DNA of 64,000 nucleotides from Rhodococcus xishaensis (lineage in GTDB: Bacteria > Actinomycetota > Actinomycetes > Mycobacteriales > Mycobacteriaceae): NCBI RefSeq assembly GCF_004011825.1, contig NZ_RKLO01000001.1, positions 1 through 64,000 on the forward strand. Direction: 5' to 3'. Positions within the stretch are counted from its first letter, which is position 1, and each line of letters starts with the position of its first letter. The notes under the pieces were generated by a model. That model searched no databases and was not told where the DNA came from. It saw nothing but the letters and a program-made list of their open reading frames with translations. The position numbers were made by a program, and so were the translations under genes. Below, in pieces: positions 1 through 64,000 of this stretch.

Positions 1-1
1 C

Positions 2-1075
2 GAGTTCCGGGCACCGACGACGCCGGTCGAGGAGATCGTGGCCGACACCTTCGCGGACGTGCTCGGTGTCGAGCGGGTCGGTTTGGATGACGAGTTCTTC
101 GCCCTGGGCGGTAACTCGCTGATCGCGGTGCAGACCGCGTCCGTGCTCCGGAAGAAGCTCGGTGTCGAAGTCCATCTCCCGTGGTTCTTCGACAGTCCTT
201 CGGTGGCTGTTCTCGCGGATCGGATCTCGTCCTCCGAAACGGTCCCAGGCGCAGACTCTCGAGGATTCGATGTCCTGCTTCCGCTGCGGGCCGAGGGCAA
301 AGCTTCTCCGCTCTTCTGCATCCACCCGGTCACCGGACTGTCCTGGAGTTTCGCCGGCTTGGTCGGAAGTATCGAGCCGAACCGTCCGGTCTACGGGCTT
401 CAGTCGCCTGCGCTGAGCGGCGACCGGGAACTGCCCGCGTCGATCGAGGAGTGGGCGTCGCTGTACGTCGACGAGATCCGTCGAGTGCAACCGAGCGGCC
501 CGTATCACCTGCTCGGGTGGTCGATGGGTGGCGAAATCGCGCACGCGATGGCGATCCAGCTGACTGCCGCGGGTGACGAGGTCGCGTTGCTTGCGATGCT
601 CGACAGCCACCTCGCAAGCGACAGCCACACCGCGAAAGACGGCGACGTCGCAACAGAGGGTGCCGCCGACCACCGAGGGACTGCGCCCAGGATCGCCGAC
701 ATGCTTGGCGGCCTAGGTATCCAACTGGGCGATACACCTTCCCTGGACGAGTTGGACCGGGAGACCGCCGTCGAAGCGCTGCAGGAACTGCTGCTTCCTG
801 TCGGCAGATTCGACGCCGAGCAGATCGATCGAGTCGTGGCCGGCTTTGTCCACTCGTCCGTCGTGGCCAACGCCTACCGTCCGACGGATCGGTTCAAGGG
901 CGACGTGCTGTACTTCAGTGCTGACCTCGACGGCTCGCACGGTGCCGACGCCTGGAGTGGCGTGGTCGAGGGTGACGTCGAGGTGGTGCCGGTGGCGGTG
1001 ACTCACTGGGACATGACCTCGCCCGAGGCGTTGCGGGTGATCGGACCGGTGCTCGAGCGGCGGCTGAAGTCCTGA
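2..1075 (+). CDS. Non-ribosomal peptide synthetase, C-terminal part (carrier + thioesterase), truncated by window edge
   Basis: The open frame enters from the left edge, so this is only the end of a larger protein. It starts with a peptidyl carrier domain; the phosphopantetheine serine lies in an LGGNSL motif (codon 116-118). A type I thioesterase domain follows, with nucleophile elbow GWSMGG (serine codon 521-523), a downstream LDSH aspartate and a C-terminal THWD histidine, the expected catalytic triad. Such a terminal pair releases a finished peptide by hydrolysis or cyclisation. The product cannot be told because the adenylation domains lie outside the window. The gene ends at a strong hairpin and converges on an ABC exporter that may move its product. 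Confidence 0.9.
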   Translation, partial: EFRAPTTPVEEIVADTFADVLGVERVGLDDEFFALGGNSLIAVQTASVLRKKLGVEVHLPWFFDSPSVAVLADRISSSETVPGADSRGFDVLLPLRAEGKASPLFCIHPVTGLSWSFAGLVGSIEPNRPVYGLQSPALSGDRELPASIEEWASLYVDEIRRVQPSGPYHLLGWSMGGEIAHAMAIQLTAAGDEVALLAMLDSHLASDSHTAKDGDVATEGAADHRGTAPRIADMLGGLGIQLGDTPSLDELDRETAVEALQELLLPVGRFDAEQIDRVVAGFVHSSVVANAYRPTDRFKGDVLYFSADLDGSHGADAWSGVVEGDVEVVPVAVTHWDMTSPEALRVIGPVLERRLKS

Positions 1076-1099
1076 TAGCCGCATCCGGATAGGAAAGAA

Positions 1100-1135
1100 G
1101 GGAGGGCCGCTCCTCAGCCGAGGAGCGGCCCTCCC
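1100..1135. terminator. Bidirectional hairpin terminator between convergent genes
   Basis: A perfect 15-bp stem (1100-1114 with 1121-1135) closes a 6-nt loop. It sits 24 bases after the NRPS stop codon and 89 bases beyond the end of the opposing ABC permease gene. There is no clear T-run, as is common in high-GC actinobacteria. Confidence 0.8.
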
Positions 1136-1224
1136 ATTCCGAGCTTGATGAGCCGTTGCGACTTGTTTCGCCACGGATGGACGCGGTCGGCGTCGCTCTC
1201 GAGGCGCAGTTGCCGGTGCTTTTG

Positions 1225-2112
1225 TCAGCCGTTGGCAGCGGCGTACCGGTAGCCCCGGACGGCCGGGTACAGGAAGACCGCGATCAACCCGAACGACCAC
1301 GCGAGAGTCTGCAGAACCGGTTCCAGGACCGGTCCACCGACCGCGAGCCCACGCATGGCGTCCACCGCGACCGACATCGGCTGCGCGGCAACCACAGGTT
1401 GCAGCCACGTCGGGTACGCCATGACGGGCACGAACCCCGAGTTGAAGAACATCAGGAGAGTGCAGGCGATCGAAACCATTTCGACCAGGGGCGCATCACC
1501 GGACACGGTCGCCAACGCGGTCACCATCATCGCGAAGCCCATACCGAAGATGATGGGAATCACCAGGAGGAGAATGCTCGGCAGGACGCCCTGCGTCATT
1601 CGGAAGCCCAGCGCGAACCCGACCGCGAGGATGACGACACTGGTGGCGAAAACACGCACCGCCTCGGCCATCATCCGGCCGACGAGCCCCGCCGCCCGGT
1701 GGATCGGCAGCGTCCAAAACCTCGACAGCAGTCCGGTTTTTCGTTCGACCCGCAGACCGATGGCACTGACGATCGAACCGAACATGGCGCCCACCAGGAT
1801 GATCATCGGTACCTGGCCGTAGATCGCGGGCTGTCCTGTTGCCGCAGTGACCGTGTTTCCGATGACGACCCGGAACATGACGAGTGTGAGAGCCGGGTAC
1901 AGCAGGGCCTGGATCATCGTTGACGGATCGCGGGACCAGCGAATCAACAACCGCTTGCACTGGACGAGGCTGTGAACCAACAGTGCCCGGGGGGAGGACT
2001 CGGGCCAGGGCTGGGTGGGCAGCGGGAAATCGAATGTGGTGCGCCCTGATGCGGCGGTCCGGGTCGATGTCACTGCCGTCTCGTTTGCGGTCGCTTCGGG
2101 TGCGTTGCTCAT
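1225..2112 (-). CDS. ABC-2 type transporter permease (DrrB-like)
   Basis: A 295-residue integral membrane protein with about six hydrophobic segments, after a roughly 45-residue hydrophilic N-terminus. The pattern (short cytoplasmic region, ERKTGLLSRFWTLP-like loop after the second TM, FNSGFVP segment) is that of DrrB/ABC2_membrane permeases. The start chosen is the ATG at 2112, which overlaps the upstream gene stop as ATGA; an in-frame start 20 codons further up would lie inside that gene. It is the last gene of the ATPase-permease-permease operon and probably pairs with the second permease to form the export channel. The substrate is unknown; the adjacent NRPS suggests a peptide. Confidence 0.85.
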   Translation of the reverse strand: MSNAPEATANETAVTSTRTAASGRTTFDFPLPTQPWPESSPRALLVHSLVQCKRLLIRWSRDPSTMIQALLYPALTLVMFRVVIGNTVTAATGQPAIYGQVPMIILVGAMFGSIVSAIGLRVERKTGLLSRFWTLPIHRAAGLVGRMMAEAVRVFATSVVILAVGFALGFRMTQGVLPSILLLVIPIIFGMGFAMMVTALATVSGDAPLVEMVSIACTLLMFFNSGFVPVMAYPTWLQPVVAAQPMSVAVDAMRGLAVGGPVLEPVLQTLAWSFGLIAVFLYPAVRGYRYAAANG

Positions 2113-2978
2113 TGGCGCCTCATGCTTGCCCACACGCCCAGTGGCGCGAACACCGCAATCAGGCCGACACACCAGGCCAGTGCCGGGAACAGGGCCGACG
2201 CGGTCACCCCACCTTCGGTCATGTCCCGCATCGCGGACGCGAATTGAGAGATCGGCTGGTTACGTACGAACGGTCGGATCCACTCCGGGAACCCGGTTTC
2301 CGGAACGAATCCGGTCGACAACATGCCGAGGATCAACTGAGGAAGGGTCAGCGCCTGGGCCGTTGCCTCGGGAGATTTCGACAGTGTTCCGATGGCATCG
2401 GCGCCCATTGCGAAGGCGAGGCTGATCGCGAGAGCCAGGGAACAGAACAGTGCGGCCTGCAACAACCCGGCGCTGAACCGGAAACCGATGATGTAGCCGT
2501 AGCCGAGGGCGGCAGCAAGAGACAACGTCGAACGCACCAGACCACTGGTCATCCGCGAAATCAGAGGAACTGGACCGAGGACCGGCATCGTCTTGAGCCT
2601 GGTGGTCAGACCGGTCTGCGCCTCGCGCGAGGCCAACTGGGATGCCGAGATCGCGGTGAAGGCCATCGCCTGCAACACGATGATCGGCATCAGGAACTGC
2701 GCGTAGTCGATCCCCTGCAGCCCCATCACGAACTTCAGCGGTAGGTAGAACCCGATCGTGAAGATCAGCGGAGCGATGAGCGCGATCGCGAGTTCACCGG
2801 ACTTCACCATCGTCTTGAGCGTGCGTCCCGTCAGCGCGACCCATTGCTGGAAGCCGTTCGGGTTGGGACGACGATCTGTCTCTGGATCGAGTTGTTTCGC
2901 GGGTTCGGTGAGCGTTGAGTGCTCGGACGTCGGGGACGCGGTCAGTCGGTGCGCGGCACCCTCTTCGGGTGTCGTCAT
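2109..2978 (-). CDS. ABC-2 type transporter permease (DrrB-like)
   Basis: A 289-residue membrane protein with about six TM segments following a polar 50-residue N-terminus. The SREAQTGLTTRLKTMPV loop after TM2 matches the coupling region of DrrB-like permeases. It overlaps the ATPase gene upstream and the second permease downstream by 4 bases each, so the three proteins are likely made in equal amounts. The two permeases are clearly related to each other but divergent, which fits a heterodimeric channel. It acts in the cytoplasmic membrane as an exporter subunit; the substrate is not visible from sequence. Confidence 0.85.
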   Translation of the reverse strand: MTTPEEGAAHRLTASPTSEHSTLTEPAKQLDPETDRRPNPNGFQQWVALTGRTLKTMVKSGELAIALIAPLIFTIGFYLPLKFVMGLQGIDYAQFLMPIIVLQAMAFTAISASQLASREAQTGLTTRLKTMPVLGPVPLISRMTSGLVRSTLSLAAALGYGYIIGFRFSAGLLQAALFCSLALAISLAFAMGADAIGTLSKSPEATAQALTLPQLILGMLSTGFVPETGFPEWIRPFVRNQPISQFASAMRDMTEGGVTASALFPALAWCVGLIAVFAPLGVWASMRRQ

Positions 2979-3946
2979 TGTTCGCTCTCCGGCGCGGCAT
3001 GACCGGTCAGTGACAAGAAGACGTCGTCGAGGGAGGGCCGCCGCAAAGCGATATCGGCCAGTTCGATGCCCGCGGCGTCCAGTCGGCGCAAAGCCTCGGA
3101 CAGCGTCGCGGCACCATCGGGCGCCGGGATCGACAGGCGGTCGCTCGCTTCGGCAATGTCCGCGCCCGCTTCCGGCGGAACGAGGTTGCCGAGCGCTTGC
3201 ACGGCCAACGGGAGTTGCTGGGCATCGAGCGGAACCACTTCACAGAAGCTGGTGCCGGTGCGGGCCTTGAGCTGGTCCGCAGTACCCTCCGCGATGACGG
3301 CGCCACGGTCGATGACGATGATGTTGTCGCTGAGCAGGTCGGCTTCCTCGAGATACTGCGTGGTCAGCAGCACCGTGATGCCCTGCTCCTTGAGCGCGCT
3401 GACAAGCGACCACACCCCCTGCCGGCTGCGCGGATCGAGACCGGTCGTCGGCTCGTCGAGAAACACGACCTCGGGTCGCACGACGAGTCCACACGCGATG
3501 TCGATGCGGCGCCTCATCCCGCCCGAGTAGTTGCGCACAGCGCGCTTGCCCGCCTCGAGGAGATCGAACTCCGTGAGCAGGGCCTCTGCACGCTTCTTCG
3601 CAGAACCTCGATCGAGACCCATCAGCCGGCCGAACAACTCGATGTTCTCTCGACCGGACAACGTCTCGTCGAGCGCGGCGTACTGGCCCGTCATCATGAT
3701 CGAACGGCGAACGTCCGCGGCGTCGGTGACTACGTCGTGCCCGGCCACCGTCGCACGTCCACGATCGGGACGTAGCAGCGTCGACAGCACCTTGACCGTT
3801 GTCGTCTTCCCTGCGCCGTTGGGGCCGAGGATGCCGAGAACGGTGCCGCGCTTGGCCTCGAAACTGACGCCTTGTAGAGCCGTGACGTCGCCAAAGGACT
3901 TATGAACGTCGTCGACCAACACAGCTGTGTCCTGGGATATCGGCAT
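2975..3946 (-). CDS. DrrA-like ABC transporter ATP-binding protein
   Basis: A 323-residue ATPase with all nucleotide-binding motifs in order: Walker A GPNGAGKT near residue 40, signature YSGGMRRR near 141, Walker B VVFLDEPTTGLD near 160, and the H-loop replaced by Gln (TTQYLEEADLL), as is usual in DrrA. Length and C-terminal extension fit the daunorubicin-resistance ATPase family. It energises the two downstream permeases. This layout is typical of drug or natural-product exporters, so self-resistance or secretion of the neighbouring NRPS product is a reasonable inference but not proven. Confidence 0.92.
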   Translation of the reverse strand: MPISQDTAVLVDDVHKSFGDVTALQGVSFEAKRGTVLGILGPNGAGKTTTVKVLSTLLRPDRGRATVAGHDVVTDAADVRRSIMMTGQYAALDETLSGRENIELFGRLMGLDRGSAKKRAEALLTEFDLLEAGKRAVRNYSGGMRRRIDIACGLVVRPEVVFLDEPTTGLDPRSRQGVWSLVSALKEQGITVLLTTQYLEEADLLSDNIIVIDRGAVIAEGTADQLKARTGTSFCEVVPLDAQQLPLAVQALGNLVPPEAGADIAEASDRLSIPAPDGAATLSEALRRLDAAGIELADIALRRPSLDDVFLSLTGHAAPESEQ

Positions 3947-4136
3947 CGACTCTCCGCTACTTCACCTGGGTTGCATGGTGTCCGCCACTCAGGGTCCACG
4001 CGCCCTGTCGACGTGTATTCCCTCCGGGTCCGGGAAATGTTACCCGGCCGTCACGTGCCGCAAGCAGGGTGAGGTTCTACGATCGGCACCGGCGTCACGG
4101 ACCTGGATGCGCATTCGCCGCTCGTCGATTCTCCGG

Positions 4137-4838
4137 TCAGCCCCAGATCCCCATCGCTTGCAGGTGCTGAACCAGCCGCTTTGCGCCGTCGTCGAAATGG
4201 GCGCGGGTCTCGGCCGCGATCGCGGCAGGGTCCCTCGAGGCCAAGGCCGCGATCAAGCGTGTGTGATTCGCCACTGCGGTGTCGCCCCACGCACGATCCG
4301 TCGAATAGAAGGTGGCCGGCGTGTAACGGGTGGCACCCAGTAGGAACCACGAGAGCTTCCGCGCTCCGGCCAGCCTGTTGAGGATGCGGTGGAAGTCGAA
4401 CTCGAGCTCCTCGACGCGGGCGGCGTCGCCAAGCTCAACCGCGCTCTGGAGCTGGTCGTTGATCTCCGTTAGTTCGGAGATGACTCCCTCGTCGATGTGA
4501 TCGGCGGCCCGGATGGCCAGCTCCACCGCAATCTGGCCCTGTAGCCAGAACAGGTCATTGACGTCGTTCCGGCTCAGGGGAGCGACGACGTACCCACGGT
4601 GGGGGACCAACTCGACGAGGCCCTCACCGCGTAGCGTCAGCAGCGCTTCCCGAACCGGTGTGACGCTCACACCGAGTTCGGCTGCCGTCTCGTCCAGTCG
4701 GATGAACTCACCGGGCCGTACCTGGCCCGACATGATCAGGTTCCGTACATGGACGGCGACGTCCTCGGAGAGTTGGGGACGGCGTCGCAGGGAACTGTCC
4801 GAGTTGGGGGGCTCTGAGCGGGCGGCGGACCGGACCAT
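4137..4838 (-). CDS. GntR family transcriptional regulator (FadR/FCD subfamily)
   Basis: A 233-residue protein with an N-terminal winged helix (residues about 20-85, including the TAAELGVSVTPVREAL recognition helix) and an all-helical FCD ligand domain with metal-site candidates in DFHRIL and NHTRLI. FCD regulators usually answer to small organic acids. It ends 190 bases upstream of the exporter operon and points the same way, so it may control it, itself, or the divergent ribosomal promoter. The ATG at 4838 has a GGAG-like ribosome site (read on the minus strand). The ligand is unknown. Confidence 0.88.
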   Translation of the reverse strand: MVRSAARSEPPNSDSSLRRRPQLSEDVAVHVRNLIMSGQVRPGEFIRLDETAAELGVSVTPVREALLTLRGEGLVELVPHRGYVVAPLSRNDVNDLFWLQGQIAVELAIRAADHIDEGVISELTEINDQLQSAVELGDAARVEELEFDFHRILNRLAGARKLSWFLLGATRYTPATFYSTDRAWGDTAVANHTRLIAALASRDPAAIAAETRAHFDDGAKRLVQHLQAMGIWG

Positions 4839-5069
4839 GGGTACTCCTTAGGGGGACGCGGGCGCCCGCCTTCATCTGCAGCGAACGGTCGGGGCAAGAG
4901 GCTCCGGACCGATCGCTGTGAGTTGCGCAACAATCGAATCGAATATTTCGAGTGACGGCACCTGGACACTTCACGATTATTGAGGAGGTCAAGTAGTTGC
5001 TGGGCAACCGTCGACGGCCCTAGAAGCCAACGGCCGCGCCGCCGACGAGAACATCGCCAAGTCTATAAC

Positions 5070-5083
5070 TTACTTCGAAGTAA
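5070..5083. promoter_or_regulatory. Perfect 14-bp palindrome TTACTTCGAAGTAA, candidate operator
   Basis: A perfect inverted repeat with no spacer, 232 bases upstream of the GntR gene and 65 bases before the proposed rpsJ -35. A TATAAC hexamer lies directly before it (5064-5069). It is AT-rich for this genome, so a dimeric regulator site is plausible. The binding protein is unknown. Confidence 0.45.
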
Positions 5084-5147
5084 TGTCGGTGCCGCCGATA
5101 AGCGGTTGACCTCGAATGTCCCACTCGGATGTCCCCGTGGTGACGAT

Positions 5148-5176
5148 TTGAACTCTCGGGTTCGCTACGGCATACT
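5148..5176 (+). promoter_or_regulatory. Putative S10 operon promoter
   Basis: TTGAAC (5148-5153), a 17-base spacer, then CATACT (5171-5176): five and four matches to the sigma-70 consensus hexamers at ideal spacing. Transcription would start near 5183. Confidence 0.55.
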
Positions 5177-5296
5177 GATCGGGTTGCCTTGACTGCGGGT
5201 GCGATTCGTCGTGACCTGAGTCGGGCTGTATGAAGGTCGAGCATCGGGCCTAAAAGCCTGGTCACGGCGATGCAAGACGGAAGCAGAACCCAACGT

Positions 5297-5316
5297 TGCA
5301 CCCCTTCGGGGGTGCA
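5297..5316 (+). promoter_or_regulatory. UUCG-tetraloop hairpin in the rpsJ leader
   Basis: TGCACCCC-TTCG-GGGGTGCA: a perfect 8-bp stem with the ultra-stable cUUCGg tetraloop. It is followed by the 12-base palindrome CCCCTGCAGGGG (5336-5347). The leader RNA is probably folded. Confidence 0.6.
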
Positions 5317-5367
5317 TCCGGTGCGCGTTTCGAGGCCCCTGCAGGGGATCGCGGGACTCGAAAATGG

Positions 5368-5392
5368 GCGGCCGGGCGACACGCCCGACCGC
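5368..5392 (+). promoter_or_regulatory. Second stem-loop in the rpsJ leader
   Basis: An 11-bp stem with one C-A mismatch (5368-5378 with 5382-5392) and an ACA loop. It lies about 160 bases before the rpsJ start, downstream of the tetraloop hairpin. Confidence 0.5.
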
Positions 5393-5550
5393 GTGGACCG
5401 GAGAACCATGACAGATGAACAGCGGCAGCGGATCGAGTGATGTCTCGAGCGCAATAGTTGTTCGTGTCGTGTTCAGTCGGGATCTGCGCAGACGAGGTAG
5501 TCCCGACTCGTTCGGGTTCTACGAAACGCGGCAAGAAAAGGACACTAAGC

Positions 5551-5856
5551 GTGGCGGGACAAAAGATCCGCATCAGGCTCAAGGCCTATGACCATGAGGC
5601 GATCGACGCGTCAGCGCGCAAGATCGTCGAGACGGTGACCCGGACCGGGGCACGCGTGGTCGGCCCGGTGCCGTTGCCTACCGAGAAGAACGTGTACTGC
5701 GTCATCCGCTCGCCGCACAAGTACAAGGACTCGCGCGAGCACTTCGAGATGCGTACTCACAAGCGACTGATCGACATTCTCGACCCGACGCCGAAGACGG
5801 TGGATGCGCTCATGCGCATCGACCTTCCGGCCAGCGTCGACGTGAACATTCAGTGA
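5551..5856 (+). CDS. rpsJ: 30S ribosomal protein S10
   Basis: A 101-residue S10, the exact length of the mycobacterial protein, starting [14 protein letters not shown] with the [22 protein letters not shown] core. It assembles into the 30S head and, as NusE, joins NusB in antitermination. The GTG at 5551 is chosen because the family starts at this residue and AAAAGGA precedes it by 10 bases; 31 further upstream codons in frame are unlike any S10. First gene of the S10 operon, following a long leader. Confidence 0.98.
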
Positions 5857-5884
5857 GCTTGGGAAGACGCAGCGGAGATATCAA

Positions 5885-6538
5885 ATGACTAATCAGATCA
5901 AGGGAATCCTGGGCACCAAGCTCGGCATGACCCAGGTCTTCGACGAGAACAACCGGGTCGTCCCGGTCACCGTCGTCAAGGCCGGGCCGAATGTCGTCAC
6001 CCAGATCCGTACCGAAGAACGTGACGGTTATAGCGCGGTGCAACTGGCGTTCGGCGCCATCGACCCGCGCAAGGTGAACAAGCCGACCGCAGGCCAGTTC
6101 GCCAAGGCCGGCGTCACCCCTCGCCGCCACGTCGTCGAGCTCCGGGTCGCCGACACCTCCGAGTACGAGGTCGGCCAGGAACTCACCGCAGAGGTCTTCG
6201 AGGACGGCACATTCGTCGACGTCACCGGCACCAGCAAGGGCAAGGGCTTCGCCGGCACCATGAAGCGTCACGGCTTCGCCGGTCAGGGTGCTTCCCACGG
6301 TGCGCAGGCTGTTCACCGTCGCCCGGGTTCCATTGGTGGCTGCGCCACTCCCGGCCGCGTGTTCAAGGGCATGCGCATGTCGGGTCGCATGGGTAGCGAC
6401 CGCATCACGACGCAGAACCTCTCGGTCTACAAGGTGGACGCGGAGAACGGTCTGCTGCTGATCAAGGGCGCGATCCCCGGCCGCAAGGGCGGCCTCGTGA
6501 TCGTCAAGACCGCAGTGAAGGGTGGTGCTTCGGCATGA
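5885..6538 (+). CDS. rplC: 50S ribosomal protein L3
   Basis: A 217-residue L3 with the typical start [13 protein letters not shown]. The conserved central loop [12 protein letters not shown] near residue 135 holds the glutamine that PrmB methylates in many bacteria, followed by VHRRPGSIG. It initiates 50S assembly near the peptidyl-transferase centre. A GGAG ribosome site precedes the ATG. Its stop overlaps the rplD start (ATGA). Confidence 0.98.
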
Positions 6539-7200
6539 CCGAGACCGCAACCAAGCTGACCCTGGATGTCAAGGCTGCCGGCGGCAAGTCCACCGGCACA
6601 GTCGATCTCCCCGCCGAGATCTTCGACACGACCGCGAACATCGCTCTGATGCACCAGGTCGTTGTCGCGCAGCTCGCTGCCGCACGTCAGGGCACCCACT
6701 CCACCAAGACCCGTGGTGAGGTCCGCGGTGGCGGCAGGAAGCCGTACCGCCAGAAGGGCACCGGCCGCGCACGTCAGGGCTCGACCCGTGCGCCGCAGTT
6801 CGCCGGCGGTGGCACCGTCCACGGCCCGCAGCCGCGTGACTACGCGCAGCGGACCCCCAAGAAGATGAAGGCAGCCGCTCTGCGTGGCGCACTCTCCGAT
6901 CGGGCCCGCAACGAGCGGATTCACGTCATCACCGAGTTGGTCGCCGGCCAGGTCCCGTCCACCAAGACGGCCAAGTCGTTCCTCGCCGAGCTGTCTGATC
7001 GCAAGAAGTTTCTGCTGGTCGTCGGCCGCGAAGACATCGCGACGTGGAAGAGCGTGCAGAACCTGGAAGGTGTGCACCCGATTGCGCCCGACCAGCTCAA
7101 CACCTACGACGTGCTCAACAGCGATGACATCGTGTTCAGCCTCGAGGCTCTGAACGCCTTCGTCGCAGGCCCGGCCAAGAATGAGGAGGAGAGCAAGTGA
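6535..7200 (+). CDS. rplD: 50S ribosomal protein L4
   Basis: A 221-residue L4. The basic exit-tunnel loop is visible at residues about 60-100 ([27 protein letters not shown]). L4 binds 23S rRNA and, in enterobacteria, also represses its own operon through the S10 leader, which makes the structured leader upstream of rpsJ relevant. It overlaps rplC by 4 bases and rplW by 4 bases. Confidence 0.97.
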
Positions 7201-7502
7201 GCACCATCGCCGACCCCCGCGACATCTTGCTGGCTCCGGTCATCTCGGAGAAGTCCTACGGGCTCATCGAGGAAGGCACCTACACCTTCCTGGTGCACCC
7301 GGACTCGAACAAGACGCAGATCAAGATCGCTGTCGAGAAGATCTTCGGCGTGAAGGTGACCAGCGTCAACACCGCCAACCGTCAGGGCAAGCGCAAGCGG
7401 ACCCGCTTCGGTTACGGCAAGCGCAAGGACACCAAGCGCGCGCTCGTGACCCTCTCGGCCGACAGCAAGCCCATCGAGATCTTCGGAGGCCCGGTCGCGT
7501 AG
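7197..7502 (+). CDS. rplW: 50S ribosomal protein L23
   Basis: A 101-residue L23 with [15 protein letters not shown] at the start and the [28 protein letters not shown] rRNA-binding arm. It sits at the tunnel exit and docks trigger factor and SRP. It begins with GTG inside the end of rplD (GTGA overlap), indicating coupled translation. Confidence 0.97.
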
Positions 7503-7540
7503 CGCCGGGACTTGACGAGATATAGAGGACGAGAAGACTC

Positions 7541-8374
<834 letters not shown>

Positions 8375-8392
8375 TCAAGGAGGGAGTGAAGG

Positions 8393-8670
8393 ATGCCACG
8401 CAGTCTGAAGAAGGGCCCGTTCGTCGATGACCACCTCCTTGCGAAGGTGGACGTGCAGAACGAGAAGGGCACCAAGCAGGTAATCAAGACCTGGAGCCGT
8501 CGTTCGACGATCATCCCGGACTTCATCGGTCACACGTTTGCCGTCCACGACGGACGCAAGCACGTCCCGGTGTTCGTTTCGGAGTCGATGGTTGGCCACA
8601 AGCTCGGAGAGTTCGCACCGACCAGGACGTTCAAGGGCCACATCAAGGACGACCGGAAGAGCAAGCGTCG

Positions 8671-8674
<4 letters not shown>
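8393..8674 (+). CDS. rpsS: 30S ribosomal protein S19
   Basis: A 93-residue S19 beginning [15 protein letters not shown], with the [23 protein letters not shown] core. It forms a pair with S13 in the 30S head and contacts A-site tRNA. A strong AAGGAGGG ribosome site precedes the ATG. Its stop overlaps the rplV start (ATGA). Confidence 0.98.
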
Positions 8675-9872
<1,198 letters not shown>

Positions 9873-9875
9873 CGC

Positions 9876-10292
9876 ATGTTGATCCCACGTCGGGTCAAGC
9901 ACCGCAAGCAGCACCACCCGAGCCGTTCGGGTGCCGCCAAGGGCGGAACCCAGGTGGCCTTCGGTGAGTACGGCATCCAGGCTCTCGAGCCCGCCTACAT
10001 CACCAACCGGCAGATCGAGTCCGCTCGTATCGCCATGACTCGTCACATCCGCCGAGGCGGCAAGATCTGGATCAACATCTTCCCGGATCGCCCCCTCACC
10101 AAGAAGCCGGCCGAGACCCGAATGGGTTCCGGTAAGGGTTCGCCGGAGTGGTGGGTCGCGAACGTCAAGCCCGGACGGGTGATGTTCGAGATGAGCTACC
10201 CGAACGAGGAGGTCGCACGCGAGGCGCTGCGTCGCGCGATGCACAAGCTCCCGTGCAAGTGCCGGATCGTGACGAGGGAGGAGCAGTTCTGA
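9876..10292 (+). CDS. rplP: 50S ribosomal protein L16
   Basis: A 138-residue L16 beginning [16 protein letters not shown], with the [21 protein letters not shown] and [29 protein letters not shown] motifs. It holds the A-site tRNA elbow and is assembled late in 50S formation. The ATG lies 3 bases after rpsC with AAGGAGG upstream. Its stop overlaps the rpmC start by one base. Confidence 0.98.
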
Positions 10293-10528
10293 TGGCAACC
10301 ACAAGCCCCGCTGCAGAACTCCGCGAGTTGAACGACGAAGAGTTGGTCACCAAGCTCCGCGAGTCGAAGGAAGAACTGTTCAACCTTCGTTTCCAGATGG
10401 CCACCGGTCAGCTGGACAACAACCGCCGGCTGCGCACGGTCCGTCGCGAGATTGCGCGCATCTACACCGTCCTGCGCGAGCGCGAGCTCGGCTTGGCCTC
10501 CGGTCCGGACGCAGGTGACGCGGCATGA
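10292..10528 (+). CDS. rpmC: 50S ribosomal protein L29
   Basis: A 78-residue L29: two long helices with the signature [41 protein letters not shown]. The start is the ATG at 10292, overlapping the rplP stop (TGATG); the longer upstream reading lies within rplP and is not coding. It helps form the protein docking site at the tunnel exit together with L23. The short Gly/Ala/Asp tail overlaps rpsQ by ATGA. Confidence 0.97.
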
Positions 10529-10815
10529 GTGAGGAAAAGACAGTGAGCTCCAACAGCACCGAAGAGCGCGGCAGCCGCAAGGTCCGCATCGGCTACGTGG
10601 TCTCGGACAAGATGGAGAAGACCATCGTGGTCGAGCTCGAGGACCGGGTGAAGCACCCGCTCTACGGCAAGATCATCCGACGGACTTCGAAGGTCAAGGC
10701 ACACGACGAGAACGGGGTCGCCGGCATCGGCGACCGCGTCCAGCTCATGGAGACCCGACCGCTGTCGGCAACCAAGCGCTGGCGCCTCGTCGAGGTCCTC
10801 GAGAAGGCCAAGTAG
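10525..10815 (+). CDS. rpsQ: 30S ribosomal protein S17
   Basis: A 96-residue S17 with an OB fold: [45 protein letters not shown], then the [13 protein letters not shown] end. The N-terminal 15 polar residues are typical for actinobacteria. It is an early 16S rRNA binder. It is the last gene of the S10 cluster here; the next 173 bases hold a long stem-loop before rplN, so the transcription unit may end or be processed there. Confidence 0.97.
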
Positions 10816-10840
10816 AAGAGCCTGAGAGTGTATCCAGTAC

Positions 10841-10883
10841 GATGGTGGGGTTGCCCTGCGGAAGCAGCGGCGGCCCCACCATC
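10841..10883 (+). terminator. Stem-loop between rpsQ and rplN (terminator, attenuator or processing site)
   Basis: GATGGTGGGG (10841-10850) pairs perfectly with CCCCACCATC (10874-10883); the 23-base loop can itself form a short CTGC-GGAA-GCAG hairpin. There is no T-run. It lies 26 bases after rpsQ, in the only sizeable gap between the S10 and spc blocks. Confidence 0.55.
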
Positions 10884-10988
10884 GGTGGGTACGGACCGCG
10901 CGCGTCGGGTCGGAAATCCGCCGTGCACGGCTTGGTGATTCGCGCTACGAGCCACCAGGTCGAAACAAGCCAGGTCAAGGAGAAGTAA

Positions 10989-11357
10989 GTGATTCAGCAG
11001 GAGTCGCGACTGCGTGTCGCCGACAACACGGGTGCCAAGGAGATCCTCTGCATCCGCGTTCTCGGTGGCTCGTCCCGTCGCTACGCCGGGATCGGCGACA
11101 CCATCGTCGCCACCGTCAAGGACGCCGTCCCGGGCGGTGGCGTCAAGAAGGGTGAGGTCGTCAAGGCCGTCATCGTTCGCACCGCCAAGGAGCGCCGTCG
11201 TCCGGACGGTTCGTACATCAAGTTCGACGAGAACGCCGCCGTCATCATCAAAGCCGACAACGATCCGCGCGGTACCCGCATCTTCGGACCCGTCGGTCGC
11301 GAGCTTCGTGAGAAGCGCTTCATGAAGATCGTCTCGCTCGCCCCGGAGGTGCTGTGA
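10989..11357 (+). CDS. rplN: 50S ribosomal protein L14
   Basis: A 122-residue L14, the usual bacterial length, beginning [32 protein letters not shown] and ending [18 protein letters not shown]. It forms an inter-subunit bridge with 16S rRNA and is the target of the RsfS silencing factor. It starts with GTG after an AAGGAGAA ribosome site. First gene of the spc-type operon; its stop overlaps rplX. Confidence 0.98.
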
Positions 11358-11674
11358 TGAAGGTGCACAAGGGTGACACTGTGCTGGTCGTCTCCGGCAA
11401 GGACAAGGGCGCGAAGGGCAAGGTCATTCAGGCCTACCCCGCGACCAACAAGGTCCTCGTCGAGGGCGTGAACCGCATCAAGAAGCACACCGCCGTTTCG
11501 ACGAACCAGCGCGGCGCCTCCTCCGGCGGCATCGTGACACAGGAGGCCCCGATCCACGTCTCCAACGTCATGGTCGTCGATTCCGACGGCAACCCGACGC
11601 GTGTGGGCTACCGCACCGACGAGGAGACCGGCAAGCGCGTGCGCATTTCCCGGAAGAACGGGAAGGACATCTGA
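11357..11674 (+). CDS. rplX: 50S ribosomal protein L24
   Basis: A 105-residue L24 with a KOW motif at the start ([19 protein letters not shown]) and the [19 protein letters not shown] core, equal in length to the mycobacterial protein. It begins 50S assembly by binding the 5' part of 23S rRNA. I use the ATG at 11357, which overlaps the rplN stop; a GTG one codon earlier is possible. Confidence 0.97.
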
Positions 11675-11675
11675 C

Positions 11676-12242
11676 ATGACCTCCACCGAGAACAAGATCC
11701 AGCCGCGCCTGAAGAGCCGGTACCGCGAGGAGATCCGCGACGCACTGAACGCGGAATTCGACTACGCGAACGTCATGCAGATCCCCGGTGTCGTCAAGGT
11801 CGTCGTCAACATGGGTGTCGGTGACGCTGCTCGTGACGCCAAGCTGATCAACGGTGCGGTTTCCGACCTCGCCCTGATCACCGGTCAGAAGCCCGAGATC
11901 CGTCGCGCCCGCAAGTCCATCGCGCAGTTCAAGCTGCGTGAGGGTATGCCGATCGGTGCGCGTGTGACGCTGCGCGGCGACCGGATGTGGGAGTTCCTCG
12001 ACCGCCTGGTGTCCATCGCGCTGCCCCGAATCCGCGACTTCCGCGGCCTGTCGCCGAAGCAGTTCGACGGCAACGGAAACTACACGTTCGGCCTCAACGA
12101 GCAGTCGATGTTCCACGAGATCGACGTGGACAAGATCGATCGTCCGCGTGGTATGGACATCACCGTCGTGACCACCGCCACCAACAACGAAGAAGGCCGT
12201 GCGCTGCTCAAGCACCTCGGCTTCCCGTTCAAGGAGAACTGA
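11676..12242 (+). CDS. rplE: 50S ribosomal protein L5
   Basis: A 188-residue L5 with [20 protein letters not shown] near the start, [24 protein letters not shown] in the middle and the [20 protein letters not shown] end. It binds 5S rRNA with L18 and contacts P-site tRNA. The ATG at 11676 is one base past the rplX stop; the upstream part of the open frame lies in rplX and is not used. Confidence 0.97.
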
Positions 12243-12246
12243 GCCC

Positions 12247-12432
12247 ATGGCTAAGAAGGCACTGGTCAACAAGGCCAACAAGAAGCCGAAGTTCAAGGTG
12301 CGCGCATACACCCGTTGCCAAAAGTGTGGCCGTCCGCACGCAGTGTTCCGCAAGTTCGGCCTGTGCCGAATCTGCCTACGCGAGATGGCACACGCCGGCG
12401 AGTTGCCGGGCGTTCACAAGAGCTCCTGGTAA
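12247..12432 (+). CDS. rpsN: 30S ribosomal protein S14, zinc-binding type Z
   Basis: A short 61-residue S14 with two CxxC pairs, C24/C27 and C40/C43, which bind one zinc. This is the C+ form; actinobacteria often also hold a longer zinc-free paralogue elsewhere, induced in zinc starvation. The start at 12247 follows rplE by 4 bases with an AAGGAGAA site. After it comes a 166-base gap before rpsH, holding a short TTCCGC/GCGGAA hairpin. Confidence 0.97.
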
Positions 12433-12598
12433 CCAGCCACAGCAGACTTCCGCTCCGCACCCGCGGAACGGTGAAGGTAAGAACCAACTTCGTTGTAGGC
12501 CCACGGCCGGGCCGGTTCCACGCCTCGACTCGTCGAGCAGCGGGACTCGGGTCGGCGTTGCATGGGAACCCCAACGAGAAAGGTGCACAGGTCAACCC

Positions 12599-12997
12599 AT
12601 GACCATGACTGATCCGATCGCAGACTTCTTGACGCGTCTGCGCAACGCCAATTCGGCGTACCACGACGAGGTACGGCTTCCTCATTCGAAGATCAAGTCG
12701 AACATCGCCGAGATCCTCAAGCGCGAGGGCTACATCGCGGACTACCGCACCGAGGACGCCGAGGTCGGCAAGACGCTGATCGTCGACCTCAAGTACGGCC
12801 CGAGCCGCGAGCGCAGCCTCGCCGGCGTCCGCCGTGTCTCGAAGCCGGGTCTGCGCGTGTACGCGAAGTCCACCAACCTGCCGAAGGTCCTGGGCGGCCT
12901 GGGCGTGGCGATCATCTCCACGTCCTCCGGTCTGCTCACCGATCGTCAGGCGGCCAATCAGGGTGTGGGCGGGGAAGTCCTCGCCTACGTCTGGTAA
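12599..12997 (+). CDS. rpsH: 30S ribosomal protein S8
   Basis: A 132-residue S8 beginning [24 protein letters not shown] and ending [19 protein letters not shown], the same length as the mycobacterial protein. It binds the central 16S domain and in E. coli represses the spc operon by binding the rplE leader. The start is the first ATG of ATGACCATG at 12599, after an AGAAAGG ribosome site; the longer frame upstream runs through rplE and rpsN and is not coding. Confidence 0.97.
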
Positions 12998-13011
12998 GGG
13001 AGGCCACCAGA

Positions 13012-13551
13012 ATGTCGCGTATTGGAAAGATCCCGGTCGCTGTCCCTGCAGGCGTCGACGTGACCGTCGACGGGCAGGACGTCGCGGTCAAGGGCCCGAA
13101 GGGCTCGCTCTCGCTGGTCGTCGCCGAGCCGATCTCGGTCGTCAAGGGCGAGGATGGAGCCCTGCAGGTCAACCGCCCCGACGACGAGCGCCGCAACCGC
13201 GCGCTGCACGGTCTGTCGCGGACCCTCGTGCAGAACATGATCATCGGTGTGACCACGGGTTACACCACCAAGATGGAGATCCACGGCGTCGGCTACCGTG
13301 TGGCGCTCAAGGGCCAGAACCTCGAGTTCTCGCTCGGCTACAGCCATCCGGTCCTGGTCGAGGCCACCGAGGGCATCAGCTTCGCCGTCGAGTCGCCGAC
13401 CAAGTTCTCGATCTCCGGCATCGACAAGCAGAAGGTCGGCCAGATCGCGGCCAACATCCGCCGCCTGCGCAAGTCCGACCCGTACAAGGGCAAGGGCATC
13501 CGCTACGAGGGTGAGCAGGTCCGCCGCAAGGTCGGAAAGACGGGTAAGTGA
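13012..13551 (+). CDS. rplF: 50S ribosomal protein L6
   Basis: A 179-residue L6 made of two repeated domains. It starts [30 protein letters not shown]; the second copy is marked by [33 protein letters not shown]. The C-terminal [22 protein letters not shown] contacts the sarcin-ricin loop area. It sits near the factor-binding site of the 50S subunit. It is followed after one base by rplR. Confidence 0.98.
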
Positions 13552-13552
13552 T

Positions 13553-13960
13553 ATGAGCCAGACTGCAAACCAGAAGGCCAAGCGGATTCCGCTGGGCAAG
13601 GACGTGTCCACCACGCGTCGTCTGTCGAAGGCGCGTCGTCACTTCCGTCTGCGCAAGAAGATCTCCGGCACCCCCGAGCGCCCGCGTCTCGTGGTGAACC
13701 GCTCGTCGCGTCACATCCATGTGCAGCTGGTCGACGACCTGGCCGGCAAGACGCTGGCCGCCGCGTCGACCGTCGAGCCGGACGTGCGTGCGGTCGACGG
13801 CGACAAGAAGGCCCGCGGCGCCAAGGTCGGTCAGTTGATCGCCGAGCGTGCCAAGGCTGCCGGCGTGGAGGCCGTGGTGTTCGATCGCGGTGGCCACACC
13901 TACAGCGGCCGGATCGCGGCCCTGGCCGATGCCGCTCGCGAAAGCGGGTTGAAGTTCTGA
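13553..13960 (+). CDS. rplR: 50S ribosomal protein L18
   Basis: A 135-residue L18 with the [35 protein letters not shown] core and the [23 protein letters not shown] end. It carries 5S rRNA into the large subunit with L5. The ATG at 13553 is chosen as it lies directly after the rplF stop; the open frame extends back through rplF only by chance. Confidence 0.97.
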
Positions 13961-13991
13961 TGACCAACATTATCAACGGAAGGAATGCCTG

Positions 13992-14633
13992 ATGCCGGGA
14001 CGTCAAAGGCGTGACGGCGGAAGCGGACCCGCCGGACAGAATGGGCCGAGCACTGGAGACAGCCGCGGCGGTCGCGATCGTCGCGACAGCCGTCGTGACA
14101 GCGCGGCCGAGAAGTCGAACCAGATCGAGCGCGTCGTCTCCATCAACCGCGTGTCGAAGGTCGTCAAGGGCGGTCGGCGCTTCAGCTTCACCGCTCTCGT
14201 GATCGTCGGCGACGGCAACGGACTCGTCGGCGTCGGCTACGGCAAGGCCAAGGAAGTTCCCGCGGCCATCCAGAAGGGTGTCGAGGAGGCTCGCAAGAGC
14301 TTCTTCCGGGTGCCGCTCATCGGCAGCACCATCACCCACCCGGTTCAGGGCGAGGCGGCGGCCGGTGTCGTCATGCTGCGTCCGGCCAGCCCGGGTACCG
14401 GTGTGATCGCCGGTGGCGCAGTGCGTGCAGTGCTCGAGTGCGCGGGCATCTCCGACATCCTCGCCAAGTCGCTCGGCAGCGACAACGCGATCAATGTTGT
14501 GCACGCGACGGTTGCCGCCCTCAAGGGCTTGCAGCGTCCCGAAGAGGTTGCAGCCCGCCGTGGCCTGCCCCTCGAGGACGTGGCCCCGGCCGGTATGCTG
14601 CGCGCTCGCGCACAGGCTGGGAGCGTGAAGTAA
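13992..14633 (+). CDS. rpsE: 30S ribosomal protein S5
   Basis: A 213-residue S5, with a polar Gly/Arg/Asp-rich N-terminal extension of about 45 residues before the conserved [34 protein letters not shown] domain. S5 is part of the mRNA helicase activity and of decoding fidelity; this region is the spectinomycin site. The N-terminal tail is common in actinobacteria. The stop overlaps rpmD by one base (TAATG). Confidence 0.97.
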
Positions 14634-14812
14634 TGGCACAGCTCAAGGTCACCCAGGTCAAGAGCACCATCGGCACCAAGCAGAACCAGCGGGACAGCCT
14701 GCGCACCCTCGGACTGAAGGGCATCCGCAAGTCCGTCGTCCGTGAGGACAACGCGCAGAACCGTGGTCTGATCAACGTGGTGCGTCACCTCGTCACGGTT
14801 GAGGAGGTCTAA
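14633..14812 (+). CDS. rpmD: 50S ribosomal protein L30
   Basis: A 59-residue L30: [30 protein letters not shown], then [24 protein letters not shown]. It is a small 23S-binding protein found in the classic rpsE-rpmD-rplO order. The start at 14633 overlaps the rpsE stop; the longer reading lies inside rpsE in another frame. Confidence 0.97.
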
Positions 14813-14814
14813 CC

Positions 14815-15255
14815 ATGACCATCAAGTTGCATCACTTGCGGCCCGCTCCCGGTGCCAAGACCGACAAGACTCGTGTCGGTCGCGGTGAGGGCTCGAAGGG
14901 TAAGACCGCAGGTCGCGGAACCAAGGGCACCAAGGCACGTAAGAACGTGCCGGCCGCCTTCGAGGGTGGACAGATGCCGCTGCACATGCGTCTGCCTAAG
15001 CTCAAGGGCTTCAAGAATGCGTTCCGCACCGAGTACCAGGTCGTGAACGTCGGTGACATCGCTCGCTTGTTCCCCGAGGGCGGACAGGTCGGCGTCGCCG
15101 AGCTCGTCGCCGCGGGCGCGGTGCGCAAGAACGAGCTCGTGAAGGTTCTCGGCGAGGGAGACCTCACCGTCGCCGTCCAGGTCACGGTGAACAAGTTCTC
15201 GGGCTCCGCCAAGGAGAAGATCACCGCTGCTGGTGGTACCGCCACCGAGCTGTGA
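14815..15255 (+). CDS. rplO: 50S ribosomal protein L15
   Basis: A 146-residue L15 with the glycine/lysine-rich N-terminal arm ([47 protein letters not shown]) and a C-terminal globular domain. It is a late assembly protein of the 50S subunit. It starts 2 bases after rpmD with GAGGAGG upstream. It is the last gene of the spc block: a 14-bp hairpin follows 22 bases later. Confidence 0.98.
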
Positions 15256-15276
15256 TCCTCCCCGTCAGTTAGCTGT

Positions 15277-15320
15277 CGGATGGCCGCAACACCCCGTCTT
15301 GGGCGAGTTGCGGCCATCCG
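15277..15320 (+). terminator. Terminator hairpin after rplO
   Basis: CGGATGGCCGCAAC (15277-15290) pairs perfectly with GTTGCGGCCATCCG (15307-15320) around a 16-base loop. A second stem (AGCCCCC/GGGGGCT, 15361-15379) follows. No T-run. It separates rplO from the secY unit. Confidence 0.7.
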
Positions 15321-15384
15321 TCGCTCCGGGGCGTTCGGACCGGGCATACTGGTCAGGGCCAGCCCCCCGGACGGGGGCTGTAGT

Positions 15385-15413
15385 TTGATGTGTCACTGCT
15401 AGAGTTCTAGAGT
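15385..15413 (+). promoter_or_regulatory. Putative secY operon promoter
   Basis: TTGATG (15385-15390), 17 bases, TAGAGT (15408-15413): four matches to each hexamer. Transcription would begin near 15420, about 55 bases before the secY start and after the rplO terminator. Confidence 0.45.
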
Positions 15414-15415
15414 TC
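15400..15415. repeat. Two tandem copies of TAGAGTTC
   Basis: TAGAGTTC occurs twice without a gap, the second copy overlapping the proposed -10 hexamer of the secY promoter. It may be a regulator site or chance. Confidence 0.5.
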
Positions 15416-15475
15416 TGCAATCCAAGGGGCGGGTCATTCGATCGACTCGCCGTGTGTCGTGTGCCAGGAGGATCT

Positions 15476-16798
15476 TTGCTTTCCGCCTTTGTCTCGGCCT
15501 TTAGGACACCCGACCTGAGGCGGAAGATCCTCTTCACCCTCGGCCTGGTCGCCCTGTACCGGCTGGGTGCCACGATGCCCTCGCCTGGTGTCGACTACGG
15601 CAACGTGCAAGCGTGTCTCGAACAGGCGACACAGGGCGAGTCCGCCGGCATCTACTCCCTGATCAACCTGTTCTCCGGCGGCGCGTTGCTGCAGCTGTCG
15701 GTGTTCGCGATCGGCATCATGCCGTACATCACGGCGAGCATCATCGTCCAGTTGCTCACGGTCGTCATCCCGAGGTTCGAGGAGCTTCGCAAGGAAGGCC
15801 AGGCGGGCCAGGCGAAGATGACTCAGTACACGCGATACCTGTCGATCGCCCTCGCCGTGCTGCAGGCCACCGGCATCGTCGCGCTGGCGGCGCGTGGTCA
15901 GCTCCTACAGGGCTGTGCGGAGCCCATCCTTGCCGACGACAGCGTCTTCGGGCTCGTCATGATCGTGCTCGTGATGACCGCCGGTGCGGCGCTTGTGATG
16001 TGGTTCGGTGAGCTGGTCACCGAACGCGGCGTCGGCAACGGCATGTCCCTGCTCATCTTCGCCGGCATCGCCTCGCGCATTCCGGTCGAGGGCCGCAACA
16101 TTCTCGAAGGCCGCGGCGGCGTGACCTTCACGCTCGTGTGCATCGCGGCACTGTTGATCATCATCGGCGTCGTGTTCGTCGAGCAGGGTCAACGTCGTAT
16201 CCCGGTCCAGTACGCCAAGCGGATGGTGGGCCGCAAGATGTACGGCGGCTCGTCGACGTACTTGCCGCTGAAGGTGAACCAGGCCGGCGTCATCCCGGTG
16301 ATCTTCGCGTCCTCGCTGCTGTACCTGCCCAACCTCATCGCGCAGCTCTCCGGTGCGGCTACCAATCCCAATCCGAGTTGGTGGCAGCGCTGGATCAACG
16401 AGTACTTGGTGAACCCGGCCAACCCGGTCTACATCCTGATCTACTTCGGGATGATCGTCTTCTTCACGTACTTCTACGTCGCCATCACCTTCAACACGGA
16501 GGAACGCGCCGACGAGATGAAGAAGTTCGGTGGCTTCATCCCAGGTATCCGTCCCGGGCGTCCGACCGCCGACTACCTGAGCTATGTGCTGAGCCGAATC
16601 ACGCTGCCGGGTGCCATCTATCTCGGCACCATCGCGGTGCTGCCGAACCTCTTCCTCGAGGTCGGCAACACCGGTGGTGTGGCAAATCTGCCGTTCGGTG
16701 GTACGGCGGTGCTGATCATGGTCAGCGTCGGCCTCGATACCGTCAAGCAGATCGAGAGCCAGCTGATGCAGCGAAACTATGAAGGGTTCCTCAAGTGA
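15476..16798 (+). CDS. secY: Preprotein translocase subunit SecY
   Basis: A 440-residue SecY with ten TM segments, the channel of the Sec translocon. It begins [21 protein letters not shown] and ends [16 protein letters not shown], nearly as in mycobacteria. The conserved cytoplasmic loops [15 protein letters not shown] and [16 protein letters not shown] are intact. I use the TTG at 15476 because the family starts there and AGGAGG lies 4 bases upstream; an in-frame start 8 codons earlier lacks such support. First gene of secY-adk-map, with its stop overlapping the adk GTG. Confidence 0.97.
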
Positions 16799-17340
16799 GA
16801 CTTGTCCTCCTTGGTCCTCCCGGTGCCGGTAAGGGCACCCAGGCCGCGATTCTGTCCGAGAAGCTGGGCGTTCCGCACATCTCCACCGGAGATTTGTTCC
16901 GAGCGAACATCGGGGAGGAGACCCCGCTCGGACTCGAGGCCAAGAGGTACCTCGACGCGGGCGATCTGGTCCCGAGCGAGATCACGAACAGGATGGTGAA
17001 GGCCCGCGTCGCGGAGCCCGATGCGACCAATGGGTTCCTGCTCGATGGCTTCCCGCGCACGGTCGATCAGGCCAAGGCATTGGAAGAAATCCTTGCAGGT
17101 CTCGACGCCAAGCTCGATGCGGTACTCGCGTTCGATGTCGACGACGATGTCGTTGTCGAGCGGATGCTCGCCCGCGGTCGCGCCGACGATACGGAGGACG
17201 TCATCCGCAACCGCATGCGCGTCTACCGGGAGGAGACGGCGCCGCTGCTCGACTACTACGCCAGCCAGGTCGTGACTGTAGATGCTGTCGGGGCTGTCGA
17301 AGAGGTCAACGCCCGCGCCCTCGCGGCGCTGGGCAAGTAA
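16795..17340 (+). CDS. adk: Adenylate kinase
   Basis: A 181-residue short-form adenylate kinase (no zinc LID), as in mycobacteria. Walker A is [10 protein letters not shown] (residues 7-16); [11 protein letters not shown] binds [12 protein letters not shown] and [14 protein letters not shown] mark the catalytic core and LID arginines. It catalyses ATP + AMP = 2 ADP. It starts with GTG overlapping the secY stop, and its TAA overlaps the map ATG (TAATG). Confidence 0.97.
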
Positions 17341-18143
17341 TGGCGTTCGGCCGCAGACGCAAGGTCGTTCCGTTTCGCACGCCGGGTGAGCTCGATGCTA
17401 TGGCGGCCGCAGGGGAGATCGTCGGGGCCGCCCTGGTGGCGGTGCGTGATGCGGCCAAGCCCGGTGTCAGCACGCTCGAACTTGACCAGGTCGCCGAATC
17501 CGTGATCCGTGGCGCCGGCGCTGTGCCGTCGTTCCTCGGATACCACGGGTTCACCGGATCGATCTGTTCGTCGGTCAACGACCGGGTGGTCCACGGTATC
17601 CCGTCCGCCGACGACATCCTCGGCGAGGGCGACTTGGTGTCCATCGACTGCGGCGCCATTCTCGATGGTTGGCATGGAGACTCGGCGTGGACGTTCGGAG
17701 TCGGCACTTTGAGCGAGGCCGACTCTCAGCTCAGTGAGGCGACACGGTTGTCCATGGAGGCGGGCATCGCGGCGATGGTCGAAGGCAACCGACTGACGGA
17801 TGTCTCTCACGCAATCGAACTCGGTGCCCGCGCCGCGGGGTCATCGCACGGCCGCCGGTACGGGATCGTCGACGGCTACGGCGGACACGCGATCGGTCGC
17901 GAAATGCACATGGATCCGTTCCTGCCGAACGAGGGCCGGCCCGGCAAGGGGCCGCGTCTTGTTATCGGATCGGTCCTGGCGATCGAGCCGATGCTCACGC
18001 TAGGCACGCACGAGACGCGCGTCCTCGGCGACGAGTGGACAGTGGTTACAACCGACGGCAGTCGTGCTGCGCACTGGGAGCACACCGTCGCCGTCACCGA
18101 GCACGGACCGCGGATTCTCACACTGCGATCCGGCGACAACTGA
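17340..18143 (+). CDS. map: Methionine aminopeptidase type I
   Basis: A 267-residue MetAP of the short type I class, without the zinc-finger SH3-linker extension. The pita-bread fold motifs are present: [20 protein letters not shown], the metal aspartates in [18 protein letters not shown], the histidine region [15 protein letters not shown] and a late EPMLTLG glutamate. It removes initiator methionine from new proteins. It is translated with adk by a one-base overlap and is the last gene of the secY unit, 13 bases before convergent dtd. Confidence 0.96.
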
Positions 18144-18156
18144 GATCGCCCCGCAA

Positions 18157-18594
18157 TCAGCCGTCGAGCAGGACGGTCACCGGACCGTCGTTGACGAGAC
18201 TCACCTGCATGTGAGCTCCGAACCGTCCCACCTCCACTGTCGCACCGTGTCCGCGCAACGCGTCGGCGAAGGCATCGACGAGGGGTTCGGCCACGGCGCG
18301 AGGCGCGGCAGGCGACCACGACGGGCGCCGGCTGCGACGGGTGTCCGCCATCAGGGTGAACTGGCTGACGACCAGGATCGGAGCGTCGACGTCCGATGCG
18401 GATTTCTCGTCGTCGAGGATCCGCAGCCGCCATACGCGACGGGCGAGATTCGAAGCGGCCACCGGATCGTCGTCAACCCCTACGCCGAGAAGTACGAGCA
18501 GGCCCTGACCGTCCTCGGGAGGCGAGATGCGGGCCACCTCCTCGCCGTCAACCGTCACCGCCGCCGATGTGACCCGCTGGACGAGCGCGCGCAT
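18157..18594 (-). CDS. dtd: D-aminoacyl-tRNA deacylase
   Basis: A 145-residue DTD starting [18 protein letters not shown], with the two active-site motifs SQFTL (residues about 77-81) and NDGPVT (about 135-140, the cross-subunit Gly-Pro motif). It frees tRNA from wrongly attached D-amino acids and glycine. The ATG at 18594 fits the family start; a longer upstream frame shows no homology. It converges on map, and its upstream region is shared with the divergent infA. Confidence 0.95.
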
Positions 18595-18659
18595 TGCAGA
18601 TGTTCTTCCCTTCTGGGTGAAGCAACTCGAAGTCGAGAAGCGGGAGATCCCGCCCGCAT

Positions 18660-18688
18660 TTGGCCTGGTTCGAAATTGCCGGTAAGGT
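18660..18688 (+). promoter_or_regulatory. Weak candidate infA promoter
   Basis: TTGGCC (18660-18665), 17 bases, TAAGGT (18683-18688). Matches are modest. It would give a leader of about 220 bases before infA. Confidence 0.3.
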
Positions 18689-18725
18689 GGAACAACGGTG
18701 CGCCCTGCGTATCGGTCGTTTGCGT

Positions 18726-18743
18726 GTCCGACGTCAGTCGGAC
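18726..18743 (+). promoter_or_regulatory. Hairpin in the infA leader
   Basis: GTCCGAC-GTCA-GTCGGAC: a perfect 7-bp stem with a 4-base loop, 170 bases upstream of the infA start and downstream of the candidate promoter. Confidence 0.45.
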
Positions 18744-18913
18744 TGTCGTGGTCGGTCGGCGAAAAAAGTGCTGTACGTAGGTCTCGGATAGGCGTCTGAA
18801 AAGGACGCTGTTCCCCTTCTGGGACCGCGTCGGCGTTCAGGACCACCGCTGTAGCGGATACCGGTGACGGTAGCCGATGAACCCATTGCGCCACTCAACG
18901 GATCGCGGAGGAC

Positions 18914-19135
18914 ATGGCTAAGAAAGACGGGGCTATCGAGGTCGAGGGACGAGTTGTCGAACCGCTGCCCAATGCGATGTTTCGCATTGAGCTCGAGAAC
19001 GGCCACAAGGTCCTCGCGCACATCAGCGGCAAGATGCGTCAGCACTACATTCGCATTCTTCCCGAGGACCGCGTCGTGGTGGAGCTTTCGCCCTACGACT
19101 TGTCGCGTGGGCGCATCGTTTACCGCTACAAGTAA
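18914..19135 (+). CDS. infA: Translation initiation factor IF-1
   Basis: A 73-residue S1-type OB-fold protein: [71 protein letters not shown]. Length and sequence are those of actinobacterial IF-1. It binds the 30S A site during initiation. It heads the infA-rpmJ-rpsM-rpsK-rpsD-rpoA-rplQ cluster and has a hairpin-bearing upstream region shared with dtd. Confidence 0.98.
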
Positions 19136-19212
19136 GAACTTCCCCGGCCACACCCGGCCGGGGAGAACTATGTCTGCCCTCGGGTGGACACACAACAGGA
19201 GATCAGACGCAC

Positions 19213-19326
19213 GTGAAGGTTCAGCCTAGCGTCAAGAAGATCTGCGAGAAGTGCAAGGTGATTCGCCGTAACGGGCGAGTCATGGTGATCTGCGACAACC
19301 TACGCCACAAGCAGCGTCAGGGCTAG
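19213..19326 (+). CDS. rpmJ: 50S ribosomal protein L36
   Basis: A 37-residue L36 read from the GTG at 19213 to the TAG at 19324-19326. It starts [21 protein letters not shown], with the zinc ligands C11, C14, C27 and H32, i.e. the zinc-bearing C+ form. It belongs to the 50S subunit near the factor-binding site. A CAGGAG ribosome site precedes the start. It was found by reading the gap between infA and rpsM. Confidence 0.96.
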
Positions 19327-19438
19327 TCCTCACGGCCACCGCTTCTTCGAGATCTGCTTGGCAACAAGCAAAGAGAAGACCTCTCAGCACCAACCGCAAC
19401 CCGGGCCGAAGCAACACCCAAGGCAGGTAGCGGTCCAC

Positions 19439-19458
19439 CCCCGGCACGGAGGCCGGGG
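19439..19458 (+). promoter_or_regulatory. Hairpin in the rpmJ-rpsM gap
   Basis: CCCCGGC (19439-19445) pairs with GCCGGGG (19452-19458) around a 6-base loop, followed 23 bases later by a short T-run (AGTTTTTC). The 217-base gap before rpsM otherwise shows no gene. It may be an attenuator or processing site. Confidence 0.45.
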
Positions 19459-19543
19459 CCCCACTGTGAGTGTGAACCGCAGAGTTTTTCAGACGCAGGG
19501 GACGGACTGGGAGCAGACCTCCGCACACCGATAGGAATGCCAC

Positions 19544-19912
19544 ATGGCACGTCTCGCAGGTGTCGATCTTCCCCGCGAAAAGCGCATGGAGATCGCACTG
19601 ACCTACATCTACGGCATCGGCCGTACGACCTCCAAGGAGATCCTGACAGCTACGGGTATCAGCCCAGAGCTGCGCAGCAAGGACCTGTCCGACGAGGACC
19701 TCGCCAAGCTCCGCGAGTACATCGAGGAGTCGGTGAAGGTCGAGGGTGACCTGCGCCGTGAGGTGCAGTCGGACATTCGCCGCAAGATCGAGATCGGCTG
19801 CTACCAGGGCCTGCGCCACCGCCGTGGTCTGCCCGTGCGTGGTCAGCGCACCAAGACCAACGCCCGCACCCGCAAGGGTCCGAAGCGCACCGTCGCAGGA
19901 AAGAAGAAGTAA
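19544..19912 (+). CDS. rpsM: 30S ribosomal protein S13
   Basis: A 122-residue S13: [33 protein letters not shown], then the [39 protein letters not shown] tail that reaches the P-site tRNA. It pairs with S19 in the 30S head and forms bridges to the 50S. An ATAGGA site precedes the ATG. Its TAA overlaps the rpsK start by one base. Confidence 0.98.
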
Positions 19913-20325
19913 TGCCTCCGAAGTCACGCAGCACCGGTCCGAGGAAGACCCAGAAGGGGCGTCGCAGGGACAAGAAGAACGTTCCGCACGGTGCCGCTCA
20001 CATCAAGAGCACCTTCAACAACACGATCGTGTCGATCACCGACCCGGCCGGCAACGTCATCTCCTGGGCGTCGTCGGGCCACGTGGGCTTCAAGGGCTCG
20101 CGTAAGTCGACGCCGTTCGCTGCCCAGCTCGCCGCCGAGAACGCTGCTCGCAAGGCGCAGGAGCACGGCGTCAAGAAGGTCGACGTCTTCGTCAAGGGCC
20201 CGGGCTCGGGCCGCGAGACCGCGATCCGCTCGCTGCAGGCTGCAGGCCTCGAGGTCGGCACCATCTCCGATGTCACCCCCCAGCCGCACAACGGCTGCCG
20301 CCCGCCCAAGCGCCGCCGCGTCTAG
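19912..20325 (+). CDS. rpsK: 30S ribosomal protein S11
   Basis: A 137-residue S11 with [44 protein letters not shown] and the end [26 protein letters not shown]. It lies on the 30S platform next to the Shine-Dalgarno helix. Coupled to rpsM by TAATG. Confidence 0.98.
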
Positions 20326-20346
20326 TACGGGAAAGGAAGGTAAGAA

Positions 20347-20952
20347 ATGGCTCGTTACACCGGACCCGTCACCCGTAAGTCGCGTCGTCTCCGCGTCGAC
20401 CTGGTTGGAGGCGATCAGGCCTTCGAGCGTCGCCCCTACCCGCCGGGCCAGCACGGCCGTGCGCGGATCAAGGAGAGCGAGTACCTGCTCCAGCTTCAGG
20501 AGAAGCAGAAGGCACGCTTCACCTACGGCGTCATGGAGAAGCAGTTCCGCCGCTACTACCAGGAGGCGGTCAACCGCCCCGGCAAGACCGGTGAGAACCT
20601 GCTGCAGATCCTGGAGTCGCGTCTCGACAACGTCGTGTACCGCGCAGGCTTGGCCCGCACCCGCCGTCAGGCGCGTCAGATGGTCACGCACGGGCACCTT
20701 CTCGTGAACAACAAGAAGGTCGACATCCCCAGCTACCGCGTCTCGCAGTACGACATCATCGATGTCCGCGAGAAGTCGCTGGCGACCCTGCCGTTCCAGA
20801 TCGCCCGCGAGACCCAGGGCGATCGCCCGGTCCCGGGTTGGCTTCAGGTCGTCGGAGGCCGTCTCCGCATCCTGGTGCACCAGCTTCCCGAGCGTGCGCA
20901 GATCGAGGTTCCGCTGCAGGAACAGTTGATCGTCGAGTACTACTCGAAGTAA
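20347..20952 (+). CDS. rpsD: 30S ribosomal protein S4
   Basis: A 201-residue S4 with the S4 RNA-binding domain RLDNVVYRAGLARTRRQARQMVTHGHLLVNNKKVDIPSYRV (residues about 92-135). There are no cysteines, so this is the zinc-free form. S4 starts 30S assembly and in E. coli represses the alpha operon. The ATG follows an AAAGGAAGGTAAGA ribosome site. Confidence 0.98.
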   Translation: MARYTGPVTRKSRRLRVDLVGGDQAFERRPYPPGQHGRARIKESEYLLQLQEKQKARFTYGVMEKQFRRYYQEAVNRPGKTGENLLQILESRLDNVVYRAGLARTRRQARQMVTHGHLLVNNKKVDIPSYRVSQYDIIDVREKSLATLPFQIARETQGDRPVPGWLQVVGGRLRILVHQLPERAQIEVPLQEQLIVEYYSK

Positions 20953-21069
20953 GGCACAAAGCCTGGGGGCGGCCGGTAACGTCGAATCCGGCATCACCGG
21001 CCACTCCCGGGTCCGGGCCTTTCCCATCGTGGGCGTCATATGGCGGACGCCCGTACAGGAGGAAAATCA

Positions 21070-22134
21070 ATGCTCATTTCTCAGCGACCCACGCTGACCG
21101 AAGAGGAAATCGCTGACAACCGCTCGAAGTTCGTCATCGAGCCCCTCGAGCCAGGCTTCGGATACACCCTCGGCAACTCGTTGCGCCGCACCCTGCTGTC
21201 GTCGATCCCCGGTGCCGCGGTCACCAGCATCCGCATCGACGGCGTCCTCCACGAGTTCACCACGGTCCCGGGTGTGAAGGAGGATGTCACCGACGTCATC
21301 CTGAACCTCAAGGGCCTGGTCGTGAGTTCCGAAGAGGACGAGCCGGTCACCATGTACGTCCGCAAGCAGGGCCCCGGGGTCGTGACTGCGGGTGACATCG
21401 TTCCGCCGGCCGGCGTCACGGTCAACAATCCGGATCTGCACATCGCCACCCTGAACGACAAGGGCAAGCTGGAGATCGAGCTCGTCGTCGAGCGCGGTCG
21501 TGGCTATGTCCCCGCCGTCCAGAACAAGGCGTCCGGCGCAGAGATCGGCCGCATTCCGGTCGACTCGATCTACTCGCCGGTGCTCAAGGTCACCTACAAG
21601 GTGGAGGCGACCCGCGTCGAGCAGCGCACCGACTTCGATCGGCTGATTCTCGACGTGGAGACCAAGAACTCCATCACTGCTCGGGACGCGCTCGCTTCGG
21701 CGGGCAAGACCCTGGTTGAGCTCTTCGGCCTGGCCCGTGAGCTGAACGTCGAAGCAGAGGGCATCGAGATCGGACCCTCGCCCGCCGAGGCCGATCACAT
21801 CGCTTCCTTCGGACTCCCCATCGAGGACTTGGACCTGACGGTCCGCTCCTACAACTGCCTCAAGCGCGAAGGTGTTCACACCGTCGGCGAGCTCGTGGCA
21901 CGCACGGAGTCCGATCTGCTCGACATCCGCAACTTCGGACAGAAGTCCATCGACGAGGTCAAGGTCAAGCTGCACTCGCTCGGCCTCACCCTCAAGGACA
22001 GCCCTGCGTCCTTCGACCCGACGACCGTTGCCGGCTACGACGCCGCCACCGGCACGTGGAGCGATGCCGACACCGGTTCCTTCAGCGAGGCTGAAGGCAC
22101 CGATCAGGACTACGCCGAGACCGAACAGCTGTAA
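21070..22134 (+). CDS. rpoA: DNA-directed RNA polymerase subunit alpha
   Basis: A 354-residue alpha subunit. The N-terminal dimerisation domain runs to about residue 230 ([37 protein letters not shown]), then a linker and the C-terminal domain ([22 protein letters not shown] and [22 protein letters not shown]), which contacts UP elements and activators. The acidic C-terminal tail is usual in this group. I start at the ATG at 21070 after AGGAGGAAAAT; an in-frame ATG 10 codons upstream lies before that site. Confidence 0.97.
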
Positions 22135-22189
22135 CCCGTATCACCCGGCACATGGGCAAATGTGCTGGGCGAGCCCAAGAGGAGCTCCA

Positions 22190-22738
22190 ATGCCCAAGCC
22201 CAAGAAGGGTGCCCGCTTCGGCGGGTCGGCGTCGCACCAGAAGGCGATCTTCGCCAACCTGGCGACTGCTCTCTTCGAGCACGGCCGAATCACCACCACG
22301 GAGGCCAAGGCCAAGGCCCTGCGTCCGTACGCCGAGAAGCTCGTGACCAAGGCCAAGGGTGGATCCCTGGCCGACCGTCGCGAGGTTCTGAGGGTCATCC
22401 GCGACAAGGATGTCGTGCACGCCCTGTTCGCGGAGATCGGCCCGTTCTACGCCGACCGCGACGGCGGTTACACCCGCATCATCAAGACCGTCCCCCGCAA
22501 GGGTGACAACGCTCCGATGGCAATCATCGAGCTCGTCAAGGAGCAGACGGTCACCTCGGAGGCGGACCGCGCCCGTCGCGTCGCCGCTTCGCAGGCCGCC
22601 CCGGCTGCCGAGGAAAACGTGGTCGAGGCCGAGGCCGAGGCCAGCGAAAGCGAGGCCAGCGAAACCGAGGCCACCGAGGCCGAGGTCGACAGCGCCGACG
22701 AGGCCAAGTCCGAGGCCGACGAGGCCAAGAAGGACTAG
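22190..22738 (+). CDS. rplQ: 50S ribosomal protein L17
   Basis: A 182-residue L17. The first 120 residues are the normal domain ([57 protein letters not shown]). The last 60 are an acidic Glu/Ala/Ser repeat tail with recurring EASE/EATE units, a longer tail than in E. coli L17 but seen in other actinobacteria. The start at 22190 follows AGAGGAG. Last gene of the alpha cluster; a long stem-loop follows 27 bases after its stop. Confidence 0.96.
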
Positions 22739-22743
22739 TCCAC

Positions 22744-23637
22744 TTGGTTTCGGCACATGCCGCATCGAACGAACCCGTCGTTCCCGTAGGGGACGGCGGG
22801 TTCGTTCGCTTGCGCCTCGACATCTCGTACGACGGCACCGACTTCACCGGGTGGGCCCGGCAACCCGGCCACCGCACGGTGTGCGGTGAGATCGAGGAGA
22901 AGCTGAGCACGATCGTCCGCACCCCGGTGCTGCTCACGGTGGCCGGCCGCACCGACGCCGGCGTGCACGCGAGCGGACAGGTGGCGCACGTGGACGTGCC
23001 CGCCGACATGGTGCCCGACGACCCGCAGCGCTGGGTGCGGCGCCTGGCTCGGTTCCTGCCCCGCGACGTTCGCATCAAGCACGTCTCGTTCGCTCCCGCG
23101 CACTTCGACGCCCGGTTCTCCGCGATCCGCCGACACTACGAATATCGACTGACCACTGCGCCGTACGGTGCCGAGCCGCTCCGAGCACGCGATACGGTCG
23201 CATGGCCCAGAGAGGTCGACGTCGACGCGATGCGGGAGGCGTCGTCGGAGCTGCTGGGCCTGCACGACTTCGCCGCCTTCTGCAAACGGCGTGAGGGCGC
23301 GACAACGGTCCGCGAGCTCCAGCGCTTCGACTGGGAGCAGTCTGGTCACGAGCTGAGGGCTTTCGTCACCGCGGACGCGTTCTGCTGGTCGATGGTTCGC
23401 AGCCTCGTCGGCGCGGCACTGGCCGTCGGCGAGGGTCGCCGCACGATCGAGTGGATGGCGGGCCTACTCGCCGAACGCGAACGCGCCAGCGCGGTTTCCG
23501 TCGCGCCGGCGCACGGACTCTCCCTCGTGCGCGTCGACTATCCCGCGGACGAGGATCTGGCCGCCCGCAACGAAGCCACTCGGGAGAAGCGCACGGTGAT
23601 CGATCCGAGCGGATCGGGCTGCTGCGGAGAGGAGTAG
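22744..23637 (+). CDS. truA: tRNA pseudouridine(38-40) synthase
   Basis: A 297-residue TruA (start uncertain). Catalytic aspartate in [13 protein letters not shown]; also [53 protein letters not shown] and [22 protein letters not shown]-like segments. It isomerises uridines 38-40 of tRNA anticodon arms. The TTG at 22744 gives a 21-residue leader that covers a strong stem-loop; the TTG at 22810 right after the hairpin would give a start at the RLDISYDG core. Mycobacterial TruA has a similar extra N-terminus, so I keep the longer form. Confidence 0.92.
22766..22808 (+). terminator. 12-bp stem-loop at the rplQ-truA junction
   Basis: CGAACGAACCCG (22766-22777) pairs perfectly with CGGGTTCGTTCG (22797-22808); the loop can add TTCCC-GTA-GGGGA pairing. 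It may end or attenuate the alpha operon transcript, or block a ribosome site of truA. Confidence 0.6.
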
Positions 23638-23725
23638 CCTGACGCTCGGCGCCGTCACCCACGGGCAGTGCGGGGGATCTGAGGTCCGATGGCAACGAAC
23701 ACTTCGACGATCGAGGATCGCGACG

Positions 23726-24166
23726 ATGAATCAGTGGTGGATCTCGCTTCAGGTTCTCGCGCCCGCCTTCTGGCTCGGGATGGTCGTCGCGATCTCGTTC
23801 CTGGAAGCCCCGATCAAGTTCCGCGCGCCCGGTGTGACGATCCCGATCGGGCTGGGCATCGGCCGGCGAGTGTTCCGTGCGTTGAACATTGCGGAAGTCG
23901 TCGTGCTGGTGGTGCTGTGGATCGCGACGATCGCGGCCGAGCCGACCCCGACCGCCGCGGTACGGAATCTGCTCGCGGCGTTGACGATCGTTCTGGCAAT
24001 CCAGGTCGCAGGCATTCGCCCGCCGCTCAGTCGCCGGTCGGACAGGATCCTGGCCGGAGAAGATCTTCCTCGATCCCACGCACACCACCTGTACGTCGCG
24101 TTCGAGGTCGTGAAAGTGATACTTCTGGTCTGGCTGGCGGTGGCCGCAGTGGCCGTTCATATCTGA
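23726..24166 (+). CDS. Small membrane protein, unknown function
   Basis: 146 residues with about four TM segments (roughly 5-25, 50-68, 80-97 and 123-145) and short charged loops. I do not recognise the family with confidence; the layout resembles DUF4149/TMEM205-like proteins, but key residues were not matched. The start at ATG 23726 lacks a strong ribosome site. It lies 88 bases after truA on the same strand, so it may be co-transcribed, and converges on an acyl-CoA dehydrogenase gene. Confidence 0.7.
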   Translation: MNQWWISLQVLAPAFWLGMVVAISFLEAPIKFRAPGVTIPIGLGIGRRVFRALNIAEVVVLVVLWIATIAAEPTPTAAVRNLLAALTIVLAIQVAGIRPPLSRRSDRILAGEDLPRSHAHHLYVAFEVVKVILLVWLAVAAVAVHI

Positions 24167-24191
24167 GCGGCGGCCGTCGGGGCCTGCCGAC

Positions 24192-25334
24192 TCAGCCCGC
24201 GAGTTGGCGGGCGATGACGAGTCGCTGAATCTGGTTGGTGCCCTCGAAGATCTGGGTGATCTTCGCTTCGCGCATGTACCGCTCCACGGGGAAGTCCTGG
24301 GTGTAGCCGTACCCGCCGAACACCTGCACCGCGTCGGTGGTGACTTTCATGGCGGCGTCGGTCGCCACGAGCTTCGCGACGGAAGCGTTGCGTGAGTAGG
24401 GAAGTCCGGCGTCGCGGCGGCGGGCAGCATCGAGGTAGGTGGCGCGCGCGGAGTCGACGGCGGCGGCCATGTCCGCCAGGACGAAGCCGAGGCCCTGATG
24501 GTCGATGATCCGCTTGCCGAACGCCTTGCGTTCCTTGGCATACGCGACGGCGTCGTCGAGGGCGCGCTGGGCCAACCCAACCGCGACGGCGGCGATGCCG
24601 AGGCGTCCGGAGTCGAGTGCGCTGAACGCGATGGGCAGGCCCTGGCCCACTTTGCCGATGAGCCGCTCGCTCGGGACGAAGGCGTCGTCGTAGTGCGCGG
24701 CAGTCGTCGGAATCGCCCGGAGCCCCATCTTCTCCTCCGGCTTGCCGAAGCTCAGACCCTCGGTGTCCTTGGGAACCAGGAAGCAGGAGATGCCGCGGGA
24801 GCCGTCGTCGCTCGTTCGAGCGAACAGGGTGTAGAAGTCGGCACGGCCACCGCTGGTGATCCACGCCTTGCTCCCGTTGATACGGAATCCGCCCTCGACC
24901 TCGGTCGCTCGGCACATCAGCGCGGCGGCATCGGATCCGGCCTGTGGTTCGGACAGGCTGTAGGCGCCGACGGTCTCGCCGCCGAGCATGTCGGGCAGCC
25001 ACTTGGCCTTCTGCTCATCGGTGCCGTGCGTGGCGAGAGCGAAGCAGGACAGGCTGTGCACGCTCGTGGCGACGGCGACGGCCGCCCAGCGCGAAGCGAT
25101 CTCCTCGAGGACCTGTAGGTACACCTCGTAGGGCTGGTTGCCGCCGCCGAACTCCTCCGGGTACGGCAGGCTCAGCAGCCCCGCTCGGCCGAGTGCGGGA
25201 AAGACGCCCTCGGGGAAGGTTTCGCTCTTCTCGTGCTCGTCGACGATCGGGGCGAGCACCTTGTCGGCGACCTCGCGGGTGAGGTCGATCAGATCGTGGG
25301 CTTCCTGGGTGGGCAGCAGGCGTTCGACGGGCAC
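24192..25334 (-). CDS. Acyl-CoA dehydrogenase
   Basis: A 380-residue FAD enzyme of the acyl-CoA dehydrogenase family: N-terminal helical domain, the FAD-binding middle domain with YSLSEPQAGSDA and WITSGGRADFYTLFAR, and a C-terminal domain with QVFGGYGYTQDFPVERYMREAKITQIFEGTNQIQR, whose glutamate is the expected catalytic base (IFEGT). It oxidises an acyl-CoA to the enoyl-CoA and passes electrons to ETF. Chain length or branching of the substrate is not visible. I start at GTG 25334 (GGAG upstream on the minus strand); the longer frame runs over the divergent regulator. Confidence 0.92.
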   Translation of the reverse strand: MPVERLLPTQEAHDLIDLTREVADKVLAPIVDEHEKSETFPEGVFPALGRAGLLSLPYPEEFGGGNQPYEVYLQVLEEIASRWAAVAVATSVHSLSCFALATHGTDEQKAKWLPDMLGGETVGAYSLSEPQAGSDAAALMCRATEVEGGFRINGSKAWITSGGRADFYTLFARTSDDGSRGISCFLVPKDTEGLSFGKPEEKMGLRAIPTTAAHYDDAFVPSERLIGKVGQGLPIAFSALDSGRLGIAAVAVGLAQRALDDAVAYAKERKAFGKRIIDHQGLGFVLADMAAAVDSARATYLDAARRRDAGLPYSRNASVAKLVATDAAMKVTTDAVQVFGGYGYTQDFPVERYMREAKITQIFEGTNQIQRLVIARQLAG

Positions 25335-25380
25335 GGTGGCTCCTCGCTGGACTGACGAGATGATCAAGTCAGGAATGAGT

Positions 25381-25406
25381 AGTACTGAAAATGATACTTC
25401 AGTACT
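25381..25406. promoter_or_regulatory. TetR-type operator in the divergent promoter
   Basis: AGTACTGAA-N8-TTCAGTACT: perfect 9-bp arms, total 26 bases. It lies 9 bases before the tetR ATG and 46 bases before the acyl-CoA dehydrogenase start, over hexamers resembling -10 boxes on both strands (GATACT; TATCAT). Probably bound by the neighbouring TetR protein, controlling both genes. Confidence 0.75.
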
Positions 25407-25415
25407 GTCTAGGGT

Positions 25416-25985
25416 ATGGCAACCCCGGTGAGGACGACGGCTCGGCGCATCGCGCTGTTCGACGAGCTCGTGGCACTGATCCTCGACGAGGGATTCGCCC
25501 ACCTCACTCTCGACGACCTCGCCGCTCGCCTGCACTGCTCGAAATCGACGCTGTACCGTCTCGCGGACAGCAAGGAGCAACTGGTGAGGGCCGCGACGGT
25601 GCACTTCTTTCGCGCTGCAACCGCGGAGATCGAGGCGAGCCTGTCCGGGGCTGTCGGTGCCCGCGAGCGTATCCGGACCTATCTCGAGGCGGTTGGGGAG
25701 CAATTGCGGCCCGCCTCAGCGCAGTTCATGGAGGACCTGGCCGGCGACTCGGCGGCGCGGGAGGTCTACGAGCGCAACACGCGGTTGGCGGCGCGACGCG
25801 TCCAGCAGCTCATCACCGAGGGGGTCGAGGCGGGCGAACTGCGGGACGCACATGCGGCCTTCGTCGGCGACGTAGCAGCCGCGGCGATGGTACGGATCCA
25901 GCAGCGGCAGGTCGCGGCGTCGACCGGGCTGGGTGACGCAGCGGCGTATCAGGAGCTCGCGATCCTGCTGACCCGGGGACTCTGA
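25416..25985 (+). CDS. TetR family transcriptional regulator
   Basis: 189 residues. The N-terminal HTH (residues about 10-55) includes EGFAHLTLDDLAARLHCSKSTLYRLADSKEQL, typical TetR. The C-terminal ligand domain is helical and unassigned. It is divergent from the acyl-CoA dehydrogenase gene with a perfect inverted repeat between them, so it likely represses that gene and itself; an acyl-CoA is a plausible inducer, by analogy with other fatty-acid TetR regulators. The leader is very short, and the start could be leaderless. Confidence 0.9.
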   Translation: MATPVRTTARRIALFDELVALILDEGFAHLTLDDLAARLHCSKSTLYRLADSKEQLVRAATVHFFRAATAEIEASLSGAVGARERIRTYLEAVGEQLRPASAQFMEDLAGDSAAREVYERNTRLAARRVQQLITEGVEAGELRDAHAAFVGDVAAAAMVRIQQRQVAASTGLGDAAAYQELAILLTRGL

Positions 25986-26015
25986 CTCTACGATCGGATC
26001 GGAAGGGAGGCGCTC

Positions 26016-26570
26016 ATGGAGCTGGATCGGCCGCTACGACTCGAGGTGATCGTCGGCAGCGTTCGCGTCAAGCGGTTCGCGCCCGTCGTCCTCGATTGGT
26101 TCCTCGAACGGGCCCGCGTCCGCGACACCTACGACACCGCCGTTCTCGACCTGGCGGAGATCCCACTACCGCAGGATCTTTCGGCGTCACAAGTGGTCGA
26201 CTCGTTCACCGACCGGATCGGCAGAGCGGACGCCTTCATCGTTGTCACCAGCGAGTACAACCACGGCTACCCGGCGGCGCTCAAGACCGCATTCGACACC
26301 GTCAAGTACGAGTGGCGGGCCAAGCCCGTTGGCTTCGTAGCATACGGAGGAATGTCGGGCGGGCTTCGTGCGGTCGAGCAACTCCGTCAGGTAGTAGCCG
26401 AACTGCATATGGTCTCGATCCGGGAGGCCGTCAGTTTCCATCAGGCCCGCAAGCACTTCGACCCCGAGGACGGTGCCGCGAACGACGCTGTCGAGCGGAT
26501 GCTCACGCAGTTGGCCTGGTGGGCCGACGCGCTCCGAACTCAGCGCGAGCAGTCCCCGTATCCGGGTTGA
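26016..26570 (+). CDS. NAD(P)H-dependent FMN reductase family protein
   Basis: 184 residues with a flavodoxin-like fold: EVIVGSVRVKRFAPVVLDWF (phosphate loop) and VVTSEYNHGYPAALKTAFD, the hallmark of the FMN_red family, then VAYGGMSGGLRAVEQLRQVV. It probably reduces FMN or quinones with NAD(P)H; the physiological substrate is unknown. The ATG follows AAGGGAGG. The last 49 bases of the gene and 21 bases after it recur 1.46 kb downstream at 93 percent identity. Confidence 0.88.
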   Translation: MELDRPLRLEVIVGSVRVKRFAPVVLDWFLERARVRDTYDTAVLDLAEIPLPQDLSASQVVDSFTDRIGRADAFIVVTSEYNHGYPAALKTAFDTVKYEWRAKPVGFVAYGGMSGGLRAVEQLRQVVAELHMVSIREAVSFHQARKHFDPEDGAANDAVERMLTQLAWWADALRTQREQSPYPG

Positions 26571-26591
26571 CAGGTCAGCGCGCGGCGACCG
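26522..26591. repeat. 70-bp direct repeat, left copy (3' end of FMN reductase gene)
   Basis: Matches 27981-28050 in 65 of 70 positions without gaps. This copy covers the last 16 codons and stop of the FMN reductase gene plus 21 bases. Confidence 0.9.
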
Positions 26592-26896
26592 ATCCGGACG
26601 TTTTCGCCAACCGAGGCGCCAAATATTGGCGGCCAAAGTTCTTACACGCGGGCGACGTGGAGATCACGGCTGCCGTACGTCTGGGTGGTGCTGTGGCCGT
26701 TGATATCGAGCCCGACAACCCGCCCGAAGCCCTGCCGCCACGGGACGCGGCACCCCTTCCGGCTCACTACGGATCCACATCACGATGACGAGCATTCCAC
26801 CCCACCGGACCGCCGCCGCACGAAATTGTGCGGCGGCGGTCGAACTTAGCGCCCATTCGCGGATCTGGGTCGATCAGAGGGGCGCGGGAAGAAGAG
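26571..26896. other. 326-base non-coding stretch at the left of the inserted segment
   Basis: No credible gene is seen. It contains the right part of the 70-bp repeat and a strong convergent terminator hairpin (26808-26841). Small open frames here lack ribosome sites and family features. Confidence 0.6.
26808..26841. terminator. Strong bidirectional hairpin terminator
   Basis: A perfect 14-bp stem (26808-26821 with 26828-26841) with loop GAAATT, between the plus-strand FMN reductase and the minus-strand small membrane gene. Confidence 0.8.
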
Positions 26897-27244
26897 TCAC
26901 AGACGTGAGATTCGATCGAACGGGTACCGACCCATCGTGCCGACGACCAACCCGTAGACAGCAGTGACCGCAAGTTTCCAGAGCGGGAGCTCGATCTCCA
27001 TATCCGAGAGAATGCTGGGAACCAGGGCTACCGCTGGAATCAGTGCGAGCACAGAAGACACCGTGCACCAGCGGGCGACGAGTTCATTCGCGGTGCGGGA
27101 CAGTTCGGGACTCTCACGCACCCTGTCGGGCACCTCGTAGCCCTTGTCTGGGTCGGTGACCCAGCCCCGGAACCCGATGTACGCGGCTAGACCGCTCGCC
27201 ATTGCCGCGATCAGGAACAGGAGTGCTACTACAAGGTCTGCCAT
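26897..27244 (-). CDS. Small hypothetical membrane protein
   Basis: 115 residues from the ATG at 27244, which has AGGAAG eight bases upstream; seven codons of the longer frame are dropped for this reason. Hydrophobic segments at about 3-22, 61-80 and 86-104 suggest three TM helices, with a charged loop between (TDPDKGYEVPDRVRESPEL). No family recognised. It lies inside the segment bounded by 70-bp direct repeats and may be cargo. Confidence 0.55.
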   Translation of the reverse strand: MADLVVALLFLIAAMASGLAAYIGFRGWVTDPDKGYEVPDRVRESPELSRTANELVARWCTVSSVLALIPAVALVPSILSDMEIELPLWKLAVTAVYGLVVGTMGRYPFDRISRL

Positions 27245-27327
27245 TGCCGCTTCCTGTTCCCACAAGAACGCAGAATGATACGCAATGAACTCTCCCCTGT
27301 GAGATATGCGAAATGGCCGTTTGGACG

Positions 27328-27882
27328 CTAGCAGAGGTGCGTTGCGGTTCGTAAATTTGACCGTTTGGTCGGCGCCCCGAAAGGGTGAAACCCTGTATCG
27401 CAGTGCATTTGAGGATGCATAGCCGGTCCCGGAGGCCCCTGGCCCCGCGAGCGGTTCTGGGTCGAGTCTTCGTCGTGATTGTTTTCTTGTGCCGCGAGGA
27501 TGCGCGGGAGGTCTTGTGCGAGCCAGTTGGACTCGGCGACCGCATGGGCCTCGAGCGCGGCTGCTTCGCTTCGCCCACGGCGGATCGCCTCAGCGTGCCC
27601 ACCGGCGTTCTCCACGCGGGGGACGTCGATCGTCACGCCCACGGTCACATCCTCGACAGCTGTGCCGGTGGCAACGGCGATGACTCTCGTGCCGTCTGGT
27701 CGGATTCGCCGGCGCGGAATGCTTGTGAGCCAGAGTTCGGGGATGGAGACCACCCGCCACTTGCCGTCACGGGCGGCCTTGACCAGGTAGTTCGCCTTGG
27801 TCCTGTTCCTTTGGTCGCATGGGCGGTGGTGATCGTAGGTGCTGCCGGGACATTTCGGTCCCGGGTGCGCGCCGGCGTCCAC
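27328..27882 (-). pseudogene. Possible HicB-like small protein, start unclear (perhaps degraded)
   Basis: Only the middle of this 184-codon frame looks real: NYLVKAARDGKWRVVSIPEL, then VIAVATGTAVEDVTVGVTIDVP and an Ala/Glu-rich helix up to about residue 134 (genomic 27480-27795). The pattern resembles the small HicB-type antitoxin-like proteins of actinobacteria, minus a recognisable DNA-binding end. The apparent start (GTG 27882) has no clear ribosome site, an ATG nearby (27831) is in another frame, and the C-terminal part is low quality. A frameshifted remnant is likely. This is family resemblance by eye only. Confidence 0.35.
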
Positions 27883-27980
27883 CTGCGGGGCACGAAACCG
27901 GCACCGGAGGGATTGGGACCTCCGCTGTCAGGGGGCCGCTGTTACATGAAGTAGTCCTCGTGGGCGGGGGTCGGTTCGTA

Positions 27981-28050
27981 GGCCGACGCACTCCGAACCC
28001 AGCGCGAGCAGTCCCCGTCCCCGGGTTGACCGGTCAGCGCGCGGCGACCG
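27981..28050. repeat. 70-bp direct repeat, right copy (3' end of eccE)
   Basis: Matches 26522-26591 in 65 of 70 positions. This copy covers the last 17 bases of the minus-strand eccE gene and 53 bases beyond, which resemble the end of the FMN reductase gene without its body. Confidence 0.9.
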
Positions 28051-29677
28051 GTCGCGCTCCGGCGGCAACCGGTCGTGCGATGAACGCGGTCTCGGACGGA
28101 ATCGTCACCAGGGCCGCATCGATTCGTTCATCGCCGACGGTCACCACGACCCGATCGCCACACGCGCCCGGCTGCACAATCGAGACGTCCGGTATCGATT
28201 GCGGAAACATGCGGGGATCGGAGTGAACATGGATGATCGTCACCCCGGATCGTGCCGCTGGAGGGGGCACGCCGTCGACGACGACCGTGTCGAAACCCGC
28301 TTCGGACCCGAGTGATTCGTCGGACAGTCGCAGTCGCATAGGTGTCGCCACGGAACCGACCAAATGTGCCCAGGCGTGCGGCCGGTCGGTGTGAACAAGG
28401 ACCCGTGCTCCGGTCGCGACCGCCCGGAACACCACTTGCTGTGCCAGATAGAGTTCGCCCGCGAGATGGACCTCGCCGACTCCGGGCCCGGTGATCCGCG
28501 CGGCGAGGGCGGTCCCGTTCACATCGGAGCCGACGAGCTGTCCGCAGCCCGAGACCGACAGGGAGAGCGAATCGAGGCGGTCGAAGGTGATCTCGCCCAG
28601 CGGAGTGAGGGCGTCGAGGTCCGGCGACGACACAGGTAGGTGCGCCAACAGCGCATCGCGGTGCCGGCCCTGCGCCGAGATCAGCCCCGGCAGTTTCACA
28701 GGTTCAGGGGCCGTGTGTGTGGTGCGGCGATAGGAGGCACCCACGCGAATCGAACCCGAATCGCGGCCCGGACGCAGGCGCACCGCGACGGTAGTGCCCA
28801 GGCTCGGCATGGTCCACAGCCCGGTCAGCAGCTTGCGTGAGAGTTTGCGTGTGTCCAAGACGTTGCCCACGTTGTGGGCACCGGCCAACGGCACGTGATC
28901 CCATTCCTGATCCATCGCGTCAGGGTGCACGCCGCGGCAGACGCGGGCACAGGCCGAGTCGATCTCAGCCGCAGACAAGATCCGGGCGCGGCAACCGGCG
29001 TCGGTGAGGGTGCGAACCACTCGGCGTGCAGCAACGGCAAGTGTGCGCGACGTGCCTTCGGCGCCGCCACCGCGACGAGTTACAGACACCGCGTTCGCCG
29101 AGGCGTCGAAACGTAGTACCACCCACACGATCCGATGAGCAGTGGCAGGCAGTGGGCCGATGAGGGCGTCGTAGACCTCCGCGGCGGGTGTTCCGGCGAC
29201 CGCACGGCTGCCGTGGCTGACGATGTCAATGCCACTGAGGGCCACGTCGTTCTGCGCGAGGCAGCCCGCGAGTGCCGACAGCGGCAGTCGGTCTGGAGAG
29301 TCGTCGAACTCCGGGGTTATCCGGGTCCGGCTCTTCGTTGGCGGCAGCAACTCGACCACGGCCAACACCTGCCCGTCGATCCAGTGCAGCCCCACCGTCT
29401 CCGTCGGTGAGTGAAAATCCGCACCCTTCCCGATACCGGGTCGACGTTTACGGAGGTAGTGCCACGAGGCCTCCGCCCACGACACTGGCAGACGCCCATC
29501 CACCCGAACGAACAGCAGCGCACCGATCGGCACAGCGACGGCTGCGGCCGCCCACAACGGCAGGCCTGCCCAGAGCCCGACCAGGCCGACCGCAACGGCC
29601 AGCAGTTGCGCCATGACGATGGTGGCCACGGTGACAGTGCTCGTGTGCGGACGGCGTCCGGCACGGATTCGGTCCAC
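28034..29677 (-). CDS. eccE: Type VII secretion protein EccE
   Basis: 547 residues. Two TM helices near the N-terminus (VTVATIVMAQLLAVAVGLVGLWAGL and LWAAAAVAVPIGALLFVRV), then a conserved EccE-type region (LHWIDGQVLAVVELLPPTKS) and a long soluble domain. EccE sits at the periphery of the ESX membrane complex. The start GTG 29677 has GGGAGGG just upstream (minus strand); the frame extends further but overlaps the divergent eccB promoter. Mycobacterium tuberculosis ESX-4 lacks EccE; other actinobacteria keep it, so this is a fuller form of the system. Confidence 0.85.
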   Translation of the reverse strand: MDRIRAGRRPHTSTVTVATIVMAQLLAVAVGLVGLWAGLPLWAAAAVAVPIGALLFVRVDGRLPVSWAEASWHYLRKRRPGIGKGADFHSPTETVGLHWIDGQVLAVVELLPPTKSRTRITPEFDDSPDRLPLSALAGCLAQNDVALSGIDIVSHGSRAVAGTPAAEVYDALIGPLPATAHRIVWVVLRFDASANAVSVTRRGGGAEGTSRTLAVAARRVVRTLTDAGCRARILSAAEIDSACARVCRGVHPDAMDQEWDHVPLAGAHNVGNVLDTRKLSRKLLTGLWTMPSLGTTVAVRLRPGRDSGSIRVGASYRRTTHTAPEPVKLPGLISAQGRHRDALLAHLPVSSPDLDALTPLGEITFDRLDSLSLSVSGCGQLVGSDVNGTALAARITGPGVGEVHLAGELYLAQQVVFRAVATGARVLVHTDRPHAWAHLVGSVATPMRLRLSDESLGSEAGFDTVVVDGVPPPAARSGVTIIHVHSDPRMFPQSIPDVSIVQPGACGDRVVVTVGDERIDAALVTIPSETAFIARPVAAGARPVAAR

Positions 29678-29782
29678 GGTCCCTCCCCGATGCCTGAACC
29701 AGACGGACCTCGCCCGTCGTGAGTGCGTTCTCGCGAACTGTACTGTGTGGGGTCGTATCGGGCGCCGGATGGGGGAGGAAAC

Positions 29783-31258
29783 GTGGCGGCACAGCCGACG
29801 ACACGGTGGCAGGTCAGCGGATACCGGTTTCTCGTTCGGCGAATGGAACATGCGCTCGTCCGGCGCGACGTGCGGATGCTCAGCGACCCGATGCGGTCAC
29901 AGTCGCGGGCGCTCGGAGTGGGAGTGGCCATCGCATGTCTCGGGCTGGCGGCCGCCGCTGCGCTCGCGCTGTTCCGACCACAGGACAAGATCGGCAACGC
30001 GTCGATCGTCGTCGGCAAGGACTCGGGCGCGATGTTCGTCGTCATGGACGGCGCACTGCACCCGGTGCTCAACCTTGCGTCGGCACGGCTGATCGTCGGG
30101 GAATCGGCGAAACCAGTGATGGTCAACGAATCTGAGATCGACACCAGGCCCCGTGGGGCACTTGTCGGCATTCCCGGTGCGCCGTCGGCGCTCCCGGCGG
30201 GCGGTGGCACCGAAGGGCAACCGTGGACGGTGTGCGACACCGTCTCATCTGACGGACTGCGATCGGTCACAACGACAGTCGTCGTCGGAGAACCCGCATG
30301 GGATGACCGGGTCGGGCAACTCGACTCCGGGGAGGCGCTGCTGGTGTCGCAGTCGGACAAGACGTTCCTGCTGTACGACGGACACCGTGCTCCCATCGAT
30401 TTGGGGGACCAGGCAGTCACCCGTGCACTGGGACTCGAAGGGGCGCAGCCGCGTCCGATCAGTCGAGGGATGCTGAACGCGATCCCCGAGGCTCTGCCGA
30501 TCGCGGCGCCCGACATCGACGGGGCGGGATCTGTGCCTGACTACGAGATCGCGGGGAGAACAGTGGGATCCGTCGTCAAGGTCAAGCGAGGAGACGACGC
30601 CCGGTACTACGTGGTGCTGCGGGACGGCGTCCAGGAGGTAAGTGAGGCCACCGCCGTGCTGGTTCACTTCTCGGATTCCCAGGGACAGGCCGAGGTGCCC
30701 ACCGTCGCTCCCGACGCGCTCGGGCAGGCGCCCACCTCGCGCGGATTGGACGTGGCGACGTTCCCGAGCGCCCCGCCGCGACTCGTCAGCGATGCGGACG
30801 AGCCCGTCAGTTGCCTGACTTGGACCCCACACGGATCAGTGGAGGGCGACGACTCCGGTCGGGTCGACGCCACGCTGGCGGTGTCGGCCGGTCGCGGGCT
30901 CCCTGTCCCCAGCGATGCTCGCACCGTCCGACTGGCACAAGCGGACGGTCCCGGCGACAATGCCGATGCCGTCTACGTGCGAAGCGGCGGTAGCGGATTC
31001 GTGCAGACGACCGGCCTCGAGTCGGGCAGCTCCCGCAGGGGCGGGATGTTCTTCATCGCGGACACCGGGGTTCGGTACGGCGTCAAGAACGCCGACGCCG
31101 CCAAGGCACTGGGATTCGAGGTGCCCGGCGCGCCCGCGCCGTGGCGGATCGTCGAACTCCTCGCACCCGGGCCCTCACTCGGCAAGGAAGAAGCGCTCGT
31201 CGCCCACGACGGTGTCGCCCCCGACGAGAAGGCTGCACCAGTTGCGGCTGGGAACTGA
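29783..31258 (+). CDS. eccB: Type VII secretion protein EccB
   Basis: 491 residues with the EccB start QPTTRWQVSGYRFLVRRMEHALVRRDVRML, one TM helix (about 43-64) and a long periplasmic domain with repeats such as ASARLIVG and VGIPGAPSALP. EccB is a core subunit of the ESX membrane complex. The GTG at 29783 follows GGGAGGAA; 20 extra codons upstream are not family-like. It is divergent from eccE with about 105 bases between, and convergent with mycP. Confidence 0.95.
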   Translation: MAAQPTTRWQVSGYRFLVRRMEHALVRRDVRMLSDPMRSQSRALGVGVAIACLGLAAAAALALFRPQDKIGNASIVVGKDSGAMFVVMDGALHPVLNLASARLIVGESAKPVMVNESEIDTRPRGALVGIPGAPSALPAGGGTEGQPWTVCDTVSSDGLRSVTTTVVVGEPAWDDRVGQLDSGEALLVSQSDKTFLLYDGHRAPIDLGDQAVTRALGLEGAQPRPISRGMLNAIPEALPIAAPDIDGAGSVPDYEIAGRTVGSVVKVKRGDDARYYVVLRDGVQEVSEATAVLVHFSDSQGQAEVPTVAPDALGQAPTSRGLDVATFPSAPPRLVSDADEPVSCLTWTPHGSVEGDDSGRVDATLAVSAGRGLPVPSDARTVRLAQADGPGDNADAVYVRSGGSGFVQTTGLESGSSRRGGMFFIADTGVRYGVKNADAAKALGFEVPGAPAPWRIVELLAPGPSLGKEEALVAHDGVAPDEKAAPVAAGN

Positions 31259-31276
31259 ATCCGCTCCGCCATTGTC

Positions 31277-31348
31277 GTAGTCACATTCGGCAGCACCGCC
31301 GCAGTCACGTCGAGCGGCACCGCCGCAGTCACATTTTGCGGCGGCGCC
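31277..31348. repeat. Three tandem 24-base repeats between eccB and mycP
   Basis: Units 31277-31300, 31301-31324 and 31325-31348 share GcAGTCAC...GGCaCCGCC. The third unit spans the mycP stop codon. The array fills most of the convergent gap and contains GCCGCA/TGCGGC pairing, so it may act as a terminator. Confidence 0.75.
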
Positions 31349-32735
31349 GTAGCGGATACGACGCGAGCACACTGAGCACCACGACCGCGGCGATCCCGCC
31401 CGTCGCGGCCAGCGCCACTGTGCGCGGTCGGGTGTCCGGTGTCGGAGCCGGCGTAGGCGCCGCGACAGGCACGGAGCGGGCGGCGTCGGAGGCAACGCCG
31501 TCCAGCGGCAGGTCTGCGGTCACCGCCGCGACCGGGTCGACCACTCCGTGTCCCACGTATGGATTCCACCCTTCGGCCGGGGCGTGCGCCGTGGATTCGA
31601 TGCGCGAGATCACCTGCTGTGCAGTCAGGTGCGGATAGCGGGCGCGCACCAGCGCCACGGTCGCGGTGACCAGTGGTGCAGCGAAACTGGTTCCGTCGAA
31701 CGAACGCGACTCTCCCTGCGAGGTGACCCACTGCTGAGTCTGGCTGCGCCCATCGGGGCTGAGGGAGACGATCCCGGTGCCCGGAGCCGCCACATCCACC
31801 CACGGGCCGCCAAGGCTGAACTCCGACGGGGACCCGTCCGGGTTCACCGACCCGACCGTCAGCACGTAGTCGTCGTACCAGGCCGGCGTCGCGATCATCG
31901 AAACCGAAGCCCATTGGTCGGCAGAAGGGTTCAGGGGGTCGAGGGGTGGATTCTGGATCATGCACCCACCCGACCCGTAGTTCCCGGCGGCAGCGACCAC
32001 GACTGCGTCATGCACGAGTGCTGCGTATTGGACTGCAGCCCCGAGGGACCCGTCGTCGATGCCGTCAGCGGCAGATCGGCACGCCACCTCGGAGATGTTG
32101 ATGACCTTCGCGTCCATCTCTGCGGCACGCCGAATGGCCATTGCCATCGTCTGAGTGTTGCCGTAGCCGGTCGAGTTCTGTACGTCGTTCGGGTCGTCCT
32201 GCCGCCTGGCTTCGGAGAAGTTCGCGCTCGACTGGCGGATGGAGATTATCTGGGCGTCGGGGGCGCCACCTGCGAAGCCAGAACCGGGGATCGGTGCCGC
32301 GGCGATGAGTCCGGCGACCACGGTGCCGTGGGCATCGCAGTCGCCGATGCCGTCACCGTTGGAAACGTAGTCACCACCGGGCCGCAGACCCGGAAGCCGG
32401 GGATGACCCGCGACGCCGGTGTCGATGATCGCCACGAGTTGGCCCTGTCCTCGGGTGATCGGCCACACCGACGCAAAGTTCATCGTGCGCTGCGCCTGAG
32501 GCACCTCCGGGTCGGCACCCATGGGTACCGCCACCGCACAAGCGTTGCGCTGCTCGGTCGGTGCCAATGGGGCTGGATCCGAGTTCGGGGGCAAGCGTGC
32601 CGGGTCGATCGGCGCAGGGACGACGGCTCCCCCGACACCTGGACCGAGAGAGGCGGTGAGCGCAACCAGTGCCGCGGCCACCGACACCCGCAGCAGTCGG
32701 CGGGTGGCAGTCCGACCGGTCACGATGACGCTCAC
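31329..32735 (-). CDS. mycP: Mycosin, type VII secretion subtilisin-like protease
   Basis: 468 residues: signal peptide (about 1-37), S8 protease domain with triad D105 (IDTGV), H136 (DAHGT), S350 (DGTSFAAP) and oxyanion N252 (AAAGN), a proline-rich linker, and a C-terminal TM helix followed by RRRRK. The protease is anchored on the outer face of the membrane and stabilises ESX complexes. It starts with GTG overlapping the eccD stop (GTGA). Confidence 0.95.
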   Translation of the reverse strand: MSVIVTGRTATRRLLRVSVAAALVALTASLGPGVGGAVVPAPIDPARLPPNSDPAPLAPTEQRNACAVAVPMGADPEVPQAQRTMNFASVWPITRGQGQLVAIIDTGVAGHPRLPGLRPGGDYVSNGDGIGDCDAHGTVVAGLIAAAPIPGSGFAGGAPDAQIISIRQSSANFSEARRQDDPNDVQNSTGYGNTQTMAMAIRRAAEMDAKVINISEVACRSAADGIDDGSLGAAVQYAALVHDAVVVAAAGNYGSGGCMIQNPPLDPLNPSADQWASVSMIATPAWYDDYVLTVGSVNPDGSPSEFSLGGPWVDVAAPGTGIVSLSPDGRSQTQQWVTSQGESRSFDGTSFAAPLVTATVALVRARYPHLTAQQVISRIESTAHAPAEGWNPYVGHGVVDPVAAVTADLPLDGVASDAARSVPVAAPTPAPTPDTRPRTVALAATGGIAAVVVLSVLASYPLRRRRKM

Positions 32736-34207
32736 AGCCCTCGGACGGCCGCAAAGATGCCGGAGACCCAGCACACGAGCGGTACGACAGCCGCGATCGC
32801 GGCGTAGTCGACCAGTTCGGAGGCACGCCGCTGCACCGGCGAGAAGGTTCTTTCCGGCGCGAGGATCCCGAGTGCGAGCGCAGCACCGACAGCCAGTGCC
32901 GCGACTGCGAACAGACCGAGTGCGGCGACCGGGACGGCAAGTGCGGTTGCGGCACAGAGGAGTACGAGGATCGTGCCTCCGCCGCCGATCAGCGGCACAG
33001 CCTGCTCAGCCGAGCTGTAAGTACGGCCGCGGAAGAGCAGCACCGTCGCGGCGGCGACGGCGAGCGCGGTCCCCGGCCAGTAGATCCCGGAGTCGGTCAC
33101 CGGGACGGATGCGGCGAGTACGCCGAACCCGGTGAGCAGAGTCATCGCGCACACCAAACCGGTGAGGAATCGTCGTGCTCGGTCTGTACGTGCCTCAACG
33201 GATTCGAACGACGGAACGCTGCGCGCGTCGTCGGGGTCGTCTTCAGCGGGGTCGACGGACGTGCCCGGAGCCGGCACCGGGGGAAGGGGGAGCCTAGCGA
33301 GCAACATCGCGATGCGTGGTGCGCTCGCGAGCCCGATCAGGGCTGCGGCGGCGAGGAGCGCGCCCACCGTTCGCACGGACTGTTCGGTGAGCGTCGCGGC
33401 GAGCGCGGCGGTAGCACCGAACAGCGACACCGCGGTCGCAGTGGTGAAGACGGTGTGCCCGACGCCAGACGCGCGCAGAGCTAGCACCGCCGTGGCTCCG
33501 ACCATGACCAATCCCAGCAGTACATGCGGTGCATCCCGCTCGCCCGGCACCAGCAGCACACCGGACGCGAACGCCACAGGCAGCGCCGCGGCACCCAAAG
33601 TGACGGCTGCAGCGGTGTCGCCGTAGACGCGACTGCCGACAGCTCCCGCGACGAGGAACAGCACGAGGGTCAGCAACGCGCATCCCGCCCCGACGAGCGA
33701 CGCGACGGAACCATCGACCTGCAGCAAGGCGAAGGAACCCGCTGCGGCTGCCGCGATTGCGAGCGCGGACCCGGTCAGTCGCGCCATCTGCGGCGTCCAC
33801 GGGCGAGTATGGCCCTTGTCGGCGATCGCGACGTTGTACATGATGTCGTCGAACAGCGGAGGGGGCGCGCTGGCCTCCGCGCTGTCGAAAACGAGGAGCT
33901 CACCATCGAGTACGCCGTGCTCCTGCAGGCTCAGCGCGGGCGCCAGCGGAGGCGTTCCAAGTCGTGACAGGGTCCACCGGGCCGGTTCGGTGCGCTCCTC
34001 CGATGCGTCGAAGTCGTTGGCGGAGCTGTGCTTCTGCACGAGATCGGCGATGCTCGGAACGAGCAGTTCGACGGGTACCGTACTCGGTAGCGCCAGGTCG
34101 ATCTGGGTGTGCGGCGCGAGAATGGTCAACCTGACCATGTCGGCCGGACCCCGCCGCCGCGCACTATCGCCGGCCGTGTAGTCGGCTTCGAGAACTGTCA
34201 CGATCAT
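32732..34207 (-). CDS. eccD: Type VII secretion integral membrane protein EccD
   Basis: About 491 residues: an N-terminal ubiquitin-like domain (MVRLTILAPHTQIDLALPSTVPVELLVPSIADLV onward, about 80 residues) and eleven hydrophobic TM segments. EccD forms the pore-like vestibule of the ESX complex. The start is uncertain: ATG 34207 is used, but the family core begins near the ATG at 34138, and 34267 is also open. Divergent from eccC. Confidence 0.92.
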   Translation of the reverse strand: MIVTVLEADYTAGDSARRRGPADMVRLTILAPHTQIDLALPSTVPVELLVPSIADLVQKHSSANDFDASEERTEPARWTLSRLGTPPLAPALSLQEHGVLDGELLVFDSAEASAPPPLFDDIMYNVAIADKGHTRPWTPQMARLTGSALAIAAAAAGSFALLQVDGSVASLVGAGCALLTLVLFLVAGAVGSRVYGDTAAAVTLGAAALPVAFASGVLLVPGERDAPHVLLGLVMVGATAVLALRASGVGHTVFTTATAVSLFGATAALAATLTEQSVRTVGALLAAAALIGLASAPRIAMLLARLPLPPVPAPGTSVDPAEDDPDDARSVPSFESVEARTDRARRFLTGLVCAMTLLTGFGVLAASVPVTDSGIYWPGTALAVAAATVLLFRGRTYSSAEQAVPLIGGGGTILVLLCAATALAVPVAALGLFAVAALAVGAALALGILAPERTFSPVQRRASELVDYAAIAAVVPLVCWVSGIFAAVRGL

Positions 34208-34418
34208 CCCCCCGAACTGTGTGGTTGGGATCCCCGTCCGGACCGCCTGCTTGGAAACCATCGGCACTGTACCCGGCTTCCTGGTTGCCCCTCCACCGTG
34301 TGTGTCGTGAGTGCGTGCGGTAGTTTCTCGAATCGCGAGTCAGGAGCCCGTGGGGGCGACTCCGCTTGGTCGACGTGACCGGTCCGTTCCAGGGCTGGCT
34401 TCTTCTGGGGGTGGCAGC

Positions 34419-37400
34419 ATGGGCACGATCCATTTCGTGCGTCGGGCACGTCGGGGAGTTCCGCGTACGCCAGGCGGTGAGGTGAGTCTTCAGACGCCGC
34501 CAGAGATTCCACGTATCACACCCGGCAACTTGATGACCAAGCTGCTGCCGATCGTCATGGTTGCCGCCATGGTCGGCATGGTCGCACTGATGTTCACTTC
34601 CGGCATGGCCGCGAACCCCATGTCGCTGCTGTTCCCTGTGATGATGCTCGTGTCCGTGCTCGGCATGGTGGCCGGCTCGAGCCGCGGTGGCGGAGCCAAG
34701 GCGGCCGAGTCGAACGAGGACCGCAAGGACTACCTGCGCTATCTCGACCGGTTGCGTCGCGACGCCCTCGACACCGGAAGACAGCAACGCACTGCTCTCG
34801 AATGGAGCCATCCCGATCCGTCGGTGCTGTGGACGCTGACGGGAACGGTTCGCATGTGGGAGCGGCGAACCACCGATCCGGACTACCTCCACGTGCGGAT
34901 CGGGCGGGGGAGTCAACGTCTGGCAACACGTCTCGTCGCGCCGGAGACCGGGCCGGTCGAGGACCTCGAGCCTGTGTCCGCGGTGGCGCTGCGGCGATTC
35001 GTTCGGGCCTACTCGGTGGTCCCGGAGCTGCCGACGGCCCTTTCGTTGCGCGGATTCGCGGCGATCTCCGTGGATGGAGACCGATCGAGTGCCCGTGGAT
35101 TGGTCCGGGCGATGTTGATGCAACTGTGTTCGTTCCACGGGCCTGATCAGTTGCAGGTTGCAGTCGTCTGCGGGCCCGACACGGCGCCCGAATGGGAGTG
35201 GATCAAGTGGCTTCCGCACGCGCAGCATCCGGAATCGGTCGACGGCGTGGGCACCGCACGGATGGTCTACGGGTCGGTACTCGAACTCGAGTCGGCTCTG
35301 GGACAGCAATTCTCGATGCGGGGGCAGTTTTCGCGGAGCGCGCCTCCCACCGCCGGGGTGCCGCAGATCGTAGTCGTCGTCGACGGAGGCATCCTCGAGG
35401 GTGACAGTCGTGTCGTCACCGACGGGGGGCTGGACTCGGTGACACTGCTCGACCTCAGCGGGTACTGCCCGCGGCTCACGGCCACCCGAGGCCTGCAGCT
35501 CGTCACTGACAGCGGCTCGCTCGGTGCACGCAGCAGTGCCGGGATCGAGACGTTCGCGACTGTCGACGAGCTGACCGCGCAGCAGGCGTTGTCGGGTTCC
35601 CGGAGATTGGCCCCATACCGGATTGCTGCCCAGACGGAGGCGGATGAGGCGGTCGACGGCGCGCCCGTCGCGGCCGGCTGGAGTCGACTGCTCGGCATCG
35701 GTGATGTCGGCGGGTTCGATCCCGTTCACGCGTGGATGCCTCGGCACGGACGAGATCGGCTCCGGGTCCCGATCGGCGTGGGGACGGACGGCGGTCCCGT
35801 CGAGCTGGACCTCAAGGAGGCCGCGCAGAACGGCATGGGACCGCACGGCCTGTGTATCGGCGCAACCGGTTCCGGCAAGTCGGAGTTTCTGCGCACGTTG
35901 GTGCTCGGCCTCGTCGCGACTCATTCACCGGAGGCTCTGAACCTGGTGCTCGTCGACTTCAAGGGTGGCGCCACGTTCTTGGGCTTGGAGGATGCACCCC
36001 ACGTCGCCGCGGTCATCACGAACCTCGCCGAGGAGCTGGCGATGGTCGACCGCATGAGGGACGCACTCGCCGGTGAGATGAACCGCCGCCAAGAGTTGCT
36101 CCGTGCCGCGGGGAATTTCGCGAACGTCACCGAGTACGAGAAGGCCCGCGGCGCGGGCGCGGATCTCGCGCCGATGCCGGCATTGTTCATCGTGGTCGAC
36201 GAGTTCTCCGAACTGCTCAGCCAACAGCCGGAATTCGCAGAACTGTTCGTCGCGATCGGTCGTCTCGGACGTTCGTTGCACATGCATCTCCTGCTCGCCA
36301 GTCAGCGACTCGAGGAGGGCAAGCTACGCGGCCTCGACAGCCATCTGTCCTATCGGATCGGCCTGAAGACATTCTCGGCCAACGAGTCCCGTTCGGTCCT
36401 CGGGGTGCCGGACGCCTACCATCTGCCTGCGGCACCCGGCGCCGGATACCTCAAGTGCGATTCGGCGGAGATCGTGCGGTTCCAGGCGTCCTACGTCTCC
36501 GGCCCGTACCAGCGCGAACGAAGCCAACGGATCACGGGCGGGAGTGCACCGGCCATCGATGTGAGTCCGCGTCCGTTCACAGCGACACCCGTCGCGCTTC
36601 CCGTGCTGCCTGAACCTGTCGTCCCGATCGAACCGGAACCGGATCAAGAAGGTGACGTCGACTCCCGTTCGGTCCTGGAGGTCCTCGTCGACCGCATCCG
36701 TGGGCGTGGCCCCGCCGCCCACGAGGTTTGGTTGCCACCGCTCGACGTCGCTCCCACCCTCGACCAGATCGTCCCGGCGTCCACGTTCACGGAAGCCGTT
36801 GCCGACGTGAGTTCGCTGCAGGCCCCGATCGGTGTGGTCGACCGGCCATTCGACCAGCGGCGGGATCTTCTGGTCGCCGATCTGGCCGGGTCGACCGGCA
36901 ACGTGGCCGTCGTCGGCGGCCCCCAGTCCGGCAAGTCGACGCTGCTGCGCACCCTGATCATGTCGATGGCCACGACACATTCGCCGCAGCAGGTGCAGTT
37001 CTACTGCCTCGACTTCGGCGGCGGAACGTTGTCCGGACTGGCGCAGTTGCCGCACGTCGGGTCGGTCGCGAACCGACTCGACGTCGACCTGGTGCGGCGC
37101 ACGGTTGCCGAGATGACGACCCTCGTGCGACAGCGGGAGCGACGCTTCCGCGACCTCGGCATCGCGTCGATGGCGGAGTTCCGGCGGCTGCGCGGAACGG
37201 GGGGCGAGGGGTCTGCGGCGGCGGGCGCGGCCGAGGATCCGTTCGGAGACGTCTTCCTCGTCATCGACGGCTGGCCGGGCATTCGCCAGGACTTCGAGGC
37301 CCTCGAGGCCCAGATCGGCGCGCTGGCCGGGCAGGGCTTGTCGTTCGGCGTCCACGTGATCATCGCGTCCCCGCGCTGGGCCGACATCCGCCCGGCCCTC

Positions 37401-38429
37401 AAGGACCAACTGGGCACCAGAATCGAACTACGGCTGGGTGATCCGACGGATTCCGACGTCGGTCGCGCCAAGGCCATGACCGTCCCGTCCGGGCGGCCGG
37501 GGCGCGGTATCACCCGCGAGGGGCTGCACCTGCTCGTCGCGTTGCCACGATTGGACGGCGTCGGTCGTAGCGACGACCTCGGCGCCGGCGTCGCCGACGC
37601 CGTCGCCCGCCTCGGTGCGGTGCGCTCCGGCCCGCCGGCGCCGCCGGTGCGGATGTTGCCCGATCGGGTCCCGCGGGAGGACGTGGTGGCCGCCGCCACG
37701 GGGCACTGGCCGGTGCCCGCCATGTCGAACGGGGCGTGCCTATCGGTGCCGATCGGGATCGACGAGGCCGAACTCGCGCCGGTGTACCTCGACTTCGCGG
37801 ACCAGCCACACTTCCTCGTGTTCGGCGACAGCGCGTGCGGCAAGACGACCCTGCTCCGCGGAATCTGTCTCGGGTTGATGGAATCCAACACCCCGAAGCA
37901 GGCCAAACTGATCATCGGCGACTACCGGCGCACCCTGCTCGGCGTCGTCGAGGGCGATCATCTGGCCGGGTATTCCGCGTCGGCAACTACGTTCGCGACG
38001 ATGATGAACGACCTCGCGAGCATCCTCGAGAGTCGAATGCCCGGACCCGACGCCACACAGCAGCAGCTGCGTGAGCGATCCTGGTGGTCGGGGCCGGAGA
38101 TCTACGTCGTCGTCGACGACTACGACCTCGTCGCGACGTCGAGCGGCAACCCGCTGGCGCCCCTGCTCGACTATCTCGCGCACGCGAAGGACGTCGGTTT
38201 CCACTTGATCATCGCGCGGCGGTCCGGGGGTGCGTCACGCGCACTGTACGAACCGGTGATCGCCCGGGTGCGCGACCTGGCCCCGGCGGCACTGGTGATG
38301 AGCGGCAGCCGGGAGGAGGGCAACCTGATCGGGACCGTTCGCCCCAGCGAGATGCCGTCCGGTCGGGGCACCTACGTCGCACGCTCCGGGACGTCGTTGG
38401 TCCAGCTTGCGTGGCTGCCGCCGCTGTGA
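34419..38429 (+). CDS. eccC: Type VII secretion ATPase EccC
   Basis: 1336 residues, the motor of the system. Two TM helices at about 40-85, then three FtsK/SpoIIIE ATPase domains with Walker A motifs GATGSGKS (from residue 481), GGPQSGKS (from 833) and GDSACGKT (from 1136). Walker B of the first is FIVVDEFSEL. All three are intact at the P-loop, in one polypeptide as in ESX-4. The ATG at 34419 follows GGGGGTGG; the longer frame overlaps the divergent eccD leader. Its stop overlaps the next gene (GTGA). Confidence 0.97.
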   Translation: MGTIHFVRRARRGVPRTPGGEVSLQTPPEIPRITPGNLMTKLLPIVMVAAMVGMVALMFTSGMAANPMSLLFPVMMLVSVLGMVAGSSRGGGAKAAESNEDRKDYLRYLDRLRRDALDTGRQQRTALEWSHPDPSVLWTLTGTVRMWERRTTDPDYLHVRIGRGSQRLATRLVAPETGPVEDLEPVSAVALRRFVRAYSVVPELPTALSLRGFAAISVDGDRSSARGLVRAMLMQLCSFHGPDQLQVAVVCGPDTAPEWEWIKWLPHAQHPESVDGVGTARMVYGSVLELESALGQQFSMRGQFSRSAPPTAGVPQIVVVVDGGILEGDSRVVTDGGLDSVTLLDLSGYCPRLTATRGLQLVTDSGSLGARSSAGIETFATVDELTAQQALSGSRRLAPYRIAAQTEADEAVDGAPVAAGWSRLLGIGDVGGFDPVHAWMPRHGRDRLRVPIGVGTDGGPVELDLKEAAQNGMGPHGLCIGATGSGKSEFLRTLVLGLVATHSPEALNLVLVDFKGGATFLGLEDAPHVAAVITNLAEELAMVDRMRDALAGEMNRRQELLRAAGNFANVTEYEKARGAGADLAPMPALFIVVDEFSELLSQQPEFAELFVAIGRLGRSLHMHLLLASQRLEEGKLRGLDSHLSYRIGLKTFSANESRSVLGVPDAYHLPAAPGAGYLKCDSAEIVRFQASYVSGPYQRERSQRITGGSAPAIDVSPRPFTATPVALPVLPEPVVPIEPEPDQEGDVDSRSVLEVLVDRIRGRGPAAHEVWLPPLDVAPTLDQIVPASTFTEAVADVSSLQAPIGVVDRPFDQRRDLLVADLAGSTGNVAVVGGPQSGKSTLLRTLIMSMATTHSPQQVQFYCLDFGGGTLSGLAQLPHVGSVANRLDVDLVRRTVAEMTTLVRQRERRFRDLGIASMAEFRRLRGTGGEGSAAAGAAEDPFGDVFLVIDGWPGIRQDFEALEAQIGALAGQGLSFGVHVIIASPRWADIRPALKDQLGTRIELRLGDPTDSDVGRAKAMTVPSGRPGRGITREGLHLLVALPRLDGVGRSDDLGAGVADAVARLGAVRSGPPAPPVRMLPDRVPREDVVAAATGHWPVPAMSNGACLSVPIGIDEAELAPVYLDFADQPHFLVFGDSACGKTTLLRGICLGLMESNTPKQAKLIIGDYRRTLLGVVEGDHLAGYSASATTFATMMNDLASILESRMPGPDATQQQLRERSWWSGPEIYVVVDDYDLVATSSGNPLAPLLDYLAHAKDVGFHLIIARRSGGASRALYEPVIARVRDLAPAALVMSGSREEGNLIGTVRPSEMPSGRGTYVARSGTSLVQLAWLPPL

Positions 38430-39718
38430 TTCGGCCGATCCTGTACCTCGCGGACGATGTCGTCTGGGTGCAGGGGCCTTCCGGGGCCATTCGGGTGCCC
38501 GACGACCCGGTGCGGCATTGTCTCGACTGTATCGACGACGACACCCTGCTCCTCGGAGCGCAGATCCTCGCGACTGTCGACGTCCTCGCGGCGGCCATCC
38601 ATCGTGCGATCGGAACCGTCTCGGGAGGAACCGAATTCGTTCCGGAACTGACGGTCGCGCACCCTTCGCACTGGGGCATGCCACGCCGGGGTGTGTTCGA
38701 GGCGGCGGCGCGGCGCTGTGCCGACGACGTGGCCATGGTGCCCGCCGCCCTGGTGGTGCCGGTCCCGAGCAGTGGTACACGGTGGATTGTGCTCGAATGC
38801 GCTGCGCTGTCGACCACCGCCACTGTGGTCGAATTGGATCGGCACGGAGCGCCGAATGTCGTCTCGTGTGCACTAGCCCCGGAAACAGGGACTCTCGACC
38901 TCAGCGAAGACCCCGCTCAGGTCACGGTGATCGACCGGTTGGTGCGTGACGCCGCGGATGGGCGTTCGATCGAGGCCGTGTACGTGATCGGCACGGCAGC
39001 CGATGACGTCCTCGGAATCCTCACTACCGGAATCGGATCCACGGTCGTGTCGGTCCCACCGGCCACGATGGTCGAAAGACGGTCGGAAGCACAGCCCACC
39101 GACCAGCAGGATCGCACTGCCTCGTGGGTCAGCCCCGGCCCCACGCGCACCCCGGCGCCACCGCATCGACGGTGGCATGTTCCGCCGGCGACAGTCGCGG
39201 TGGTTGTGGCCGCCACTATCGGCGTCGCCGTCGCCGTCGCCGTCGCGTTGTGGCCGGTCCGGGCGCCGGACGTATCGGGCCGGACAGAACCGTTGGAACG
39301 CTTCGAGATCGGGTCCGCGAGCATGCACCTACCAGAAGAGTGGGGAGTGCGAGCGGCGGAACCGGGACGGCTCGAGCTGGTGCCTGACGGGGTGAGTGGG
39401 CGTCGAATCGTCGTGATTTCGGTCGATGTCGCTGCCGGCTCCGACCGGGTCGCGATTGCTCGTACCCTCGAGCGGCGGATCGTCGAACGCGGTCCGGACG
39501 GGCCCTTCTCCGGGTTCGATCCGGAGAAGGAGTTCGCCGGACGGGTCGGGGTCTCCTACCTCGAGACCCCCGACGACCAGTCAAGCGTGCGGTGGCACGT
39601 CCTCGTCGAGAACGACTTGCAGATGAGCGTGGGCTGTCAGTTCCGAGAAGGGGAGTGGGAGTCGCTCGCTGCCGATTGCGAGCAAGCTGTCCGCAGTATC
39701 GAGGTCGCGTCGAACTGA
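38426..39718 (+). CDS. Type VII secretion-associated protein (Rv3446c family)
   Basis: 430 residues starting at the GTG that overlaps the eccC stop. N-terminal 230 residues form an actin/Hsp70-like domain without clear ATP motifs, then a single TM helix (VAVVVAATIGVAVAVAVALW) and a C-terminal extracytoplasmic domain (ERFEIGSASMHLPEEWGVRAAEPGRLELVP) typical of this family. The position between eccC and the esx pair matches Rv3446c in mycobacterial ESX-4. The role is not established; a membrane-linked accessory or substrate-handling function is inferred. Confidence 0.85.
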   Translation: MIRPILYLADDVVWVQGPSGAIRVPDDPVRHCLDCIDDDTLLLGAQILATVDVLAAAIHRAIGTVSGGTEFVPELTVAHPSHWGMPRRGVFEAAARRCADDVAMVPAALVVPVPSSGTRWIVLECAALSTTATVVELDRHGAPNVVSCALAPETGTLDLSEDPAQVTVIDRLVRDAADGRSIEAVYVIGTAADDVLGILTTGIGSTVVSVPPATMVERRSEAQPTDQQDRTASWVSPGPTRTPAPPHRRWHVPPATVAVVVAATIGVAVAVAVALWPVRAPDVSGRTEPLERFEIGSASMHLPEEWGVRAAEPGRLELVPDGVSGRRIVVISVDVAAGSDRVAIARTLERRIVERGPDGPFSGFDPEKEFAGRVGVSYLETPDDQSSVRWHVLVENDLQMSVGCQFREGEWESLAADCEQAVRSIEVASN

Positions 39719-39740
39719 ACAGTCACATCGAACTGAACAG
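39710..39740. repeat. Two copies of TCGAACTGAACAG
   Basis: 13-base direct repeats at 39710-39722 and 39728-39740; the first includes the stop codon of the ESX-associated gene. Significance unknown. Confidence 0.6.
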
Positions 39741-39930
39741 AGGCGTCCCGGTGAAGGTTTCGGGATCGGTGGAACCGAATCAGCCCATGCATACGTCCAA
39801 CCAGATGTAGGCGCGAACTGGCAGCAGCGGGCCCCCCGGGGGGGTCGGTGGGCGGGACGCGGAAAATGGGACAACGATGCGGAGTGCGTCCGAATGCATC
39901 CACATCCGAGTGCATCCAGAAGGAGTCGAA

Positions 39931-40245
39931 GTGAGCGATCAGATGAGGACCACCGTCGAGACCATGGAGGCCACCTCGCGTCGCGTCAGCGATGTGCGGG
40001 CTGAGATCCAGGGCCTGCTGAGCACCCTCAGGGGCGAGGTGGACGGTATCCGCGGCGGCTGGGAGGGCTCCGCGGCGATGGCGTTCCAGAATCTCATGGA
40101 GCGGTGGGACGCCAGCGCAAACAACCTCAACCGGGCGCTCGAATCGATCGGCGAGCGTATCAAGTCGAACAGCGTCTCGTTCGACGTCGCACAGCAGGAT
40201 CACACGAGCTCGATCAGCGGTGTGGCGAACAGCCTCAACATCTGA
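39931..40245 (+). CDS. esxU: WXG100 family ESX-4 substrate, EsxU-like
   Basis: 104 residues, two-helix hairpin with the WEG form of the WXG turn (GGWEGSAAMAFQNLMERWDASANNLNRAL). Start GTG 39931 with AAGGAG six bases upstream; the 18 extra upstream codons are not used. It forms a heterodimer with EsxT and is exported by EccC. The C-terminus is hydrophilic, and no YxxxD/E signal is obvious in this partner. Confidence 0.93.
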   Translation: MSDQMRTTVETMEATSRRVSDVRAEIQGLLSTLRGEVDGIRGGWEGSAAMAFQNLMERWDASANNLNRALESIGERIKSNSVSFDVAQQDHTSSISGVANSLNI

Positions 40246-40291
40246 TCCCGATCCCACGAGCCCCAAACCAACAGTACGGACAGGAGCAGTC

Positions 40292-40576
40292 ATGACCATG
40301 CGTTACTCGTTCGGGCAGATCGAAGCGCTCAAAGTGCGGATCGACTCGATCCAGGCTGAGATGAACGGCAAGCTCGACGACCTCAAGGCCCACATCGCAC
40401 CGATGGTCGCGGAGTGGGAGGGTTCGGCAGCAGAGGCCTACCAGGCGGAGCAGGCCAAGTGGGACGCCAGCGCGCTCGAACTCAACCAGATCCTCGATGC
40501 GATCGGTCGCGTCGTGGGCCAGGGCAACGCGGACATGCAGCAGGTGAACACCGCCGCTGCCAACAGCTGGGCGTAG
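40292..40576 (+). CDS. esxT: WXG100 family ESX-4 substrate, EsxT-like
   Basis: 94 residues with RYSFGQIEALKVRIDSIQAEMNGKLDDLKAHIAPMVAEWEGSAAEAYQAEQAKWDASALELNQIL, close to EsxT in pattern, with a WEG turn. ATG 40292 follows CAGGAG. Partner of EsxU. A 12-bp hairpin follows the gene. Confidence 0.93.
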   Translation: MTMRYSFGQIEALKVRIDSIQAEMNGKLDDLKAHIAPMVAEWEGSAAEAYQAEQAKWDASALELNQILDAIGRVVGQGNADMQQVNTAAANSWA

Positions 40577-40592
40577 GTCCGGTACGCCCGAA

Positions 40593-40629
40593 CGGGTGCC
40601 CCGATGGAGGAGAGCCGTCGGGGCACCCG
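40593..40629 (+). terminator. Terminator hairpin after esxT
   Basis: CGGGTGCCCCGA (40593-40604) pairs perfectly with TCGGGGCACCCG (40618-40629), loop 13 bases. It closes the eccC-esxT unit. Confidence 0.75.
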
Positions 40630-40764
40630 GGGATCCGGACGTCCGTGGCGTCGCCACCGATCGGGTTACGACGGCGCGGAAGCGATTGCCGCTGACTGTC
40701 GGGGGGCGGATACTGGCGGGATCCGAATACGGTGGCGCACAAGCGCCGGACCGGGAGGCGGATC

Positions 40765-42006
40765 GTGACGGTAGGACAGCAGCCCGACTCGCTGGTTCCG
40801 GTGACGGCCGAGACGGTGGCCGAACTCGCTCGGGCCGACGAGCACAGCGCACACAACTACGATCCGCTCCCGGTCGTCATCGCATCGGGATCCGGCGCAT
40901 GGGTGCGCGCGATCGACGGTGTCGACTACCTCGACGTCCTCGCCGGCTACTCGGCGCTCAATTTCGGACACGCGCACCCGGAACTGGTCGCGACCGCCCG
41001 CGAGCAGATCGGCCGGCTCACCCTCACCAGCCGTGCATTCCAACATGACCGGTACGCCGCGTTCTGCGCCGATGTTGCGCGGTTGTGCGGCAAGGACGCG
41101 GTATTGCCGATGAACACTGGTGCCGAGGCCGTGGAGACCGCGCTCAAGCTGTCGCGGAAATGGGGATACGACGTCAAAGGTGTGCCCGACGGCCGGGCGG
41201 AGATCATTACGTGCGCAGGCAACTTCCACGGTCGAACGATCGGGATCGTCGGATTCTCGACGGATCCGGACGCCCGGGGCGGTTTCGGTCCCTTCCCGCC
41301 GGGTTTCCCGTCGGTCGAGTACGGCAGCCTCGACGCGTTGGCGGCCGCGATCACCGAGAACACAGTCGCGGTCCTCGTCGAACCTATCCAGGGGGAGGCG
41401 GGCGTCCTGGTGCCCCCGGACGGCTATCTCGCGGGCGTGCGCAGACTGTGCGATGAACACCGCATCCTGCTGGTCGCCGACGAGATCCAGAGCGGCCTGG
41501 GCCGCACCGGTGACACGTTCGCGTGTGAGCACGAGGACGTGGTGCCGGACATCTACATCCTGGGCAAGGCGCTCGGCGGTGGGATCCTTCCGGTGTCGGC
41601 GGTCGTCGCGGACCGCCACGTGATGGATGTCATCCATCCCGGCGAGCACGGCAGCACCTTCGGCGGCAACCCGCTTGCATGCGTGGTCGGCAGTGCCGTT
41701 GTCCGGCTCCTCGAAACCGGCGAATACCAGCGGCGCAGTCGCGAACTCGGGGCGTACCTGCACGAATTGCTCGGGCAATTGCCGCCTGACCGCGTCGCGG
41801 AGGTTCGCGGCAGGGGCCTGTGGGCCGGCGTCGAGTTGGCGCCGGGGCAGCCGTCGGCGCGGGTGATCTGCGAGCGGCTGCTTGCCCGGCGGGTTCTGGC
41901 GAAGGATGCGCACGAGGGCACGATCCGGATCGCTCCGCCGCTCGTGATCAGCCGGGACGACCTGACCTGGGCCGTCGAACGCCTCGCCGATGCGTTGGCC
42001 GGGTAG
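40765..42006 (+). CDS. rocD: Ornithine aminotransferase-like class III PLP enzyme
   Basis: 413 residues, fold type I. The start motif NYDPLPVVIASGSGAWVRAIDGVDYLDVLAGYSALNFGHAHPEL is that of ornithine-oxo-acid transaminases; K268 (ILGKALGGG) should bind PLP, with DEIQSGLGRTG upstream and the STFGGNPLAC phosphate motif. It would turn ornithine into glutamate semialdehyde. I use the GTG at 40765, which has GGGAGG six bases before it, rather than the GTG at 40732. It separates esxT from rplM, which are neighbours in mycobacteria. Confidence 0.9.
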   Translation: MTVGQQPDSLVPVTAETVAELARADEHSAHNYDPLPVVIASGSGAWVRAIDGVDYLDVLAGYSALNFGHAHPELVATAREQIGRLTLTSRAFQHDRYAAFCADVARLCGKDAVLPMNTGAEAVETALKLSRKWGYDVKGVPDGRAEIITCAGNFHGRTIGIVGFSTDPDARGGFGPFPPGFPSVEYGSLDALAAAITENTVAVLVEPIQGEAGVLVPPDGYLAGVRRLCDEHRILLVADEIQSGLGRTGDTFACEHEDVVPDIYILGKALGGGILPVSAVVADRHVMDVIHPGEHGSTFGGNPLACVVGSAVVRLLETGEYQRRSRELGAYLHELLGQLPPDRVAEVRGRGLWAGVELAPGQPSARVICERLLARRVLAKDAHEGTIRIAPPLVISRDDLTWAVERLADALAG

Positions 42007-42015
42007 CGGGCGCTT

Positions 42016-42045
42016 TTGACCCTCGTCGACCCCAGCCGGTATCGT
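42016..42045 (+). promoter_or_regulatory. Putative rplM-rpsI promoter
   Basis: TTGACC (42016-42021), 18 bases, TATCGT (42040-42045). Good -35, fair -10; predicted leader about 127 bases. Confidence 0.45.
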
Positions 42046-42178
42046 TCTACGTCGGCGTGCCGTCCCCACCTGGCCCTCGTGTGCGGTGGGAGGTGGCTCC
42101 CGGGTCTCAACTGGCCGCCGGGAACCGTGTGTGCTGCACGCCCGGCCAGCAGCAGAAACGAACAGACGAGGAAGTTCT

Positions 42179-42622
42179 GTGCCTACGTATTCCCCGAAGG
42201 CCGGAGACGTGACCCGTACCTGGCACGTCATCGACGCCACAGACGTGGTGCTCGGTCGCCTTGCCGTGCAGGCAGCCAACCTGCTCCGCGGCAAGCACAA
42301 GCCCACCTTTGCACCGCACGTTGACGGCGGCGACTTCGTCGTCATCATCAACGCCGACAAGGTCGCCATCAGCGGCAACAAGCGTGAGAACAAGTTCCTG
42401 TACCACCACTCCGGACATCCGGGTGGCCTGAAGGCTCGTTCGGTCGGCGAGGTTCTCGAGAAGAACCCCGCTCGCCTCGTGGAGAAGGCCGTCGTCGGCA
42501 TGCTCCCCAAGAACAAGCTGGGCCGCGCCATCGCGGGCAAGCTGAAGGTCTACGCAGGCCCGACCCATCCCCACGCCGCGCAGCAGCCGGTTCCGTTCGA
42601 GATCAAGCAGGTCGCCCAGTGA
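42179..42622 (+). CDS. rplM: 50S ribosomal protein L13
   Basis: 147 residues, the mycobacterial length, starting [51 protein letters not shown]. It is an early 50S assembly protein. The GTG at 42179 is chosen for the family start with GAGGAAG upstream; the frame extends back without homology. Its stop overlaps rpsI (GTGA). Confidence 0.97.
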
Positions 42623-43125
42623 GCAACGAAGACTTCAACGAGGCCGTCGAGATCGCGGAAGGCGAGATCTCGGAGTACTCCACCGAGACCGAGGTCGCCG
42701 AGGTGCACGAGGCTGCTCCGCAGGCGCCGATCGTCATCGATCGTCCGATCCAGACTGTCGGCCGTCGGAAGGAGGCTGTTGTCCGCGTCCGCCTGACGCC
42801 GGGCACCGGTGAGTTCAAGCTCAACGGCCGCACCCTCGAGGCCTACTTCCCGAACAAGGTGCACCAGCAGCTGATCAAGGCTCCGCTGGTCACGGTCGAG
42901 CGCACCGAGTCGTTCGACATCACCGCCATCCTGACCGGTGGCGGCCCGTCGGGCCAGGCCGGCGCCCTGCGTCTCGCCATTGCCCGCGCTCTGGTCGAGG
43001 TCACCGCCGAGGATCGACCGGCCCTCAAGCGTGCCGGCTTCCTGACCCGTGACGCTCGCGCCGTCGAGCGCAAGAAGTACGGCCTGAAGAAGGCCCGCAA
43101 GGCATCTCAGTACTCCAAGCGCTGA
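42619..43125 (+). CDS. rpsI: 30S ribosomal protein S9
   Basis: 168 residues. An acidic N-terminal extension of about 40 residues, then the S9 domain ([33 protein letters not shown] ... [17 protein letters not shown]), whose C-terminal arginine reaches P-site tRNA. The acidic leader is typical of the group. It starts with GTG overlapping rplM. A terminator-like hairpin follows. Confidence 0.97.
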
Positions 43126-43176
43126 TGTGTCGCCGGAATCGGTACCAGTACCGGTTCCGGCACCTGTTCATCCCCG

Positions 43177-43220
43177 AGAGCAGGCGTTCGTAGAGATCTT
43201 CGCTACCGGACGCCTGCTCT
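43177..43220 (+). terminator. Terminator hairpin after rpsI
   Basis: AGAGCAGGCGT (43177-43187) pairs with ACGCCTGCTCT (43210-43220), 22-base loop, followed by TGTGCTTT. Confidence 0.65.
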
Positions 43221-43280
43221 TGTGCTTTACCGGGATACTTACCCGGATCGCCTACCCGGATTACGAGGGATCGGATTCAC

Positions 43281-44642
43281 ATGGGTCGTATGTTCGGCAC
43301 GGACGGTGTGCGTGGTTTGGCGAACGCAGAGCTGACCGCGGAACTGGCGTTGCAGGTAGCCTCCGCGGCAGCCGAGGTGCTCGCGCCGCGGGGCTCCGAC
43401 AAGCAGAAACCCGCCGCGGTTGAGTCTGCGCGGCCCACCGCGGTCGTCGGACGGGACCCCCGCGCGAGCGGCGAGATGCTCGAAGCCGCCGTCACAGCCG
43501 GACTGACCGCGGCCGGCGTCGACGTGATCCTGGTCGGCGTCGTGCCCACGCCCGCGGTCGCTTTCCTGACCGGTTCGTACGGCGCCGCGCTCGGCGTGAT
43601 GATCTCCGCCTCGCACAACCCGATGCCCGACAACGGCATCAAGGTCTTCGCCGCAGGTGGGCACAAGCTCGACGACGAGGTCGAGGAGCGGATCGAGTCC
43701 GCGATCGAGGCCGGCCCCACACGTCGGCCGACCGGTGTCGGCATCGGCCGGGTCGAGGTCGCATCCGACGCCACCAGCCGGTATCTCGCCCACCTCGCGG
43801 GTGCGCTGGACGCCCGACTCCACGGGCTCACTGTCGTGGTCGACTGCGCGCACGGCGCCGCATCGGCTGTGGCACCCGACGCCTACCGGGCGGCCGGCGC
43901 CACCGTCATCGCGATCAATGCGGACCCGAACGGCCTCAACATCAACGACGGGTGCGGATCCACCCACCTTGAGGCACTGCAGCGTGCGGTCGTCGAGCAC
44001 GGAGCCGACCTCGGCCTCGCCCACGACGGCGACGCCGACCGCTGCCTCGCAGTAGACGCGAGCGGCGCCGTCGTCGACGGGGACGCGATCTTGACCGTCC
44101 TCGCGATCGGTATGCGCGAATCCGGCGAACTCGCGGACGACACCCTCGTCGCGACTGTGATGAGCAATCTCGGTCTTCACATCGCAATGCGGGAAGCCGG
44201 TATCAAGGTGCGCACGACGGCGGTCGGCGACCGCTACGTGCTCGAGGAACTCCGCGCGGGTGGCTTCAGCCTCGGCGGTGAGCAATCCGGGCATGTCGTG
44301 CTCCCTGGCCACGGAACGACCGGTGACGGTGTCCTGACGGGCCTGCTCCTGATGGGGCGGATGGCGGCGACCGGCAAGTCGCTGGCCGAGTTGGCAGGCG
44401 CGATGACCTCGCTGCCGCAGATCCTGATCAATGTCCGGGTGACGGACAAGGCCGCCGTCGCGGCCGCCGCGCACGTGCAGGACGCGGTCGTCGCCGCTGA
44501 GTCGGAACTCGGCGACACCGGGCGGGTGCTGCTGCGCCCATCTGGAACCGAGCAGCTCGTGCGGGTCATGGTCGAGGCCGCCAATCCCGAGACGGCCCGG
44601 CGTATCGCCGAGACTTTGGCGGAGAAGGTGGCGTCCACGTAG
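43281..44642 (+). CDS. glmM: Phosphoglucosamine mutase
   Basis: 453 residues starting [18 protein letters not shown]. The phosphoserine loop [14 protein letters not shown] puts the active serine at residue 111; metal loop DGDADRC; sugar loop GGEQSGH; phosphate loop [14 protein letters not shown]. It converts glucosamine-6-P to glucosamine-1-P for peptidoglycan and UDP-GlcNAc. It works in the same pathway as glmS 2.8 kb downstream. Confidence 0.97.
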
Positions 44643-44742
44643 ACCCGGCGGTCGACCCGCCGAACCGCCAGGGGAACCGCAGGTCCTTCACGTGCGTCGA
44701 AGAGGACAAAGACTCAGAATCGACAGCGCGGAGGGTGGAGCA

Positions 44743-45054
44743 ATGGCAGAGGTGGTCTCGATCAATGTCGCGAGAGTACGAGCGGCGGCAGGCGCGTTGA
44801 GCGCGAGCGTCGAACCCCTCGACCGAGCCGCCGCGACTGTCGGCGGATGCGAGTTCGGCGCGCCGCCGTCCGGCGGTGTCGACCCCGCACACGAGCAGGG
44901 GATTCGCGAGGGCTATCTGCGGTTGGCCCTCGCAATCGGCGCCTGGGTGTCTGCGTCGGATGCCACCGGACGCGCCCTCGGTGACACCGCCGATGCTTAC
45001 GCGCGGCAGGATTCGGCGGCCATGAGCGAAGTCGCCGCGTGGAACGAGCGATAG
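44743..45054 (+). CDS. Small hypothetical protein, Rv3440c-like position, possible T7SS client
   Basis: 103 residues from ATG 44743 (GGAGGGTGGAG upstream). Mostly helical, with SINVARVRAAAGALSASVEPLDRAA and LALAIGAWVSASDATGRALGDTADAYARQDS. This resembles small DUF2580-like proteins of type VII loci, though a WXG turn is missing. In mycobacteria the gene after glmM (Rv3440c) has the same size and position. Its stop overlaps the next gene by one base (TAGTG), so the two products probably act together. Confidence 0.65.
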   Translation: MAEVVSINVARVRAAAGALSASVEPLDRAAATVGGCEFGAPPSGGVDPAHEQGIREGYLRLALAIGAWVSASDATGRALGDTADAYARQDSAAMSEVAAWNER

Positions 45055-46505
45055 TGCAATCGATCCTCGACGCCGGTTCGGCGGGCCTGCGCTATTTCGC
45101 GCTGTACCTGCCCCGTGCGGCGGCCGTAGCCGACCGGCTCGGGTGCGGCCGGTTCCCTGCCTACTGTGATCTTCAGGCTCGCTACTTTGAACAACAGGGC
45201 ATTGATCTGAGCGCGCTGGACTCGGACGTCGAGACTCTGACCCAGGTTGCCGCCGATCTGGACCGCCAGTTCGACGATCAGGAGAGCATGGCGCGAATTC
45301 TCGAGCAATCTTGGACCGGCACCGCCGCGGACCGGGTTGGCGAGCACCTGACCAGCCATCTCGCCCGCGCGGAGGACGTGCGCCGCAGCGTGCGTGATGT
45401 TCGGCGCGCGCTGATCGGGGCGTCCGAGGCGCTGCGCGACGCCGCGGCCCGTAAGGCGGGCTGGGTGGCCGATCTCGACGTGTCGGTGGCCGGGACCCTC
45501 ACTCCGGACGAGATCGATCGCCTGATCATCGAGAGCACGTGCGACGACCGGCTCACCTCGATGTTCTTGCCACACGTGCGCGATACAGTTTCTCGGTTCG
45601 TCTCGCTGTGCGACGAAACGCAGACCGCTGTCGACGACATCTACCGAGACCTGGCCTGCACGTTCGCCGGAATCGACCACAGTGCATTTCCCACCCCGGA
45701 TGCACTCGTCGCTGGGCACGAGCGGAGTCGAGTACAGACGTCGTCGGCGTTCGGAGTGTCGCAGGCCGTAGCGCCCGAAGCCGCCGAGGCAACCGCTCTC
45801 ACCCGCTTCGAAGTGCCTCCCGTTGCCGGTGGAGCGACCGTTCCGCCGAAGCTGCTCGACATCGAGGATTCGGTGGTCCGCAGACCGTCGGTGAGCGGCG
45901 GATCGCCCCCGCTCGACGGCGCCGCCGTCGAGGGGGTGGTGCGGGCGGCCGGCGCGATCGCGAGTGCCGCCGCAGATGCCGCTCTCGAAATCGTGGGCGC
46001 GGTCGGGGAGATGGTGCGCGAGGTCGCCGAAACGGAAACGTCGGAGCCGTCGAAATCGACAGGGGAATCCACAGGGGTGGGATGCAGTCAGCACGTCGAG
46101 CCGGAATCGTGTTGTGACTGTGCGGAACCCACAGAGCAGGTGGAAATCTCAGAGCCGGCGGAACCCACAGCTCCTGCATCGCCCGAACCCGGGGGCGGAT
46201 TGGCGGACGAGAACCCCGAGACAGTGTCCGGCCTTCATCCCGATTCCCGGCTCGAGCCTGGGCTGCCTGCTCCCGATAGGGATGCCCCGGCGACCTACTG
46301 CGCGCCCGCGCCGGCGCCCGCAGATGAACGGGTGGGTGAGCCGACGGTCACGCCGTCTGCCCATCGAGTACTCGAGTCACAGCCCGCAGCGGGCGGAGGC
46401 AGATCGTCAGGGCCGGTCCTCGCGGAAGCCGGATCGGAGCCGGAGGGCCGCCACGAATCGGCCCTCGGTGAATCGCCTGTTCTCGCCGAGGCCGGGCCGC
46501 TGTGA
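45054..46505 (+). CDS. Large WXG-bearing hypothetical protein with proline/glutamate-rich tail (Rv3439c-like position)
   Basis: 483 residues. The helical N-terminal part has a WXG-type turn SWTGTAADRVGEHL with W87, the layout seen in the N-termini of larger T7SS clients. From about residue 230 the protein is low-complexity, rich in Pro, Glu, Ser and Ala, with no recognised enzyme domain. Mycobacterial Rv3439c is an alanine/proline-rich protein in the same place. Start GTG 45054 overlaps the previous stop; a GTG 5 codons earlier is possible. Export by the neighbouring ESX-4 is an inference. Confidence 0.65.
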   Translation: MQSILDAGSAGLRYFALYLPRAAAVADRLGCGRFPAYCDLQARYFEQQGIDLSALDSDVETLTQVAADLDRQFDDQESMARILEQSWTGTAADRVGEHLTSHLARAEDVRRSVRDVRRALIGASEALRDAAARKAGWVADLDVSVAGTLTPDEIDRLIIESTCDDRLTSMFLPHVRDTVSRFVSLCDETQTAVDDIYRDLACTFAGIDHSAFPTPDALVAGHERSRVQTSSAFGVSQAVAPEAAEATALTRFEVPPVAGGATVPPKLLDIEDSVVRRPSVSGGSPPLDGAAVEGVVRAAGAIASAAADAALEIVGAVGEMVREVAETETSEPSKSTGESTGVGCSQHVEPESCCDCAEPTEQVEISEPAEPTAPASPEPGGGLADENPETVSGLHPDSRLEPGLPAPDRDAPATYCAPAPAPADERVGEPTVTPSAHRVLESQPAAGGGRSSGPVLAEAGSEPEGRHESALGESPVLAEAGPL

Positions 46506-46511
46506 CCAACG

Positions 46512-47384
46512 CTAACGCCCGAGGAGATGGCCGATCTTTGCGCCCATGCGGTGAGCGGCCGCGTCACGCAGGTCCAGGTGCTCGGTTTCTTCCCTCGTCA
46601 CAGGATGAGTGCCGGGGAAGTGGGCGTCTGGATCCGAGAACACTGCGTAGTCCCGGTCGTCGGTGAGGTGTCGCAGCAGAAATCCGGTAAGTAGCGCACG
46701 TGCCACGTGCTGAGTGTGACGCTCGGTCCCGCCTACACCGAGGAACCCGAGGATCCGCCGCCCCTCGACGAGCCCATTGCTCGAACCCTTGTCAACCACC
46801 CGAAGCAGGCTCTCCGCCCTCCACTCGTCGTCGAGCGCCAGGGCATCGCTGCCCAGAGAGTCGATGTCCTTCGCGCCGGCGAGGATCAGCCCGGGAACCT
46901 CGATGCCGGCTGCAGCTACTACTGCGGACGGTGTGATCGGGGCGGGGAACAGGGCGGCGACCGCCTTCGCGCGACTCTCCTGCGAGGCGGCGAGGACGGC
47001 GACACCTGCACCCATCCCGTGCCCGGCGTACGCGAGACGGTCGGGGTGGACGCTGATCCGACCGGGGCCGAGCCGTACCCCGGTGCAGATGTCGAGTGTG
47101 GTGCGCAGATCCGCGGCCAGGCCGAGGTGCGACGGTACCGGTCCTCTTTCGGTGCTCGGGGCCGCGGCGACGATTCCCCACGAGGCGAGGTGCTCGAGCG
47201 TGCCGGCATAGTTCGCGGCGGTGGTCATCCAGTCGTGGGCGAAGGCGACCGCGGGCAGGTTGAAGCCCTCCGCCGGGGTGTAGACCACGCCGGGTTGACC
47301 TGCTAAAGCCAAGTCGCCACGCAGCACCCGGTGCGGGCCGCGCTTGGACAGCTTGGATGCCAAGGACTTAGGTGTCTGCGCCAC
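46512..47384 (-). CDS. Alpha/beta-hydrolase-fold protein lacking the nucleophile serine (Rv3438-like)
   Basis: 290 residues. The dienelactone-hydrolase/cutinase-like region has PAVAFAHDWMTTAANYAGTLEHLASWGIVAAAP and then YAGHGMGAG where a working enzyme has GHSMG: the nucleophile position is glycine (codon GGG). An active-site histidine candidate remains near the C-terminus (DAHFPG). It may be a non-catalytic binding protein. The start is GTG 47384 on family length; the frame extends to an ATG at 47453 that is base-paired with the glmS start codon. Confidence 0.75.
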   Translation of the reverse strand: MAQTPKSLASKLSKRGPHRVLRGDLALAGQPGVVYTPAEGFNLPAVAFAHDWMTTAANYAGTLEHLASWGIVAAAPSTERGPVPSHLGLAADLRTTLDICTGVRLGPGRISVHPDRLAYAGHGMGAGVAVLAASQESRAKAVAALFPAPITPSAVVAAAGIEVPGLILAGAKDIDSLGSDALALDDEWRAESLLRVVDKGSSNGLVEGRRILGFLGVGGTERHTQHVARALLTGFLLRHLTDDRDYAVFSDPDAHFPGTHPVTREETEHLDLRDAAAHRMGAKIGHLLGR

Positions 47385-47451
47385 GGTTGTGACGGTATCT
47401 GATCGAGAACCGAGTTCGCTCCGCACGGCCGTCCAAGTACGCTGATTAACC

Positions 47452-49317
47452 ATGTGCGGAATCGTGGGTTACGTCGGCCACCGCCAGGCTCTGGATGTCG
47501 TGGCCGAAGCGTTGCAGCGAATGGAGTACCGCGGTTACGACTCCGCCGGCATCGCGATCCTCGACGGCGACGGCACGTTGAAGACGGAACGCAAGGCCGG
47601 ACGCCTGGCCAACCTGCAGGCCGAGCTCGACGACGCCGGACGGGACACGTTCGTCGGTACCGCCGGCATGGGGCACACCCGGTGGGCGACGCACGGTAAG
47701 CCGACCGACCGTAACGCGCATCCGCATCGGGACAAAACGGACAAGTTCGCGGTGGTGCACAACGGCATCATCGAGAACTTCGCGACGCTGCGCGGCGAGC
47801 TCGAGTCGGCCGGAGTCGACCTGCTCAGCGACACGGATACCGAGGTCGCGGTCCATCTTGTGGCCCGCGCGTTCGAAGAGGGGCCCACGAAGGGCAACTT
47901 CCTGCAGAGCGCGTTGTCGGTGCTGCGCCGTCTCGAGGGCGCGTTCACGCTCGTGTTCGCTCACGCAGACGACCCCGACATGATCATCGCGGCGCGCCGG
48001 TCGACGCCGCTGGTCGTCGGCGTCGGTGAGCGTGAGATGTTCGTCGGTTCGGACGTCGCGGCCTTCATCGAACACACCCGGGACGCGATCGAACTGGGCC
48101 AGGACCAGGTAGTGGTCATCACGGCCGACGGGTACTCGGTCACCGACTTCTTCGGGAATCCGGGCGTCCCGACCCGGCCCTTCAGGATCGACTGGGACCT
48201 GCAGGCCGCCGAGAAGGGCGGCCACGACTACTTCATGCTCAAGGAGATCGAGGAGCAGCCGGCAGCAGTCGCCGACACCCTGCGCGGTCACCTCGTCGAC
48301 CAGAGCATCGTCCTCGACGAGCAGCGTCTGTCCGACCAAGAGCTACGTGATGTCGACAAGGTCTTCGTCGTTGCGTGTGGCAGCGCCTACCATTCGGGTC
48401 TGCTCGCGAAGTACGCGATCGAGCACTGGACTCGGCTGCCGGTCGAGGTCGAACTTGCGAGCGAGTTCCGTTACCGCGACCCGGTGTTGGACAGGTCCAC
48501 GCTCGTCGTCGCGATCTCGCAGTCGGGTGAGACCGCGGACACACTCGAGGCTGTCAAGCATGCCAAGGACCAGAAGGCCCGTGTGCTGGCGATCTGCAAC
48601 ACCAACGGCGCGCAGATCCCGCGCGAGGCCGATGCGGTCCTGTACACGCGCGCCGGCCCGGAGATCGCGGTCGCTTCGACCAAAGCCTTTCTTGCCCAGG
48701 TGACCGCGAACTACCTTGTGGGACTGGCCTTGGCGCAGGCGCGGGGTACGAAGTACCCGGACGAGGTTGCGCGCGAGTACGCCGACTTGGCCGCGATGCC
48801 GGAGTTGGTGTCCCGCGTGCTCGAGACGGTGGAATCGGTGCGGGAACTTGCGCGCAAGTTCGCGCAGTCACCGGCGGTGCTGTTCCTGGGCCGTCATGTG
48901 GCCTACCCGGTGGCGCTCGAGGGTGCGCTCAAGCTCAAGGAGCTTGCCTACATGCACGCAGAGGGCTTCGCCGCCGGCGAGTTGAAGCATGGCCCGATTG
49001 CGCTGATCCAGGATGGGCTGCCCGTCATCGTGATCATGCCGTCGCCCAAGGGGCGGGCGGTACTGCACTCGAAGCTGGTTTCGAACATCCAGGAAATCAA
49101 GGCGCGCGGTGCGACGACGATCGTGATTGCCGAGGAGGGTGACGAAGCGGTGCGTGCGCACGCCGATCACCTCATAGAGCTCCCGGCGGCACCGACGCTG
49201 CTGCAGCCGTTGCTGTCGACGGTGCCGCTACAGGTTTTCGCTGCTGAGGTCGCTCAGGCTCGCGGACTGGATGTGGACAAGCCACGCAACCTCGCGAAGT
49301 CCGTCACCGTCGAGTAG
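47452..49317 (+). CDS. glmS: Glutamine-fructose-6-phosphate aminotransferase (isomerising)
   Basis: 621 residues. N-terminal class II glutaminase with catalytic C2 (MCGIVGYVG), RGYDSAG and GHTRWATHGKP; two SIS domains with VACGSAYHSG and AISQSGETADTLEA; and the end LDVDKPRNLAKSVTVE. It makes glucosamine-6-P from fructose-6-P and glutamine, the first step to UDP-GlcNAc. No glmS ribozyme-like leader is seen; the start overlaps the open frame of the divergent gene. Confidence 0.97.
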   Translation: MCGIVGYVGHRQALDVVAEALQRMEYRGYDSAGIAILDGDGTLKTERKAGRLANLQAELDDAGRDTFVGTAGMGHTRWATHGKPTDRNAHPHRDKTDKFAVVHNGIIENFATLRGELESAGVDLLSDTDTEVAVHLVARAFEEGPTKGNFLQSALSVLRRLEGAFTLVFAHADDPDMIIAARRSTPLVVGVGEREMFVGSDVAAFIEHTRDAIELGQDQVVVITADGYSVTDFFGNPGVPTRPFRIDWDLQAAEKGGHDYFMLKEIEEQPAAVADTLRGHLVDQSIVLDEQRLSDQELRDVDKVFVVACGSAYHSGLLAKYAIEHWTRLPVEVELASEFRYRDPVLDRSTLVVAISQSGETADTLEAVKHAKDQKARVLAICNTNGAQIPREADAVLYTRAGPEIAVASTKAFLAQVTANYLVGLALAQARGTKYPDEVAREYADLAAMPELVSRVLETVESVRELARKFAQSPAVLFLGRHVAYPVALEGALKLKELAYMHAEGFAAGELKHGPIALIQDGLPVIVIMPSPKGRAVLHSKLVSNIQEIKARGATTIVIAEEGDEAVRAHADHLIELPAAPTLLQPLLSTVPLQVFAAEVAQARGLDVDKPRNLAKSVTVE

Positions 49318-49373
49318 CTCGAGCAGTCGAGGCAGCTCGCTCGTGGAGTCGGCGCCACTGCGCCGCAACGGCG

Positions 49374-49733
49374 TCACTGCACGACGACGACTCCACGCAT
49401 GTCCGGGTGCAGTGAGCACGTGTAGTCGTAGGTCCCCGGTTCGGTGAACGTGAACTGCCACGTGCCCGAGGTCAGTAGTGGGCTGCGCAGGACCGATTCG
49501 GCGTCGCCGAGGCCGACGACGTCGTGCGGGGCGCCACGGTCGTCGAAGACCCACGTCACGGTCTCGCCGGCCGTGATGGTGATCGATGACGGCGAGAACG
49601 ACATGTTCGTGACCTCGACCGGGGGTGCTTTGTCCGAGTCGGTCGGACGGTCGACCGTGGCGGCGGTCGTGCACCCGGAAATAGTTGCGATCAAAGCGAT
49701 TCCGGCAATAAGCGCGCCGGCGGATTTCTTCAT
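49374..49733 (-). CDS. Cupredoxin-fold lipoprotein
   Basis: 119 residues. Signal peptide MKKSAGALIAGIALIATISGC with a lipobox ending at C21, then a plastocyanin-like domain. Type I copper ligands are visible: H in GAPHDV and the C-x-x-H-x-x-M set in YTCSLHPDM. It is likely a copper protein on the outer face of the membrane; its redox partner is unknown. ATG 49733 fits the signal peptide; the longer frame has no such feature. Confidence 0.88.
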   Translation of the reverse strand: MKKSAGALIAGIALIATISGCTTAATVDRPTDSDKAPPVEVTNMSFSPSSITITAGETVTWVFDDRGAPHDVVGLGDAESVLRSPLLTSGTWQFTFTEPGTYDYTCSLHPDMRGVVVVQ

Positions 49734-49957
49734 GGGATTGAGCGTAGTCTCAACGCCATGTCGACCCGTGAGTCCGCACCCGACGGCACCCAATGCACGA
49801 TCGATCCGCGGGCTTCCGACGTCGGTACAACTGTGGTCGCGACGCTGAGCGACACCGACGAATCCCGTTATTCGACAGGTAGGTTCGGTAGCGACGGCCT
49901 TGCGGGGATCCGCGTCGACGATTGGTCGCAACCCGGCCGGACAGTGAACGGCTAGAG

Positions 49958-51409
49958 ATGCGGCCCTACTACTCGACAGCACACGTCAAAGCGGCCGAGG
50001 CGCCGCTGCTGGCGAGTTTGCCCGAAGGCACGCTGATGCGCCGAGCCGCCTACGGCCTCGCACGGATCGCGGCCGACGAGTTGCGCTCACGCACCGGGGG
50101 CATCGTCGGACGCCGGGTGACGCTTCTGGTGGGTTCGGGCGACAACGGAGGCGACGCGCTGTGGGCCGGGGCCATGCTGCGACGTCGCGGTGCGGCGGTC
50201 ATCGCGGTGCTGCTGAACCCGGCACGCGCCCACTCCGCCGGCCTGGCTGCACTGTTGGCCGCGGGCGGGCGCGTGTCACCGGATCCCGGGAACCCGGATC
50301 TGGTGCTCGACGGCATCGTGGGTACCTCAGGTAAGGGCTCGTTGCGTCCTGCGGCCGCCGCGATCGTCGCGCGGCTCGACGCGCCGATCGTGGCGGTGGA
50401 CCTGCCCAGCGGCGTCGACCCCGACACCGGAGCAGTCGATGGTCCTGCGGTGACTGCAGCGGTCACGGTCGCGTTCGGTGCGCTGAAACCGGTCCACGTC
50501 CTCGCGGCCGCACGGTGTGGGCGGGTCGAGTTGGTGCCGATCGGCTTGGACCTGCCGGAGCCTGACCTGGTCGCGCTCGACGCGACGGACGTGGGCCGGC
50601 TATGGCCGGTTCCCGGTGCCGCGGACGACAAGTACACCCAAGGAGTCGTCGGAGTCGTCGCAGGCAGCTCGCGATATCCGGGAGCGGCGGTCTTGTCGTC
50701 GGGTGCGGCGGTCACCGCCACGGCCGGCATGGTCCGGTACGCGGGCCGGGCGGCGACGGAGGTGCTCAACCATTGGCCGGAAGTCGTCGCGGCGCCCTCG
50801 CCCCGTGAGGCGGGACGCGTGCAGTCCTGGGTCGTCGGCCCGGGGATCGGCACGGACGCCGACGCCCTCGACGAATTGTGCACCGTTCTCGCCTCGGATC
50901 TTCCGGTGCTGGTCGATGCCGATGGGCTCAACCTCCTCGCCGCTCGCCCCGAGCTGCTACGGGGCCGGAATGCCCCGACCCTGCTGACACCGCACGCGGG
51001 CGAGTTCGAACGTCTCGCCCGGTTTGCGCCCGCACCCGACCGGGTCGCGGCGACCCGGGAGCTTGCCGAGCAGTGGGGCGTCACGGTTCTCCTCAAGGGC
51101 CGGGCCACCGTCATCGCCGACCCGCACGATGGTGTCCACGTCAACGAGGCGGGCGGTTCGTGGGCGGCAACGGCCGGGTCGGGCGACGTCCTGTCCGGCA
51201 TCGTCGGAGCACTGATGGCGACGGGCCTCGAACCGGCCGTCGCCGCGGCGGTGGGAGCGCGGGCCCACTCGCTCGCGGCCAATTTGGGTGCGCAGGAAGG
51301 CTCCGAAGAAGTCGGAGACGGCGGTCTCGCGCCGATCTCCGCGTCGGTCTTGCTTTCCCATCTGCGGTCCGCGATCCGGATACTTCGCGGATATGCAGCC
51401 ATGTCGTAG
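49958..51409 (+). CDS. nnr: Bifunctional NAD(P)H-hydrate epimerase / ADP-dependent dehydratase
   Basis: 483 residues. The N-terminal YjeF epimerase domain (GSGDNGGDALWAGAMLRRRG; DLPSGVDPDTG) is followed by the C-terminal ribokinase-like dehydratase domain (GPGIGTDADALDEL, VLVDADGLNLL, LTPHAGEF, and AGSGDVLSGIVGALMA). It repairs damaged NAD(P)H hydrates. The ATG at 49958 is used; 12 codons upstream are not family-like. It is followed by alr, as in mycobacteria. Confidence 0.93.
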   Translation: MRPYYSTAHVKAAEAPLLASLPEGTLMRRAAYGLARIAADELRSRTGGIVGRRVTLLVGSGDNGGDALWAGAMLRRRGAAVIAVLLNPARAHSAGLAALLAAGGRVSPDPGNPDLVLDGIVGTSGKGSLRPAAAAIVARLDAPIVAVDLPSGVDPDTGAVDGPAVTAAVTVAFGALKPVHVLAAARCGRVELVPIGLDLPEPDLVALDATDVGRLWPVPGAADDKYTQGVVGVVAGSSRYPGAAVLSSGAAVTATAGMVRYAGRAATEVLNHWPEVVAAPSPREAGRVQSWVVGPGIGTDADALDELCTVLASDLPVLVDADGLNLLAARPELLRGRNAPTLLTPHAGEFERLARFAPAPDRVAATRELAEQWGVTVLLKGRATVIADPHDGVHVNEAGGSWAATAGSGDVLSGIVGALMATGLEPAVAAAVGARAHSLAANLGAQEGSEEVGDGGLAPISASVLLSHLRSAIRILRGYAAMS

Positions 51410-51466
51410 CTCGTGGGGTGTACCCGCGAGTTTCGTCCGTCTTGGTCAGTGGCAGGATCGAACGCC

Positions 51467-52708
51467 GTGACCTCTACCGCGCAGGAGCCTGACACCGAAC
51501 CGGAGACCGCGCGCGCCGCCTCCGCCCCGGAAGCCCCGTCCTCAGTGGTCGCGTCCCCGTCATCAGCGGTAGCGCCTCAGGCGGAAGCGGTGATCGATCT
51601 CGACGCCGTGGCGCACAACATTCGCATCTTGAACGAGCACGCCGGCGATGCCTCCGTTATGGCGGTGGTCAAGGCCGACGCGTACAGCCACGGTGCCGTT
51701 CCGGTGGCTCGGGCGGCCCTTGCCGCCGGTGCACGTGAACTTGGCGTAGCGACCCTCGAAGAAGGCCTCGAACTCAAGCACGCGGGCATCACCGCACCCG
51801 TCCTCTCGTGGCTGCACACGTCCGACGCCGACTACGCACCCGCCATCACGGCGGGGGTGGAACTGGGGCTGTCGTCGCCGCGCCACCTCGCTGCGGTTGT
51901 TGACGCGGCACGCCGAGTGGGTGAGACCGCCACCGTATCGGTAAAGATCGAAACCGGCCTCAACCGCAACGGTGTGTCACACGAAGAATGGGACGACTTC
52001 CTGGTGGATCTCGCTCGCGCGGAAGCCGAGCGCGCGATCCGTGTCAAGGGCATGTTCTCGCATCTTGCGCACGCCGACGAACCCCACCACCCGGTGATCG
52101 ACGATCAATGCGAGCGGTTCACGCGAGCACTCGATGACGCCAAGCACGCTGGTCTTGTGCCGGAGGCCGCGCACATGGCGAACTCGGCGGCCACGCTCAC
52201 CCGCACCGACCTGCGGTTTGAGATGGTTCGGCCGGGAATTGCGATATACGGGCTGTCGCCGGTGCCGCGGATGGGCACCTTCGACCTGAGACCGGTCATG
52301 ACGTTCCGATCGAGGGTGGCTCTGGTGAAGAAGGTTGCAGCAGGGGAGGGCGTGTCCTACGGCCACACCTGGATTGCGCCGCACGACACGATCGTGGCGT
52401 TGCTGCCGGTCGGCTATGCGGACGGTATCCCGCGCGCGCTCAGTGGGAGGTTCGATGTGTGGCTCGGGGACGACCGACGTCCGGGCATCGGCCGGGTCTC
52501 GATGGACCAGGTCGTTGTCGACCTCGGTCCGGACGGGGCGGGCGTCAGGGAAGGTGACATCGCGGTGTTCTTCGGGAACGGAGAGCGCGGTGTGCCACAC
52601 GCGCAGGAGTGGGCCGAGGCGCTCGACACCATCCACTACGAGGTGGTGACATCAGTGCGCGGACGGACGGTCCGAACCTTCGTCGGAGGGCCGGACGGTC
52701 CGTCATGA
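51467..52708 (+). CDS. alr: Alanine racemase
   Basis: 413 residues. The PLP lysine is K69 in AVVKADAYSHG; the catalytic tyrosine is Y298 in GVSYGHTW; also ETGLNRNGV and VSMDQVVVDLG. It makes D-alanine for peptidoglycan. An Ala/Pro-rich 40-residue N-terminal lead is present. I use GTG 51467 (GGATCG nearby, weak). The stop overlaps the next gene (ATGA). Confidence 0.95.
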   Translation: MTSTAQEPDTEPETARAASAPEAPSSVVASPSSAVAPQAEAVIDLDAVAHNIRILNEHAGDASVMAVVKADAYSHGAVPVARAALAAGARELGVATLEEGLELKHAGITAPVLSWLHTSDADYAPAITAGVELGLSSPRHLAAVVDAARRVGETATVSVKIETGLNRNGVSHEEWDDFLVDLARAEAERAIRVKGMFSHLAHADEPHHPVIDDQCERFTRALDDAKHAGLVPEAAHMANSAATLTRTDLRFEMVRPGIAIYGLSPVPRMGTFDLRPVMTFRSRVALVKKVAAGEGVSYGHTWIAPHDTIVALLPVGYADGIPRALSGRFDVWLGDDRRPGIGRVSMDQVVVDLGPDGAGVREGDIAVFFGNGERGVPHAQEWAEALDTIHYEVVTSVRGRTVRTFVGGPDGPS

Positions 52709-53799
52709 ACCTCGTGAACAGGCTCGGCTTGTTCGGCGGCGTTGTGGGCGTCGCCGCGATAAGCACACTCGCGGGGTTCGAGGTTGTGAAGTCCGTGACG
52801 AAGCGCCAGGGACCGGAGATCTACGGATCCGAGGACTTCGAACTCATGAGCGGCGACCGGAGCCGGGTCGTCATGACGGAGGACGATGTTCCGCTGCTGG
52901 TCCGCGAGGTCGGTCCCTCGGACGCTCCGCTGACCGTGATCTTCGTGCACGGGTACTGCCTGCGCATGGAGTCGTGGCACTTCCAGCGCAAGCAACTCGA
53001 ACGGATGTGGGGCGACTCGGTACGGATGGTGTTCTACGACCAGCGTGGGCATGGCGGGTCGGGGATGCCGACCGCCGAGAGTTGCACCATTGCACAGTTG
53101 GGGCGCGATCTCGAGGCGGTGATCGACGCCGTCGCGCCGACCGGTCCGGTGGTGCTAGTGGGGCACTCGATCGGCGGTATGACGATTCTGGCGATGGCGC
53201 GTCAGTTCCCAGAATTGTTCGACGACAAGGTGATCGGCGTCGGTCTGCTCGCGACGACGGCAGCCGGCCTGAACAAATCCGGGCTCGGTCGCAATCTCGA
53301 CAACCCCGTGATCGACGCGTTCCGGCTTGCCGTGCGTACCGCGCCGGAAGTTGTGCAGCGGGCGCGCGGCGCCGCGCGCGCGATCATCTCGCCGATCCTG
53401 CGCGCCGCATCGTATGGCACCGAGGTGTGCCCGCGGCTCGTCGCGTTCTCCGAGGGCATGCTCAACACAGTGTCCGTGGTGACTATCGTCAACTTCCTCG
53501 AATCGCTGGAACTGCACGACGAGTCCGAGGCACTGCCCGTGCTCGCCGACACCCCGGCACTGGTGTTGTCCGGTGACGCCGACATGGTCATCCCGTTCCC
53601 GAGTTCGAGGTCGCTCGCGGCGCGGCTGCCGCGGGCCGAGTTGGTGCGAGTCCGCGGTGCCGGCCATATGGTCGAGCTCGAGTTCCCGCAGGCAACCTCC
53701 GATGAGATCGATCGGCTGGTCCAGCGGGCTGTGTCGCGCCGCAAGGATCGAGAAAATGCCACGCCGGCAGGTGAATTGGAGCGGACCGATGCCGTCTGA
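52705..53799 (+). CDS. Alpha/beta hydrolase, membrane-anchored
   Basis: 364 residues. One N-terminal hydrophobic segment (LFGGVVGVAAISTLAGFEVV), then an alpha/beta hydrolase domain with the oxyanion HGYCLRMESWHFQ, nucleophile GHSIGG, acid in SGDADMVIPF and histidine in GAGHMVELEFP. Substrate unknown. The position between alr and tsaE is the same as in mycobacteria. ATGA overlap with alr; its end overlaps tsaE by 11 bases. Confidence 0.9.
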   Translation: MNLVNRLGLFGGVVGVAAISTLAGFEVVKSVTKRQGPEIYGSEDFELMSGDRSRVVMTEDDVPLLVREVGPSDAPLTVIFVHGYCLRMESWHFQRKQLERMWGDSVRMVFYDQRGHGGSGMPTAESCTIAQLGRDLEAVIDAVAPTGPVVLVGHSIGGMTILAMARQFPELFDDKVIGVGLLATTAAGLNKSGLGRNLDNPVIDAFRLAVRTAPEVVQRARGAARAIISPILRAASYGTEVCPRLVAFSEGMLNTVSVVTIVNFLESLELHDESEALPVLADTPALVLSGDADMVIPFPSSRSLAARLPRAELVRVRGAGHMVELEFPQATSDEIDRLVQRAVSRRKDRENATPAGELERTDAV

Positions 53800-54298
53800 C
53801 CCTGGTACCGCGCGAGGCAGTGCCACGCTACCGACCACCGAGGACACCGAGGCGCTGGGACGAACACTGGCCCGCGACCTCGTCGCGGGGGATCTCGTCG
53901 TGCTCGACGGGCCGCTCGGGGCTGGGAAGACCGCGTTGACCCGGGGGATCGCGGCGGGGCTCGGTGTGGAGGGGCGCGTGACGTCACCGACCTTCATCAT
54001 CGCCCGTGAGCACCGTCCGGGCGCCCGACCCGACGGCGGCGCCCCGGTCGCCCTTGTCCATGTAGATGCCTATCGGCTGGGCGAGGCCGGTGGAGGCGGT
54101 GCCGTGGACATGCACGACCAGCTCGACGCCCTCGATATCGACACCGACCTCGCCGGTGCGGTGGTCGTTGTCGAGTGGGGAGAGGGCATCGTCGAGCACC
54201 TTGCGGAGCGGCATCTACGCGTACGACTCCGCCGTGAGCCGGGGTCGGACGTTCGGACCGCGACGTGGGAGTGGGTGACCGGACCCGGGGCTCGCTGA
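53789..54298 (+). CDS. tsaE: tRNA threonylcarbamoyladenosine biosynthesis ATPase TsaE
   Basis: 169 residues: Walker A GPLGAGKT (about residues 42-49), SPTF (switch), HVDAYRLG, and the Walker B/aromatic VVVVEWGEG. With TsaB and TsaD it makes the t6A modification at position 37 of ANN-decoding tRNAs; here TsaE is separated from tsaB by a duplicated segment. ATG 53789 with GGAGCG upstream. A decayed second copy lies at 55371-55681. Confidence 0.93.
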   Translation: MPSDPGTARGSATLPTTEDTEALGRTLARDLVAGDLVVLDGPLGAGKTALTRGIAAGLGVEGRVTSPTFIIAREHRPGARPDGGAPVALVHVDAYRLGEAGGGGAVDMHDQLDALDIDTDLAGAVVVVEWGEGIVEHLAERHLRVRLRREPGSDVRTATWEWVTGPGAR

Positions 54299-54328
54299 CT
54301 CCTGCAGTAGGCGTCCGAGAACGTGACT

Positions 54329-55000
54329 TCAGGCTCGGGTCGGTGGACCCGGGGGCTCCGCCGCGGCGGCTGCCTCGCCGAACCGGCGGTCGTATGCGAC
54401 TGCGATCCACGCGGTGATCACTGCGGGTATCACGAAGGTCGCCTGGCCCAACCCGTTCGAGTAGCCAAATGCGCCGGATCGGATGGATTCGATCAGTAGA
54501 TACATGGCCAAGGTGAGGACCGCAGCCAGTGGAAGGACCCGCAGGCACGCCCGACGCGTCCGCCGCGCGACGAGCCACCCCGCGGTCGCTGCCGTGACGC
54601 CCGCGACAGCAGCGATCAGGATCGCCAAGGACTCGTAATTGCCGTCTTCGCCGACGAAGACGTAGCGTATGCCCCCGACCAGTGGATTGATTACCAGCAC
54701 CGACAGAGCGAGTACAGCACCGATTCCCGCCCTCACACGACTGCGGGCAGCCACGGACACTGCGAACGCCAGCGCGACCGGTATGAGCAGGAATTGGGCG
54801 TAGAGACCGGGCCACTCGAGGTCGACGCTCGAGCGGGTGGAAAACAGGAACGCGATCAGAACAGAGGTCCACAAGACCACATGCCCGACGAACAGTCGGG
54901 CCAGTTCGGTCCGCTCGTCCGACCAGAAGTCGACTGCAGCAGTGTCCCGATCGGAGCGCTGGGCTCCAGGACGCGAGGTCGATTCATCCAGTTCGGTCAT
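54329..55000 (-). CDS. Membrane protein, duplicated copy A
   Basis: 223 residues, hydrophilic N-terminus, then about six TM segments (for instance HVVLWTSVLIAFLF, AGIGAVLALSVLVI, VLPLAAVLTLAMYLLIE, TFVIPAVITAWIAVA). Family unrecognised. It closely resembles copy B at 55710-56411 through its whole length. ATG 55000 is used; the frame runs on upstream over the decayed tsaB copy. It is antisense to the tsa genes. Confidence 0.7.
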   Translation of the reverse strand: MTELDESTSRPGAQRSDRDTAAVDFWSDERTELARLFVGHVVLWTSVLIAFLFSTRSSVDLEWPGLYAQFLLIPVALAFAVSVAARSRVRAGIGAVLALSVLVINPLVGGIRYVFVGEDGNYESLAILIAAVAGVTAATAGWLVARRTRRACLRVLPLAAVLTLAMYLLIESIRSGAFGYSNGLGQATFVIPAVITAWIAVAYDRRFGEAAAAAEPPGPPTRA

Positions 55001-55169
55001 GGCGACGATTGTGAGCCACCGCGATGGATGCCGCAAGGGGGTACGAACGCTATTACTCGGTGGTCGAGTACTCAGCGGTCGAGCGTGAGGCTTCGGCTTC
55101 GGTAGCGACGGAATGGCGACGGTCAGCCGGTCCCGGAAGCCGCGTGCGGCGAGGGTAACCAGGTACATC

Positions 55170-55370
55170 GTGCTTGTGCTTGCCATCGACACCTCCACTC
55201 CCGCGGTTACCGCAGGCGTCGTGCAATTCGACTCTGAGTCCGACGCCGGTGCTGCGCGGGCGTTCGCGACGCGACAGACCGTCGACGCCCGAGCACACGC
55301 GGAGGTCCTCACCCTGCAGATCCACGAGTGAATCGCCGAATCCGGCTACAACCCTTCGGATCTCGACGCC
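55170..55370 (+). pseudogene. tsaB: Truncated tsaB copy
   Basis: Nearly the same sequence as the first 201 bases of intact tsaB (56537-56737), from GTG 55170. A stop codon replaces Cys in LECLAESG (TGA at 55329-55331), and the copy breaks off in SDLDA, where a tsaE copy begins. No functional product is expected. Confidence 0.9.
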
Positions 55371-55681
55371 ACCGACCACCGAGGCGCTGGGACGAACAAC
55401 TGGCCCGCGACCTCGTCGCGGGGGATCTCGTCGTGCTCGACGGGCCGATCGGGGCTGGGAAGACCGCGCTGACCCGGGGGATCGCGGCGGGGCTCGGTGT
55501 GGAGGGGCGCGTGATGTCACCGACCTTCATCATCGCCCGTGAGCACCCTCCGGGCGCCCGACCCGACGGCGGCGCCCCTGGTCGCCCTGGTCCATGTCGA
55601 TGCCTACCGGTTGGGTGAGGCTGGAGGAGGGACGTTCGCACCGCGACGTGGGAGTGGGTGACCGGCCCAGGGGCGCGCTGA
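55371..55681 (+). pseudogene. tsaE: Decayed tsaE copy
   Basis: Matches tsaE from THREGAL-equivalent codons (near 53831) to its stop. A 9-base gap near the start, an extra base at GGAP, and loss of roughly 157 bases in the middle (including the Walker B region) disrupt it. The P-loop GPIGAGKT is still readable. The unit is fused directly to the truncated tsaB. Confidence 0.9.
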
Positions 55682-55709
55682 CCCCTGCGGAGCGCCCTAG
55701 AACGGGACT

Positions 55710-56411
55710 TCAAGCCTGAGCCGGTGGATCTGGGGGCGCCTTGGCGGCCGCCTGGCCGAACCGACGGTCGAGCGCGACTGCGATCCATGCGGTGATCACT
55801 GCGGGTATCACGAAGGTCGTCTGGCCCAACCAGTTCGAGAAGATCGGGTTGAAGGTATGGAAGATGGCGTAGCCGAATGCGCCGGAGTCGATGAATACGA
55901 TGAGTAGATACATGGCCAAGGTGAGGACCGCAGCCAGTGGCAGCACGCGCAGGCACGCCCGTCGCGTCCGCCGCGCGACCAGCCACCCTGCGGTCGCGGC
56001 CGTGACGCCAGCGACAGCAGGTGCGATCAGGATCGCCCAGAACTCGTAGTAGCCGACCTCGCCGGCGAAGACGTGGAGTATGCCCGCGACCAGTGGTCTG
56101 ACTACCAGCACCGACAGTGCGAGTGCAGCACCGATTCCCGCCCTCACACGACTGCGGGCAGCCACGGACACGGCGAGCGCCAGTCCGACCGATATGACCA
56201 GGATTTGGGTGTAGACACCGAGCCACCCGAGGTCGACCGTCGAGCGGGTGGGCAACAGGAACGTGATCAGAACAGAGGTCCACAAGACCAGATGCCCGAC
56301 GAGTAGTCGGGCGAGTGCGGTCTGCTCATTCGACCAGAAGTCGACTGGAGCAGCGTCCCGATCGGAGCGTTGAGCCCTGAAACGCGAGGGCGATTCGTCC
56401 GATTCAGTCAC
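55710..56411 (-). CDS. Membrane protein, duplicated copy B
   Basis: 233 residues, GTG start at 56411, six or so TM segments in the same places as copy A; identical stretches include AVSVAARSRVRAGIGA and AGWLVARRTRRACLRVLPL. It has about ten more residues near the C-terminus (AIFHTFNPIFSN insert). Both copies are intact while their tsa neighbours decayed, which suggests that the membrane protein is under selection. Function unknown. Confidence 0.7.
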   Translation of the reverse strand: MTESDESPSRFRAQRSDRDAAPVDFWSNEQTALARLLVGHLVLWTSVLITFLLPTRSTVDLGWLGVYTQILVISVGLALAVSVAARSRVRAGIGAALALSVLVVRPLVAGILHVFAGEVGYYEFWAILIAPAVAGVTAATAGWLVARRTRRACLRVLPLAAVLTLAMYLLIVFIDSGAFGYAIFHTFNPIFSNWLGQTTFVIPAVITAWIAVALDRRFGQAAAKAPPDPPAQA

Positions 56412-56536
56412 ATCGACGATTGTCGCCCATCTCGATGGATACCGCAGAGGGCGGTACGAACGCTTTCGGTAGCGACGGAAAGGTAAAGGTCAGCCGGTCC
56501 CGGAAGCCGCGTGCGGCGAGGGTAACCTGGTACATC

Positions 56537-57193
56537 GTGCTTGTGCTTGCCATCGACACCTCCACTCCGGCGGTTACCGCGGGCGTCGTGCAATTCGACC
56601 CTGAGTCCGACGCCGGTGCTGCGCGGGCGTTGGCGACGCGACTGACCGTCGACGCCCGAGCACACGCGGAGGTCCTCACCCCGCAGATCCTCGAGTGCCT
56701 CGCCGAATCCGGCTGCAACCCTTCGGATCTCGACGCCGTCGTCGTCGGGGTAGGGCCGGGTCCGTTCACGGGACTGCGCGTCGGCATGGTGACCGCGGCG
56801 GCTTTCGGAGATGCGCTCGGCGTTCCCGTGCACGGGGTGTGCAGCCTCGACGCGATTGCCGCTGATGTCGGTGATGATCGGGACCTGTTGGTGGTGACGG
56901 ATGCTCGTCGCCGCGAGGTGTACTGGGCGCGCTACTCGGGTGGGCGACGGGTCGAGGGCCCCGAGGTGATCAAACCGTCCGAGCTCGCCGCGGCGCCGTC
57001 CGAGGCGATCGCCGGATCGGCCTCGCACGTGGACATGTTCGACCTCCCGGTAGCGCCGGTGGAGACACCGTCACCGACCGGTCTGGTGGCGGTCGCAGCG
57101 CAGGCATTGCGTGTCGGGGTAGAGCCGGAGCCGTTGGTTCCGCTGTATCTGCGTCGGCCGGACGCGGTGGAATTGGCGGCCCGTCGCAGATGA
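56537..57193 (+). CDS. tsaB: tRNA threonylcarbamoyladenosine biosynthesis protein TsaB
   Basis: 218 residues, ASKHA fold: [36 protein letters not shown], and [34 protein letters not shown]. It forms the TsaB-TsaD core for t6A. The GTG at 56537 fits the family start; an in-frame extension to 56420 is not conserved. Its stop overlaps rimI (ATGA). Confidence 0.94.
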
Positions 57194-57660
57194 ACTTCCG
57201 CATCGTGCCGATGACCGACGCCGACGCCGACCGTTGCGCGGAGTTGGAGCAGGTGCTCTTCCCCGGAGACGATCCGTGGAGCGCGAAGGCGTTCCGGTCG
57301 GAGCTGGCGCGCCGTCACAACCACTACTTCGCGGCACGCGACGAGGCCGACGTGCTGATCGGGTACGCCGGGGTGGCACTGCTCGGCACGAGTGTGATTC
57401 CCGAGGGCGAGGTCCACACGATCGGCGTCGATCCGAAGGTACAGCGAGGTGGCGTCGGCAGTGCGCTGCTGTCGGAGCTGCTGCGGGTCGCCGACAAGTG
57501 GGGCGGCCCGGTGTTCCTCGAGGTCCGCACCGACAACGAACCGGCGATCGCGCTGTACAAGCGCGAGGGCTTCGAAATCGTAGGAACCAGGAATCGGTAC
57601 TACCAGCCGAGCGGCGCGGACGCGTTCACGATGCGCCGTCCCCCGCAGGGCAAGGAGTGA
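57190..57660 (+). CDS. rimI: Ribosomal protein S18-alanine N-acetyltransferase
   Basis: 156 residues, GNAT fold with the acetyl-CoA loop [11 protein letters not shown] (residues about 83-93) and [23 protein letters not shown]. The gene order tsaB-rimI-tsaD is conserved in actinobacteria. It acetylates the N-terminus of S18 and perhaps other proteins. ATGA overlap with tsaB. Confidence 0.93.
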
Positions 57661-57665
57661 CGGCC

Positions 57666-58706
57666 ATGATCGTGATGGGTATCGAGAGTTCGTGCGACGA
57701 GACCGGTGTCGGGATCGTCCGCTGGCTCGGTGACGGCCGGTGCGAGTTGCTCGCCGACGAGGTGGCCTCGAGCGTCGACCAGCACGCGCGCTACGGCGGC
57801 GTTGTGCCGGAGATCGCGTCGCGCGCGCACCTCGAGGCCATGGTGCCGACGATGACGAGGGCGCTGACGGCCGCCGGAATCGACAAGCCCGATGCCATCG
57901 CAGTCACCATCGGTCCCGGCCTTGCCGGTGCCCTCCTCGTCGGGGTTGCCGCCGCCAAGGCGTACGCGGCCGCGTGGGGCGTGCCGTTCTACGCGATCAA
58001 CCACCTCGGCGGCCACGTCGCCGTGGACACGATCGAGCACGGCCCGATGCCGCCGTGCGTTGCTCTGCTCGTCTCGGGTGGACACACGCACCTGTTGCAC
58101 GTCGAGGGGTTGGGTCGCAAGCCGATCGTGGAGTTGGGCACCACGGTGGACGATGCTGCCGGCGAAGCTTTCGACAAGGTGGCCCGGCTACTCGATCTCG
58201 GGTTCCCGGGTGGGCCCGCGCTCGATCGCCTCGCGCAGCGGGGTGAGCGCGACGCAATCGTGTTCCCGCGTGGCATGACCGGCCCGCGGGATGCGCGCCA
58301 CGACTTCTCGTTCTCGGGTCTCAAGACCGCGGTGGCCCGCTTCGTCGAGGCGAAGCAGGCTGCGGGAGAGCCGATCCCGGTCGCCGACATCGCGGCGGGA
58401 TTTCAGGAGTCGGTCGCCGACGTGCTGACGATGAAGGCCGTACGTGCGGCTCAGGACGTCGGTGTCGGCACCCTCGTTCTGGGTGGCGGCGCGACCGCCA
58501 ACTCGCGAATCCGTTCGCTCGCGGAAGAGCGGTGCGGGGCCGCAGGCCTCACCCTCCGCGTGCCGAGCCCACGGCTGTGCACGGACAACGGGGTGATGAT
58601 CGCCGCGCTCGGGGCGCACCTCATTGCGGGTGGTGCCCAACCGTCGCGGCTCACCTCGGCAACGGATCCGGGACTTCCGGTTTCGGTGAGCCAGGTTCGA
58701 GACTGA
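57666..58706 (+). CDS. tsaD: tRNA N6-adenosine threonylcarbamoyltransferase TsaD
   Basis: 346 residues: [31 protein letters not shown], the metal pair H113/H117 in [15 protein letters not shown] and the [12 protein letters not shown] end. It transfers the threonylcarbamoyl group to A37. ATG 57666 lies 5 bases after rimI. Its last 56 bases overlap the convergent gene. Confidence 0.96.
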
Positions 58707-59892
58707 CGGCAGAACCTACGGCCGGTGGCGCGAGTTCTGTCTGCTGGGCTCGCTGGTCGTCGTTCGCGAGCCTCGTGTCCGGGACGAGACCGGGAAGCCA
58801 GGTGGGGAGTTCGGGCCACTGGGGCGGAATCCACGGCAGCGTCGTTGTCGTCGGCGCAGCCGGGGAGGTCGGCTCAGGTGTCGCCGGCGGAACCGGTTGC
58901 GACGTCGTGGGGGACGGCGTCGGGTCCGTGTATGTCGGCACCTGGTTCACCGGGACCGGGAGCGTTGGTGGCGATGCCGGGCCGGGCGACGGCGTGCCTT
59001 CCACCGGGCTCGCGGCCGGTTGATCCGTCGTCGGGTCAATCGTTTCGACAAGGTTGCCGGCAGGAGAGTAATAGTCGTCCGCGCTCTCCGGGATCATCTC
59101 CTTGACGCCGTAGCCGAGTATCAGGGTGCCCACTACGAACGCACCGACAACCGCAGCGGAGACTCGCCTACCGGACCCGGCTACAACCGGGAACTCCTGC
59201 CGCGAGTCGGAGCCAGCCAGCAGTGCTGCACCTTTGGCGGTCGCGGCCTGGGGTTCGTCGATGACGATGGTCGCGCCGTCGAACTGGGCTTCGAGCGCGG
59301 CACCCACCTCGGGGACGTTTCCTCCGCCACCCACGAGGACGACTGCTTCGGGCTTGTTGCGGGCGCGCCCGGCCGCGGCGACGACGAAGTCGGCGACCCG
59401 GGCACCGATCCGGTCGGCGGGTTCGCCGGATGTGACGTCACCGTTCACGGCGGACGTTCGGTCACGGACCTCGACCGCGCCGCTGGCCGGGTCGAGGACG
59501 GTGACGGTGAGACCGGATGCGCCGAGATCGGCGACGGCGACGGAATCGTACTGCTCGACCAGTCCGGTGCTCTGGAGGTAGGTGAGCGTCGCGACGATCT
59601 CGGGGACGAGGCGGATCGGACGTCTCTGGTTCTTGGCGGCGGACCGGAGCGCGGCAGCCTGCCACTGGGTGCGGTACGCGACGGCGATCGCATCGGGTTC
59701 GATCCGTTGGTTGGGGACCTGAGTCGTCATCAAACCGATCGCCGACAGCGCAAGATCCCCGAGATCAGTGAGGGCGCCCAGGTCCGCTGGGATCGTCCGG
59801 TACTCGACCGACGAGTTGCCGGCGTCGTCGGTGGTGAGGAGTGCGCCACACACACCGGCCGCCCCAGCGGAGACCCCGAGTGCACTGCGCAT
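58651..59892 (-). CDS. Actin/Hsp70-fold membrane protein with proline-rich tail
   Basis: 413 residues. [19 protein letters not shown] at the start, a phosphate-loop-like AVADLGASG and adenosine-motif-like [14 protein letters not shown] place the first 220 residues near the Hsp70/actin fold; a TM helix ([20 protein letters not shown]) follows, then about 150 residues rich in Pro, Thr and Ser, presumably outside the cell. Not a full DnaK. ATG 59892 has AGGAGG upstream. Its end overlaps tsaD by 56 bases. Confidence 0.75.
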
Positions 59893-60115
59893 CGTCCACC
59901 TCCTGTTCTCGGGTTCCGGAATTTCTTCCGTTCGTCGGTCGCGTCCCGCGCAGAATCGCGCGTTACCCATACTCACCGTATCGGCATCGTTACATTAACG
60001 TTACTGAATATCTGTTCGTGACGCTCGCTACGGTGTGTCGACGCAGGTCGCCGAGGGTATTGGCGGTAGAACGGGCCTAACGATTGCGGTACCGGCACTG
60101 CGGAAGCGAGGGCGA

Positions 60116-60667
60116 ATGTCCGACCCCCGGCAACTTCAGGACCTGGACCGCCGTCAGCGGCGGCGCCTCCTGTCGCTGGCGTTGCTGCGCCCGCTCGCGA
60201 CCGTCCTGCTCCTCACCGTTGCGTACTTCGTCTTACCGATGAGTCAGCTGTCCAGCGTCGGCGCGGTGCTGCTCCTCGGCGGCGGACTGGTTTTCGTCAC
60301 GGTGCTGTGCGTCTGGCAGGTGTGGCGGATCGTGCACTCGCCGACACCGGCACTCCGGTCAGCCGAGGCCCTGGTGGTTACCGTGCCGGTCTACCTGTTG
60401 GGTTCTGCTACCACGATCTTTCTGCTGGCGCAGATGGACCCGACGGCCTTCAGTGAACCGCTGACCCGCATGGACGCGCTCTACTTCACGCTGACCGTCT
60501 TCGCCACGGTCGGGTTCGGCGACATCGCAGCGGTCGAACAGGCTGCCCGGGCCGTCGTCACCATGATGATCGTCGGGAACCTCGTGATGCTTGCGGTGGG
60601 GGTCAAACTGCTCACGGTGGCGGCGAAGTGGGGCGAAGCCCGCCGCGAGAGCGCCGAATCCGACTGA
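60116..60667 (+). CDS. Two-TM potassium-channel-like protein
   Basis: 183 residues. The pore segment MDALYFTLTVFATVGFGDIAAV carries a TVGFGD selectivity filter, flanked by TM helices; two more hydrophobic helices lie before it. It fits the Ion_trans_2 family. No regulatory RCK domain is fused. ATG 60116 follows GCGAGGGC. Divergent from the actin-fold gene over a 223-base gap containing TAACGTTA. Confidence 0.88.
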   Translation: MSDPRQLQDLDRRQRRRLLSLALLRPLATVLLLTVAYFVLPMSQLSSVGAVLLLGGGLVFVTVLCVWQVWRIVHSPTPALRSAEALVVTVPVYLLGSATTIFLLAQMDPTAFSEPLTRMDALYFTLTVFATVGFGDIAAVEQAARAVVTMMIVGNLVMLAVGVKLLTVAAKWGEARRESAESD

Positions 60668-60677
60668 GAGGCACCGG

Positions 60678-62432
60678 TCAGCGCAGTGTCGCCAGAACCA
60701 GTTCGACGTTGTGATCCGGTGACTCGCCGAGCAGAGCCGGGTCAGCGTGGATGTCGTTGAACGAGAACTCGCGGTACATCGACGCCAGGCCCAAGGGACT
60801 GAAGTCGTCGTAGTCGACTTGGTACGGGCTGTCGGCCTCGAACAGCGTCGTCAGCAACGACACGGTTCCGTCCTCGTTGTCGACGACCTCGATGATGCGG
60901 CCCTGCTGTGGGAAGTCGATGTGCGAAGCCGTGTTGATCTCCCAGAAGCTCTGCTCCGGCGTCTGTCCGACCTGTGGCGTGATCCGGTTCTCGTGAGTGT
61001 GGCCGTTGACCCACGCGAGGACGTTCGGGAAGCGGTGCAGCAGGTCCACCAACTGAGCGCCCTTGATCCGGGGTTCCTGCGGGCGCTCGGGATCGGGGCG
61101 TGTGTTCGCCATCGACGTGCTGGTGTGATGGCTGAACAGGACGAAGTAGGTGTCAGTGCGATCCTGTGTGACCAGGGAGCCGTCGGTCTCGTAGTACTTG
61201 CTGCTGCCAGCGAGCAGCGTCTGCTCGATCCACTCGAACTGTTCTTCGCCGAGAGAGCCGTCGACGAAGCCGGCACGGTTGGTCGAGTCCATGCTGATTC
61301 CGATCACGCCGGGCGCGATCTCGAAGCTGTAGTACCCGATCCCGGACTCGGCCGCCTCGGGTGCGAAACCGTGTCCGACTGGGCCGGGCCCGGTGTTGGC
61401 GGGATCGAGGTGGGCGGCGATGAACTCGCGGGGAGTGAACGGCTTGCGGCGCTCGTCGGGAGTGACCGTGCGCGGGCGGGTGGTGATTGCCGACAGCAAG
61501 TTGAGCAGATCGGTCGGGTCGGAGCTCATGGCACTCGACATTTGTGCCGACTGGTTGGCAGAGTCGGGCACCTCGAACTTCTTGCTACCCGTGTACATGT
61601 CCTCGAAGAACGAAATCCCGTTCGGAAGGGTCCCCTGGACGGCGTCGTCGTGGTTACCGAAGACGCAATACCACTTGGTGTTGAGACCCGGGCTGACGAC
61701 CGGCTGGAGAGCCGCGCCCAGCAGACCGGGAATCTCCGGGAAGCCGGCCTCCTTGTAGATGTCCCGGATCGACGACTCAGGATTCCAGTACAGGTCGGCG
61801 CCGGAGTTCTGCACTCCCTCGTACTGCGCCGGATCGCCGCTGTTGGGAGTGATGTCGCCGCCGTTCAGGGCAGCGAGGAACCAGTCGAGTTCGATGAACT
61901 CTTTGTTGTCGGTGTTGTCGCCGGTAGTGACGACCGCGTCGAAATCGCGCTGGGTGTGCGGTCCCATCCGAAGGGAGTTGACCCGGTTGACCAAGGAAAT
62001 TAGGCCCTGCGCGGTCATGGTCTCCTGCGGCCGGTATGCGGAGGGTTGGAACGGGTGAACGTATTCGAACCGAACGGGCGACTGGGCGTCGAGCACGTGG
62101 ACGTCGGTGAGCTGGACCAGCGACGCGAGCGCGGTGCGGCGGTCCTCACGGCCGGACTGGGCCTCGGCTAGGTCGTTCCGGACCACGAGCGGCCAGCCGG
62201 GTCCGGCGGTGAGTCGACGGTAGCCGCTCGAGCCGATGGGTACGGCGACGGACTCGAGCGTGGTGCCGGCGATCGACGCCGGTAAGGGCGCGGCGAGTGC
62301 CCGCCCGACGAGCGGATTCCACGACCGGTTGCCGATGAGTGGGAGCCCTGCGACTCCCAGTGCCCCGACTCCAGCAGCGCCGAGAAACTTGCGTCGATTC
62401 ATATCGTTCATCTTTTGATGCCGACCGTTCAT
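60678..62432 (-). CDS. Tat-exported metallophosphoesterase (TIGR03767-like)
   Basis: 584 residues. A twin-arginine signal NRRKFLGAAGVGALGVAGLPL, then the metallophosphoesterase motifs LTDVHVLD, GDNTDN, GNHDD and GHTHEN in order. Substrate unknown; the length and order match the TIGR03767 family. The start is uncertain (ATG 62432, 62411 or 62402; the shortest starts at the twin arginines). It ends 10 bases from the channel gene. Confidence 0.85.
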   Translation of the reverse strand: MNGRHQKMNDMNRRKFLGAAGVGALGVAGLPLIGNRSWNPLVGRALAAPLPASIAGTTLESVAVPIGSSGYRRLTAGPGWPLVVRNDLAEAQSGREDRRTALASLVQLTDVHVLDAQSPVRFEYVHPFQPSAYRPQETMTAQGLISLVNRVNSLRMGPHTQRDFDAVVTTGDNTDNKEFIELDWFLAALNGGDITPNSGDPAQYEGVQNSGADLYWNPESSIRDIYKEAGFPEIPGLLGAALQPVVSPGLNTKWYCVFGNHDDAVQGTLPNGISFFEDMYTGSKKFEVPDSANQSAQMSSAMSSDPTDLLNLLSAITTRPRTVTPDERRKPFTPREFIAAHLDPANTGPGPVGHGFAPEAAESGIGYYSFEIAPGVIGISMDSTNRAGFVDGSLGEEQFEWIEQTLLAGSSKYYETDGSLVTQDRTDTYFVLFSHHTSTSMANTRPDPERPQEPRIKGAQLVDLLHRFPNVLAWVNGHTHENRITPQVGQTPEQSFWEINTASHIDFPQQGRIIEVVDNEDGTVSLLTTLFEADSPYQVDYDDFSPLGLASMYREFSFNDIHADPALLGESPDHNVELVLATLR

Positions 62433-63102
62433 CCGAGGTTTACCTACGGCGGGCCAGTGTAGGTGAAAACTTCATCTAAAGCTCCTCCTTCGGCCGATTC
62501 GTGTGCCCGTTTCGCTACGAATTTTGTCGCCGCCGGTACGAACCCGGACAAGTAGCATGAATAACGCAAACCGGACGGTCCACGGTTTTTCCTCCTGTCC
62601 GAACGTTCAGTTTCATCTCCTGATAGTTCAGAATTCTCTGCGTGTAATTCTCTGCCGTCCCTGCGGCTGCTCCGCGCTCGTCAGGACCCCGGGAGTCATG
62701 GAGTCGAACGACAGTGAGCCATCAGGTCTGCAACGAACCTCCGCTCCGGCGCGGTCGATCGTCTGATCATGGTCCGCGCGGGAATGACGCTCGCGGTACC
62801 AACATGAGCGGGACCCCAGACCTCGGCGAGCAGACGTCGCAGCCTATCCGCCTCCGCCGGTCTCGGATGCGACGGAGAAGTGAGCATGCGAAAACCGGGC
62901 CGGCTATCTGAGACTCCCAACGACTCTCGGGATTAGTGCCGTGCTTGCTGCCGAATTCCCGGGAATCACAGCGGTCGCCGAGAACTGTTAGACTTCGCTG
63001 GCTGCGGGCAGCAGCGAGTGTGCAAGTTCCGTTGGGTTCGCGCACTGCACGGCCGGGTGTTCGATTGACTGTCGGATCCAACTCGAGAATGCAGGGGCAA
63101 GA
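62433..63102. other. 670-base stretch without a recognised gene
   Basis: Small open frames here lack ribosome sites and family features. The first 100 bases are comparatively AT-rich and probably hold the phosphoesterase promoter. No repeat or RNA gene was recognised. Confidence 0.5.
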
Positions 63103-63465
63103 ATGCGAAAGGTCAGCACCGAGCGGCTTGAGCCTTGGCTAGTTGCGCTCATGGCCGCGGCCTTCGCACTATTGATCATCGATGATTTGGCGGAGCACGA
63201 TTGGTGGACCGCTGGACTATTTACCGTCTCCGGAATCGTCCTCCTTGCAACCTACCGAAGCGACCGCTCGCGATCGCGCCGAGGGGCAGGTTCAAATGAA
63301 CAAGAGGATGGGCCGGCGGCCATACCCGCTTCCGAGATAGAAACTGCTGTAGCCAACGCGAACAGCGAGGTAGCGGCCGTGAAGGCCGTCAGAGAGAAGT
63401 TCCCGAATCTGGGACTCAAAGAGGCGCTGACGCTTGTGCGAGCTAGCTCGCGAAGCTTCAAGTAG
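63103..63465 (+). CDS. Small membrane protein with an L7/L12-like C-terminal helix motif
   Basis: 120 residues. Two hydrophobic segments (about 11-28 and 35-51), a charged linker, then AVKAVREKFPNLGLKEALTLVRASS, which looks like the helix-loop-helix of the L7/L12 C-terminal fold. Such fusions occur in actinobacterial proteins of unknown function. The start (ATG 63103) has AGGGGCAAG upstream. Confidence 0.65.
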   Translation: MRKVSTERLEPWLVALMAAAFALLIIDDLAEHDWWTAGLFTVSGIVLLATYRSDRSRSRRGAGSNEQEDGPAAIPASEIETAVANANSEVAAVKAVREKFPNLGLKEALTLVRASSRSFK

Positions 63466-63498
63466 TAGCTAGATCCCGAATACAGCCTCGAGAGTCAT

Positions 63499-63807
63499 TC
63501 AGTGCGGGATCAATCCCGTCAACAGCCATACGCCCACTGCCGTCAAAGCAAAATTCGCGATCAGGACCGCGACTGGCAAACCAGTGCCACGGTTCTTACG
63601 CGAAGCCTTCTCCATGATTCCGGAGCTTACAATGCCCGCAGACCAGGCAAACATCAGAACAGCAGCCCCATTGACGCCCTTGGCGTATTCGAACAAGGCG
63701 CTGACAAAGAGGGCTGTACCTGAAGCAATGGCCAAGCCGCACATTCCAAAGAATACGCCGCGGAGCTCTTTGTAGTGCTTCTCGTTCAGGCTGGAGGTGA
63801 ACATCAT
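63499..63807 (-). CDS. Small hypothetical membrane protein
   Basis: 102 residues with three hydrophobic segments (about 16-40, 47-63 and 76-98). No recognised family. The ATG at 63807 has GGGAAG upstream; a second ATG follows directly. It converges on the previous gene, with 33 bases between stops. Confidence 0.6.
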   Translation of the reverse strand: MMFTSSLNEKHYKELRGVFFGMCGLAIASGTALFVSALFEYAKGVNGAAVLMFAWSAGIVSSGIMEKASRKNRGTGLPVAVLIANFALTAVGVWLLTGLIPH

Positions 63808-64000
63808 CTACTTCCCGGTGCTGAAGTGGCATCATCCGATCGCTATTCAGGGATCAGCTTTCGCGATGGGGAGGATAGCGCGCTGTCGGTTGCTTCGGGC
63901 AGGAATGCCGGCAGGCCGCCTGCACCGGATGTGTCCGCTGCGGGGCAGCATCCAATGCCGAGGCTGTTCCCTCCGAACTGGTTGGCTGGTACAGGAAGTA
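63808..64000. other. Window end without a recognised gene
   Basis: 193 bases to the window edge. No open frame with supporting features is visible. Confidence 0.5.

Follow-up and report, generated by a model that had tools for sequence, protein, structure and literature searches.

The window analysed here, a stretch of 64,000 nucleotides from Rhodococcus xishaensis, comes from a genome of 3.71 Mb in 22 contigs (completeness 99.97, contamination 0.57). It carries a cluster with the order alr, alpha/beta hydrolase gene, tsaE, memA (antisense), tsaB', tsaE', memB (antisense), tsaB, rimI and tsaD, where tsaE and tsaB are tRNA-modification genes, memA and memB are two copies of a membrane protein gene and the primes mark incomplete copies; alr and tsaD were named from open reading frames and gene order, without a profile. 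The outer tsaE (53789..54298, plus strand; 169 aa; PF02367, E 5.9e-31; 95% identity to Rhodococcus spongiicola) and the outer tsaB (56540..57193, plus; 217 aa; PF00814, E 4.4e-29; 96% identity) are intact, the latter starting with GTG shortly 3' of a -10-like TAACCT. A rimI-type acetyltransferase gene follows (57190..57660, plus; PF00583, E 4.1e-18), and then tsaD (57666..58706, plus), which shares 97% identity with the R. spongiicola locus and was identified from order and sequence. Against R. spongiicola, dN/dS lies at 0.05-0.12 for tsaE, tsaB, rimI and tsaD.

R. spongiicola LHW50502 is the closest relative among the compared genomes and the sister of the window genome in a five-gene tree (support 100). 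Marine sponges are the source from which both species, members of the R. equi sublineage, were described (PMC11893733). The order alr, tsaE, tsaB, rimI, tsaD is shared with the alr-groEL1 operon of Mycobacterium tuberculosis, which is reported to have multiple internal promoters and successive genes that overlap by 4 bp all the way from alr to tsaD (PMC5335608). Unlike that operon, the window holds a hydrolase gene between alr and tsaE and two antisense genes in the gap between tsaE and tsaB.

The repeated unit and its junction

A tandem duplication had been proposed for this cluster in the initial annotation, and it is borne out by collinear repeats together with the single-copy locus of R. 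spongiicola. The repeat search returned seven collinear direct-repeat blocks (D1-D7) with spacings of 1367-1534 and identities of 85-98%, with matches beyond chance such as 300 bases at 87% and 273 bases at 95% identity. The whole duplicated unit becomes visible when both copies are aligned with the R. spongiicola locus: unit A (53830..55370, 1541 bp) runs from codon 14/15 of tsaE through memA to codon 66 of tsaB', and unit B (55371..56737, 1367 bp) follows directly. The annotation had also suggested looking for the single-copy state in sister strains, and R. spongiicola has it, with 906 bases between tsaE and tsaB as compared to 2244 in the window. Units A and B each carry many private changes. 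The duplication is real and old, and it is ordinary in kind.

The novel junction (55370..55371) connects base 198 of tsaB', the end of codon 66, to the equivalent of tsaE base 53830 in codon 14/15; the expected fusion of tsaB to an early tsaE codon is therefore present, with codon 66 in place of the predicted codon 67. Long homology is absent here, and the only homology consists of ACGC, common to both sides just upstream. Tandem duplications by illegitimate recombination are known from bacteria (for example PMC11111574), and these likewise have head-to-tail copies, a single new junction with little if any homology and one joined pair of partial genes. The event in the window differs from them in being old, with a 13% difference between the membrane gene copies, and in that the partial genes brought together at its junction are dead, not activated. 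Among the titles listed by searches of the open-licence literature, none concerns this duplication. An origin by a mobile element was rejected, since inverted repeats of at least 30 bases are absent at the unit ends and MemB has no match among plasmids; the one inverted pair in 52500-58500 (minimum length 30) lies away from these ends.

Because the breakpoints fall inside tsaB and tsaE, the outer tsaE and tsaB stay whole, the inner tsaB' and tsaE' are truncated and the gene in the middle is doubled. The annotation had ascribed the survival of one good copy of each tsa gene to unequal decay: the outcome is as described, whereas its cause is the position of the breakpoints, and decay came after. 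As the inner copies were broken at birth, selective sorting is not needed. The locus is thus a clear natural example of how breakpoints inside needed neighbours yield two copies of the middle gene only.

The inner copies have since deteriorated. tsaB' (55173..55370, plus) is a 5' fragment spanning 66 of the 217 tsaB codons and contains the nonsense codon noted at the outset, a TGA at codon 53 (55329-55331). Six of its eight classified private changes are nonsynonymous, which indicates that it became a pseudogene some time ago. A -10-like element of the form TA[AG]CCT precedes all 14 functional tsaB genes (the window and 13 genomes) and is altered only before tsaB' (55155-55172), where an A replaces the final T (TAACCT to TAACCA); its place and conservation suggest that it acts as the tsaB promoter. 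tsaE' (55371..55681, plus) lacks a start codon and retains an incomplete domain, with PF02367 matched at 55391-55549 over profile positions 11-63 of 128. It has lost 9 bases near 55384 (read by eye from the alignment) and 151 bases between 55629 and 55630 (54096-54246 of unit A), where the repeat spacing drops from 1534 to 1383, and has gained single bases near 55398 and 55579, so that three of its four indels are not multiples of 3. A frameshift and a loss of about 157 bases had been claimed; the loss stands, at 151 bases, and is accompanied by the 9-base loss and the two insertions. In the 46 aligned bases before this deletion (54050-54095), seven sites differ between the units, as compared to four in the preceding 180-base block, and four of the seven are changes in the live tsaE.

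The two membrane genes

Both membrane genes lie on the minus strand, memA at 54329..55000 (223 aa, ATG start) and memB, the more constrained copy, at 55710..56411 (233 aa, GTG start). A Kyte-Doolittle count gives six hydrophobic segments for each protein, nine overlapping MemB windows having been merged into six. The proteins are 79% identical. MemA lacks ten codons and one further codon that MemB and R. spongiicola have, and its ATG stands where the other two use GTG; the membrane frames contain three indels, each a multiple of 3 in length, and the relative in a further Rhodococcus genome (G010) lacks seven residues at the place of the ten-residue loss.

The initial annotation was right that both frames, at 54332-55000 and 55713-56411, are open, yet they have evolved at unequal rates. 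The pairwise comparison that it had recommended gives a dN/dS of 0.57 (dS 0.217, dN 0.124), with MemA the faster copy: nonsynonymous and synonymous changes number 33:14 on the MemA branch, 13:17 on the MemB branch and 32:21 on that of R. spongiicola. By Fisher tests MemA differs from MemB (p = 0.031), and neither is clearly different from the sister gene (p = 0.40 for MemA, p = 0.17 for MemB). At the protein level, MemA has thus changed more than MemB.

There is a substantial chance, if somewhat short of even, that MemA is a decaying spare that has yet to meet its first stop codon, a reading that is compatible with the explanation we prefer below and differs from it only in the fate of MemA. 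Its branch ratio of 33:14 is close to the neutral ratio (0.93), and the probability of seeing no stop after 48 random substitutions is 0.24, which means that the open frame is not strong evidence of function; moreover, a relative in another genome (G011) matches the family profile at residues 2-59 only and then runs into a stop. Decay of this kind fits less well with the in-frame indels, the six hydrophobic segments that have been kept, the retained upstream CACAAT element and the ATG start in place of the GTG of MemB and R. spongiicola.

The upstream ACAATCGTCG element occurs before both copies and in R. spongiicola and G010, while it is missing from another genome with a relative, G005; that it acts as a promoter is our guess. 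A promoter scan detected no site of the sigma-70 consensus; terminator-like sites numbered three, as compared to a mean of 1.0 in shuffled sequence.

Of 401 family genomes, six give a match to a five-member profile of the membrane gene, namely the window genome (twice), R. spongiicola, G010, G005, G011 and a genome of another genus. The last gives a weak partial match with a stop, and the match in G011 (L012 3442-3600, minus) is a remnant covering profile positions 2-59 with a stop soon after. In G010 the gene adjoins ABC-transporter genes and in G005 it adjoins guaA (neighbours recognised from open reading frames, without a profile), in both cases outside the tsaE-tsaB gap. The presence of relatives at unrelated loci in two sister species (L010 3509-4159, minus; L011 3334-3975, plus) indicates that the membrane gene has probably moved. 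The protein appears to represent an undescribed family of narrow distribution: neither copy scores over the cut-off in Pfam or NCBIfam, the best hit being UPF0060 for MemA (E 0.02, 15.6 of 24.9 bits), and a search of solved structures at E up to 1 returned no match. A role as a defence gene was discarded, as a PADLOC search at E up to 1 gave no match. We speculate, with low confidence, that it is dispensable and related to small molecules or the envelope, and that doubling raised its dose and then let one copy drift.

Mismatched divergence along the unit

The dead tsa fragments serve as a neutral clock within the locus itself, and by that clock the membrane genes look either older or recombined. 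Neutral changes per branch amount to 22/633 (3.5%) in the tsa flanks, made up of 16/492 in the dead copies (all sites) and 6/141 in the live ones (synonymous sites), as compared to 31/376 (8.2%) at synonymous sites of the membrane genes (p = 0.002; small numbers, with changes of three states left out). The membrane copies are consequently about 2.4 times more divergent at neutral sites than the tsa repeats that flank them. On the R. spongiicola branch the two classes are equal (17/141 and 21/190, p = 0.86), so faster mutation of the membrane gene is not a likely cause. Neutral divergence is therefore uneven along the unit, which a single event without later exchange does not predict, whereas later exchange between the repeats would lead to different divergence of flanks and membrane genes. 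Either of two processes would account for the mismatch: gene conversion of each tsa gene with its inner copy (tsaE with tsaE', tsaB with tsaB'), or the import of a membrane allele once the duplication had taken place. A search for conversion tracts found no significant clustering, either by the longest run (P 0.47 for the whole unit, 0.28 for the membrane gene) or by a runs test (P 0.14 and 0.29).

We consider it probable that a single tandem duplication by illegitimate recombination, followed by decay of the inner copies and by later exchange between the repeats, gave rise to this locus. The duplication would have occurred in the window lineage after its split from that of R. spongiicola, with breakpoints at tsaE codon 14/15 and tsaB codon 66 and no long homology between them. 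It would have left the outer tsaE and tsaB whole, truncated tsaB' and tsaE' at once and turned the antisense membrane gene into two complete genes that each have an upstream region of their own; both may be expressed. The nonsense codon, the frameshifts, the deletions and the loss of the T in the tsaB' -10 element would then have accumulated in the inner copies. MemB would have stayed under constraint while MemA took on a near-neutral protein rate with its frame kept, and having two copies may bring some benefit. The repeats would have continued to exchange sequence after the duplication, either by conversion that affected the tsa flanks or by the import of sequence into one of the membrane genes.

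It is rather unlikely, by comparison, that units A and B are different alleles of two strains, placed in tandem by unequal recombination between resident and incoming DNA. The membrane dS between A and B (0.217) is indeed close to the 0.246-0.261 that separates them from R. spongiicola, and the A-B distance relative to the mean distance to R. spongiicola is 0.67 in the 5' part of tsaE, 0.89 at its 3' end (52 sites), 0.82 in the membrane gene, 0.90 in the gap between mem and tsaB and 0.55 in tsaB, and reaches 1.67 in the 27-site gap between tsaE and mem. The low neutral divergence of the tsa flanks (3.5% per branch) nevertheless means that the differences between the joined alleles would have to be concentrated in the membrane gene, and the predominance of nonsynonymous changes in tsaB' also speaks against such an origin. 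Furthermore, the nearer outgroup, G010, places A with B against R. spongiicola: 19 nucleotide sites group A with B, 12 A with R. spongiicola and 3 B with R. spongiicola, the corresponding amino-acid counts being 5, 0 and 1; quartets with G005 are weak (13, 7 and 9 nucleotides; 2, 2 and 2 amino acids). An assembly artefact or contamination that chained two haplotypes or strains is very improbable: the genome is indeed in 22 contigs, but the junction falls within two genes whose flanks are unique, on a 960-kb contig, completeness is high and contamination low, and private changes in both copies together with inner lesions alien to a functional haplotype make an assembly echo unlikely.

The tsaE-tsaB gap as a variable slot

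The value of the locus lies in these mismatched clocks and in a slot of variable content within a conserved gene cluster. Among 14 genomes of the genus, the tsaE-tsaB gap is empty in six (32-41 bases between the TsaE and TsaB matches), holds an antisense MpaB-like oxygenase gene in six (1041-1072 bases) and the membrane gene in two. The oxygenase-slot genomes (L043, L045, L046, L048, L050 and L053) encode a protein of the MPAB_Lcp type (PF09995; the match was run on the G005 protein, to which the other five are 82-94% identical). Within the 14 genomes, copies more than 80% identical are confined to the slot, and the other eight genomes carry only distant paralogues (22-27% identity). On the five-gene tree the genomes with the oxygenase are scattered and several nodes have weak support (44-81), so that a single early gain followed by repeated losses is likely, not proven.

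Like the membrane gene, the MpaB/Lcp-type gene is antisense and divergent from tsaB, with partly similar flanking sequence; it differs in belonging to another Pfam family, in the lack of visible similarity to the membrane gene and in being single copy in its slot. A comparison of the 45 bases that precede the core tsaB promoter, with 500 shuffles, was positive for unit B of the window against all six MpaB genomes and above all 500 shuffles for three of them, positive for R. spongiicola against all six though within the shuffles, and negative in 12 of 12 comparisons for the empty genomes. These similarities are no more than suggestive of a common origin of the two slots. One could go further and regard the gap as a slot for guest genes, tolerated because tsaB has a start-proximal promoter, in which an antisense guest divergent from tsaB is gained, lost, exchanged, with the MpaB-like oxygenase and the orphan 6-TM protein replacing each other, and here doubled, while the tsa fragments serve as recombining homology arms and the guest diversifies, MemA gaining a new role; we regard this broader scenario as doubtful.

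Outside the genus, gaps in 140 sampled genomes (151 genomes searched; one without a tsaE match left out) measure up to 300 bases in 122, 301-800 in five, 801-1500 in none and more than 1500 in 13. Three small genomes of another genus (L067, L068 and L069; gaps of 529-648 bases) have a same-strand open reading frame between tsaE and tsaB, which has an N-terminal hydrophobic stretch.
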